From a virus, in IMG/VR virus record IMGVR_UViG_3300032087_003792, positions 1 to 34,755 of that record: DNA of 34,755 bases; one strand, given 5' to 3'. This document shows positions 1 to 34,755 of this stretch, one piece after another. The notes under the pieces were generated by a model. That model made no database searches. It saw nothing but the letters and a program-made list of their open reading frames with translations, and was not told the origin of the DNA. A program made the translations under genes and the position numbers. How positions within the stretch are numbered: position 1 is the stretch's first letter; the number at the start of each line of letters is the position of its first letter.

Positions 1-3
1 GGC

Positions 4-36
4 AAAAAAACTTCCCACTTTGGCTGCGGGAAGTTT
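4..36 (-). terminator. Rho-independent terminator of the left accessory operon
   Basis: Read on the minus strand, AAACTTCCC and GGGAAGTTT (plus positions 8-16 and 28-36) form a 9-bp stem closed by an 11-nt loop. The stem runs directly into seven T residues. It lies just past the stop codon of the last minus-strand gene, so it most likely ends the transcript that starts near 3500 and carries the repeat array. Confidence 0.85.
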
Positions 37-54
37 ATCACTTTTTACAGATAC

Positions 55-258
55 TTAAAACCAAGTTTTAATTTTATTATGCAGGGGCTTTGTTCTGCGC
101 GGTCTGTTCTTACAATTGTTATTACGCTCGTATTGCCTTGCTTCTTTCATAAGCTCGTAGCGACGGTGTCCGCCGGACCGCTTGTAAAAGTCGGTCGCTC
201 TCTCCCTGCACCGCTCAGCGTCTTCTAGCATAAGCAGGCGTAGCTCGTCCTCTGTCAT
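55..258 (-). CDS. Small hypothetical protein (67 aa)
   Basis: Not recognised. The product is hydrophilic and strongly charged, with many Arg, Glu and Lys residues and an Arg/Lys-rich C-terminus, and has no signal or membrane segment. Its ATG overlaps the TGA of the preceding gene as ATGA, which suggests translational coupling; a separate Shine-Dalgarno is weak. It is the last gene before the terminator at 4-36. Function unknown. Confidence 0.6.
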   Translation of the reverse strand: MTEDELRLLMLEDAERCRERATDFYKRSGGHRRYELMKEARQYERNNNCKNRPRRTKPLHNKIKTWF

Positions 259-434
259 ATCTTTACGCCGTCTTGTCTCAGCGTGTTGACGAAATTCTTT
301 AGCTCTTCACGGGCGCGCCAGAGATCCTGTTGCACGTTTGGGTGCTTGTCGAGCCGGAAGCTCTCGTCTTGTAGCCGGTCCACCATTCGAGATAGAAACT
401 CCAGATGGGCCTTGTCTGCGGGTGTTATTTCCAT
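255..434 (-). CDS. Small hypothetical helical protein (59 aa)
   Basis: Not recognised. The frame stays open back to 500, but the ATG at 432-434 (start MEITPADKAH) is preceded by AAAGGG at a suitable distance and is the best start. The product is charged and probably all-helical (repeated LxxL/RxxD spacing, with a segment like QQDLWRAREELKNF). Its 5' end overlaps the zinc-ribbon gene at 307-537 in another frame by about 128 nt. That overlap is unusually long for this compact phage, so one of the two may be shorter, or the pair may be related by a frameshift. Confidence 0.55.
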   Translation of the reverse strand: MEITPADKAHLEFLSRMVDRLQDESFRLDKHPNVQQDLWRAREELKNFVNTLRQDGVKI

Positions 435-537
435 TGTATTCCCTTTCCGCGTATATACGCATGTAACAATCACCACAGTAGTAGGTGAAATCTCTGACAA
501 TTATTAAGGCGTCATTTTCGCAACAATCACACTTCAT
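307..537 (-). CDS. Small putative zinc-ribbon protein (76 aa)
   Basis: The N-terminus has two cysteine pairs, C3/C6 (CDCC) and C21/C24 (CGDC), spaced as in a small zinc ribbon. This suggests metal binding and perhaps nucleic-acid or protein contact. A GAGGG Shine-Dalgarno precedes the ATG at 535-537. After about residue 36 the sequence becomes Pro/Arg-rich and less protein-like, and it runs in a different frame over the start of the 59-aa gene at 255-434. The first 35 residues are convincing; the C-terminal half is doubtful and could reflect a frameshift that once joined the two frames. Confidence 0.5.
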   Translation of the reverse strand: MKCDCCENDALIIVRDFTYYCGDCYMRIYAEREYNGNNTRRQGPSGVSISNGGPATRRELPARQAPKRATGSLARP

Positions 538-767
538 GGTCTTGCCCTCGGTCTAATTACAGATGATACAACATCAGTTTGAACGCAGGTCATGTAAATG
601 TCATTACCATAGAGTTTGACGATGTGGTCATAGATCGGGTCAGCTAAGCCCTGATCCATGACTTGCTGGCAATGGCTTTCTGAGGCGTAGACGATGCTTG
701 CGACGGGGGCTGCGTTGTGCGCAGCCAATTCGTAGTCGATCATCAGGACGGTAAAAAACTCAATCAT
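534..767 (-). CDS. Hypothetical protein (77 aa)
   Basis: Not recognised. The start is the ATG at 765-767 (MIEFFTVLMIDYELAAHN). It has a textbook AGGAGGT six bases upstream and overlaps the stop of the 235-aa gene as TAATG, which rules out the upstream in-frame alternative. The product is small and mixed alpha/beta in character with no clear motif. Because it is translationally coupled to the Tas-like protein gene, it is the immediate downstream neighbour of the repeat-array system, but no functional link can be read from its sequence. Confidence 0.65.
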   Translation of the reverse strand: MIEFFTVLMIDYELAAHNAAPVASIVYASESHCQQVMDQGLADPIYDHIVKLYGNDIYMTCVQTDVVSSVIRPRARP

Positions 768-1474
768 TACGCCACCTCCTTCCATTCGTTATACAGATCG
801 CGCACCAAGCGTTTTGTCATGTACCTCATCGCACGATTATGAGCATGCCCATCCGTCTTCACGCGCTCGCGCTCATACTCCTTGCGCTTGTCGTAAATCA
901 CGCGATACGGTCCCGCGTTTTCATCCTTACCTTGCGACTTCAATAAGCTGTCTCCAATCGTCCAAAACACGGAATGGCGTGACGGGTTGTATCCGTGCAC
1001 CAAAGCCATCTCCGCGTTACTGTGCTTGCGCTGACGCTCTCCATCAATCACGGCAAGCCCCGCGCGTTTGTAAATTCCGTCAAGCTCTTTTTCGTATGCC
1101 ATGAAGTCGCCAACCTCTCCGACAATGCCGGCTAAGCCTAAGTGACCGAAGCCTTTCACCTTATCGACAAATGACGCGGCAGGTAGTTTCTTGGCCAAAT
1201 CGATAAGCAGCTTTTCAAAACTACCTCGCGCTTCCAGCAACGGCTCGCGGGCGTTAAAGAACGGCTGCGTTGCTGCGATATAAACGAATGCAGCCTCACC
1301 CTTTTTTAGCGCAGCAAACAGCTTGTTTGCTTCCTTAATATCGCCATCGCAAAACCCTCTGCAAACTGCCTTGATCTGCAAGACCAGCTTACCCTCTGCC
1401 CGAACCATGTTCTGACGGTTGCGCCATGTGCGGTAAATTTGTGCAATCGTTTCATCTTCGTATCTTTTGTCCAT
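767..1474 (-). CDS. Tas-like Nop/IS110-C-terminal domain protein (TIGR-associated, TasA-like)
   Basis: This is a 235-residue protein encoded directly beside the repeat array. Residues 1-100 look like a helical, coiled-coil-type region. Residues 106-124 (VKGFGHLGLAGIVGEVGDF) match the helix-hairpin-helix-like signature that opens the IS110/IS116 transposase C-terminal domain, followed by a conserved-type Gly-Leu (139-140), a basic loop, and a C-terminal helical bundle ending KRLVRDLYNEWK. That layout is shared by IS110 C-terminal domains and the Nop domain of box C/D RNPs and Tas proteins. The IS110 N-terminal RuvC/DEDD domain is absent, and no HNH or RuvC motif is visible. Inferred role: binding guide RNAs from the adjacent array, for binding rather than cutting DNA. 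AAGGAG precedes the ATG. An alternative is a domesticated IS110 remnant, but the dual-spacer array argues strongly for a Tas protein. Confidence 0.78.
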   Translation of the reverse strand: MDKRYEDETIAQIYRTWRNRQNMVRAEGKLVLQIKAVCRGFCDGDIKEANKLFAALKKGEAAFVYIAATQPFFNAREPLLEARGSFEKLLIDLAKKLPAASFVDKVKGFGHLGLAGIVGEVGDFMAYEKELDGIYKRAGLAVIDGERQRKHSNAEMALVHGYNPSRHSVFWTIGDSLLKSQGKDENAGPYRVIYDKRKEYERERVKTDGHAHNRAMRYMTKRLVRDLYNEWKEVA

Positions 1475-1499
1475 TTCTTTCTCCTTTTTTAGTTGCGAG

Positions 1500-1981
1500 G
1501 CGCAATTGCAATGGCATTTCTGCGAAAGGGGGGTGGCCTCTGGTTATTGGGCGAAAGCATCTTAACATTTCTGCGTTGGTCTATTGGCCCAAATTCGGTG
1601 GGGGCGTAGGTAGAGTGGCATTTCTGCAAGCTGCCGATGGCCCCCTGTGATTGGTTGGGGAGAGCGAAGACATGTTGGCATTTCTGTGTACTGCTACTGG
1701 CTCTCGCCCAATGGTGCGCCTCAAGGTTGGCATTTCTGCACCGTCTGCTTGGCACCAAATAAAACTGGTGGGGGCGTGCCCCTGAGGGCATTGCTGCGTG
1801 TTTCCGTTGGCCCCCTGTGATTGGTTGGGAAGGGTGTAGCAAGGTTGGCATTTCTGCGATATCTACTTGACCCTTCCCTTGAGTGCGCACCTTGAGTAGC
1901 ATTTCTGCGTAAGGATTGTGGCACCATATGATTGGTTGGGGCGCGCTCTTCTTGGCATTTCTGCGCAACACGTTTGGCCCC
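1500..1981 (-). repeat. TIGR-like dual-spacer guide RNA array (9 units, 18 spacers of 9 nt)
   Basis: On the plus strand a 13-nt block, consensus TGGCATTTCTGCG, starts at 1512, 1563, 1616, 1676, 1728, 1786, 1846, 1897 and 1953. Every copy is flanked on both sides by exactly 9 hypervariable nucleotides. Left spacers begin at 1503, 1554, 1607, 1667, 1719, 1777, 1837, 1888 and 1944; right spacers at 1525, 1576, 1629, 1689, 1741, 1799, 1859, 1910 and 1966. Outside the spacer pair lie GCG (GTG once) on the left and TGGC (TGAC once) on the right. Between units is a second block of 20-29 nt, often able to form a hairpin. The spacer-block-spacer core is always 31 nt. This matches published TIGR arrays (two 9-nt spacers per guide RNA of about 36 nt). 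Strand is assigned from the operon: the array is the 5' leader of the Tas-like gene on the minus strand. Confidence 0.88.
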
Positions 1982-1988
1982 ATAAACA

Positions 1989-2528
1989 TCATGACACCAT
2001 GACGTCTGTGTGAATTGCCTCTACATCTTCGATCTTCCAGACATCCCGAACAATCTTATCTTCGGGCATCTTCTTTAAAATCGCAGACAGAAACTTATGG
2101 TTACGGCGATGCGTGTTCGCCTTCAAACCTTCTTTGTGCACGACGTGCTCCAGATCACTCTTCATCGCGTCGCCAAGGCAGATGCCCAAGTCAGGTAGTG
2201 CGAAGTAATCAAAGATATTTTTCGCATAGAGCGCCGCCGTGTTTTTGAGAGACACGCTTGGAACGGAATGCTCGCCCTTTTGCAAGAGTACCTGCTTGGA
2301 GATCTTCTCAGCTTGCTTTCTAAAGCTGGCACGATTTCCCCGCGACCTTGCACTTACATCCTCAGACGCAATGCGCTGCAAGTAACGTGCGGTCGCCGCA
2401 TCGCGTAATTCCTTGTCGTTGCGTAACATCTGAAGATATTTTTCCGCAGCTTCTTTCTGCGTTTTAGAGCCATCCCAAGCCTTATCAATGGCTTCCAAAA
2501 CAATCGGGTTTCTCATTTGATAGGTCAT
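1989..2528 (-). CDS. Hypothetical protein upstream of the TIGR-like array (179 aa)
   Basis: Not recognised. The product is mostly helical and charged. The N-terminal half (about 1-80) is rich in Lys, Glu, Asp and Arg (for example KEAAEKYLQMLRNDKELRDA), followed by a Ser/Arg stretch, and then a more globular C-terminal half with an aromatic segment (YAKNIFDYFALPDLGICLGDA). The ATG at 2526-2528 overlaps the TGA of the 31-aa membrane-protein gene as ATGA and is preferred over the in-frame GTG at 2537. Its stop lies about 8 nt before the array, so the array is embedded in the operon between this gene and the Tas-like gene. It could be an array-associated partner or an ordinary phage early protein. 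Confidence 0.65.
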   Translation of the reverse strand: MTYQMRNPIVLEAIDKAWDGSKTQKEAAEKYLQMLRNDKELRDAATARYLQRIASEDVSARSRGNRASFRKQAEKISKQVLLQKGEHSVPSVSLKNTAALYAKNIFDYFALPDLGICLGDAMKSDLEHVVHKEGLKANTHRRNHKFLSAILKKMPEDKIVRDVWKIEDVEAIHTDVMVS

Positions 2529-2620
2529 AGCCACCACCCCGCGCTGATACCTGTTACAAAAACCATTGCCATGAGTATGACGATGCCGAAGATGATCCAG
2601 TCTTGCTTATCGATATTCAT
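2525..2620 (-). CDS. 31-aa single-pass membrane protein
   Basis: This very short gene starts at the ATG at 2618-2620 behind GGAGGAGGG, one of the strongest ribosome-binding sites in the window, and ends with a TGA that overlaps the next ATG (ATGA). The translation begins MNIDKQDWIIFGIVILMAMV and ends in ISAGWWL. About 20 hydrophobic residues form one transmembrane helix, with a charged N-terminus and an aromatic Trp-Trp near the end. The ATG also overlaps the TGA of the upstream gene. Coupling on both sides and the strong ribosome-binding site make it very likely real. Function unknown; phages use such miniproteins in host-envelope interactions. Confidence 0.72.
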   Translation of the reverse strand: MNIDKQDWIIFGIVILMAMVFVTGISAGWWL

Positions 2621-2907
2621 TTGCCCTCCTCCCAAGGTGCGCGGCTCAATGTGACCTGCATGTTTTCCTGATGTTTCTTTTGGCTGCCGAGCGCGACCTT
2701 CGTGTTGAAGTCAACGCGAGGGTGCGGCTTGATTGGCGGAAACGCATTGGCGACAGTCTCAGGGCGCTCGTAAATCATTACGGAAGAACGCTTGGCGGGA
2801 TACGGCCGGCCATAAAGTAAAGTGTCCAATTCTTCGAGGGTGTCGGCGTTGACCGACAGCCTCTCGTTTGTACCAGATTGAATAAATTCAGCGAAGAAGC
2901 GTTTCAT
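2617..2907 (-). CDS. Hypothetical protein (96 aa)
   Basis: Not recognised. The N-terminal third (MKRFFAEFIQSGTNERLSVNAD) resembles a short beta-hairpin domain, and the rest is Pro/Lys-rich and probably flexible. GGGGAGG lies upstream, and the ATG overlaps the stop of the preceding gene (TGATG). The stop overlaps the start of the 31-aa membrane-protein gene. It is part of the accessory operon with the repeat array. Confidence 0.65.
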   Translation of the reverse strand: MKRFFAEFIQSGTNERLSVNADTLEELDTLLYGRPYPAKRSSVMIYERPETVANAFPPIKPHPRVDFNTKVALGSQKKHQENMQVTLSRAPWEEGK

Positions 2908-3473
2908 CAGTACGCCTCCCCGTTTACTGTGACTTTGGTAGGGCGCTGGATGATGGTTTGCCTTACGCCGTCGCGCTCGCCGTGCTCTTTAACCTTGGCC
3001 ATGCAAACCACTTCGGCGCCCTTAGTCCAGCATTGTGATCCTTTGTAGACGATGACATTTCCATGAATATCGCGGCAGAGGTTGATGTAGCTATGCCCAA
3101 AGTCATGGTAAAAACAGATCGTGTGGCTGACTGTAAGGCGCCATTCTTGGCGCTCTCCGACTACACCTACGTGCTGGCTTCCAGCATCCCTCGCAGCCCA
3201 CTCTGCGCGTCTTTTAGCGTCGCCTTCGATGCTTTTACGGACTGCTTTGGTTTGGCCCTCAGTCAACGCACCCCACTCATGGATGGCTTCCTTCATGTCA
3301 CCCCAGAAGCCTTTGTGGCCGTTGTCATAGCTTTTGCAGTTGATGTAAGTTTCCAACTCGTCAGCGTCAGGGTTTGCCTCAAGCCACTTTTTATAACGTG
3401 TTTTGCTGGCGTTTGCTTTAATTTTGTTTTGGATTGCGCGCTCATAAGCAGCTTCGTTTTCGATGTAGGGCAT
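2907..3473 (-). CDS. Protein with C-terminal OB-fold-like domain (188 aa)
   Basis: This is the first gene of the left operon. Residues 1 to about 95 are helical and charged. The C-terminal part from about residue 97 runs: a Gly-Glu-Arg turn, alternating beta strands with HTICFYHDF and GNVIVYKGS, a motif like AKVKEHGERDGVRQTIIQRP, then a strand. That spacing is common in phage proteins carrying a single OB-fold-like nucleic-acid-binding domain, which I recognise by pattern only. The ATG at 3471-3473 has GGAG six bases upstream; an in-frame GTG at 3485 is less likely. Possible role in single-stranded nucleic-acid binding; not certain. Confidence 0.6.
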   Translation of the reverse strand: MPYIENEAAYERAIQNKIKANASKTRYKKWLEANPDADELETYINCKSYDNGHKGFWGDMKEAIHEWGALTEGQTKAVRKSIEGDAKRRAEWAARDAGSQHVGVVGERQEWRLTVSHTICFYHDFGHSYINLCRDIHGNVIVYKGSQCWTKGAEVVCMAKVKEHGERDGVRQTIIQRPTKVTVNGEAY

Positions 3474-3488
3474 TTTTCTCTCCACTCC

Positions 3489-3530
3489 TGATACCCCCTG
3501 TTAACATGTGGTGAACAGGCGGTCAACAAA
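3489..3530 (-). promoter_or_regulatory. Candidate promoter and operator for the left accessory operon
   Basis: Between the terminator at 3528-3558 and the first minus-strand gene there is an imperfect palindrome, CCTGTTAAC-ATGTG-GTGAACAGG (3497-3519, 8 of 9 arm positions pairing). On the minus strand TTGACC is followed 16-17 nt later by TTAACA/TAACAG, a weak sigma70-like pair that overlaps the palindrome. A repressor bound there would cover the -10 region. The palindrome contains TGTTAACA, which recurs at 26160, 26171 and 28976. Promoter identity is tentative; the palindrome is directly visible. Confidence 0.4.
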
Positions 3531-3558
3531 AAAATGGCCCCGCTCGAAAGCAGGGCCA
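3528..3558 (-). terminator. Rho-independent terminator ending the virion gene transcript
   Basis: On the minus strand TGGCCC and GGGCCA (plus 3553-3558 and 3535-3540) form a stem that can be extended inward by partial pairing, followed by seven T residues. It lies downstream of the long minus-strand structural operon, separating it from the left accessory operon. Transcripts from 6207 and beyond must pass antisense to the 59-aa plus-strand gene before reaching it. Confidence 0.85.
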
Positions 3559-3605
3559 GTCCAACAGGGAGGAGAAGTAAAAGAACAACCTTCTACACCA
3601 ATAGC

Positions 3606-3633
3606 TTTACACATACTTCACAAGAAGTACAAT
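3606..3633 (+). promoter_or_regulatory. Candidate sigma70-type promoter for the 59-aa plus-strand gene
   Basis: TTTACA (3606-3611) and TACAAT (3628-3633) each match five of six consensus bases and are separated by 16 bp. The start would fall near 3640, about 35 nt before the ATG at 3675 and just upstream of its AGGAGG. Confidence 0.5.
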
Positions 3634-3674
3634 AATGTTTAAAACAAGTTAACGTAATATTTTAGGAGGATACG

Positions 3675-3854
3675 ATGGGTGAAGACCAGTACAGAGAGCT
3701 TATTGACAAGCTGAAGCGCCCGCACCGCGTAATGAACCAGAACGCGCTTCACCGCGCGTGCGAGGAAGCCGCCATACTCATAGAGCAAATGGAGGCGCGC
3801 ATTAAGGAGTTGCAGACGTCGCCTAGTAAGAAGGCATCCCCAAAGCGCGCATGA
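3675..3854 (+). CDS. Small plus-strand hypothetical protein (59 aa)
   Basis: The gene reads from an ATG with a perfect AGGAGG six bases upstream, on the strand opposite to its neighbours. The product (start MGEDQYRELIDKLKRPHRVM) is hydrophilic and probably helical: a short coiled-coil-like segment of about 25-47 (ALHRACEEAAILIEQMEARI) and a basic Ser/Lys/Pro tail. Its 3' end overlaps the 3' end of the 794-aa minus-strand gene by 32 nt. Being separately promoted and divergent from the accessory operon suggests a regulatory or host-interaction role, but no known family is recognised. Confidence 0.72.
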   Translation: MGEDQYRELIDKLKRPHRVMNQNALHRACEEAAILIEQMEARIKELQTSPSKKASPKRA

Positions 3855-6207
3855 GTTGCTGCGTGGGGCTTAGTCTCTCGTCTTGCTGGGCCTGCCCGAT
3901 ACCTAAGCTCATTGCGCCCCTTTGAACCGCTTCTGCGGCACTTTGCCTACCCGCTTGTGCGCGCTCTATGGCCGGCGCCAGAGACTGCAAGCGCGACGCC
4001 TGTAGCAGCAATTGCTCCGGCGTCATGCGTTGTGTTAAGACAGGCGCCATCTCTTCCGTCAGCCGCTCTATGCGCTGCGACTGAGGCGTGCTGCCGACGA
4101 GCGCCTCTGTCGCCTTTTTGGCGCCGACCGTAAGCAAGCCCTGCTCTCCGACTTCTTCCGCTAAAGACTTGCCGGTGATTTCCTTAAGGCGCTCCATTAA
4201 GACTTGACGATTAAACGTCGCTGAGTTTCTCGACGCCAGCGCCCGCATCATCATGGCCTCAGACGTGTCGCGGATCTGCTTGCCGATGATGTCTGCGTCC
4301 TCGTCGCCAAGGACCATGCGCAGCTTCGTCGCCACGGCGCGCGTGTTCATTGCCTTTAAAGTTGCCAGAGCTTCAATTATTTCTTGCTCGCTTGACGCTG
4401 TTACCGGCTTTTTAGCGTTTGCCGCAATCTCGTCTATGCGATTGCGCAGAGCTTGGCGAAGCTGCCCTACGGATACGTCATCCATATTCTCTATGGAGAG
4501 CATAACATCTTCGCGCGTGACTTTTGGGTTAAGTATGTTGTCGCCAAGATCCGCGGCGTTTCTCATATCATCGACATCGTTAGCAACGGCGCGCGCGTCT
4601 TTATACGATGGGCTCACGTCATCCAGCGATTTCCGCAAGTTAAATGCGAATTTGCGCAGTGACATATACTCAGACATATCGCCGGCGCGCTTAGCTACAT
4701 CGCTTAAACCAAAAAGCCTTCTTGATAAAACGTCTACCATTTCGACCGTAGGCACGCGAAATACTGTGTAAGATCCATCCGCGTTTGAGGTGACGCTTAG
4801 ATCCGCTCTTTGTGAGGCTGGGATGTTTTCAAACACCTCATTTAGCTCGGCCTCTTTTACACGCTGCCCACCCAAAAAGTCAGTAGGGACACCGTCCCTT
4901 CTTAACGCTTTTTTAGCTTGTGAGAGTTCTTCTGGCGACGCTCTATTGACAAGCTCAATAACTCTGGCGCCTTTTTCTGTGTCTGGGTCAATTTTGACAC
5001 TATACGCCTCACCATATATTTTTTGACGCTCTTCTCTGGTACTCTCCATGATCCCAGACTTTTGCGTTTTAATGCCGCCATCTTTAGTCACCTCGCCAAG
5101 CACGGTGTCGAGAGTTTTATTTAAATCGTTAGACGCTGCAACGGCTGTCTCGTTTAAGTTGTCTGTTGCTATTTTGGCGCCCTTGCCGCTGCTTTGTGAA
5201 ATCGTGTCAAGCAGGCTTGCGGTATTCGGACCCACCGCAACCAAGCTGCCGTATGGACCAGAGTTTTCTACGGACTGCACGGCGTCCGCCGCGTCCTTGG
5301 CCAAGGTATCCGCCACCACTGATGCCGCTTCTCTTTTGAAGCCAAGGCTTTCGATAATGTCCTTGACTGGACGTTCTAAGTATTTCCCATACCCGTAGCC
5401 TACGGCGCCCGCAATTGGTGCACCCGCGGCGCCAAAGAGCCCGCCGCCAACGGCGCCGGATGTTGCCTGCCTCTGCGCCTCATCGACGCCGCCTTCGCCA
5501 TATCCGGCAATTAGCCCCTCCAAGCCGCCAAGGGTGGTCCCATAAAGGCCACCTTGGCCTATTTTACCCACCATACTGTCGGCGCGCAGCGCCGGCGCAA
5601 AAGGAGCCGCCGTTGCCACGCCGGTGGCGAGGCGGGAGGCGCCAGAGGTAATAGGTGCCTCTTGCTCTCTGCGCTCTATGGCTTGGCCAATTAATCCCGT
5701 GGCCGCTTCTGGCGAGATGCCTTCGCCGCCCTCAAATAAATACGGAATGCCGGTTTTACTTATTGTGGAAGCTAATTGGCCAGCTACCGGCTCAACGTAT
5801 CCACGCACAAACGGCATGCCTTTTGCGGCGGATAGTACGCGCGTCGGAAGCTCTCCAATTAATTCTTGAGCGGTTTCTCCTTTTACGACTGAGCCAACGT
5901 CTCCCTTGGCGGCTCTGATCTGCGCTATTCTTGCTGGATCTGTCGTCGAGAAGCCTTCGTCGAAATATGTCTCCGCCCCGTCCGGCATCTTAACGATCAT
6001 GCCGCCGCCAGTAAATCGCTCGACAACTTCCGTTCCGGCAGGCGCCGGCTTATCGTATCCCTGCAATTTGATTTTATTAGCAAAGCTGGAAAAGTTGTCG
6101 AAATTATCCGTGTAATGCTTATTATATAAGTATTCGGCTAATGTCTGGTCGTCCATCTCGCTTAGCTCAGGGTTTTTAGATCTGAAACGCTTTAAAAAGT
6201 CTGACAT
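3823..6207 (-). CDS. Large internal virion / DNA ejection protein (794 aa)
   Basis: Located last in the virion operon, after the transglycosylase gene, where short-tailed phages carry proteins that are ejected with the DNA. The N-terminal 60 residues have a TLAEYLYNKHY-type helical motif. Residues about 200-285 are extremely Gly/Ala-rich with mildly hydrophobic runs (GLYGTTLGGLEGLIAGYG; GAVGGGLFGAAGAPIAGAVG) that could insert into a membrane. The remainder is long, helical and charged, ending in a Gln/Ala-rich segment. AAGGGG precedes the ATG. No catalytic motif is visible. The role as ejection protein is inferred from size, composition and position. Confidence 0.7.
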   Translation of the reverse strand: MSDFLKRFRSKNPELSEMDDQTLAEYLYNKHYTDNFDNFSSFANKIKLQGYDKPAPAGTEVVERFTGGGMIVKMPDGAETYFDEGFSTTDPARIAQIRAAKGDVGSVVKGETAQELIGELPTRVLSAAKGMPFVRGYVEPVAGQLASTISKTGIPYLFEGGEGISPEAATGLIGQAIERREQEAPITSGASRLATGVATAAPFAPALRADSMVGKIGQGGLYGTTLGGLEGLIAGYGEGGVDEAQRQATSGAVGGGLFGAAGAPIAGAVGYGYGKYLERPVKDIIESLGFKREAASVVADTLAKDAADAVQSVENSGPYGSLVAVGPNTASLLDTISQSSGKGAKIATDNLNETAVAASNDLNKTLDTVLGEVTKDGGIKTQKSGIMESTREERQKIYGEAYSVKIDPDTEKGARVIELVNRASPEELSQAKKALRRDGVPTDFLGGQRVKEAELNEVFENIPASQRADLSVTSNADGSYTVFRVPTVEMVDVLSRRLFGLSDVAKRAGDMSEYMSLRKFAFNLRKSLDDVSPSYKDARAVANDVDDMRNAADLGDNILNPKVTREDVMLSIENMDDVSVGQLRQALRNRIDEIAANAKKPVTASSEQEIIEALATLKAMNTRAVATKLRMVLGDEDADIIGKQIRDTSEAMMMRALASRNSATFNRQVLMERLKEITGKSLAEEVGEQGLLTVGAKKATEALVGSTPQSQRIERLTEEMAPVLTQRMTPEQLLLQASRLQSLAPAIERAQAGRQSAAEAVQRGAMSLGIGQAQQDERLSPTQQLMRALGMPSY

Positions 6208-6220
6208 CTTTTACCCCTTA

Positions 6221-7636
6221 CTATAAAATGCCTAAAGGATCTTGTTGATCTTCTGGCTCTGGGTCGCCTGCCAGCCAAGGAGGTTCCCCGCCCAATGCTT
6301 GGTCGAGTTTGGCTTTATCATTTGTAGTTAAATACGCTTTTCTAATAATTTTTTCATAATTACGTTTGATTTTGTTCAAGTCAGCCAAAACTTTTTCTTT
6401 CTTTTGGTTAAAATTTAACTTTTGAATGTCACTTTCAAGTAGTTCGAGCTCTTTCTCGGAGACAGATCCTAAAGTCGCCCCGCTGGCCTTTAGGTTCATA
6501 AGTGCGTCCAGAGCCATATTTGATCTTAGAGTTTGAGCGTCAATTCGTACCTGTCCCGCTTCAGTCCACGGTATTTTTCCAAACATCCAACCCCAAAGCC
6601 CTGTGGTGCCTTCTTTTTCTTTAACTGTTCTTAGCAGATCGTCCACTGTCGCAAGTGTGGCGCTTGCGCTAGAGGCAGCGGCTGTCTCCGCTTTTTGCGT
6701 TGCCTCTATTCTGTCGGCCTCTTTAACCAGCATGTCTATCATTGGCGTCAGGGTAACGGTTGGGTTCATTGCTTGAAACTGCGCGAGTTGCTGCGCCCTT
6801 GCGCGCAGTTGCTCTGGAGACATTTGCGAAAGATCCATGCCGCCAGTCATGCCTCCGCCCATTGTATCTCCGCCGCCAAACATTTTCTGCATCATCTGTT
6901 GCCGCGCCTGCGCCGCCTTCGCCTTACGCGCCTGATCGGAGCGCGTGGTGAAGTCTGACAGCAAATTCTGTACGCTGTTGCCCTCAAGACCTTGCAACGC
7001 CATCCCAGCGTCCTTGATAGCTGCGAATGAAAGCATTCTGCGCTGGGTCTTGGAGAGGTTTGCATATGGATCATTAGCCGCTTGAGATGCAACTTTTGCC
7101 GCTTCCTCTTCGCGTATTCTCCGCAAGAGCGCCGGCGTTACTGGCGTTCCCTCTCTCATGCTCTCTGGCACAATGTCTATGGGTGCGTTGACAGGTGCGC
7201 TTGAAGGGGCGCCGGTTTGAGAAACTATAGTCTTTTGATTAGGGTTCATGATATTATTCCCCATTATTTTTTCGATGTAAGCCTGAGTTTCAGGATAATT
7301 AGGTATTCCACCTTTATCCCTTACCGTTTGAGGTCCAGCGTTATAAGCGGCCAAAGCCAAAGGATAGCTGCCAAACTCATCAAGCTGCATTTTCAGATAT
7401 TTTGCAGATCCTTCTATATTTTGCTTTGGATCAAACCTATCTGTGATCCCAACGTCTTGTGCCGCCGCCTCGCCAAGCTGGCCATAGCCAACGTAATCTC
7501 TTCCACGAACCACGCTCTTTGCATTTGGGTCGAAACTACTTTCGGCAAAAAGCATTTTGGTAAATATGTCAGGATCGACCCCATATTGAGCCGCCATTTG
7601 CCTTGCATATACCCTTGGATCAAAGCTCTCAGCCAT
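6221..7636 (-). CDS. Internal virion protein with lytic transglycosylase (SLT) domain (471 aa)
   Basis: Residues about 8-128 are a lysozyme-like SLT domain: the catalytic Glu lies in MLFAESSF (E32), followed by GYGQL (50-54), AAYNAGP (96-102) and Y120, the standard order for peptidoglycan transglycosylases. The remaining 340 residues are helical, with a Gly/Met-rich linker near 255-270 and long charged helices, as expected for an ejected virion protein that opens the cell wall locally during DNA entry. The start overlaps the upstream stop as TAATG. Confidence 0.85.
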   Translation of the reverse strand: MAESFDPRVYARQMAAQYGVDPDIFTKMLFAESSFDPNAKSVVRGRDYVGYGQLGEAAAQDVGITDRFDPKQNIEGSAKYLKMQLDEFGSYPLALAAYNAGPQTVRDKGGIPNYPETQAYIEKIMGNNIMNPNQKTIVSQTGAPSSAPVNAPIDIVPESMREGTPVTPALLRRIREEEAAKVASQAANDPYANLSKTQRRMLSFAAIKDAGMALQGLEGNSVQNLLSDFTTRSDQARKAKAAQARQQMMQKMFGGGDTMGGGMTGGMDLSQMSPEQLRARAQQLAQFQAMNPTVTLTPMIDMLVKEADRIEATQKAETAAASSASATLATVDDLLRTVKEKEGTTGLWGWMFGKIPWTEAGQVRIDAQTLRSNMALDALMNLKASGATLGSVSEKELELLESDIQKLNFNQKKEKVLADLNKIKRNYEKIIRKAYLTTNDKAKLDQALGGEPPWLAGDPEPEDQQDPLGIL

Positions 7637-8496
7637 TATCCTATCCCGCTAAATCCGCCTAATCCTACTGGCCCGCCAAACGCAAGAGAGCCAAATGCGC
7701 TCAATCCTTTGCCAAGTCCAGACATCATGGTGCCAAGGCCACCCGTCGTCGTGGTCGTCGTGCCAATACCCGCTGGGAAGCCCGCATTGGCGCCAGAGAG
7801 CACGCCAAACTGTGTCAGAGGATAGGCGCGCGCCAATTCAAACTCTCTATACAGAGCATCCAATTCGCCCTGCCCCAAGCTCCGCGCCGCTTCGCCGGCG
7901 GTCATTTGAGAGCCAAGGATGGCAAGTTGGTTACTGAGGCTCGTTGAACCCGTATCGGCCAGCAAGCCCGCCGCCTGCATTTGCTGTAAGTCTTCCGCCG
8001 TTTTTCTAGCCACGGCGCTTTCGTAACCTCTCGTTTGTAAATTCCCCAGAGTTTCTGCCATGCCAACGTCATACGCGCCAAGCTCGGCACCGGCGCGCGT
8101 TTCAAATGCGGTGTTGCCAAATGCTTTACCGCGGCGCTGCGCAAGGTCCACCGTACGCTCTTCACGCTGGCGCTCCATGCGCGCCATAGTTGGGTCGATG
8201 ATGTTTTGTGTATACTGTTGTGTATACGCATTGATGTCTGCGGCGCGCTCCTCTGGCGTTTGGGTGGCAAACTTGCGGTATATGTCCGCAGCTTCTTTGA
8301 TCTCGCTGGGTAATGTAAGAGCGCCGTAGCCGCCGTATGCAGTTTCTTGTAGTGGGTCAAACGGCTGGACAAACTCGCCCGTGTATTCCTCAAAGGGAGT
8401 TTCCGCTATATTCTTTGCAAAGGGGATGAGCGTTTCTGTAATGAACTCCTTCTGGAGCGGGTCCATTTCGCTTTTTGTTGTTTGCTTACTGCCCAT
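7636..8496 (-). CDS. Virion-associated (probable internal/ejection) protein (286 aa)
   Basis: A mostly helical protein with a conserved-looking N-terminal segment (KEFITETLIPFAKNIAETPF, then YTGEFVQPFDPLQETAYGG), a charged central helix region and a Gly/Thr-rich, mildly hydrophobic C-terminus (GAGF and LGTMMSGLGKGLSAFGSLAF-like stretches). Similar proteins precede the transglycosylase gene in many marine podovirus-like genomes. GGAGG lies seven bases before the ATG. The ejection-complex role is inferred from position; no enzymatic motif is seen. Confidence 0.65.
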   Translation of the reverse strand: MGSKQTTKSEMDPLQKEFITETLIPFAKNIAETPFEEYTGEFVQPFDPLQETAYGGYGALTLPSEIKEAADIYRKFATQTPEERAADINAYTQQYTQNIIDPTMARMERQREERTVDLAQRRGKAFGNTAFETRAGAELGAYDVGMAETLGNLQTRGYESAVARKTAEDLQQMQAAGLLADTGSTSLSNQLAILGSQMTAGEAARSLGQGELDALYREFELARAYPLTQFGVLSGANAGFPAGIGTTTTTTGGLGTMMSGLGKGLSAFGSLAFGGPVGLGGFSGIG

Positions 8497-8498
8497 CT

Positions 8499-8945
8499 CT
8501 AAACCTCCGCCTCGAAGTGTCTATACATTTCTTTAAAGCCTGCCTTCTTGGCAATCCTCGAAAAGCCAATACGCCCGTCCGCTTCAATCGCGTCGAGCTT
8601 TCCGGCTTTTGCAAATTCTCTCAAGATACGCACCGCGTCCTCAATCCATAATTTCATGTCCATGCCGCCTACATATTCTAGCAGTAAGGTGTTTCTTTGA
8701 GGGTGCTTCACGACGCTCGTTATGAACGCGGCAACCAGCGTGTCCTCCATGTGAACGGTCCAAAGTAAAGACAGCCCACTCATAATATCGCCAAGCACAT
8801 CCTCTTTACTGGCGTTGCGCTCGTTTACCCCAATCGCGGGAAGCAGCAATGGTAATGCCTTTACCAGCACCCTCTCAGGTTCGTCAACAACGGGCAGCAC
8901 GGTGATCCGTGGCTTTGCTCTCAATTGTACAACATTATCAATCAT
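8499..8945 (-). CDS. GNAT-like fold virion-operon protein (148 aa)
   Basis: The pattern of central strands (DTLVAAFITSVV, NTLLLEYVGG), a helix (LREFAKAGKLDAIEADGR) and a final IGFSRIAKKAGFKEMYRHFE is the usual C-terminal half of phage GNAT-like proteins found between tail and internal-protein genes. A typical acetyl-CoA P-loop (Q/RxxGxG/A) is not evident, so acetyltransferase activity is uncertain. The ATG overlaps the stop of the fibre-like gene (ATGA). Confidence 0.55.
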   Translation of the reverse strand: MIDNVVQLRAKPRITVLPVVDEPERVLVKALPLLLPAIGVNERNASKEDVLGDIMSGLSLLWTVHMEDTLVAAFITSVVKHPQRNTLLLEYVGGMDMKLWIEDAVRILREFAKAGKLDAIEADGRIGFSRIAKKAGFKEMYRHFEAEV

Positions 8946-9595
8946 CCGTGAAGCCTTACCATTGATATGGTTGCAGAGGGTGTTGCTGGCGCAAAAGCAG
9001 TCGCGGCAACAGCCTCCAAATATCCGCTGGTGCTGTCAGTTGCCCACATAATTTCTATGTAATCGCCAGCCGAAAGTTGTAAAATTGAGCTCTTAGTCAC
9101 AACAAGCGTTGAGCCGTTTTGATGTAACGTGTTTTCCATTGCCGATTTGGAAATGTCTGTGCCGTTTATTTTTGTCCAGAACCACATTGTGACCGTTGCG
9201 GCAGAAGTTGACGCCATCTGAGTGGAATATGTTACCGAATACTGCCCCGCTTCATCCACAATCAAGCGGGAAGCGGGTGTTCCGTTTGTTATACCAGAGG
9301 CTAAGTCTTGAGTAAAAGTTAAGGCATAAGCGGTATTTATTGAGGCGGCAGTTTGGTTTGTACTAACAGTGCCATCGTAATGGCCATCCTCTAAGACTAT
9401 TTGTCGAAACTCATTATTCTTTGACACAACGGGATACCCGTTCACATCATCCCACAAGATCACGCCGTTTTCTGACGGGTTATCGTCAGCCGTTTTAAAA
9501 GCCAGCTTGGCTAAGTTTCTTTGCAGGTACAAAGAAATCTGTCTACCCCATTGACGTAAGTCAGGGCCAATTGGGGGCAAAGCTGGTATAGGCAT
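8942..9595 (-). CDS. Fibre/decoration protein with jelly-roll-like C-terminal domain (217 aa)
   Basis: An N-terminal helical segment with QWGRQISLYLQRNL is followed by about 150 residues of beta-rich, Ser/Thr-rich sequence with alternating strands (YALTFTQDL, GQYSVTYSTQMAS, TVTMWFWTKING, GDYIEIMWATDS). This is the usual look of a C1q/TNF-like jelly roll in phage head or tail fibres. It is encoded between the gp10-like tail protein and the GNAT-like protein, with TAATG coupling. Exact virion position unknown. Confidence 0.6.
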   Translation of the reverse strand: MPIPALPPIGPDLRQWGRQISLYLQRNLAKLAFKTADDNPSENGVILWDDVNGYPVVSKNNEFRQIVLEDGHYDGTVSTNQTAASINTAYALTFTQDLASGITNGTPASRLIVDEAGQYSVTYSTQMASTSAATVTMWFWTKINGTDISKSAMENTLHQNGSTLVVTKSSILQLSAGDYIEIMWATDSTSGYLEAVAATAFAPATPSATISMVRLHG

Positions 9596-11118
9596 TATCG
9601 TTTACCTGCGGGAAACGCATCGACGCGCATGTTGCCTACGCGCCAATCTTTACCCGCGGTGCCGTCCACACGCATGCGGAATTGACGACCAGCAAAACGC
9701 ACGCCGGTTGGGTTTGCCGGACTATATGGCCCGTGGGTGCTTTCGGTGTCGTTTGGGTAAAATCTCGTCTTGAATTTTAGGCTGACTTCACCCTGCGTTT
9801 TTTCGTCTGGTATAAGCTGCATGATGTTCATTGTCTGATCGCCGTTGCCCAAGGATATTGGGCCAGTCTCAGCAAAAACGTCTGCGCCGTCGTAACTGAG
9901 GCTGGTTTCATGCTCATATACAGTTTTATTAGTTGCTATTAAGAGCGGGTGTTTAAAGACGCCGCGAGGGACACCGGCTGTTCTGGACAGGTTTCCAGTT
10001 ATCCAATAATTATCGTTATAGTTGTATGCCACGTAGCGGTTTACTTCTTGGCTGTTTGAAGACGGATAAAACCACCAAATTTCTCCGTACTCCACATTTG
10101 ACCATGCCCAAATTTGGCTTTGCTGGTCACGGTTAAAGTCATCAAACACGTAATCGTGCACGGCGCACGGCAGTTGCTGCACGGTGTTTCCTTGAAATGC
10201 GAAGAACCCTCTCTGGCCCATCCAGAAGGCGCCCATATCAACATCGATTGCGGCTTTGCGCGATATGGCACCACACGCGGTGCCTACCCTTTCAAATCCA
10301 AAGATAAACGGGCTACCGACGAAGCGAGCGACGTGGGCGTCTACGTCTGTAATAATTAACGTCTGGCCGCGCGTCCGTAATCCCTGCATTATCATTCCAC
10401 TCGTCTGGAGCTCCTGACTGCCCGCTTGGTTCGTGGTGGCCGCCGTCCATGTCGTATTGTCCTCTTGATCGCACCAGTACACTTTACGCGGGTTTGCGTA
10501 GCTTTCCGCTGGGAACCTGCCTCCAAGAGCAAACAAAAAACGCTCTTCCGTCACAACTAGACCAAAACAGTCTATCGGCGCATTACTGATTGCCGCCGCT
10601 TCCGCCGTAGATCCAAGCTGCCACTCAAGAAGCCGCCCATCGCCATTTCCCGCCACCTTGGCGCTACAAGCAACGAGATACTCGCCAAAGTTGTCTAGTG
10701 ACCAGACAGTCGCCTCTGAGTAGTTTCCATAATTACTGCGCTCGTCGCCATAGCTTTCGCTGCCATAATCGCCGTATCCGTAGCCGGTAATTACGGAAGC
10801 CTTTTCCAACCCCGCGTTTAATGCGTTACCTACTCCGGTGGGAGTTATATCATAAAGCGTGTTAGAGCCCACCATTACCACAAGCTCGTTGTACGATCCG
10901 CCAGCAAGATATACGGACCCGTCTAAACTTTCCCACGCATGCATTCCGCGAATGGTGTTTGTGCTAAATGACGTTTTGCGCTCGCTCCAGCCCTTTACGG
11001 GGCGCAAGCTGCCATCCCGCCACCGCACCAAGCTGCCGTCACGCCAGCGGTTTGATTGCTCTAGGTCGGTGCCGTTGCGGTAGAACCCCGCGGGGATGTC
11101 TAAAGCTAAAAGTGTCAT
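9595..11118 (-). CDS. P22 gp10-like tail / DNA stabilisation protein (507 aa)
   Basis: The N-terminus (IPAGFYRNGTDLEQSNRWRDGSLVRWRDGSLRPVKGW) is the hallmark start of P22 gp10-type packaged-DNA stabilisation proteins, which plug the portal/adaptor channel and attach the tail. The body shows repeated beta-strand blocks with aromatic turns, for example RGFFAFQGNTVQQLP and GEIWWFYPSS, consistent with a beta-propeller. Its length is within the family's usual range. The start overlaps the stop of the neighbouring adhesin gene. Confidence 0.82.
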   Translation of the reverse strand: MTLLALDIPAGFYRNGTDLEQSNRWRDGSLVRWRDGSLRPVKGWSERKTSFSTNTIRGMHAWESLDGSVYLAGGSYNELVVMVGSNTLYDITPTGVGNALNAGLEKASVITGYGYGDYGSESYGDERSNYGNYSEATVWSLDNFGEYLVACSAKVAGNGDGRLLEWQLGSTAEAAAISNAPIDCFGLVVTEERFLFALGGRFPAESYANPRKVYWCDQEDNTTWTAATTNQAGSQELQTSGMIMQGLRTRGQTLIITDVDAHVARFVGSPFIFGFERVGTACGAISRKAAIDVDMGAFWMGQRGFFAFQGNTVQQLPCAVHDYVFDDFNRDQQSQIWAWSNVEYGEIWWFYPSSNSQEVNRYVAYNYNDNYWITGNLSRTAGVPRGVFKHPLLIATNKTVYEHETSLSYDGADVFAETGPISLGNGDQTMNIMQLIPDEKTQGEVSLKFKTRFYPNDTESTHGPYSPANPTGVRFAGRQFRMRVDGTAGKDWRVGNMRVDAFPAGKR

Positions 11119-12134
11119 GAGTTTAACTCGTAATAAGTTACAAAGATTGCGCCTTGCGAGCCGGCACCACCGCCCACGTAACGGGTCGCGTCGCCGCCGC
11201 TTTCCGTTGCCCCGCCGCCTCCACCGCCTCCGTAATTTGCTCCGTCGGCGCCATAGACGGGGTAATTAACGCTGGCATTACCGCCGCCGCCGCTGAAAGT
11301 TCCAGTAACATCAGATCCCCACTCGGACGGCTTAATTGTAACACCGTTCCCGAAATCTGGCGAGCCACCGTCGCTTGCTGCAGTCTGGTCACCGCCAACA
11401 TTAAGCCCAAAACCTCCTGTGCCTGTGTAATTACTACTACCGCCGGACCCCGTACCGCCCGCAGAAGGCGAACATTGCCCCCAATATGAATGCGTTGTGG
11501 CTGTGCTATTTTGGCCAACAGGTGTCGTGGTTGTCGGTGTAGTTGTAGCCAAACCCTGCCTACTTCCAAACCCGCGCAGACCGCCTGTGGCGCTTATTGT
11601 AGTGCCATCTCCGTCAGGATTAAAAGACGTTGTACCTCCATTATAGCCAGATTTAGCACCCTGACTGGCATTTGATTGTCTTGATACTCTGGCGCCTCCA
11701 GCGCCAATAGAGATGACTGCGCTTGTTATACTGTCATTTGAAACACTAAAGCTGCGAAAGGCAACTCCGCCGCCGCCGCCCCCGCTTGCGACATCCTCTC
11801 GCCCACTATCTTGGGCCGCGCAGCCGCCTGATCCGCCGCCGCCAACGACATAAACATTATATTGCACACAGTCAGTCTGTGAGGGTGTCCATGAAGTCCC
11901 ACTTGTGATAGTTTGAGTGGTGCCTTTTTTCCGTAAAATGCGAGACTGGCCTCGAAAATCAGAAAAAGACGTTTCCGCGCCGGAGGCTGGAAGGGTGTCA
12001 GGGACAGAGGCAATGCCACCATTAAACGAGCCGTTAAGAGAAATAGGGTCTGTGCCGCCAAAGTAAGTGCGTAACTCACTCATGGACACGGGAGTATTGC
12101 CATGACCGAAATTATCTGAAGATGTAATCGTCAT
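11115..12134 (-). CDS. Glycine-rich tail fibre adhesin (339 aa)
   Basis: Residues 1-70 carry a phage fibre attachment module: MSELRTYFGGTDPISLNGSFNGG, then an ETSFSDFRGQSR motif, as in many cyanophage and marine-phage fibres. From about residue 95 the protein is dominated by polyglycine runs (VGGGGSGG, GGGGGG twice) separated by variable Ser/Thr/Asn segments, and ends QGAIFVTYYELNS. This resembles glycine-rich (polyglycine-helix sandwich) receptor-binding tips, in which variable loops between glycine helices choose the receptor. Receptor binding is inferred. Confidence 0.72.
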   Translation of the reverse strand: MTITSSDNFGHGNTPVSMSELRTYFGGTDPISLNGSFNGGIASVPDTLPASGAETSFSDFRGQSRILRKKGTTQTITSGTSWTPSQTDCVQYNVYVVGGGGSGGCAAQDSGREDVASGGGGGGVAFRSFSVSNDSITSAVISIGAGGARVSRQSNASQGAKSGYNGGTTSFNPDGDGTTISATGGLRGFGSRQGLATTTPTTTTPVGQNSTATTHSYWGQCSPSAGGTGSGGSSNYTGTGGFGLNVGGDQTAASDGGSPDFGNGVTIKPSEWGSDVTGTFSGGGGNASVNYPVYGADGANYGGGGGGGATESGGDATRYVGGGAGSQGAIFVTYYELNS

Positions 12135-12625
12135 TATGCACTTCCAAATGCTGTAATGTCACCCTCTGCGGTCACTTCGCCCGTAGTCGATAGCTTAAAA
12201 ACATCAACGCTACTGTACTGAAACTTTAAATCTGTGTCGGAAACGTAGATCTTCCAGTCTCCAATTTCAAAGCTGGTTCCAGTGACAGAGCTTGTCGATG
12301 TAAGCGCCCCGCTGGCAATTTCACCCGCAGAGCCATAAATAACCGCCTTTGAGTTTACCACTGTATTACTGACGGCAGTGTTAAGTAGGTCAAGCTCTGC
12401 GGTAGTTACAGACGCAGTGCTCAACTTATTTAATTCAGCCGCCGTCGAGGCAACCGCGGTGCCGTTAATTGCCCATGAGCCTTCCGTGAGATCCGGCTCA
12501 ATTGTTACTTTTCCAGTGCCAGTACCGTTTAACGTGCTTTGAAGGGCTAAGAGACCCGTATTAAGAGTAGTACCCCATGTGTCAGTTGACGCACCCACGG
12601 TCGGGCGTTCGATCGAAATAGCCAT
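12134..12625 (-). CDS. Tail fibre/structural protein (163 aa)
   Basis: The start MAISIERPTVGASTDTWGTTLN and the ASTAAELNKLSTASVTTAELDLLN segment (the recurrent VASTAAELN motif of phage fibres) identify a fibre shaft or linker protein, followed by short beta repeats (IGDWKIYVSDTDLKFQYSS). The ATG has AAGGAG upstream after a 29-nt gap from the next gene. It probably assembles with the polyglycine adhesin encoded immediately downstream. Confidence 0.65.
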   Translation of the reverse strand: MAISIERPTVGASTDTWGTTLNTGLLALQSTLNGTGTGKVTIEPDLTEGSWAINGTAVASTAAELNKLSTASVTTAELDLLNTAVSNTVVNSKAVIYGSAGEIASGALTSTSSVTGTSFEIGDWKIYVSDTDLKFQYSSVDVFKLSTTGEVTAEGDITAFGSA

Positions 12626-12654
12626 GCTAAACTCCTTTTGTGCAAAATATCACA

Positions 12655-13899
12655 CTATGCGGCTTCCGTCCATGTTTCCGCACTTACCGTTTGATCAGTC
12701 CAAATCTCCGACCCTGTTGTTTGATCGGTCCAAGTCTCAGCCGTGAGCGGTTGCTCTTCCCACACAAAGCGCCCCAACTCTACCTGCGTACTGCTTGTAA
12801 TATCTAGCAGGGTTATATTGTGTATCTGGGTAATATTAGCCAGATCCACAGTTGAAGCGCCAGTTGTAATTGATGTCCCTGCCAAAACTACGTTTACAGT
12901 AATTGTGGATGCATCAACCTGTGCAGCGCCCGTAGTAATGTCGGTTGATGTCAGAGCAACATTTTCAACGCAAGTTGAGTTATCAACAGAAACAGAAACA
13001 TTTATTTGATCTAAAGAAAGATTGTGAACTTGAGTAATTGCAGCTAAATCAAGAGTGGCGCCAACGCTAATTTGATCTGAGCTTAAATTGTGGTCCTGTG
13101 AGATAGAAGAATTATCAACAGAAGATACGCAAGAAATTTCGGTAAGTGTAAAGTTTTCAGTTAATGCACTACTGTCAACAATTACAGTATCAACAGTAAC
13201 ATCACGATAGCTAGGATAAATAAAGTTACCCATCGCATTGCCGTGAACAGTACAATAATATTTAAGAGTGTCAGGAGCATCTAAAGGCACAGCAAATGTA
13301 ACCGTAGCACCTGATGTTCCTTCAGTGCCGGATACCGTTACACCAGTAGTATACGGATTATCATTTTCATCTCTAAATCTAAACGGATGACCGCTGTTGC
13401 TTGAATGTGAAACATCAAACACATAAGTTGTGCCGCGTTGGATCATCCACGGCAAATTGCTTTCTTGTAAAATTGGCCTATAATCACCGCCAAGATGCGC
13501 TGGACCTAAATAAAATACATTTGAGCCAGATTGATCTAATACTTGAACAGACCAATCTTCAGATGCTGGATGCAACGCATCATTTTCAGCGCAAGTAGAT
13601 GTATCAACAGTTGCTGAAACAGATATACTTGTTCCCGTTAAAGCGTGTGGATCAGTCGCAACAATCGTTGCATCATCAACAGTAACTGAAACATTTATAG
13701 GGTCTAAGCCATAAGCTAACACTTGCGTAAGCGTTGCGTCATCAACAGTTACAGAGCAAGTAATTGCATCCAAGCCATAAGAAACAGCGCCTGCGCCAGC
13801 GACATATGTAAAACTTGCTAAACTATTATTTTTTGCAAACGAATAATTAGAAAGCTCTAAAAGCTCTGGGTTTCTTAAAAGTTTTTCTACATTATCCAT
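12655..13899 (-). CDS. Repeat-rich fibre protein with embedded cupredoxin-like domain (414 aa)
   Basis: Both halves consist of about 20-residue degenerate repeats of the type ...ISVSVDxAxxTxxHxLxxxxI..., likely beta-strand units. Between them, residues about 115-230 form a separate domain: RGTTYVFDVSHSSNSGHPFRF followed by YYCTVHGNAMGNF. H171 (or H165), C216, H219 and M223 have the order of type-1 copper ligands, though C-x2-H-x3-M is one residue tighter than in plastocyanin. Similar domains occur in marine phage fibres. The C-terminus repeats WTDQT three times. Copper binding is a hypothesis. The gene is AT-rich compared with its neighbours. Confidence 0.65.
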   Translation of the reverse strand: MDNVEKLLRNPELLELSNYSFAKNNSLASFTYVAGAGAVSYGLDAITCSVTVDDATLTQVLAYGLDPINVSVTVDDATIVATDPHALTGTSISVSATVDTSTCAENDALHPASEDWSVQVLDQSGSNVFYLGPAHLGGDYRPILQESNLPWMIQRGTTYVFDVSHSSNSGHPFRFRDENDNPYTTGVTVSGTEGTSGATVTFAVPLDAPDTLKYYCTVHGNAMGNFIYPSYRDVTVDTVIVDSSALTENFTLTEISCVSSVDNSSISQDHNLSSDQISVGATLDLAAITQVHNLSLDQINVSVSVDNSTCVENVALTSTDITTGAAQVDASTITVNVVLAGTSITTGASTVDLANITQIHNITLLDITSSTQVELGRFVWEEQPLTAETWTDQTTGSEIWTDQTVSAETWTEAA

Positions 13900-14171
13900 C
13901 AGTCATCTATTGCATCAGAAAATTGTGTTTTTGCTGCTGCATAACATTGAGCAATAACATCATCCGATGAACTCCAATCAGGAATAATACTGCGCATAAA
14001 ATAAGACGCATAAGAAGATGCATAATCAGAAGCAGCATCCTTTGATGGATAGAACATCAACATATATTCCATTTCATTTTTATTAATAATGTTGATATTT
14101 TCTATGCGAACATATTGATCAGAAAAGTTCTGATTAGCTTCTGGGTTTACATAATCCATTATCAAAGCCAT
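13899..14171 (-). CDS. Small tail-region protein (90 aa)
   Basis: Not recognised. The product is acidic (ends FSDAIDD) with a Tyr/Ser-rich helix (DYASSYASYFMRSIIPDW). It is encoded between two large fibre genes and coupled to both (TGATG and TAATG). It is AT-rich like the flanking fibre genes, so it probably travels with them. It could be a fibre assembly or connector protein. Confidence 0.55.
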   Translation of the reverse strand: MALIMDYVNPEANQNFSDQYVRIENINIINKNEMEYMLMFYPSKDAASDYASSYASYFMRSIIPDWSSSDDVIAQCYAAAKTQFSDAIDD

Positions 14172-16204
14172 TAGCTCACCTCCACATCATCAATCCAGTA
14201 ATTTTGATTAGACCCATTCCATATTGCTTTAAAAGCACATCTGGCAAAACCATCTTGAGCCGCAGAAAAAGTTACAGAAACAGCCTCCCAAGCATTATAA
14301 GCAGAAGATGTAAATTCCGTCCTCGAAATAAAAGCACCGTCTGAATTAAAAATATCAAACCAAGCATCGCCTGTTGCCATTGTGCTTCGGTTTGTCCGCA
14401 AATAACCTGTAAACGTATAAGAAGTTCCACTCAAAACAGGAATATATATTGGATACATACTGTGCGATCTATTTGGATCACCCTTTGGCGCCTGAGTATG
14501 ATAACTAGAAGCATAATTATCTAATTGCCATTTTAAACTTTTACCTGTTGTTCTTACTGTTCCAGTATCGGGCACTAAATAAGGAAAATACCTTGCTTGC
14601 CTATTATATGCAGTCTGCAAGGAGGCAGCTTGAGGCGTAATCATAATAGGTGTATCAGTAAACTCATATATAGTTGCATGATCATTGTTTTGCGTAGGAA
14701 ATCTATAATCAGAACTAAGAGTGGTTGGACGAGCTATTGGTACTTTTACAACATATGGCTGAGATGCTTCTCTTAAATTTTGTGTAGAGATATTTAAATA
14801 TCTTGTAGTTGTTTGATAATTGAATGCATAAGGACGTAGTGTTGAGTTTGTTGCGGTAAAACCAGTTGGCAAAGGAAAGTCACTTGTTAAAGCCATTTCA
14901 TGTCCACTTGGTTTAGTAAGAGAATAAGATGAACCCTCTTCCATAGTTCCATGCCAATTTACAGTTGTATTATTATTGTTATTTCCATCTTCAACTTTAA
15001 AATTTGTGTATGTTATTGATACTGTTCCAGTAATATCATAAGCAAGGTAAAGCTCTTGGCACCCCCCTGACGAAGATTGGTGATGCACTGGTCCTTGATC
15101 AATAGTAAGATTATGACAATTGCTTATTGTAAATAATTTAGCTGGACAAAACCGCGTCCATAGCTCTCCAACAGTTATATTTGCATTGTTATTTCTACCA
15201 TTTAAGTAATATCCTCGCTCCCCATTTATTGGGCCATTTTGATACGAATAAACATAATCAAAGTTTGCAGTTAATGTTATTCTATCTGTTGTAAAGCTGC
15301 TATCGTTGTTCCAAAGTTGATCATTTTTTAACGTATATCTAAAAAAGTTTAATGGGTTATACATTATTAAATTAGTAATATCTATGTTTATATTTTCATA
15401 TGGTGCGCAAAAATATGGGGATGATGAAAGACTGCCCCCCAACCAAAGCTGTCTAAGTTTTAAAGTTTTTAAAGGCAGACCATAAGTATTAAGGTTTGCA
15501 GTAGAAGATGAATTATTTGTAGCTAAAATTATTGTATTGGGACAGTCTAATTCTGTATAGTTTTCTGTAGACCCAGTTGGGTATAACCCCGAACTGCTTG
15601 CATATTCAGAAGTTGCCCCTCCAGAATTAAGATAAGTAGTTCCATTGCCAGTTGTCTGTGAGTTACAGATACTTACTGCCGTTCCGTCAGTGGTTTGAGC
15701 GGTTTCAGAGGTCCAACCGTCAGTTGTAGGAATGTAGTAATTGCGACTTCCAGCCCCAATATAAAGAATATTAGAACTATTAGATGGTCCACTAAAAATA
15801 GTCATGTCAACTTTTTGGACTGTAAATTCATAATCTGTGCCAGAAACATATTGAGTAGCTCTAACTGGAACAGGAATATAATTATTTGAAGCGCCAGTTA
15901 AAACGCCGCCAGAAACGCTAGAGTTTATTTTCCAAAAAGTACCATAGTCAGGAAAGTACAAAACATCATATAAACTATATGTTAAATTTTGAGTTCCCAC
16001 TACTGTTAGCTGATTTCTTTGATTACCATTTGTGATTTTAACAGTGTCAGTCCCACTTTCTAAAATGCTGGAAATTGTTCTTGCTTTTACACGACAAACA
16101 TCACCGTCAACCCACGTACCATTTTCATTCCAGCCATACGGATCAGCGTATGTGCCAGTTGCACCACTGGTTGAAATAAAATGATCTTTCCACTTGATAG
16201 CCAT
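14171..16204 (-). CDS. Tailspike/fibre-like protein with C-terminal carbohydrate-binding-like domain (677 aa)
   Basis: A large Ser/Thr/Asn/Tyr-rich beta protein. The N-terminus (WKDHFISTSGATGTYADPYGW, then VDGDVCRVKARTISSI) is a type seen at the start of phage right-handed beta-helix surface proteins. Residues about 250-450 have spaced hydrophobic strands compatible with a beta helix. The last 120 residues (GTSYTFTGYLRTNRSTMATGDAWFDIF through NYWIDDVEVS) match the pattern of a carbohydrate-binding jelly-roll module. The gene is markedly AT-rich with long poly-Asn codon runs, unlike the portal or terminase genes. The Shine-Dalgarno is weak. Host-surface binding is inferred. Confidence 0.65.
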   Translation of the reverse strand: MAIKWKDHFISTSGATGTYADPYGWNENGTWVDGDVCRVKARTISSILESGTDTVKITNGNQRNQLTVVGTQNLTYSLYDVLYFPDYGTFWKINSSVSGGVLTGASNNYIPVPVRATQYVSGTDYEFTVQKVDMTIFSGPSNSSNILYIGAGSRNYYIPTTDGWTSETAQTTDGTAVSICNSQTTGNGTTYLNSGGATSEYASSSGLYPTGSTENYTELDCPNTIILATNNSSSTANLNTYGLPLKTLKLRQLWLGGSLSSSPYFCAPYENINIDITNLIMYNPLNFFRYTLKNDQLWNNDSSFTTDRITLTANFDYVYSYQNGPINGERGYYLNGRNNNANITVGELWTRFCPAKLFTISNCHNLTIDQGPVHHQSSSGGCQELYLAYDITGTVSITYTNFKVEDGNNNNNTTVNWHGTMEEGSSYSLTKPSGHEMALTSDFPLPTGFTATNSTLRPYAFNYQTTTRYLNISTQNLREASQPYVVKVPIARPTTLSSDYRFPTQNNDHATIYEFTDTPIMITPQAASLQTAYNRQARYFPYLVPDTGTVRTTGKSLKWQLDNYASSYHTQAPKGDPNRSHSMYPIYIPVLSGTSYTFTGYLRTNRSTMATGDAWFDIFNSDGAFISRTEFTSSAYNAWEAVSVTFSAAQDGFARCAFKAIWNGSNQNYWIDDVEVS

Positions 16205-16212
16205 AGTAAATA

Positions 16213-16584
16213 CTAGCTCGGATCAGCTAACTCAATATCAACCGCGGTTAAGCTGAATGTATTTCCAGATGTTACTGACTGACTTGAGGATAATGCTCCC
16301 GTAATAAGCAAACGACTGTTTACAGTATCAGATACTGCATAGTGAGTAGCCGTGCCTGTTGACGTTACGCTGCCACCTGATACCGCTGGAACAGTAATCT
16401 TTCTTCCAGACGTATCACCGTTAGTTGGACCCGTAAGAGTAACACTTGTTTTATTGCCGAGCGAGTTTGTAGATGTTGCGGCAGTATACGTCGAAGGCTC
16501 TGACGAACAAATATCAACGCGATTTGCCTCAGATACAACGGTGCTCAAGCCGTTGTCATATACTCTGTCATTTAGTGTTGCCAT
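16213..16584 (-). CDS. Small virion protein (123 aa)
   Basis: The pattern ATLNDRVYDNGL, VDICSSEPSTYTAATSTNSLGNK, ATHYAVSDTVNSRLLITGALSSS is common in tail regions of marine phages: a compact Thr/Ser-rich beta protein with no assigned function. It is encoded between the adaptors and the AT-rich fibre cassette, with a GGAG upstream of the ATG. It is possibly a connector or fibre-base component. Confidence 0.6.
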   Translation of the reverse strand: MATLNDRVYDNGLSTVVSEANRVDICSSEPSTYTAATSTNSLGNKTSVTLTGPTNGDTSGRKITVPAVSGGSVTSTGTATHYAVSDTVNSRLLITGALSSSQSVTSGNTFSLTAVDIELADPS

Positions 16585-16586
16585 CG

Positions 16587-17204
16587 TTAATAGCTCCTTA
16601 TTTTCACACGATGGCCAGAGCCACCAAATTTTGCCTTATCGCTGTCTGCATTAATACCATTAATTGACTTTTCATACAACGCAGACCAAACTTGCATTCT
16701 GGCGTCCTCGCCCAAGTACGGCGCGCTATGCATAAGCGTACCGTACAGATAGGCGTCTGGAAAGTATGTTAGCAGCCAGTTGCTTGTGTTTACGCTATCT
16801 AACGGAATAATTTTTGAATAATACACCATTTCCAAGGTATATGTTGTATCCGGCGTGGGATACACCTCAATCGTACCATCTGTTAAAGCGTAATATTTTG
16901 GACGCGCGGCAGTGTTTAATCCGCGCATCCGTTTGTCCATCATCTCGCCCTGACTGACTAACTCCATGCGGTGTGTATTGCCGCTCGTAATGCTGAGCCT
17001 GATCGGCTCGTAAAAGTCATCCGGCAAAACACTATACTGCGTGTCGAGCTCCGCTGTGCTGCGCTTTTCCATGCGCCAATGGCGCACGCGGCGCGACATG
17101 TCTGCCTCTGCCAAGTCAATGAACGTGTCAACAGTTTGCTCTGCCGACATGTTATTTAAGAAGTTTATAACTTGGTCTTTTAATTCTGAATAAGTAGACG
17201 GCAT
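16587..17204 (-). CDS. SU10-like head-tail adaptor protein, copy 2 (205 aa)
   Basis: This resembles adaptor proteins of P22 gp4/SU10 type that sit under the portal: an N-terminal helix pair (ELKDQVINFLN, TFIDLAEADMSRRVRHWRM), a beta hub with RPKYYALTDGTIEVYPTP and YTLEMVYYSKI, then WLLTYFPDAYLYGTLMHSAPYLGEDAR. The same landmarks occur in the same order in the adjacent 230-aa protein, so the two are paralogues. AAGGTG precedes the ATG. Confidence 0.75.
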   Translation of the reverse strand: MPSTYSELKDQVINFLNNMSAEQTVDTFIDLAEADMSRRVRHWRMEKRSTAELDTQYSVLPDDFYEPIRLSITSGNTHRMELVSQGEMMDKRMRGLNTAARPKYYALTDGTIEVYPTPDTTYTLEMVYYSKIIPLDSVNTSNWLLTYFPDAYLYGTLMHSAPYLGEDARMQVWSALYEKSINGINADSDKAKFGGSGHRVKIRSY

Positions 17205-17212
17205 TATGCACC

Positions 17213-17905
17213 TTACATGTTATTCGCTGCATTACTTACAGCGGCTTTAGCGTCCATAGCCTGCGCGGCAAGGTCAGTTGGGGCTCTCAAGCTGAAGCCC
17301 GCTGCCTTCACGTCATCTAAAGATAGCGTTTGCTGCGACTTCACGCTCGCCATTACTTGCTGAGAAACTGCGTTTTGAAACACGGCATACCGCGCATCAT
17401 CCATAAGAAACGGGGTCGCGTGAAGAAGGCTTGTATACAAGTATAAATGCGGCGCGTCAGTTAAGAGCCAGTTTGTCCCGCTATCAAGACCGCCAACAAG
17501 CGTTGGAATACGCTGGTAATAGTTAATGTCTAAAGTGCCAGATGCCGGCGTGGGCGTCACCACAATTTGACGACCAATAATTGCAAAAAAGCGTGGATTA
17601 GCAGCCCCTCGCGTGCGCGTGCGGCGCAGCATAGTAAGTTGCTGCGGAGAAATTTGCTCCAGTGGTTCGTCTTCCGTAGACCCAACCTGCGCGTAAACTA
17701 TCTCCAAGGCGTCCGCTGGCAAAGTTGCCTTTCCAGACGTAATCGTAATGCCGGTTGACTGTGTGATCATATCAGCTTGGCGCAACACATCGTTTAATGT
17801 GCTTTCCGCAAGCCTAATAAAGTCAGGTATCGTTGAACTGAGATCGGCGCGGTTTAACCAGCTTGCAATTGCAGCTTTTAAATCTGCATATGTTGATAGT
17901 GCCAT
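17213..17905 (-). CDS. SU10-like head-tail adaptor protein, copy 1 (230 aa)
   Basis: Same fold landmarks as its neighbour: YADLKAAIASWLNRADL, IPDFIRLAESTLNDVLR, NPRFFAIIGRQIVVTPTP, LDINYYQRI, and WLLTDAPHLYLYTSLLHATPFLMDDAR. It is followed by a longer, helical, Ala-rich C-terminal tail of about 50 residues that the other copy lacks. The adaptor family forms a 12-subunit ring below the portal. AAGGAG lies upstream of the ATG. Two copies may form two stacked rings, or one may serve a different joint. Confidence 0.75.
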   Translation of the reverse strand: MALSTYADLKAAIASWLNRADLSSTIPDFIRLAESTLNDVLRQADMITQSTGITITSGKATLPADALEIVYAQVGSTEDEPLEQISPQQLTMLRRTRTRGAANPRFFAIIGRQIVVTPTPASGTLDINYYQRIPTLVGGLDSGTNWLLTDAPHLYLYTSLLHATPFLMDDARYAVFQNAVSQQVMASVKSQQTLSLDDVKAAGFSLRAPTDLAAQAMDAKAAVSNAANNM

Positions 17906-17942
17906 GCCTGTCTCCTTGACGGCTGCTCATAACGCGGCTTCA

Positions 17943-18245
17943 TTACAGCGCACCCGCTCTCGTTCTAAACACTTGGTTGTTACTGTCGTTCAACCACTTT
18001 CTAAACGCCTTCGGATCGTCTGCAATCCCTTGGCGCTTCAACTCATAATACACTGAAAGCGGAATGGATGCTACCTTATTGACGTCCCTGTATTTGCTTG
18101 GCGTGTCATTGTATTGGCGCTTGTTCGCTTCGGCAATCGCCGTGACGTCCTGTATCTTTTCGATAACGTATTCACCCTTGTCTGTAACATGCCAATACTC
18201 GGTAATGCCTGTAAGGGGATCGTGGCCAAATAAACGCTTTTTCAT
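17943..18245 (-). CDS. Hypothetical virion-region protein (100 aa)
   Basis: The start is the ATG at 18243-18245 (MKKRLFGHDPLTGITEYWHV), which has GGAGG five bases upstream; the frame remains open further but the extension crosses an intergenic hairpin and is not protein-like. The central part has a QYNDTPSKYRDVNKVASIP segment and a helical DPKAFRKWLND end. Proteins of this type are encoded next to the capsid gene in several phages with DUF5309 capsids; function unknown. Confidence 0.65.
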   Translation of the reverse strand: MKKRLFGHDPLTGITEYWHVTDKGEYVIEKIQDVTAIAEANKRQYNDTPSKYRDVNKVASIPLSVYYELKRQGIADDPKAFRKWLNDSNNQVFRTRAGAL

Positions 18246-18264
18246 ACTTTCCTCCAAAGTGAAG

Positions 18265-18284
18265 GGGGCGACCGAAGCCGCCCC
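18265..18284 (-). promoter_or_regulatory. UUCG-loop hairpin after the capsid gene
   Basis: On the minus strand GGGGCGGC-TTCG-GTCGCCCC forms an eight-pair stem (one G-U) capped by a UUCG tetraloop, located between the capsid stop and the next gene. No T-run follows, so it is probably a partial terminator, an RNA-stabilising stem or a processing site that lets capsid mRNA exceed downstream mRNA. The structure is visible; the function is inferred. Confidence 0.6.
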
Positions 18285-18292
18285 GCTTAGAC

Positions 18293-19246
18293 TTATGATA
18301 CGTTGAGGTCTGCCACGACGGCGTGCGCCGCTTCGTTGAGAACCTTCAAGCCGAACTCCGCGATGACCATAGACTTGGAGGCGTCGCCGGTTTTGCTGAG
18401 CTCTACGTTCTGGATCGGACGCAGGTAGCATACAGATGCATACTCTGGGTCTAGCAGCCACGCATCGCGCTCACGCGAGAAGCGGTTTGCAACCACATTC
18501 AAGGTGCCGAAGTCAGACATGTAAACGTCTGCCGCACCAATGATTGTCGTCGGGCTATCGCTTGGCGCCATGTAACGCTGAGCCGCGATACCAGCAAATC
18601 CTGATACGACCGTCTTATTGTGTGGCCCCACCATAAGGATTGTTGGCTGACCGCCAGAAACGAATGCTTGCTGCATCGCGTCTTTCAGCATGGCTTCAGT
18701 GAAATCGCGCTGAGTACCGTCTGTACGCGCGGTTGTACCGTCACCAGTTGTCAGTCCACCGCTGGTCCCGACGTTTTCGTTGGTCGCAATCCACGCACCA
18801 AGACCACCCGTTTCGCGTGCAGTTGAAGAGTTACCTGCAACCTGAGCGTTATTATCCGTAAGGGTAGCTTCGATGTCACGCTTGAGCTCTTTTCCGCGTT
18901 TTGCGATTTGATAGCTCAGCTCGTCGTTGCGACCGGCAAGGTCTTGCGCGGCAAGGTTGTCAGCGACAATGGTTGTACGACGACGGATGTGTGTGTAGTT
19001 ACCGACGCGGGTCGTTGCAGATGTCGCGTCAAAAGACGATACATCATCACCATCGATGATGGCCGTTGTGCTTGTTGATGCCAAGCTGTCAGTCTGCCAC
19101 TCGAAGTATGTGTTGGAAACATTTTCAGATCCGACGTTACTTTGGAATGGAACTTCTTCTGGAGAGATGGACGAAATGATGTCCGCCAAGCTCTCACGAA
19201 TACCGACCGCGCTATGCGAGGTAAATGTGTTGGTTACGATTGCCAT
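18293..19246 (-). CDS. Major capsid protein (DUF5309 / SU10-like, 317 aa)
   Basis: An HK97-fold capsid of the DUF5309 type: N-terminal GIRESLADIISSISPEEVPFQSNVG, then TYFEWQTDSL, the RVGNYTHIRRRTTIVADN segment, RGKELKRDIEATL, the PTILMVGPHNKTVVSGFAG region, and RDAWLLDPEYASVCYLRPIQNVELSKTGDA near the C-terminus. These are landmarks of this family, in order, at about the usual length. AGGAGG precedes the ATG. The upstream neighbour is the scaffold and the downstream neighbours are adaptors, the normal head-gene order. Confidence 0.88.
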   Translation of the reverse strand: MAIVTNTFTSHSAVGIRESLADIISSISPEEVPFQSNVGSENVSNTYFEWQTDSLASTSTTAIIDGDDVSSFDATSATTRVGNYTHIRRRTTIVADNLAAQDLAGRNDELSYQIAKRGKELKRDIEATLTDNNAQVAGNSSTARETGGLGAWIATNENVGTSGGLTTGDGTTARTDGTQRDFTEAMLKDAMQQAFVSGGQPTILMVGPHNKTVVSGFAGIAAQRYMAPSDSPTTIIGAADVYMSDFGTLNVVANRFSRERDAWLLDPEYASVCYLRPIQNVELSKTGDASKSMVIAEFGLKVLNEAAHAVVADLNVS

Positions 19247-19255
19247 AATGGCCTC

Positions 19256-20254
19256 CTACAAAAGAGATCTAATTGCAGCCGCGGCATCATCGACGCGGCC
19301 AGTTTGACGTGCGCGCTGTAACGCTTGCTCTTGAGGGGCTCTGGGTTTCGGCTGAGATCCACGCGATCCTGACTTCATTGTCTTGGCTTTCGGCTTCGGC
19401 TTGGCTTTCGCCTGCGTCGCGCGAGTTTGACCTCGACTGTAAAGCATGGCCTGTCTGGCCAGTTTAACAAGTGATGCATTAGCCAGCCCGCTGACGTCTT
19501 CTTCCGTAAATCCCTCTCCCAAGAGAAAATCACGCAATTCTGTCGCCTCTTTTGCCGCGACCTTACTGTCGCGCCATTCGGGTATCAGATCAGGTAAGAC
19601 TTCGCGTTGCTGATCAACATACTGTGCCTGCATTTGCTGCATGCGCTGTTGCTGTATCTGCGCCATTCTTGCCTGTTCCTGTTGCACCGCCTCAAGCTGA
19701 GCTTGCCGCTCAGATTGCTGCTTGCGCCACTGACGTTCTGCTTTCGCTGCCATGGTGGGGTCTGTATCGTACAGCGTGTCCCAGTCTGGCTCTCTTTCTG
19801 CCGGTTGCTCCAGCCGTTGCTGCAATGCAGGCAATAGCTGGGCGTATTGCGCCCGCTCACGCTCAAGCTCAGAATACTGTGCCTCATACTGCTTTCGAGT
19901 TTCGGCAAGCTCCTGTGTCTTTCGCGTATAATCTTTCTGTCTCAGGTTTCCGCGTCGTAACTCTTCGACTGTAATCTCTTCGCCGTCTACTTCGACTAAT
20001 GCGCCAAGTATGTCAAAGGATTGGTCGTCCTGTTCTTCAGCTTCCGCTTCAACTTCAAGTTCGCCTTCAGAATATTCTTCATATGAAGCGTCATCGTCCG
20101 ACATTTCGGCGTCCTCGACCTGTTCAGTCGGCTCAGCCTCAAGCGCCTCAGTGGTCGTCGCAGTGTCCTCTTCGGGGGCGATCATAGCCCTGATGGCATT
20201 TTGTGCAGTGTTCAGATCAATCCCAAGTGGTGACGGGGTGTTGGCTTCTGACAT
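19256..20254 (-). CDS. Scaffolding protein (332 aa)
   Basis: The classic composition of a phage scaffold located immediately before the capsid gene. A very acidic N-terminal third (many Glu/Asp up to about 85) includes an ITVEELRRGNLRQKDYTRKTQEL motif. The long Gln/Glu/Arg-rich coiled coil runs from about 105 to 215, and a short basic Lys/Pro/Arg-rich C-terminus would contact the capsid. AGGAGA lies upstream of the ATG. The protein directs procapsid assembly and is expected to exit before packaging. Confidence 0.85.
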   Translation of the reverse strand: MSEANTPSPLGIDLNTAQNAIRAMIAPEEDTATTTEALEAEPTEQVEDAEMSDDDASYEEYSEGELEVEAEAEEQDDQSFDILGALVEVDGEEITVEELRRGNLRQKDYTRKTQELAETRKQYEAQYSELERERAQYAQLLPALQQRLEQPAEREPDWDTLYDTDPTMAAKAERQWRKQQSERQAQLEAVQQEQARMAQIQQQRMQQMQAQYVDQQREVLPDLIPEWRDSKVAAKEATELRDFLLGEGFTEEDVSGLANASLVKLARQAMLYSRGQTRATQAKAKPKPKAKTMKSGSRGSQPKPRAPQEQALQRARQTGRVDDAAAAIRSLL

Positions 20255-20274
20255 CGTTGTCTCCTATTATGCAT

Positions 20275-20520
20275 CTACTTAACCTTTTTTTCAATAGATG
20301 CGTTATCTACCATGGCACGAAGAGCCTGACGCACTGTCTCGACCCCTCGCAGTTTCATGTAGATGCCTTCCCGTACTTCCCCGTCTCCCATTGCTGTAGC
20401 TTCAAACTCGACCCAGCAATCCTGCTTGATCTCATCCAAAAAACGGCTGAGATCAGTATCGCGCAAAAGACGATCAGCCGCGTGGCCGTCGTCAATAATT
20501 TGCTGCTTGGACTTAATCAT
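20275..20520 (-). CDS. Hypothetical protein between portal and scaffold (81 aa)
   Basis: Not recognised at family level. A small alpha/beta protein (MIKSKQQIIDDGHAADRLL, then CWVEFEATAMGD, REGIYMKLRGVETVRQALRAM) with a basic C-terminus. The ATG at 20518-20520 is preferred over the in-frame TTG before it; AAGGGG lies upstream and the reading frame overlaps the portal stop. Small proteins are often found at this place in related genomes. Confidence 0.6.
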   Translation of the reverse strand: MIKSKQQIIDDGHAADRLLRDTDLSRFLDEIKQDCWVEFEATAMGDGEVREGIYMKLRGVETVRQALRAMVDNASIEKKVK

Positions 20521-22636
20521 CAATAGACCCCTTGATAACGTCCGCTTGCGCTCTCATGACTTCGCGGTTAATTGCCAAGTCTGAGCGGATCTTCTCGACG
20601 TTGAGTTGCGTGCCGTATTTAGCCTTCATCTCTTCCGCTTTTACAAAGAGCTCGGCGTCGAGCTCGTCGCGCTTGCGGTCGTCTTCCATGATCATCTTCT
20701 CACGCTCAAGCTGCAACTCTGCCGCCTTCTTCTGTATGTCGGCTTGTATCTGTTGGATTTGAACGGCGATAAGTTGCTCGTTGATGTCCGGCTTTTCCTC
20801 TTGCTGCGGAGGCTGGAACTGCGCCGGATCTGACCAGAACTGAGATACATCCTTAAAGCCGGCGAGCTCCGTCATTGCCTTGAGCGTATTGGATAGTTTC
20901 GCCATATCGGTGAGCGGATTGATTGGCCCCATAGTGGACATTGCCTCTTTCTGCATTTCCGCAATCTGGCGCAGCATCATCATGCGCTCGGTATCGGTGC
21001 CGCGGCCAAGTGCGACGTTGATGCTGACATCCATGTCGGCGTTCCAAACGCGCGGATCAATCGGCACAAACTCATTTGACAGCCGAACCATACGTGGCCG
21101 GTCTTGATGCGTTGTGATTAGGTGAAGCACGATCTTGTATAACTGCTTCATGCCAGTTTCCGCAAAGATCCGCGCAATAAGCTCTATGTGTTGCTGAGCG
21201 GCGCTGACAGTGGCCTGTACAGCCGACGCGGTAGATGACTGCAAGGCGCCGGCGTCCAAGCCCGCAGACGCCTTTGAGATGCCCGTGCGGGCTTCTTTGA
21301 TCTCGTCCATGTATTGAAGAACAGGAAATGCCTGTTGGCCAACGAATGGCATGGACATTGGCTGCACTTGGCCGGCTGCGCGCTGCCGGATGATGGCGCC
21401 AACCTCGTTGTTCATAACGTCTTCGATGTTGACCATGCCCTCGACGATTGCAACTCTAGGGTGAATTGACATTGCCAAGCTATCTAATGTGTTGCGCATG
21501 ATCGAAGACTTGATCCGCTGGATGTCCATCACCGCATCAGCGGTGGACATGCCATAGAAGTCGTGTGCCTCTGGGTCTGGGCAGAACGTCGCAAACGGAA
21601 CTATCGCGCACGGCTCGTTCATAAGGATCTTGTTGCCGTCGCCGGCGGTGCAAATTTTGCGCAACTCCGCGATGCCGTCTTGGTCGTAATCAACTTTGAT
21701 GTAGTTTTCGACGTAAAGCACCTTCTTCATCGCGGGATCGTGGCGCTCGTTCATCTCGTTATTCAGCGCGCGGTTTCGCGTGGTGCGCTCAATATTCGTC
21801 GCCATGTCTTCATGCGCCGAAGACATTTTTACAACCTCGTCGTAGTCGTAGCCCATCGCCACAAGCTCGGAGACGGTCAAAATGCGCCGGTGCGCAACGT
21901 AATCGGCGTCTTCAAGGGACTTCGCCTCGCGCGATATAAGGAACTCTTCGGGCGGCACCGCTTCCAGCTTCACGCGGCCATCAGGATGCGTATATGTTAC
22001 GCGAACCGCGTGCATCATTGGAGCGGGTAACATCTCGCCGGTCATGGGGTCAAAGCTGGGCTCGCCAAACGGCTCGGAGGCGACGATGTCAATTTCCGCC
22101 GCTGGATCTGACATCAACGCCGCCAGAGCGTTATCGTCGAGCCCCGTGAGGTCGTGTGTCTCGAATTTCGTCTGATCGTCCCAATAACACTTTAGCACGC
22201 CCACCTTGCGGATCAGCGCGTCCTTGAACGCGGCGTGCGTGTGCAAGAAGCCGTTGTTGTCACGGTTGATGATGTAATTTGCATACTCGGTCGCCTGCTT
22301 GGCCGCGGCAACGTCTTCCGGCCCCTGCGGCGCGTATTCCACCGTGCGGTCGGTGCTATGAAATATCCGCATCAGCGACGGCATGATAGCCTGTACGGTA
22401 TCCCGTACATCCATGCTGACCACTTGGCTGCGGCCCTCTTCCTCATCACCAAACGGGTCGCCGCGATAATACTCGGTCGCCGTGGCGCGATATGGCGATA
22501 CCCAGTTGTCGGAGTAGTCAATCGCGTCTTCGATTTCCTTGCCGACGATGCCTTGTAACTCGTCGTCACCCATTACGTTTGGTTCGAGCTCTTCTTCGAG
22601 GGCGCTCATGATTTGGTTGATTTCGTTCTGTATCAC
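20513..22636 (-). CDS. Portal protein (P22/SU10-like, 707 aa)
   Basis: Diagnostic portal segments occur in order: VGKEIEDAIDYSDNWVSPYR, TEYYRGDPFGDEEEGRSQVVSMDVRDTVQAIMPSLMRIFHS, ATEYANYIINRDNNGFLHTHAAFKDALIRKVGVLKCYW, PCAIVPFATFCPDPEAHDFYGMSTADAVMDIQRIKSS, and ARTGISKASAGLDAGAL. The C-terminal 130 residues are a long helical barrel/coiled-coil rich in Gln, Glu and Lys. The gene begins with GTG overlapping the previous stop (GTGA). The dodecameric portal is the channel for DNA packaging by the terminase encoded near 28 kb. Confidence 0.9.
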   Translation of the reverse strand: MIQNEINQIMSALEEELEPNVMGDDELQGIVGKEIEDAIDYSDNWVSPYRATATEYYRGDPFGDEEEGRSQVVSMDVRDTVQAIMPSLMRIFHSTDRTVEYAPQGPEDVAAAKQATEYANYIINRDNNGFLHTHAAFKDALIRKVGVLKCYWDDQTKFETHDLTGLDDNALAALMSDPAAEIDIVASEPFGEPSFDPMTGEMLPAPMMHAVRVTYTHPDGRVKLEAVPPEEFLISREAKSLEDADYVAHRRILTVSELVAMGYDYDEVVKMSSAHEDMATNIERTTRNRALNNEMNERHDPAMKKVLYVENYIKVDYDQDGIAELRKICTAGDGNKILMNEPCAIVPFATFCPDPEAHDFYGMSTADAVMDIQRIKSSIMRNTLDSLAMSIHPRVAIVEGMVNIEDVMNNEVGAIIRQRAAGQVQPMSMPFVGQQAFPVLQYMDEIKEARTGISKASAGLDAGALQSSTASAVQATVSAAQQHIELIARIFAETGMKQLYKIVLHLITTHQDRPRMVRLSNEFVPIDPRVWNADMDVSINVALGRGTDTERMMMLRQIAEMQKEAMSTMGPINPLTDMAKLSNTLKAMTELAGFKDVSQFWSDPAQFQPPQQEEKPDINEQLIAVQIQQIQADIQKKAAELQLEREKMIMEDDRKRDELDAELFVKAEEMKAKYGTQLNVEKIRSDLAINREVMRAQADVIKGSIDD

Positions 22637-24768
22637 TGCCCTTGCCTTTCCAAATAGCTCATAATGTTTTCTAGTATCTCAGGCGTTATTCTCTGCACCG
22701 GCATAATAGTCTTAATGGCATGAGACATGTTTGCCTCTGTAAGTGGTAGCCCGCGCTTGTCAAGTAAACCTTCACGCGGCTTATATACGTCTCTAAATAT
22801 AAGCCTTTGGGGTACGGGCGGAAGTGAACCAGTATAATCACCTTTTATCTGAGTGTTATACGTTGAGTGCGGCACTCTAGCCGCTAATATATTGCCTTTA
22901 GAGACATTTTGAAGAAGTGGTTCGCTTGTGTCGATTTTAGAAACGCCTAAACCAAACATGCCAGAACCAAGATCTCTTTGGGTTGGATCTGTAACAGCAT
23001 ATCGCCCCTGCGCTGGGGATGGTAAGCCTTCGGCTTGCATGGGGTTGCTGTCCATAAGTCTGATAAAGGCTTTTCTTTTTGGCGAACTAGTATTAACGAC
23101 CCACTCGCGCAATTTTGGAGAGCGTAACCCCACAAAGTCTGGGTCAACAAGGCTTCTCATAGTATCGTTAAATTTTTTAGTCGCTTCTTTGCTGATCTTT
23201 GATCCCTTAACAAGCTCCGCCATAGTGGCGCCGGTAAATGTGGCAAAATCGTTTGCGTCAGGCGCCATGCTGCCAGTCACGCCATAAACGTCTTCGCCAC
23301 CTGTGTCTCTTTGTGCTTTTGTTGCTTCGTCCTCAATGCGAGTAATGATATTTTTATTAGACGCCCATATTGCTCTGTCCTGTTGAGCCGCTGGCCCAAC
23401 CATAAAGTCTACACCGCCTTCAGTATAAACAGGATCGTCAAACTTAATATCGTCAACGCCTTCAATAAGTAGCCCGCGAGACGTTCTGTCTCCATAAAAC
23501 GGAAGAATAAGTTTATTTTCCATATCTTCCCAAGATATGGGGTTGCGCGGTAAATTTTCGCCGGTATCTGTAAACTTAACGTCAGTATCCGATAAAAACT
23601 TTCTCATTTTTGTATTTTGGTAACCAATAGGGTCTAGCTCTGCCTTTAAGGCTTTATTGGGGTCTTTATTTGAAACGGCGGCGAGAATACCGGCGCTTTT
23701 GGAGGTATTGGCCGCCATAATTGATGGGTCGTAAGCATCATTAAATTGAGCAAACCTGCTTCTAATAACTTCGGGATCTCCAGCGGTACGCTCCACAAGC
23801 ATAATGTTGCTTATGTTTTCTGGCGTGTATTTAAAGTCTTTAGCAAAAGTTTCGCTTGGCTTCACCCCTTCGATCATATTCACGTATGGGATGTTGGTGT
23901 ACCCCTTATCGGTCAACTCTTGCTTGAAGACTTTTAACCCCTCTTCAAGATCCAACCCGCGCGCGTCAGCAAAGGCGTTCATAGCCTCGCGGACACCATC
24001 TTCAGAAAGTACAGTCTCTCCGTCAATTTCAAAGCTACGGGACGATATAGATGGATCGATGTCTATGCCGAACTCTTCAAAGTCTTTTATGGTAAATGGC
24101 TTTTCCGCTCTCATTTTAAGCGGCAGTGTGACGCCGCTGCTAGGCGGATCAGAAGAATAGATCCAACTCTCTTTGAGATCCTTGGCATTTCTACCGTGTC
24201 TTGCGTAAAACCTGTCCTCCGCCTGCCTTGGCGTGCCAACGTGAACGCCCAGACGATCAAACCGCGCACCCTCTGGGGGTGGCATGAGCTTGTCGCCTAT
24301 CATCTCGTTGCTCTTCATATAGTGATAAGCGTCACCATATGAGATGTCTTCGCTGGAGCGACGTGGAGCAAGTTTCATAGCACTTTTTGGCGCTGAAACT
24401 TTAGCACTAGGCGCTGCAACCGCAGAAAGCGCAGCCGTGCCAAGCGCCTCGCTCTGCATATCCTCCGCTGGAATTAGCCCGCGCGCCGCCATAGACGGAG
24501 CATCAAAAGCCTTTGCTGTTGGCGTGAGTATGCCTCTAAGAAACGGAGTAATGCCTTCAAACTTGACCGTACTTCCGCCGTAGCTGCCGATGTCTTTTGA
24601 GAGCAATCCGCCAAAAACTGGCCGGCGACCTTGCTCTTGAAGTCGAGATAAATAATTTCTTTGCGCGTCATATAAAGAAGCAAACGGGCTTGCTTCTTCT
24701 CTCAATAAACGCATTTCCTCTGCGCTGGTAAGGGAGTTTTCAGCCCTTATCCGGTCAAGCACACCCAT
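22633..24768 (-). CDS. Large polyvalent-type protein with ADP-ribosyltransferase-like domain (711 aa)
   Basis: Residues about 165-345 follow the order of ADP-ribosyltransferase domains found in phage polyvalent proteins: RLGVHVGTPRQAEDRF, ESWIYSSDPPSSGVTLPLKMRAEKPFTI, GYTNIPYVNMIE, then NIMLVERTAGDPEVIRSRFAQFNDA. The final IRSRFAxFxDA is a very typical ending of that domain. An Ala-rich segment lies before it, and the remaining C-terminal 360 residues have no recognised motif. The position next to the portal suggests a virion protein that could be delivered with the DNA and modify a host target. Catalytic competence cannot be judged from sequence alone. The ATG directly follows the upstream stop (TAGATG). 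Confidence 0.6.
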   Translation of the reverse strand: MGVLDRIRAENSLTSAEEMRLLREEASPFASLYDAQRNYLSRLQEQGRRPVFGGLLSKDIGSYGGSTVKFEGITPFLRGILTPTAKAFDAPSMAARGLIPAEDMQSEALGTAALSAVAAPSAKVSAPKSAMKLAPRRSSEDISYGDAYHYMKSNEMIGDKLMPPPEGARFDRLGVHVGTPRQAEDRFYARHGRNAKDLKESWIYSSDPPSSGVTLPLKMRAEKPFTIKDFEEFGIDIDPSISSRSFEIDGETVLSEDGVREAMNAFADARGLDLEEGLKVFKQELTDKGYTNIPYVNMIEGVKPSETFAKDFKYTPENISNIMLVERTAGDPEVIRSRFAQFNDAYDPSIMAANTSKSAGILAAVSNKDPNKALKAELDPIGYQNTKMRKFLSDTDVKFTDTGENLPRNPISWEDMENKLILPFYGDRTSRGLLIEGVDDIKFDDPVYTEGGVDFMVGPAAQQDRAIWASNKNIITRIEDEATKAQRDTGGEDVYGVTGSMAPDANDFATFTGATMAELVKGSKISKEATKKFNDTMRSLVDPDFVGLRSPKLREWVVNTSSPKRKAFIRLMDSNPMQAEGLPSPAQGRYAVTDPTQRDLGSGMFGLGVSKIDTSEPLLQNVSKGNILAARVPHSTYNTQIKGDYTGSLPPVPQRLIFRDVYKPREGLLDKRGLPLTEANMSHAIKTIMPVQRITPEILENIMSYLERQGQ

Positions 24769-25029
24769 CTAACACTTCCATCTTCTACGTGCCGCCTTGC
24801 CGCGCTCGCCCGTCCAACCGCTGGAACGTGCGCAGAACGACTTCTTGCGCGCCGCGTCCTTCTTGGTCTTCGGGTTTGGCGCAGGCGCTTTTAAGTTTGA
24901 GCCAGTCGCGCGGTTGTACTTCGCCCTGCCCTTCGCGGTCAATCCTCCGCCCTGTTTGACGGATAGCTTCTCGCCGCGACCTACTGAGAGGCTTGGGCCA
25001 GATTTACGCTTACGCTTTTTTTCTGCCAT
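24769..25029 (-). CDS. Small basic conserved phage protein (DUF6321-like, 86 aa)
   Basis: Contains KQGGGLTAKGRAKYNRATGSNLKAP and KKSFCARSSGW with a final RRRWKC, the pattern of DUF6321-type proteins as I remember it. It is very rich in Lys and Arg with two Cys residues. It overlaps the preceding small gene by 20 nt. Possibly a DNA-condensing or head-associated protein; function unproven. Confidence 0.7.
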   Translation of the reverse strand: MAEKKRKRKSGPSLSVGRGEKLSVKQGGGLTAKGRAKYNRATGSNLKAPAPNPKTKKDAARKKSFCARSSGWTGERGKAARRRWKC

Positions 25030-25240
25030 CTTTTTTTGGTTTCCAACTTATTCTTGCCGGTCCAGTTTTCTTTTTAGCCATTTTTTTAGCTGTCTCACTA
25101 CTCGCTTGGCTTTTAGGACGACAAGCCGGATAAGACTTGCGCTTGTCTTTAGGCCCAGATCTACCGCACTTCTTGCCCGTTTTAACATCTCGCCAGTCTT
25201 CCTTAAACCACTTCGTCAATCCGCCGCGCGTCTTAGCCAT
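25010..25240 (-). CDS. Small basic conserved phage protein (DUF5872-like, 76 aa)
   Basis: The start is the ATG at 25238-25240 (MAKTRGGLTKWFKEDWRDVK); the open frame extends further but the upstream part is the shadow of another gene. GLTKWFKEDWRDVKTGKKCGRSG and KRKSYPACRP form a signature I associate with DUF5872-type proteins in phages and large DNA viruses. Three Cys residues are in a strongly basic context. The ATG lies inside the end of the 53-aa gene, so the two are coupled. Confidence 0.7.
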   Translation of the reverse strand: MAKTRGGLTKWFKEDWRDVKTGKKCGRSGPKDKRKSYPACRPKSQASSETAKKMAKKKTGPARISWKPKKDGRKKA

Positions 25241-25394
25241 ACGTGCCACCGCGCTTCTTATACTCGCGCACAAGCCACGCATTTGCGTATGCGCTGGGGT
25301 ACACGTCAAACTTCTTCTTCGCCGCCGCCTTCACACGCGCGTAGAGCGCGGGGTTCTTTGGCTTTGGTCCGCTCGTCTTCTTTTTCGTCGCCAT
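25233..25394 (-). CDS. Small basic conserved phage protein (53 aa)
   Basis: A short gene starting at the ATG at 25392-25394. The product begins MATKKKTSGPKPKNPALYAR and continues with VYPSAYANAWLVREYKKRGG, a segment conserved in small proteins of many marine phages. The stop TAA overlaps the start of the next gene. It belongs to a run of at least four Lys-rich miniproteins encoded before the ADP-ribosyltransferase-like protein. Confidence 0.7.
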   Translation of the reverse strand: MATKKKTSGPKPKNPALYARVKAAAKKKFDVYPSAYANAWLVREYKKRGGTYG

Positions 25395-25580
25395 CTATGC
25401 CTCTTCGTCCCAACTTATGCACTGCCAATCGACAGGCGTGTAAGCTGGAAATATCTGTATCGCGTAATCAAAGCCAGCGCGTATACTGGCAACGCATTGA
25501 TCCTCACTCGGCAACACCGGCCCGCCAAACGCAAAGCACTGTGCGGAGGTATTACAAAGCATCAGGACCGCGGTCCACAT
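25395..25580 (-). CDS. Small cysteine-containing protein, possibly exported (61 aa)
   Basis: The start is the ATG at 25578-25580, overlapping the upstream stop as TAATG (MWTAVLMLCNTSAQCFAFGG). The first 20 residues are hydrophobic and could be a signal or anchor. Four Cys residues (9, 15, 29, 54) and an aromatic, acidic C-terminus (CISWDEEA) suggest a small disulfide-bonded domain. Similar tiny proteins occur near capsid genes in marine phages. The longer open frame upstream is not coding. Confidence 0.55.
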   Translation of the reverse strand: MWTAVLMLCNTSAQCFAFGGPVLPSEDQCVASIRAGFDYAIQIFPAYTPVDWQCISWDEEA

Positions 25581-25711
25581 TATTTCTTTTTCATGCGGCG
25601 CTTGGTGGTGGTGCCATATTGCACCTTCTTGCCGCTTTTTGCCGCTGCCTTCTTGGCCGCTGCCTTCCCTTTTTTCGTGTATGCGTAATGCTTCCCCGCA
25701 ACCATAGGCAT
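25580..25711 (-). CDS. Lysine-rich miniprotein (43 aa)
   Basis: The start is the ATG at 25709-25711 behind AAGGAG (MPMVAGKHYAYTKKGKAAAK). The rest is Ala/Lys-rich and ends RRMKKK. It is the first gene of the long virion operon, after the intergenic region. The KHYAYTKKGKAAA pattern recurs in tiny proteins of marine phages. Probably nucleic-acid associated because of its charge; this is inference. Confidence 0.65.
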   Translation of the reverse strand: MPMVAGKHYAYTKKGKAAAKKAAAKSGKKVQYGTTTKRRMKKK

Positions 25712-25760
25712 ATGTCGTCTCCTTGTGCAACTCACACACATAATACAGGAATTTCGCGTA

Positions 25761-25800
25761 AAATAAACCCCGCGCGGGCGTCGAGCATACCCGCGCGGGG
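25761..25800 (-). terminator. Strong GC-rich terminator (minus strand)
   Basis: CCCCGCGCGGG (25768-25778) and CCCGCGCGGGG (25790-25800) pair perfectly over 11 bp with an 11-nt loop. On the minus strand the stem is followed by TTTATTTTA. It would stop leftward transcripts arriving from the packaging genes just before the virion operon starts. Confidence 0.75.
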
Positions 25801-25854
25801 GAGACGTGAAGGGAAACACGTCGTCTGCGGCCATGGGGAGGAACGCCGCTGCCA

Positions 25855-25911
25855 AAAGAGTACCACAGAGTTTGCGAAAAACTAAGTGGACTTTTTCGCA
25901 AACTTTTTTTT
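25855..25911 (+). terminator. Twin terminator-like hairpin, copy 1
   Basis: GTTTGCGAAAAA (25870-25881) and TTTTTCGCAAAC (25892-25903) form a perfect 12-bp stem with a 10-nt loop, followed by eight T on the plus strand. The 55 bp from 25855 to 25909 are repeated exactly at 26060-26114. No plus-strand gene lies upstream within 20 kb, so it may end an antisense or small RNA, or insulate the genes that follow. Confidence 0.7.
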
Positions 25912-25928
25912 GTTTTAGGGTTCGACTA

Positions 25929-25957
25929 AAAAGCAAAAGAGACCCTAAGGGGTCTCT
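25929..25957 (-). terminator. Terminator (minus strand)
   Basis: AGAGACCC (25938-25945) and GGGTCTCT (25950-25957) pair over 8 bp around a TAAG loop. On the minus strand the stem is followed by TTTGCTTTTT. It is a second stop for leftward transcripts that cross the plus-strand gene pair. Confidence 0.7.
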
Positions 25958-26059
25958 TATGTCAGCCTCCATAGCGAAGACTTCGTAGGCTCGGCCTACC
26001 TCCAACCTAGGGTCTTTAAGCTGAGAATGCAACAAAAAACAGCATTATAACAGATGGAG

Positions 26060-26136
26060 AAAGAGTACCACAGAGTTTGCGAAAAACTAAGTGGACTTTT
26101 TCGCAAACTTTTTTCGTTTTTCGCAAACTTTTTTCG
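26060..26136 (+). terminator. Twin terminator-like hairpin, copy 2, with duplicated arm
   Basis: This is the second copy of the 55-bp element, with the same 12-bp stem at 26075-26086/26097-26108 followed by six T on the plus strand. Here the 20-bp right arm (TTTTTCGCAAACTTTTTTCG) is repeated in tandem at 26097-26116 and 26117-26136, which would allow two alternative hairpins. Confidence 0.7.
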
Positions 26137-26145
26137 TTTTAGGGG

Positions 26146-26178
26146 TTGCAATCTGTATCTGTTAACACTATGTTAACA
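26146..26178 (+). promoter_or_regulatory. Candidate promoter with TGTTAACA operator pair
   Basis: TTGCAA (26146-26151) and TATGTT (26169-26174) are separated by 17 bp and each match four of the six sigma70 consensus bases. Two copies of the palindromic octamer TGTTAACA (26160-26167, 26171-26178) overlap the spacer and -10 region, a good place for a repressor. The octamer also occurs at 3499-3506 and 28976-28983. Confidence 0.45.
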
Positions 26179-26199
26179 ATATAACAGATGGAGAAAGAC

Positions 26200-26517
26200 A
26201 TGAAAAACTACGCAAATCTTTACGGATACTCAGATGTTCGGCCATATGAAGTTGTTCGCGTTGTATCAGAAAAAACAATCGATGTTCGTCCAATGAATGT
26301 TGATAAAGATCCAAACTGGAAACCTGAGATCATCGCCGGTGGCTTTGCTGGCCATTGCATAAACCAACATGAGCAGACTTGGATTATCACCAGCGACGAA
26401 GAAGCGAAAACAATTCGCATCCGTTACAGCGCCAAGAGAGGTTGCTTTCAAAATAAATACGGCGACCGTTTTAAATTGGCCGATCAGCCACGTTACTATT
26501 ACGACTACAACTTTTAA
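26200..26517 (+). CDS. Conserved phage hypothetical protein (105 aa)
   Basis: The start is the ATG at 26200 (MKNYANLYGYSDVRPYEVV), with GGAG 8 nt upstream; an ATG four codons earlier lies in the ribosome-binding site itself and is less likely. The pattern YGYSDVRPYEVVRVVSEKT, GGFAGHCINQHEQTW, KYGDRFKLADQPRYYYDYNF is one I recognise from many phages of marine and other bacteria, without known function. It is a compact beta-rich protein. It is encoded on the opposite strand to nearly everything else. Confidence 0.7.
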   Translation: MKNYANLYGYSDVRPYEVVRVVSEKTIDVRPMNVDKDPNWKPEIIAGGFAGHCINQHEQTWIITSDEEAKTIRIRYSAKRGCFQNKYGDRFKLADQPRYYYDYNF

Positions 26518-26522
26518 CCAGC

Positions 26523-26538
26523 GGGGGCTTCGGCCCCC
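26523..26538 (+). promoter_or_regulatory. UUCG hairpin between the two plus-strand genes
   Basis: GGGGGC-TTCG-GCCCCC is a six-pair stem with a stable tetraloop. It lies between the stop at 26517 and the ribosome-binding site of the next gene. No T-run follows. It probably stabilises or limits the upstream message. Confidence 0.55.
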
Positions 26539-26559
26539 CACAACGCCTTGGAGGGCAGT

Positions 26560-26961
26560 ATGACTACAGCAACTTTCATCTACAACGACGGCGGACGCAA
26601 GGACGCAGGTTACAAAGGCACCGCGGGAGACTGCGCCGCACGGGCGATGGCCATCGCGCTGGAGATCCCATACAAGCAGGCATACGATGAACTCGCCAGA
26701 GCGCATCGCGCACGCACTGGTCAAAAGACCGCGCGCAAAGGCATCTACAAAGATGACTTTGAAACAGTGCTCGCGCGCTACGGATGGGTATGGCGCCCAG
26801 CGCCAAAGCTCGACGGGCGCAAAGCGCGATGCGGCGACATGCCAAAGGGCAAAGTCATCGCGCGCATGGCGCGCCACTACGCGGCCGTCATTGACGGCGT
26901 CGTGCACGATAGCTGGGATAGCACCGATAAAATGATTTATGGCTATTGGTGCGCAGCCTAA
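26560..26961 (+). CDS. Papain/C39-like fold phage protein (133 aa)
   Basis: The start is the ATG at 26560 behind GGAGGG. The N-terminal YKGTAGDCAARAMAIALEIPY places a Cys (C25) at the head of a helix, and RHYAAVIDGVVHDSWD places a His (H106) in the following beta hairpin, with an Asp/His pair (H116, D117) after it. This Cys-His order resembles cysteine-peptidase folds (papain or C39 type) and is common in small phage proteins. A protease or other cysteine-hydrolase role is plausible but unproven. Its 3' end overlaps the convergent oxygenase gene by 4 nt. Confidence 0.65.
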   Translation: MTTATFIYNDGGRKDAGYKGTAGDCAARAMAIALEIPYKQAYDELARAHRARTGQKTARKGIYKDDFETVLARYGWVWRPAPKLDGRKARCGDMPKGKVIARMARHYAAVIDGVVHDSWDSTDKMIYGYWCAA

Positions 26962-27554
26962 TTCGGCACCTCGGTGAGCCAAGTCGTCAATATGTACTTG
27001 GCTTGCTTTCCCAACGGGGGATTGCCGCGGTGCGTATACGTCCAGTCAGCCGGCCAAATGAGGGCTCTGTTCCTCTTTGGCTTTATGCGTTTGGATTGAT
27101 ACAAAAACTCAGTCTCACCCCCCTCGTCCACGTCGTTCAGGTAAAGCTGCACCACAAGCTGCCTCTGAGGCACCGGCTCAAAACCCTCGCAATGCCACGA
27201 ATGAAACCCGCCGCTGGGTTTAACGCGCTTCATCTTAACCAGCATTGCCGTCATGCGGGGCTGCTTTAATATATTAAACTTATCGACATACAGCGGATAC
27301 ATCTCCTCCCACAAAATCTTGTAAAAGTAGCTCGCAAAATTATCTGGCATACGCTGAACAAGGGCCGGATCATTAAAAAACACCTCGTCCATGTCACGAT
27401 CCAGCTTATCGTCCGACGACGGCTGCGCCATGCCATCGCGGTCGCACTTCTCAAAGAAGTTAATGACAGCGTCTATGTAGCTCTCGTCAAAAAAATTATC
27501 GTATATCCCGATAAACTCATCAATCGTGTAACGCTTCTGCACTTCCTCTGACAT
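26958..27554 (-). CDS. 2OG-Fe(II) dioxygenase (198 aa)
   Basis: A prolyl-4-hydroxylase-type oxygenase: the iron ligands HxE (H121, E123 in FHSWHCEG) and distal H175 (WTYTHRGNPP), with a 2-oxoglutarate-binding Lys near 186 (KQAKYILTTWL). The strand LVVQLYLNDVDEGGETEF is highly typical of this family. AGGAGGG precedes the ATG. It probably hydroxylates a protein or nucleic-acid substrate; such enzymes are frequent in marine phages near terminase or tail genes. The substrate cannot be read from sequence. Confidence 0.88.
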   Translation of the reverse strand: MSEEVQKRYTIDEFIGIYDNFFDESYIDAVINFFEKCDRDGMAQPSSDDKLDRDMDEVFFNDPALVQRMPDNFASYFYKILWEEMYPLYVDKFNILKQPRMTAMLVKMKRVKPSGGFHSWHCEGFEPVPQRQLVVQLYLNDVDEGGETEFLYQSKRIKPKRNRALIWPADWTYTHRGNPPLGKQAKYILTTWLTEVPN

Positions 27555-27563
27555 TATGCCCTC

Positions 27564-28976
27564 CTATACAACGCTCAAACCACGACGCAGCGGCCGGTTC
27601 CACGAACCGGCTGAGCTCGTTCCAAACGCCATGGTCGTGTGATCATTCGCCAGCGACAACGCCACCGCATCCGCCCTGTCAGGCGACGCAACGCCGCGCT
27701 TCTTCATGCTATCCTTGCTCTCGACTTGCAGCTTACCCGCGCTGGTAAAGTGGTACCGCGGCGCCGCAAGCTCCGCATACAACGCATCGTCGCGCGGCAA
27801 TGACACGTCCATGCCTTCGAGATACATCTTCATCTTAAACCAGATCTCCGCGCGCAAGTTCAAATACGTGTCCTTCGCCATGGCGCGCTCCGACACGTTC
27901 AAGCCACGCGCCGGCAAGCCAAGCTCGCGCAAGCGGTCGAGCACCCCAGCGCCAAAGCCATTACTATCCACGATGATCTCCGCCGGTCGCTTACTCGGCG
28001 GCATGGCGTCATACTCCGCCTTCACGGCGCCCGTAAGCTGCATCAGGTCCAAGTTACGCCACACAGTCAACGGATGTATCACCGGCCCCTGACGCTTCGC
28101 AAGCACGCTGGCATCGCCGCCCTGACGCGCGACGTCCAAGCCCCATATGGCAATCGTGTCCTCATGCACCTTGATGTCATTGGCCATGGCATGCTCAATA
28201 AGCGAAACAGGTATCACCGTGTCCTCTTCGGACGGGGGGAAGTTGCCCAATACGCGCACATGATAGGCGGGGCTATCCTCACCGTAGCGACGCTTCATAT
28301 CCTCCACGAAATCCTCGCTCACGCGCGGGCTATCCACGCAAGACACATGCATCGTGTACCAGTCGTCACGCAGGCGATTGTGCGTGTCATAAAAGAAACC
28401 CGTATTCCGCGTGGGGTTGCCGGTCAGGATCGTCGTCGCAGAGTGGCCAGACATACTGCCAGACGCGGCCTCGAAGACGCTGGAGGGGATACCGCTGGCC
28501 TCGTCGGCAATCAAGAGCACCGAAGGCGAGTGCACCCCAGCGAGCGCCTCCGGCTGTTCCGCGCGCGACGTGCGGCACGATATAAACGTGCTCTCTGGGT
28601 GGCTCTTCAACTCAATGCGGTCAGACTTGAGCTCCAGTAAATTGTTAAAGGGCGGCTTCAGCCGCTTGGCGACATTTTTCATCTCAGCGAAGCAGGCGTC
28701 GAAAAGCTGGGACGACGTGGGGGCGGTCACAACGGTCTTGCTCGGCACGCGCATCAGAACGTGCCATACAGCCGCCAAAGCGACCGCCGTGGACTTCCCG
28801 ACGCCGTGGCCAGAACGGACGCTGACACGCCGTATCGCGGGGGCTGCGACGGCGTCGAGGAGCTCAACTTGCCACTCGTCCGGCTCAATGCCGGCGACCT
28901 CGCGGGCGAAGGCGACGGGGTCGTCGCGGTAGCGCGCCATTAACTTGATAAACGGGTTTTCTTGGGGCTGGGTCAT
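27564..28976 (-). CDS. terL: Terminase large subunit (470 aa)
   Basis: The ATP-driven packaging motor. Walker A is GHGVGKST (56-63), Walker B VLLIADEA (153-160, catalytic Glu 159), followed by the coupling segment TGNPTRNTG. The C-terminal RNase-H-like nuclease has acidic residues in WGLDVARQGGDAS, IIVDSNGFGAG and SPDRADAVALS. Length fits the family. TGTTAACA overlaps the start codon on its upstream side. It works with the portal and the small subunit encoded upstream. Confidence 0.92.
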   Translation of the reverse strand: MTQPQENPFIKLMARYRDDPVAFAREVAGIEPDEWQVELLDAVAAPAIRRVSVRSGHGVGKSTAVALAAVWHVLMRVPSKTVVTAPTSSQLFDACFAEMKNVAKRLKPPFNNLLELKSDRIELKSHPESTFISCRTSRAEQPEALAGVHSPSVLLIADEASGIPSSVFEAASGSMSGHSATTILTGNPTRNTGFFYDTHNRLRDDWYTMHVSCVDSPRVSEDFVEDMKRRYGEDSPAYHVRVLGNFPPSEEDTVIPVSLIEHAMANDIKVHEDTIAIWGLDVARQGGDASVLAKRQGPVIHPLTVWRNLDLMQLTGAVKAEYDAMPPSKRPAEIIVDSNGFGAGVLDRLRELGLPARGLNVSERAMAKDTYLNLRAEIWFKMKMYLEGMDVSLPRDDALYAELAAPRYHFTSAGKLQVESKDSMKKRGVASPDRADAVALSLANDHTTMAFGTSSAGSWNRPLRRGLSVV

Positions 28977-29100
28977 GTTAACACCTGTTTACGGAAAAAG
29001 GGGGCGGGGAGGCGTGGGGAGGTCCTTTGCATTTGCACCGGCCCGCGCTGAGCGAAGGGGGGGTCAAAAACGCGCTTTTTCTGCGCCGCAGCACGAAAAT

Positions 29101-29154
29101 CGGCCAAAATTAACATAATACCGCGCAAAAGGCCGATAATACGTATTATGTTAA
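29101..29154. repeat. Nested palindromes upstream of terL
   Basis: TTAACATAATAC (29110-29121) and GTATTATGTTAA (29143-29154) are a perfect 12-bp inverted repeat. Inside it, ATAATACGTATTAT (29136-29149) is a perfect 14-bp palindrome, and CGGCC/GGCCG (29101-29105, 29131-29135) form another pair. The two large foldings are mutually exclusive. It lies in the 200-bp gene-free stretch before terL. Possible operator, packaging site or RNA switch; the choice is not decidable here. Confidence 0.6.
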
Positions 29155-29175
29155 ATGCAGATCGTTTAAAATCAA

Positions 29176-29319
29176 TCACTTAGCAGATCCACTCCGTTGC
29201 TGCGCCTGCACTCTCGCCTTAAAGGTGAATTTTGCGTTGACTTTTGCTGCATCTGCGAGCACGCGCGCGCCCGCGTGTGTGAGTGCGTTCCGATGCGTGT
29301 TTTCGCGCTCAATCGTCAT
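29176..29319 (-). CDS. Possible small basic protein (47 aa)
   Basis: An ATG at 29317-29319 overlaps the end of the small terminase gene in another frame. The product (start MTIERENTHRNALTHAGARV) is Ala/Lys/Arg/Gln-rich and ends QQRSGSAK. GAGG lies too close to the ATG to be a good ribosome-binding site, so expression would depend on coupling. It is plausible because the composition is protein-like, but unproven. Between it and terL (28977-29175) I see no gene, only G-rich sequence and the palindromes. Confidence 0.35.
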   Translation of the reverse strand: MTIERENTHRNALTHAGARVLADAAKVNAKFTFKARVQAQQRSGSAK

Positions 29320-29743
29320 CCTCGAACACTTCGCCCTCTATCACGTCACCAAGCAACTGCGCAGCCTGCGCGTGCAAGTCGTTGACGCTGATGTTGATTG
29401 CCACGTCACGTTGCCGCGTATCGTACTGCGCGTTCAGTTTGCTCGCCATCCACTTGTCCGTATCCACTTGCAAGCGCGCCACGTTGACGTTGTCACGCTC
29501 AGCAAGCTGCGCCGTCTCCAGCGCACGCTCAGCGTAAAAGTGACCAGCCTCAAGTTGCGCAGCCTGATAGCGTCCACGCCGCCCGTCACTTGCGTCAAGC
29601 CACTTCGCCCACAACTTGTGACCTATGTTGAACTCACGCTTGATCGATGCCAGCGACACGCCGCTTGCGATGCGCTCGAAGATCTCGTCCTCTCCGAGCT
29701 TTTCCAACGCCATGATCTTTGCCTTGCCTACCTCACCCACCAC
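29309..29743 (-). CDS. terS: Terminase small subunit (144 aa)
   Basis: An N-terminal helix-turn-helix (EDEIFERIASGVSLASIKREFNIGHKLWAKWLDA) for recognising phage DNA, a central helical oligomerisation region (QLEAGHFYAERALETAQLAE, then VNVARLQVDTDKWMASKLN), and a C-terminal segment (ISVNDLHAQAAQLLGDVIEGE) of the sort that contacts the large subunit. The start may be the GTG at 29741-29743, preceded by GGGGAGA, or the ATG at 29711-29713; the GTG is preferred because of the ribosome-binding site and overlap with the upstream gene. Confidence 0.8.
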   Translation of the reverse strand: MVGEVGKAKIMALEKLGEDEIFERIASGVSLASIKREFNIGHKLWAKWLDASDGRRGRYQAAQLEAGHFYAERALETAQLAERDNVNVARLQVDTDKWMASKLNAQYDTRQRDVAINISVNDLHAQAAQLLGDVIEGEVFEDDD

Positions 29744-29999
29744 TGACCATCTCCCCTGCCAGCGCAGCGTATCCGCACATGTCGATCCAGTTATCCATCT
29801 TCTGCGGTGACGCGCGTGACCTGCTTACCTTCAGCAACACCATCATCGCGCAGACGTCCGCCTCGCTGACAGGCTGTCCGAGGTAAGTTGACCACATGGT
29901 CGCAATCCTTCCAAAGCTCTCCTTCGCCTCGCCGTAGTCGTTGTTGCGATCATGCGTCGTGATGTCTGCCGCCGCATCAAGTAAATCTGTCCTGTACAT
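29733..29999 (-). CDS. DUF6378-like protein (88 aa)
   Basis: The segment LLDAAADITTHDRNNDYGEAKESFGRIATMWSTYLGQPVSEADVCAMMVLLKVSR followed by DNWIDMCGYAALAGEM has the standard DUF6378 order: an RxxxYG motif, an LKxxR helix and a DxxGYAAL helix. It is an all-helical protein, distantly reminiscent of MazG-type NTP pyrophosphatases, but activity is not established. AAGGAGAGATAG precedes the ATG. Its 3' end overlaps the small terminase gene. Confidence 0.75.
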   Translation of the reverse strand: MYRTDLLDAAADITTHDRNNDYGEAKESFGRIATMWSTYLGQPVSEADVCAMMVLLKVSRSRASPQKMDNWIDMCGYAALAGEMVSGG

Positions 30000-30010
30000 C
30001 TATCTCTCCT

Positions 30011-30610
30011 TCACCATGGTATCTCGTCATTGATGTCACGGCTATACTCTTCGCCGTTACGAATTATACTCTTCACATGCGCTTTCGGGAAGGCACTGAA
30101 TGCCTCGTCCAGAAAGCTCGCGCTAAAGTCAGCGCACAATACCCTCGCCGCGTCGCTGAAGCTGTACACGATCCACTCTGGATACTTCTGCCGCAGCGAC
30201 GCCCAACCGTCGAGCGCGATGCATACGATGCGCCCGTCGTCCATCTCCATGCAGTATGCATCCTCATGCAGCGGATGATGCCCCGCGTCCAGCGCAGCCT
30301 TCTCCAGCACGTCCCACGCACGCAGCAACTGCGTTGCGATGTCATGCGTCCGCTTCACGTCGTTTGCGTCTACCGCTTCACCCAGCGCCTCGTATGCCGC
30401 CTCAAAGCGGCCAGCGAGATCCGGCGCCACAAGTGACGGCAACCTGTCGCCCCACTTGCTCTGCTTCTCCCGCGCCTTCTCGTCGAGCGGTTTAAGCTGA
30501 CCCCAGACTGCCGCCTTAATGACCTGCGCCTGATCGTCCACCCGCCCCATTGCGTCCCGCCCCCTCTGCTTTGCTTGCGTAGCGGTGACCCTTTTCTTTC
30601 TGATAGCCAT
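30011..30610 (-). CDS. Hypothetical protein before terminase genes (199 aa)
   Basis: Not recognised. The ATG at 30608-30610 (MAIRKKRVTATQAKQRGRDA) has GGAGGAGG upstream and is chosen over the upstream in-frame start. The N-terminus is basic, the centre helical (RFEAAYEALGEAVDANDVKRTHDIATQLLRAWDVLEKAA), and the C-terminal half alpha/beta with MEMDDGRIVCIALDGWASLRQKYPEW and an aromatic end. Similar proteins occur close to terminase genes in related phages. It may be involved in packaging or regulation. Confidence 0.6.
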   Translation of the reverse strand: MAIRKKRVTATQAKQRGRDAMGRVDDQAQVIKAAVWGQLKPLDEKAREKQSKWGDRLPSLVAPDLAGRFEAAYEALGEAVDANDVKRTHDIATQLLRAWDVLEKAALDAGHHPLHEDAYCMEMDDGRIVCIALDGWASLRQKYPEWIVYSFSDAARVLCADFSASFLDEAFSAFPKAHVKSIIRNGEEYSRDINDEIPW

Positions 30611-30629
30611 GGTAATGATCCTCCTCCTT

Positions 30630-30764
30630 CCACAGTTCGTTTCCACCTAGTCCACAGTTACCACCACAGTTACGTATATATACGTAACAACTGTGGTGGA
30701 ACTAAAAGTGGCCTCTTTTACCACACTTCCGCAGTCTTCCACAGTTCAACTGTGGTAACTGTGG
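30630..30764. repeat. Cluster of seven CCACAGTT octamers with an 18-bp palindrome
   Basis: CCACAGTT occurs at 30630, 30652, 30664 and 30739 on the plus strand and as AACTGTGG at 30689, 30748 and 30757. Two pairs form large inverted repeats: one encloses TTACGTATATATACGTAA, a perfect palindrome at 30670-30687, and the other is TTCCACAGTT...AACTGTGGAA. It lies in the 164-bp gap between two minus-strand genes. Such clustering fits a replication origin with iterons, or an operator cluster for the packaging operon. A relation to DnaA boxes is weak. Confidence 0.7.
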
Positions 30765-30774
30765 AACGTCCCCT

Positions 30775-31035
30775 TCAGTGCTCCATCTCATCTTTGGCCC
30801 ACTTCATTTGCTCCAGCATGGCATCCCCCAGCAACGCCGCCTGCATGACGATGTCCTTGCACATTTCCAGAGTGAGCTCCGCCTGCTTCCGCCCGTACTG
30901 ATCAAAGTTTGACGGCAGATGCGCATGCGTCCACATGATGCGCGCCATCCCGTCCTCCTCGTCCCACACGATCTTACCGATCAGCGGCGCGCTCTCAAGA
31001 CGCTCCATGTCCGGCTCTTCCACGCTGACATCCAT
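30775..31035 (-). CDS. Hypothetical protein (86 aa)
   Basis: Not recognised. The ATG at 31033-31035 (MDVSVEEPDMERLESAPLIG) overlaps the stop of the primase-helicase gene as TGATG and is preferred over an upstream ATG. The product is acidic with an N-terminal beta hairpin (GKIVWDEEDGMARIMWTH) and a long helix (AELTLEMCKDIVMQAALLGDAMLEQM). It is the last gene before the octamer cluster. Confidence 0.6.
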   Translation of the reverse strand: MDVSVEEPDMERLESAPLIGKIVWDEEDGMARIMWTHAHLPSNFDQYGRKQAELTLEMCKDIVMQAALLGDAMLEQMKWAKDEMEH

Positions 31036-33233
31036 CACCCTATCTCCGTTCCACTGATCCACTCACCCACGACGACGCACTGCACGTCGCGCCCCGCTCG
31101 TTTGTCCGGCCATTCCTCCACGCTGAGCACGTTTGTCTCGACCCACTTAGCAAGGATTGCCTTGGCCCGCGCCTTTTCGTTTTTCTTTGTCACGTCGAGA
31201 TCAAGTTGTATCGCCACCGCGTTGCCCGCCCAATGCTTGGCGCGTGCATCCAGCCGGTACGGCTCCTCCCGCGACGCCGCAGCCCCGATCAGGCGCTGCA
31301 CCTCTTGCGCGTCTCTGGCGCTTACACCGTCGAATAAGTCGGGCATTTTAAACGGAATGCACACGCCCACATATTCCCCGTTTGGCAACTCCACGCCGTG
31401 CATACGTCGATACAGAGCCTTCGCCGCCGGCGGCGCCAAGTTGGACTTGCCGTCGTCCACGCGAAATATGCCGAGGCTTTCGAGCTCGTTCACGCCCAGC
31501 TTCAGCGCATCTTCTTGGCTGACCTTATTGATGATGCGCGCCGCACGCGCCGCCCCGATCAGCGAGCCTGCGCCGCGGACGCTGTCGATTGTTGCGTCTT
31601 CGCCATTTGACTTGCGTATGTGATGCGTTAGCACCACCGCCGCGTCGGTCTGGTCCGCGATCCACCGCGCCTGCGCCACGGCTGCGTTCATGGCGACGTT
31701 ATCGTTTTCGTTGATGTCGTTGAACCCGACCCACGGGTCCAGCATGACCAAGCCGATTTTGTTTTGCTTGATCCGCTCAATCATTTTCTCGGCAAGCTGG
31801 TCATTCGTAACGATACCGTCGCGCGTTTGCTTGGCAAATTGTATCATCAGGTCACGCCCCGCGTCCAAGAAGAGGCGCCCGCGCAGTTCCTCCGGCTTGA
31901 TGTTGTAGTGGATCATGATTGCCGCGAACCGTCGCTGCATTTCCTCGTAGGGATCTTCCCCGTTGATCACCCACACGTTCACCTGTTCGTGCACCGGCTC
32001 CTCTAGCAGCGGACGGCAGAGGCATATGCTTGTCGCCTCCACGTTCTGCATGGACGTCTTGCCGGCGCCGCCTTGAGATGCCACGACGCTGACGTATCCG
32101 CGGATGTAGTGCGCGCCGTAGATCCAACGCCGGCGTGGGATGCTGGCCGGATCGACTGGCTCGTATGGCGTCGGCCAGTTCATCTCCGCCTCCGCCGCCT
32201 CTTGCCGCACTTGCTCGACCGGCTTGGCCAAGGATAGCGCCTCCCGCAGCTTCTGTTCACCGGCTTCGCGCAGGTAGTCGTTTGCGTCTGTGACGTTTTC
32301 CACGCCGAGCTCGTTGAAGCGCACGACGTAAACCGACGTGCTTCCGTCGCCGCGGATCACGTCGGCCACCTTGTCCACGTCAAGGTCAGGGTCCGCGCAG
32401 ATCGTCACGTCGGACGCCCGTGGCGCGTTGTAAGTGGCCATGCCTGCCTTGCCGAAGGTGCACACGATTGTCGCCTCCGCATGCCCCTGCACCGCCTGCC
32501 GCACGCTGAGCGCATCCTCTGGCCCCTCGACCAAGATGATGGCGCCCCCGTCGTGCTCGTCGCCGATCCTCATTGAGTTGCCGGCGATGACGCCGCGGGA
32601 GTATTTCGTGATGCCTCTGTGCTCGCGCTTGTTTCCCTCCGCCGTGATGAGCACCGCCTGTATGCCCTGCACCTCGCCGGCTTCATCCAGCGCGGGAAAG
32701 AGTATCGCCGGCCCGTCGTATACGTTTGGGCTGAACCTTGCGGCGCCCACCGCGGCAGACGCGCGCAAGCCGCGATTGTTTAGGTAAAGTAATGCAGGAC
32801 GCACTGCGTCCTTACTTTCTCTGGAAATCGGGACACCGCCCTCCCACGCCTTGCGCGCCTTGTCGATCTTGTCCTTGCGTGTTTCCTCGTCGCGTGTCAG
32901 CATTTCCTTGCTGGCCAGCTTACCTATGAGCCGGTCAAATTCGCTGGCCGTGAATGGCTTTGCGTCGCTGTCTTCGAGCACCTTGGGGTTTTCCCCGCCG
33001 CGCTTGAAGCCGCTGCCGATTGTGGCTTTGATTTCGATGTCGTGCAGCCCGACCTGCTTTGCCGCTGCGTGCAGATCTATGATGGCCGCGTCTATGTTTG
33101 ACGGCGCCAAGTGCGCGTGACGCCCCAGCGTGTACGCCGCCTTGTTGAGCGTCTCGTTGCGCCCGCCTTTTATAGTTGTGAGCATTTCGCTGACAGTGCT
33201 TTCATGCACCTTACTGAAGTATGCCTCGCTCAT
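31035..33233 (-). CDS. TOPRIM primase / RepA-like helicase fusion (732 aa)
   Basis: The N-terminal region (to about 160) is helical with zinc-free primase-like features. A TOPRIM domain follows, with ILVEGPEDALS (catalytic Glu 236) and VTICADPDLDVDK (D281, D283). From about 370 there is a RepA/AAA-25-type ATPase: Walker A QGGAGKTS (387-394), Walker B-like GLVMLDPWVGF near 500, and VVLTHHIRK as sensor/arginine-finger segment. The protein should prime and unwind phage DNA at the fork. GGAGAG precedes the ATG. Its partners are the downstream small protein and the SSB encoded upstream. Confidence 0.85.
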   Translation of the reverse strand: MSEAYFSKVHESTVSEMLTTIKGGRNETLNKAAYTLGRHAHLAPSNIDAAIIDLHAAAKQVGLHDIEIKATIGSGFKRGGENPKVLEDSDAKPFTASEFDRLIGKLASKEMLTRDEETRKDKIDKARKAWEGGVPISRESKDAVRPALLYLNNRGLRASAAVGAARFSPNVYDGPAILFPALDEAGEVQGIQAVLITAEGNKREHRGITKYSRGVIAGNSMRIGDEHDGGAIILVEGPEDALSVRQAVQGHAEATIVCTFGKAGMATYNAPRASDVTICADPDLDVDKVADVIRGDGSTSVYVVRFNELGVENVTDANDYLREAGEQKLREALSLAKPVEQVRQEAAEAEMNWPTPYEPVDPASIPRRRWIYGAHYIRGYVSVVASQGGAGKTSMQNVEATSICLCRPLLEEPVHEQVNVWVINGEDPYEEMQRRFAAIMIHYNIKPEELRGRLFLDAGRDLMIQFAKQTRDGIVTNDQLAEKMIERIKQNKIGLVMLDPWVGFNDINENDNVAMNAAVAQARWIADQTDAAVVLTHHIRKSNGEDATIDSVRGAGSLIGAARAARIINKVSQEDALKLGVNELESLGIFRVDDGKSNLAPPAAKALYRRMHGVELPNGEYVGVCIPFKMPDLFDGVSARDAQEVQRLIGAAASREEPYRLDARAKHWAGNAVAIQLDLDVTKKNEKARAKAILAKWVETNVLSVEEWPDKRAGRDVQCVVVGEWISGTEIG

Positions 33234-33262
33234 TCTTCTCTCTCCGTTGGCTGTTTATACGA

Positions 33263-33295
33263 CGTGGGACATCTCCTTCGAGCACATGTCCCACG
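33263..33295 (-). promoter_or_regulatory. Hairpin between ssb-like and primase genes
   Basis: CGTGGGACAT and ATGTCCCACG (33263-33272, 33286-33295) form a perfect 10-bp stem with a 13-nt loop in the gene-free gap. No T-run follows, so this is more likely an attenuator, RNA-processing site or protein-binding site that sets the SSB-to-primase ratio than a full terminator. Confidence 0.55.
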
Positions 33296-33309
33296 CCGCC
33301 CTGCCTTAC

Positions 33310-33879
33310 CTAAAAGCCAAAGTTATCGTCGCTGGACGCTGGCGCCGCTGGTGCGGGTGCCGGCGCTGCCGCAGGCGCAGGCGCTGCGACGGGCTCGCCT
33401 GACGGCTTGTTGATCCAAGTGCGGATGTTGAAGCCGACGTCGTATGACGTACCCTTTCCGACGACGACAGGCGTGGAGCTTGTGACCTGAACCACCGGCA
33501 CCTTGCCCTGCGTAAACTCTGGCGCTTCCTCCGCCTTGTTGTACAGCTTGGCGATAAACTGGCCCAAGCCAAAGCTGTTGCCGCTCATGGACGCCTCGCG
33601 CCCGTCACTGAGCCAGCATTTGACCTCGAAGCCGTTCTTATGACTGTCGCTTGGTCTGGCGATTTGCTGGCTTGGGCTTGGCCATGGCACCCAATCGCGG
33701 ACACCTACGTCGATATGCAGCCACCCGAACACAACCTCCTTGATGTCGATGGCGAAGCCGCGGTCCATATCGATGGCGACGTCAACGCCGTCGTCCTTAT
33801 AGTACCAGCGGTTTTGCGGCAGGTTTGAGCGGATGAAAAGCTCGCCGCCCGTGTTGTCACTTCCGAAAGATATTGGCAT
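33310..33879 (-). CDS. Single-stranded DNA-binding-like protein (189 aa)
   Basis: A beta-rich N-terminal part (WYYKDDGVDVAIDMDRGFAIDIKEVVFGWLHI) compatible with an OB fold, then a flexible Pro/Ala-rich linker (APAPAAAPAPAPAAPA) and an acidic, aromatic tail SSDDNFGF. That linker-plus-acidic-tip layout is characteristic of SSB proteins, whose tail recruits other replication proteins. AAGGAGA lies before the ATG. It is encoded between the exonuclease and the primase-helicase, as expected for a replication/recombination set. Confidence 0.72.
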   Translation of the reverse strand: MPISFGSDNTGGELFIRSNLPQNRWYYKDDGVDVAIDMDRGFAIDIKEVVFGWLHIDVGVRDWVPWPSPSQQIARPSDSHKNGFEVKCWLSDGREASMSGNSFGLGQFIAKLYNKAEEAPEFTQGKVPVVQVTSSTPVVVGKGTSYDVGFNIRTWINKPSGEPVAAPAPAAAPAPAPAAPASSDDNFGF

Positions 33880-33893
33880 GTTTGTCTCCTTGA

Positions 33894-34688
33894 CTAAGTT
33901 GCCTCTGAAAATTTGAACGCATAGGGCGGGATTTGCAGCGTCTGTAGTTCGCCGTAATCATAACCCCACACGCCCGTGTGTTGCGCCGTGGCATACGCCG
34001 CCAGCGCGTACTCGACCGCATGATGCCCTTCCTCAAGGGACAAGAGGTCCAGTTCGTATACGCCCACCTTGTAGGGCGCTTTCTTTTGCACCGCGATAAA
34101 GATGAAGCGGTCTATTTCGTGGCCGTCGAAGGCCATGCATCTGCGGTAAAATTGATCCTGTATGTGGTAGCCAAAGTTCGCCGCCTGCTTCGCAAAGCCC
34201 GCCGGTGAGCTATCGACGGTCGTCTTGACGTCGATCAGCGCCGCGATGTCTTTACGCCATGCGTCTGGGCGGCAGCGCATGTTGACGTTGGTGTTTGCGT
34301 CGATTGCAAACACGCTGGCTTCGCAGACCAAGTCGCCGCTGAGCAACGCCGCCGCCGCGGCATTTGCACGCACGGCGTCCGCCATATTCTTGGCCAAGGC
34401 GTAATCGCTTTCGGTCAACAGTATTGCGCCCGCCGCGTCCGCTTCGTCCTTGGCTTCGGTCCACGCCTTGCCCCTGCGCGTTTCGGGTCCGCACCATACG
34501 CTGTTGCTGCGATGCGGCTCCAAGATCAGCGTGTGCGTGGCGGTGCCTACGTCAAATGCCGCGCTTGGCTGGTACTCGCCGTACTTAAAGTCGGCAAGAC
34601 TTTCCATGGCGATCTTCTTGGCGCCTGACGCGCTCAGCGATGGGTCGAGGTGATACTCCTCGTTTGACATATCATAAATTACGGTCAC
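33894..34688 (-). CDS. PD-(D/E)XK exonuclease, RecE/Cas4-like (264 aa)
   Basis: The nuclease core reads FDVGTATHTLILEP (45-58), E123, RPDAWR (D142), LIDVKTT (D153, K155) and QxxxY at 177-181, matching RecE-type and Cas4-like exonucleases. It probably degrades one strand of duplex ends for annealing-based recombination together with the SSB-like protein. The gene starts with GTG, overlapping the upstream TGA (GTGA), behind GGAGGAGG. Confidence 0.83.
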   Translation of the reverse strand: MTVIYDMSNEEYHLDPSLSASGAKKIAMESLADFKYGEYQPSAAFDVGTATHTLILEPHRSNSVWCGPETRRGKAWTEAKDEADAAGAILLTESDYALAKNMADAVRANAAAAALLSGDLVCEASVFAIDANTNVNMRCRPDAWRKDIAALIDVKTTVDSSPAGFAKQAANFGYHIQDQFYRRCMAFDGHEIDRFIFIAVQKKAPYKVGVYELDLLSLEEGHHAVEYALAAYATAQHTGVWGYDYGELQTLQIPPYAFKFSEAT

Positions 34689-34755
34689 TGCGTTCCTCCT
34701 CCGTAGAGCGCGATAAGCAGAGCCTCCGCGCGGTGTTCATCCTTCTTGCGCTTTA
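34685..34755 (-). CDS. C-terminal fragment of a probable RuvC-like resolvase (partial)
   Basis: Only the last 22 residues are inside the window, reading KRKKDEHRAEALLIALYGGG and then two more residues. DEHRAEALLIALYG is a good match to the final helix of phage RuvC-like Holliday-junction resolvases, where a conserved Asp and His/Asn precede RAEA. The gene continues past the window edge, so the catalytic core cannot be checked. Its stop overlaps the GTG start of the exonuclease. Confidence 0.5.
   Translation of the reverse strand, partial: KRKKDEHRAEALLIALYGGGTQ

What the first reader, a model, noticed from the sequence alone, without database searches (positions are those of the whole stretch)
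767..1981. Phage-borne TIGR-Tas-like system: dual-spacer guide array plus a Nop-domain protein
Seen directly: nine copies of a 13-nt block, each flanked on both sides by exactly 9 variable nt and then by fixed GCG/TGGC borders, sitting directly upstream of a gene for a Nop/IS110-C-terminal-like protein. Established knowledge: TIGR-Tas systems, reported in 2025 from prokaryotes and their viruses, have arrays with two 9-nt spacers per unit, guide RNAs of about 36 nt, and Tas proteins with a Nop domain and optional RuvC or HNH nuclease. The 31-nt core here plus a few border nucleotides agrees with that length. Inference: this phage carries an RNA-guided, PAM-free DNA-binding system with up to nine guides, perhaps to regulate genes or to interfere with competing phages or plasmids.
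Basis: partly seen in the sequence, partly recalled or inferred. Interest (0 to 1): 0.96.

Follow-up and report, generated by a model that had tools for sequence, protein, structure and literature searches.

The report
Phage RNA-guided DNA-binding system (TIGR-TasA)
A sea-water phage and its relatives carry a TIGR-Tas system: a small nuclease-free guide protein behind a row of RNA guides whose targeting segments change almost completely between close relatives, and the ends of the two segments in each guide match each other in a way that suggests they jointly read one short stretch of double-stranded DNA.

Summary
On the minus strand, directly upstream of a 235-aa gene (767-1474), lie nine units (1496-1982): stem arm, [C/T]CA (box C), 9-nt spacer A, loop repeat (C)GCAGAAATGCCA, 9-nt spacer B, C+purine (box D), matching stem arm. 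The protein is a Tas relative: PDB 9mty, E 8.6e-12 (TasR of the TIGR paper by my reading); NCBIfam TIGR-Tas model, 81.5 bits, under its cut-off of 100. No nuclease family matched, so it is TasA-like. The array is the stem-loop type of Faure et al. 2025, not the dual-repeat type. Units were found in 51 of 53 related viral loci. Stems covary. Spacers differ almost entirely between phages whose tas genes are 95% identical. New here: the last bases of spacers A and B are complementary in 92 of 189 de-duplicated units (48 expected), and in 26 of 46 mycobacteriophage units (14.4 expected; 18.4 within slots). This suggests that both spacers read one dsDNA site overlapping by one bp; a contact inside the RNP is the main alternative. 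By eye, four Gordonia phage units do not show it. Natural targets are not established; one weak lead lies in marine Rhodobacteraceae. New member of a known kind, with a possibly new targeting rule.

The parts
767..1474 (-). tasA-like gene, 235 aa: N-terminal long helices in a low-confidence model, C-terminal Nop/IS110-type domain; no nuclease domain found
   Evidence: PDB 9mty_A E 8.6e-12 over residues 69-233; NCBIfam NF052498 TIGR_Tas_endo 81.5 bits, E 7.9e-23, under the curated cut-off of 100; phrog_4285 'transposase' E 1.4e-15; no Pfam family above cut-off
1496..1982 (-). stem-loop TIGR array, nine units, fills the gap between the upstream gene and the tas gene and is probably its 5' leader (transcription not shown)
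   Evidence: same array type in 51 of 53 related loci
1937..1982 (-). unit 1: spacer A 1966-1974, loop repeat 1953-1964, spacer B 1944-1952, stem GGGGC/GCCCC
1881..1926 (-). unit 2: spacer A 1910-1918, loop 1897-1908, spacer B 1888-1896, stem GTGC/GCAC
1827..1878 (-). unit 3: spacer A 1859-1867, loop 1846-1857, spacer B 1837-1845, 9-bp stem GGGAAGGGT/ACCCTTCCC
1770..1815 (-). unit 4: spacer A 1799-1807, loop 1786-1797, spacer B 1777-1785, stem GGGGGC/GCCCCC
1712..1757 (-). unit 5: spacer A 1741-1749, loop 1728-1739, spacer B 1719-1727, stem TGGTGC/GCACCA
1660..1705 (-). unit 6: spacer A 1689-1697, loop 1676-1687, spacer B 1667-1675, stem GAGAGC/GCTCTC
1600..1645 (-). unit 7: spacer A 1629-1637, loop 1616-1627, spacer B 1607-1615, stem GGGGGC/GCCCCC
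1547..1592 (-). unit 8: spacer A 1576-1584, loop 1563-1574, spacer B 1554-1562, stem TTGGGC/GCCCAA; spacer pair shared with L001, L023 and L024
1496..1541 (-). unit 9, nearest the gene: spacer A 1525-1533, loop 1512-1523, spacer B 1503-1511, stem GAGGC/GCCTC; AGAGGC/GCCTCG closes the parsed unit nearest the gene in 43 of 52 arrays
1989..2537 (-). upstream neighbour gene (182 aa); a relative is found in 48 of 53 loci
   Evidence: tblastn E 1e-5; positions printed for a sample lie upstream of tas; weak phrog_1725 DNA-binding match E 0.023

Best explanation
A TIGR-Tas system of the TasA, stem-loop-array type in a tailed phage. Inferred chain: the array is transcribed with or ahead of tasA; each unit folds into a closed stem carrying two 9-nt spacers between box C ([C/T]CA) and box D (C+purine); a TasA dimer holds one unit; spacer A pairs with one strand and spacer B with the other strand of one dsDNA site. 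With no nuclease, binding most likely blocks transcription or replication of DNA that is neither this phage nor its sisters. A further inference, rated separately in the section on the most novel reading, is that the two spacer footprints share one base pair, so that a target reads A + reverse complement of B overlapping by 1 (17 bp). Shown here: homology, unit anatomy, stem and box covariation, spacer turnover, A9-B9 complementarity. Inferred: transcription, processing, binding, role. The confidence is for the class and guided dsDNA binding; the first rival shares these and disputes only the overlap, so the odds are not exclusive.
For: Homology to PDB 9mty_A, E 8.6e-12, and to the NCBIfam TIGR-Tas model. 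Nine units with matching stems; over 189 de-duplicated units the stem positions covary most strongly of the column pairs tested (z up to 85), and the box positions covary inside the loop (L1-L10, z 23) and at the stem base (z 22) (L1-L10 GC 360, AT 53, GT 41 of 472). Arrays in 51 of 53 loci. The last bases of A and B are complementary in 92 of 189 units, permuted mean 47.9, maximum 72 of 20,000; five lineages tested separately give P 0.025, 0.001, 0.0002, 0.0038 and 0.0008; of the 81 A-B position pairs the next best has z 2.4 against 7.4. In mycobacteriophage TasA-like arrays 26 of 46 parsed unique units, permuted mean 14.4 (1 of 20,000 reaches 26); permuted within slots 18.4 (88 of 20,000).
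Against: Only about half of the units show the complementarity; 4 of the 9 window units. My first parse of the mycobacteriophage units (26 of 41) had lost five distinct variants; all five proved non-complementary. By eye only, Gordonia phage Morrissey shows 0 of 4, the Microcystis phage dual-repeat array 1 of 6 readable units, and Rhodococcus phage Peregrin was unclear. No target is established: with the overlap-1 rule the 132 complementary pairs give 1 one-mismatch and 19 two-mismatch sites in the sister phages, against 0-4 and 9-18 in six permutations, and exact scans of large collections found about what I expect by chance. The structure model is poor. The protein is under the NCBIfam cut-off. 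Other neighbours of the locus are poorly kept: 7, 5 and 4 of 53 loci. Nothing shows expression.
Confidence: 0.82

Rival explanations
1. It is a TIGR-TasA system, but the complementarity of the last spacer bases reflects a contact inside the RNA-protein particle (A9 pairing with B9 in the RNA) and says nothing about the DNA target, which is 18 bp or gapped.
For: In the published figure-eight tigRNA (PMC12045711 section 8) the two spacers' 3' ends could meet at the centre (my inference). The TasR paper found gaps of 0-2 bp tolerated and reported no obvious A-B covariation.
Against: In the marine set only Watson-Crick pairs are enriched: G-T 13 and T-G 8 of 189 (about 12 and 11 expected by my arithmetic), whereas G-T is common in real RNA pairs of the same units (L1-L10 GT 41, stem base GT 65 of 472). 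In a plain hairpin A9 faces B1, not B9. The mycobacteriophage set has 6 G-T of 46.
Confidence: 0.25
2. The units guide RNA rather than DNA binding (box C/D snoRNP-like antisense control of host or phage mRNAs).
For: Box C/D-like anatomy and a Nop domain.
Against: A shared base pair read from both strands makes no sense on single-stranded RNA. TasR did not act on RNA substrates in the TIGR paper.
Confidence: 0.07
3. A decayed IS110 insertion element: the protein is the C-terminal half of a transposase and the repeats are remnants of bridge RNA.
For: phrog_4285 is annotated 'transposase'; IS110 NCBIfam model 18.6 bits.
Against: IS110 cut-off is 140 bits; no nuclease family matched; the gene is kept at 235 or so codons and 3 to 13 units are parsed in 51 of 53 loci.
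Confidence: 0.02
4. The array is a cis-acting 5' leader (regulation, recombination or packaging site) of the downstream gene and not a set of guides.
For: It fills the whole gap before the gene, and the unit nearest the gene keeps one stem in 43 of 52 arrays.
Against: A cis element would not need two 9-nt segments that are replaced wholesale and whose ends covary.
Confidence: 0.03

Closest known systems
TIGR-TasA with stem-loop arrays (Faure et al. 2025, PMC12045711, section 9 read; Peromyscus gut contig)
   Same: Nuclease-free Nop protein; dual 8-12-nt spacers between box C and box D; palindromic flanks instead of edge repeats; sometimes a conserved loop repeat
   Different: Here the array fills the gap before tas; the loop repeat is well conserved; A and B spacer ends covary; this phage family is not named in the sections I read
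TIGR-TasR / TasH with dual-repeat arrays (same paper; PDB 9mty is TasR by my reading of the 331-residue length; 9w02, 9w03, 9vzx are TasH by their titles)
   Same: Nop domain homology; CCA-like box C; spacer length 9; order box C, A, loop, B, box D
   Different: No RuvC or HNH domain found; stems in place of edge repeats; box D is CG-like instead of UG; published spacers reported without obvious A-B covariation
IS110 transposase and bridge RNA
   Same: Shared C-terminal domain family; two guides per RNA (paper)
   Different: No nuclease domain found, array of many units, score far below the IS110 cut-off
Box C/D snoRNP
   Same: Nop domain; two guides between box C and box D in a closed stem (paper)
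   Different: K-turn and fibrillarin partners not looked for; bacterial virus; DNA-type target suggested

Membership tests
TIGR-Tas | Nop-domain protein homologous to Tas | tested here: met
   9mty_A E 8.6e-12; NF052498 81.5 bits, E 7.9e-23, but under its curated cut-off of 100
TIGR-Tas | Adjacent array of units with two short spacers | tested here: met
   nine units in the window, 472 units in all at a lenient threshold
[quoted passage not shown]
   box C dinucleotide CA in 381 and CG in 67 of 472; box D first base C in 430 (loop) and 435 (edge) of 472; the inner pair is GC, AT or GT at both places and covaries within each; covariation between loop and edge was not tested
TIGR-Tas | Variable spacers | tested here: met
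   0 of 8 spacer pairs of L003 are in the window at 95.4% tas nucleotide identity
TIGR-Tas | Array processed into small guide RNAs bound by Tas | not testable with these tools
   needs small-RNA sequencing
TIGR-Tas | Tandem-spacer recognition of both DNA strands | tested here: inconclusive
   A9-B9 complementarity supports one joint dsDNA site; no target proven
TIGR-Tas dual-repeat subtype | Alternating 8-12-nt edge and loop repeats | tested here: not met
   the edge position holds variable palindromic stems
TIGR-Tas stem-loop subtype | Palindromic flanks closing each unit | tested here: met
   52 of 54 pairs in the window; 458 of 472 units with at least 5 of 6 pairs, G-T counted; detection used the stem for weak units, so the second count leans towards it
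TasA | No nuclease domain | tested here: met
   no RuvC or HNH family in Pfam at E up to 1; 235 aa
TIGR-Tas | Nop fold by structure | tested here: inconclusive
   pLDDT 58; TasH chains among top Foldseek hits but E 0.74-1.8
IS110 | Score over family cut-off | tested here: not met
   18.6 bits against 140
IS110 | Element ends and a single two-loop bridge RNA | not tested
   not looked for
CRISPR-Cas | Single repeat type with cas genes | not tested
   no cas search was run; unit anatomy is a dual-spacer one

The most novel reading that the evidence does not exclude
In stem-loop TasA systems of two unrelated phage groups, the two guide segments of each unit read one 17-bp double-stranded site with a one-base-pair overlap at its centre. 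The published rule (18 bp, no A-B covariation) would then hold only for other types. Phages would renew the guides wholesale on a fixed scaffold, slot by slot, as a fast-changing nuclease-free weapon or regulator against DNA other than their own lineage.
Probability: 0.45. Interest if true: 0.82.

Novelty: new member of a known kind. Interest (0 to 1): 0.66.

Why it matters
The function and natural targets of nuclease-free TasA proteins are left open in the paper that defined TIGR-Tas. This family offers dozens of related phage arrays, so the reading rule can be inferred from evolution. A one-bp overlap is a precise prediction that one binding experiment can decide, and it changes what sequence to search for when looking for natural targets. 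Stem-loop arrays upstream of Tas-like genes in isolated mycobacteriophages with a laboratory host make the biology testable.

Tried and rejected
Targets in sister phages with gaps 0-4: for A + rc(B) with gap 2 there were 5 distinct 17/18 sites against a permuted mean of 0.55 (maximum 3 of 20); rc(A) + B with gap 0 had 3 against 0.35 (maximum 2); these are 2 of 20 geometry and gap combinations. The gap-2 sites reduce to two unit-site families (arrays of the L025-L042 group against an intergenic site and a small-terminase-like gene of the L006-L022 group). A scan with a relaxed pattern hit 40 contigs, 9 at that intergenic site and 31 elsewhere. Left as a weak lead. One search had a masking error for loci whose array starts near the contig end (seen for L010, L014); one search replaces it.

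Coding-target reading: a few spacer families looked like codon drift, but variants show no general 3-periodicity and no fewer amino-acid changes than random for A + rc(B) overlap 1 (z 0.4); other geometries gave z down to -4.3, which I did not pursue. A peptide-level search of sister phages gave fewer hits than permuted pairs (269 against 309), at least in part an artefact of the pairing rule. Rejected.

Targets elsewhere: one unit with gap 0-2 in viral contigs gave 7 contigs, six of them at gap 2, in different genes (two are the same phage); I put the gap-2 excess down to a shared reading frame. A second unit at gap 2 gave 1 contig, not examined. Overlap-1 17-mers gave 10 contigs, three sharing one gene, and 9 contigs, two sharing one gene. 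TTGTTACCATCATAGAT in bacterial genomes: 32 contigs, against about 30 by my estimate. Among them three share one context, twice in Rhodobacteraceae SB2 and once in SAG AG-470-P20, just before the start codon of a small membrane-protein ORF; in AG-470-P20 a tyrosine-recombinase-like ORF (my reading) lies close by, and SB2 has a further copy with one mismatch; a fourth marine alphaproteobacterium (AG-457-F14) has it in a different gene. A four-contig Clostridia cluster in the same list shows that such clusters arise by chance. Of 195 genomes (AG-470-P20 and its relatives) none but itself has an exact match; two have a one-mismatch site. No other spacer matches that element better than permuted pairs. 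A second unit in SB2 and its relatives (195 genomes) gave 0 exact and 4 one-mismatch hits, contexts not examined. Three mycobacteriophage 17-mers in 50,697 phage records gave none, seven 16-base matches in Pseudomonas phages, and none.

No Tas relative was found in bacterial genomes with two peptide patterns or in plasmids at E 1e-3.

Full report
Observation. The window is a 34,755-base virus record with genes of a tailed phage: SU10-type portal, terminase, Toprim/AAA helicase-primase. The array and the 235-aa gene lie on the minus strand; I read everything in that direction. The nine copies at 1512-1964 are real and exceed shuffled expectation. Parsing gives one unit type: stem arm, [C/T]CA, nine nt, C or T, GCAGAAATGCCA, nine nt, C, opposite stem arm. 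The arms of one unit match each other (52 of 54 pairs) better than arms dealt among units (maximum 50 of 5,000); the alternative hairpin between neighbouring units pairs worse.

Protein. A profile of 17 relatives finds one PDB sequence, 9mty_A, E 8.6e-12 over residues 69-233. Its record name is an IS110-type transposase C-terminal protein; that it is the TasR of the TIGR paper is my reading of its 331-residue length, which the paper gives for TasR. NCBIfam's TIGR-Tas model scores 81.5 bits (E 7.9e-23), below its cut-off of 100; IS110 scores 18.6 against 140. No nuclease family was found in Pfam. AlphaFold gave pLDDT 58, with the C-terminal half poor; Foldseek listed TasH-tigRNA chains at ranks 2, 4, 7 and 9, E 0.74 to 1.8, and no match under 0.001. 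The fold is therefore supported by sequence only.

Relatives. A scan with the protein gave 53 viral loci; a second with the alignment gave 55, of which L202 and L210 are contigs not in the first list and were not parsed. Arrays were found in 51 of 53; L034 and L048 start at or inside the gene. I parsed 472 units including the window's nine, with a lenient threshold that uses the stem for weak units, so a few are probably chance (for example the far one in L007). They hold 270 distinct spacer pairs, 189 after removing near-duplicates. The upstream 182-aa gene has a relative in 48 of 53 loci; three other neighbours only in 7, 5 and 4. No relative of the Tas protein was found in bacterial genomes with the two peptide patterns used, or in plasmids.

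What the array is. Faure et al. 2025 (PMC12045711; I read the abstract, sections 6-10, 24 and 49, and passages) describe two array types. The second replaces edge repeats by palindromic flanks, keeps box C and box D, and may keep a loop repeat. This locus fits that type. Box C ends in CA in 381 and CG in 67 of 472 units; box D begins with C in 430 (loop) and 435 (edge). The inner base pair covaries at both places: in the loop GC 360, AT 53, GT 41 of 472; at the stem base GC 271, AT 108, GT 65. In the paper's TasR the motifs are CCA and UG.

Spacer turnover. The window and L003 share 95.4% of tas nucleotides, 83% of scaffold bases and 32% of spacer bases; none of L003's 8 spacer pairs is in the window, while L001, identical in the protein, has all nine. 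Over 1,035 pairs of 46 arrays (the rest of the 54 were dropped as short or cut) compared at the five units nearest the gene, spacer identity is 0.44-0.47 at 95-99.5% tas identity while the scaffold stays at 0.84-0.90. Spacers are replaced, not merely drifting, although variants with one to a few changes also occur. AGAGGC/GCCTCG closes the parsed unit nearest the gene in 43 of 52 arrays; 35 distinct spacer pairs lie in the nearest units of the 52. In mycobacteriophages the same unit variants recur at the same slot in different combinations. Recombination through the conserved scaffold is my inference.

A-B covariation. Mutual information between spacer positions singled out A9 and B9 (z 12.6, next 2.7). 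The table is complementary: A-T 29, T-A 30, G-C 19, C-G 14, together 92 of 189, with G-T 13 and T-G 8 near expectation. Permutation gives 47.9 (sd 5.85, maximum 72 of 20,000); five lineages tested apart all deviate, P 0.0002 to 0.025. The TIGR paper states that A and B show no obvious covariation and so are unlikely to overlap. Its TasR cuts leave 8-nt 3' overhangs; by my geometry that places A and rc(B) head to tail on one strand, with A9 and B9 meeting at the centre. The paper words the cut position in two ways, so this geometry rests on the overhang. Complementary A9 and B9 are what a one-bp overlap gives. An RNA-internal contact is the main rival; the lack of a G-T excess speaks against it, since G-T is frequent in the same units' real RNA pairs.

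Independent test. A Tas search from a Microcystis phage protein found 83 phage records, 76 of Mycobacterium phages. Of 18 mycobacterial regions fetched, 16 have a gap before the gene with five stem-loop units; in Rich and prophiFSAT01-1 there is no such gap. My first parser kept 41 distinct units, 26 complementary, but had lost most of slot 3. The mended parser matches 77 of 80 phage-slot entries and gives 46 distinct units: 26 complementary, permuted mean 14.4 (1 of 20,000 reaches 26), within slots 18.4 (88 of 20,000, about P 0.004); one further unit had no readable box D. By eye, Gordonia phage Morrissey shows 0 of 4 and the Microcystis dual-repeat array 1 of 6 readable, so the rule is not universal. 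Units within one slot share ancestry, so the P values are optimistic.

Targets. With the overlap-1 rule the 132 complementary marine pairs give 1 one-mismatch and 19 two-mismatch sites in the sister phages, against 0-4 and 9-18 in six permutations: no clear excess. Thirty-two mycobacteriophage units give nothing at 0 or 1 mismatch in stretches of ten phage records. So there is no sign of self-targeting or of targeting sisters. Large exact scans gave chance-like hits. The one lead, three copies in two marine Rhodobacteraceae just before a small membrane-protein ORF, is suggestive but not significant; see Tried and rejected.

Verdict. Membership in TIGR-Tas (TasA, stem-loop type) is well supported by sequence and anatomy, with function untested. 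The class is known. The overlap rule and the extreme spacer turnover on a fixed scaffold were not in the parts of the defining paper that I read. Papers holding 'TIGR-Tas' (19), 'tigRNA' (5) and a third listing (10 of 279) were seen as listings with the starts of abstracts; apart from the defining paper none was read.

Noticed in passing
L281 2105-2443, L287-L301: 76 Mycobacterium phage records hold Tas-like proteins (annotated transposase, DNA-binding or hypothetical). In 16 of 18 regions fetched a five-unit stem-loop array lies upstream, with an exonuclease (Cas4/RecB-like) gene within a few genes downstream; unit variants are shuffled slot by slot among phages. Rich and prophiFSAT01-1 lack the gap.
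   Followed up: partly
L282 2082-2353, L283 1998-2437, L118 2340-2720 and 3800-4080: By eye, Gordonia phage Morrissey, Rhodococcus phage Peregrin and Rhizobium phage RHph_X2_25 have stem-loop TIGR-like arrays beside Tas-like genes; the Rhizobium protein is 351 aa and has palindromic units on both sides.
   Followed up: partly
L119 3505-3840: Microcystis phage Mvi-JY20 has a dual-repeat TIGR array beside a Tas protein that passes the NCBIfam cut-off (193 bits).
   Followed up: no
L272 859-1452, L273 17899-18490, L275 3252-3888, L274 1-76: A conserved leader of about 600 bp before a small membrane-protein ORF recurs in marine Rhodobacteraceae (three places in SB2, one of them only 76 bp at a contig end; one in AG-470-P20 next to a tyrosine-recombinase-like ORF); it looks like part of a mobile element.
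   Followed up: partly
window 12001-16000: G+C falls to 36-43%, against 47-61% in the other 2-kb steps.
   Followed up: no
window 33894-34688: Exonuclease VIII-like (DUF3799) gene, phrog_412 E 2e-77.
   Followed up: no
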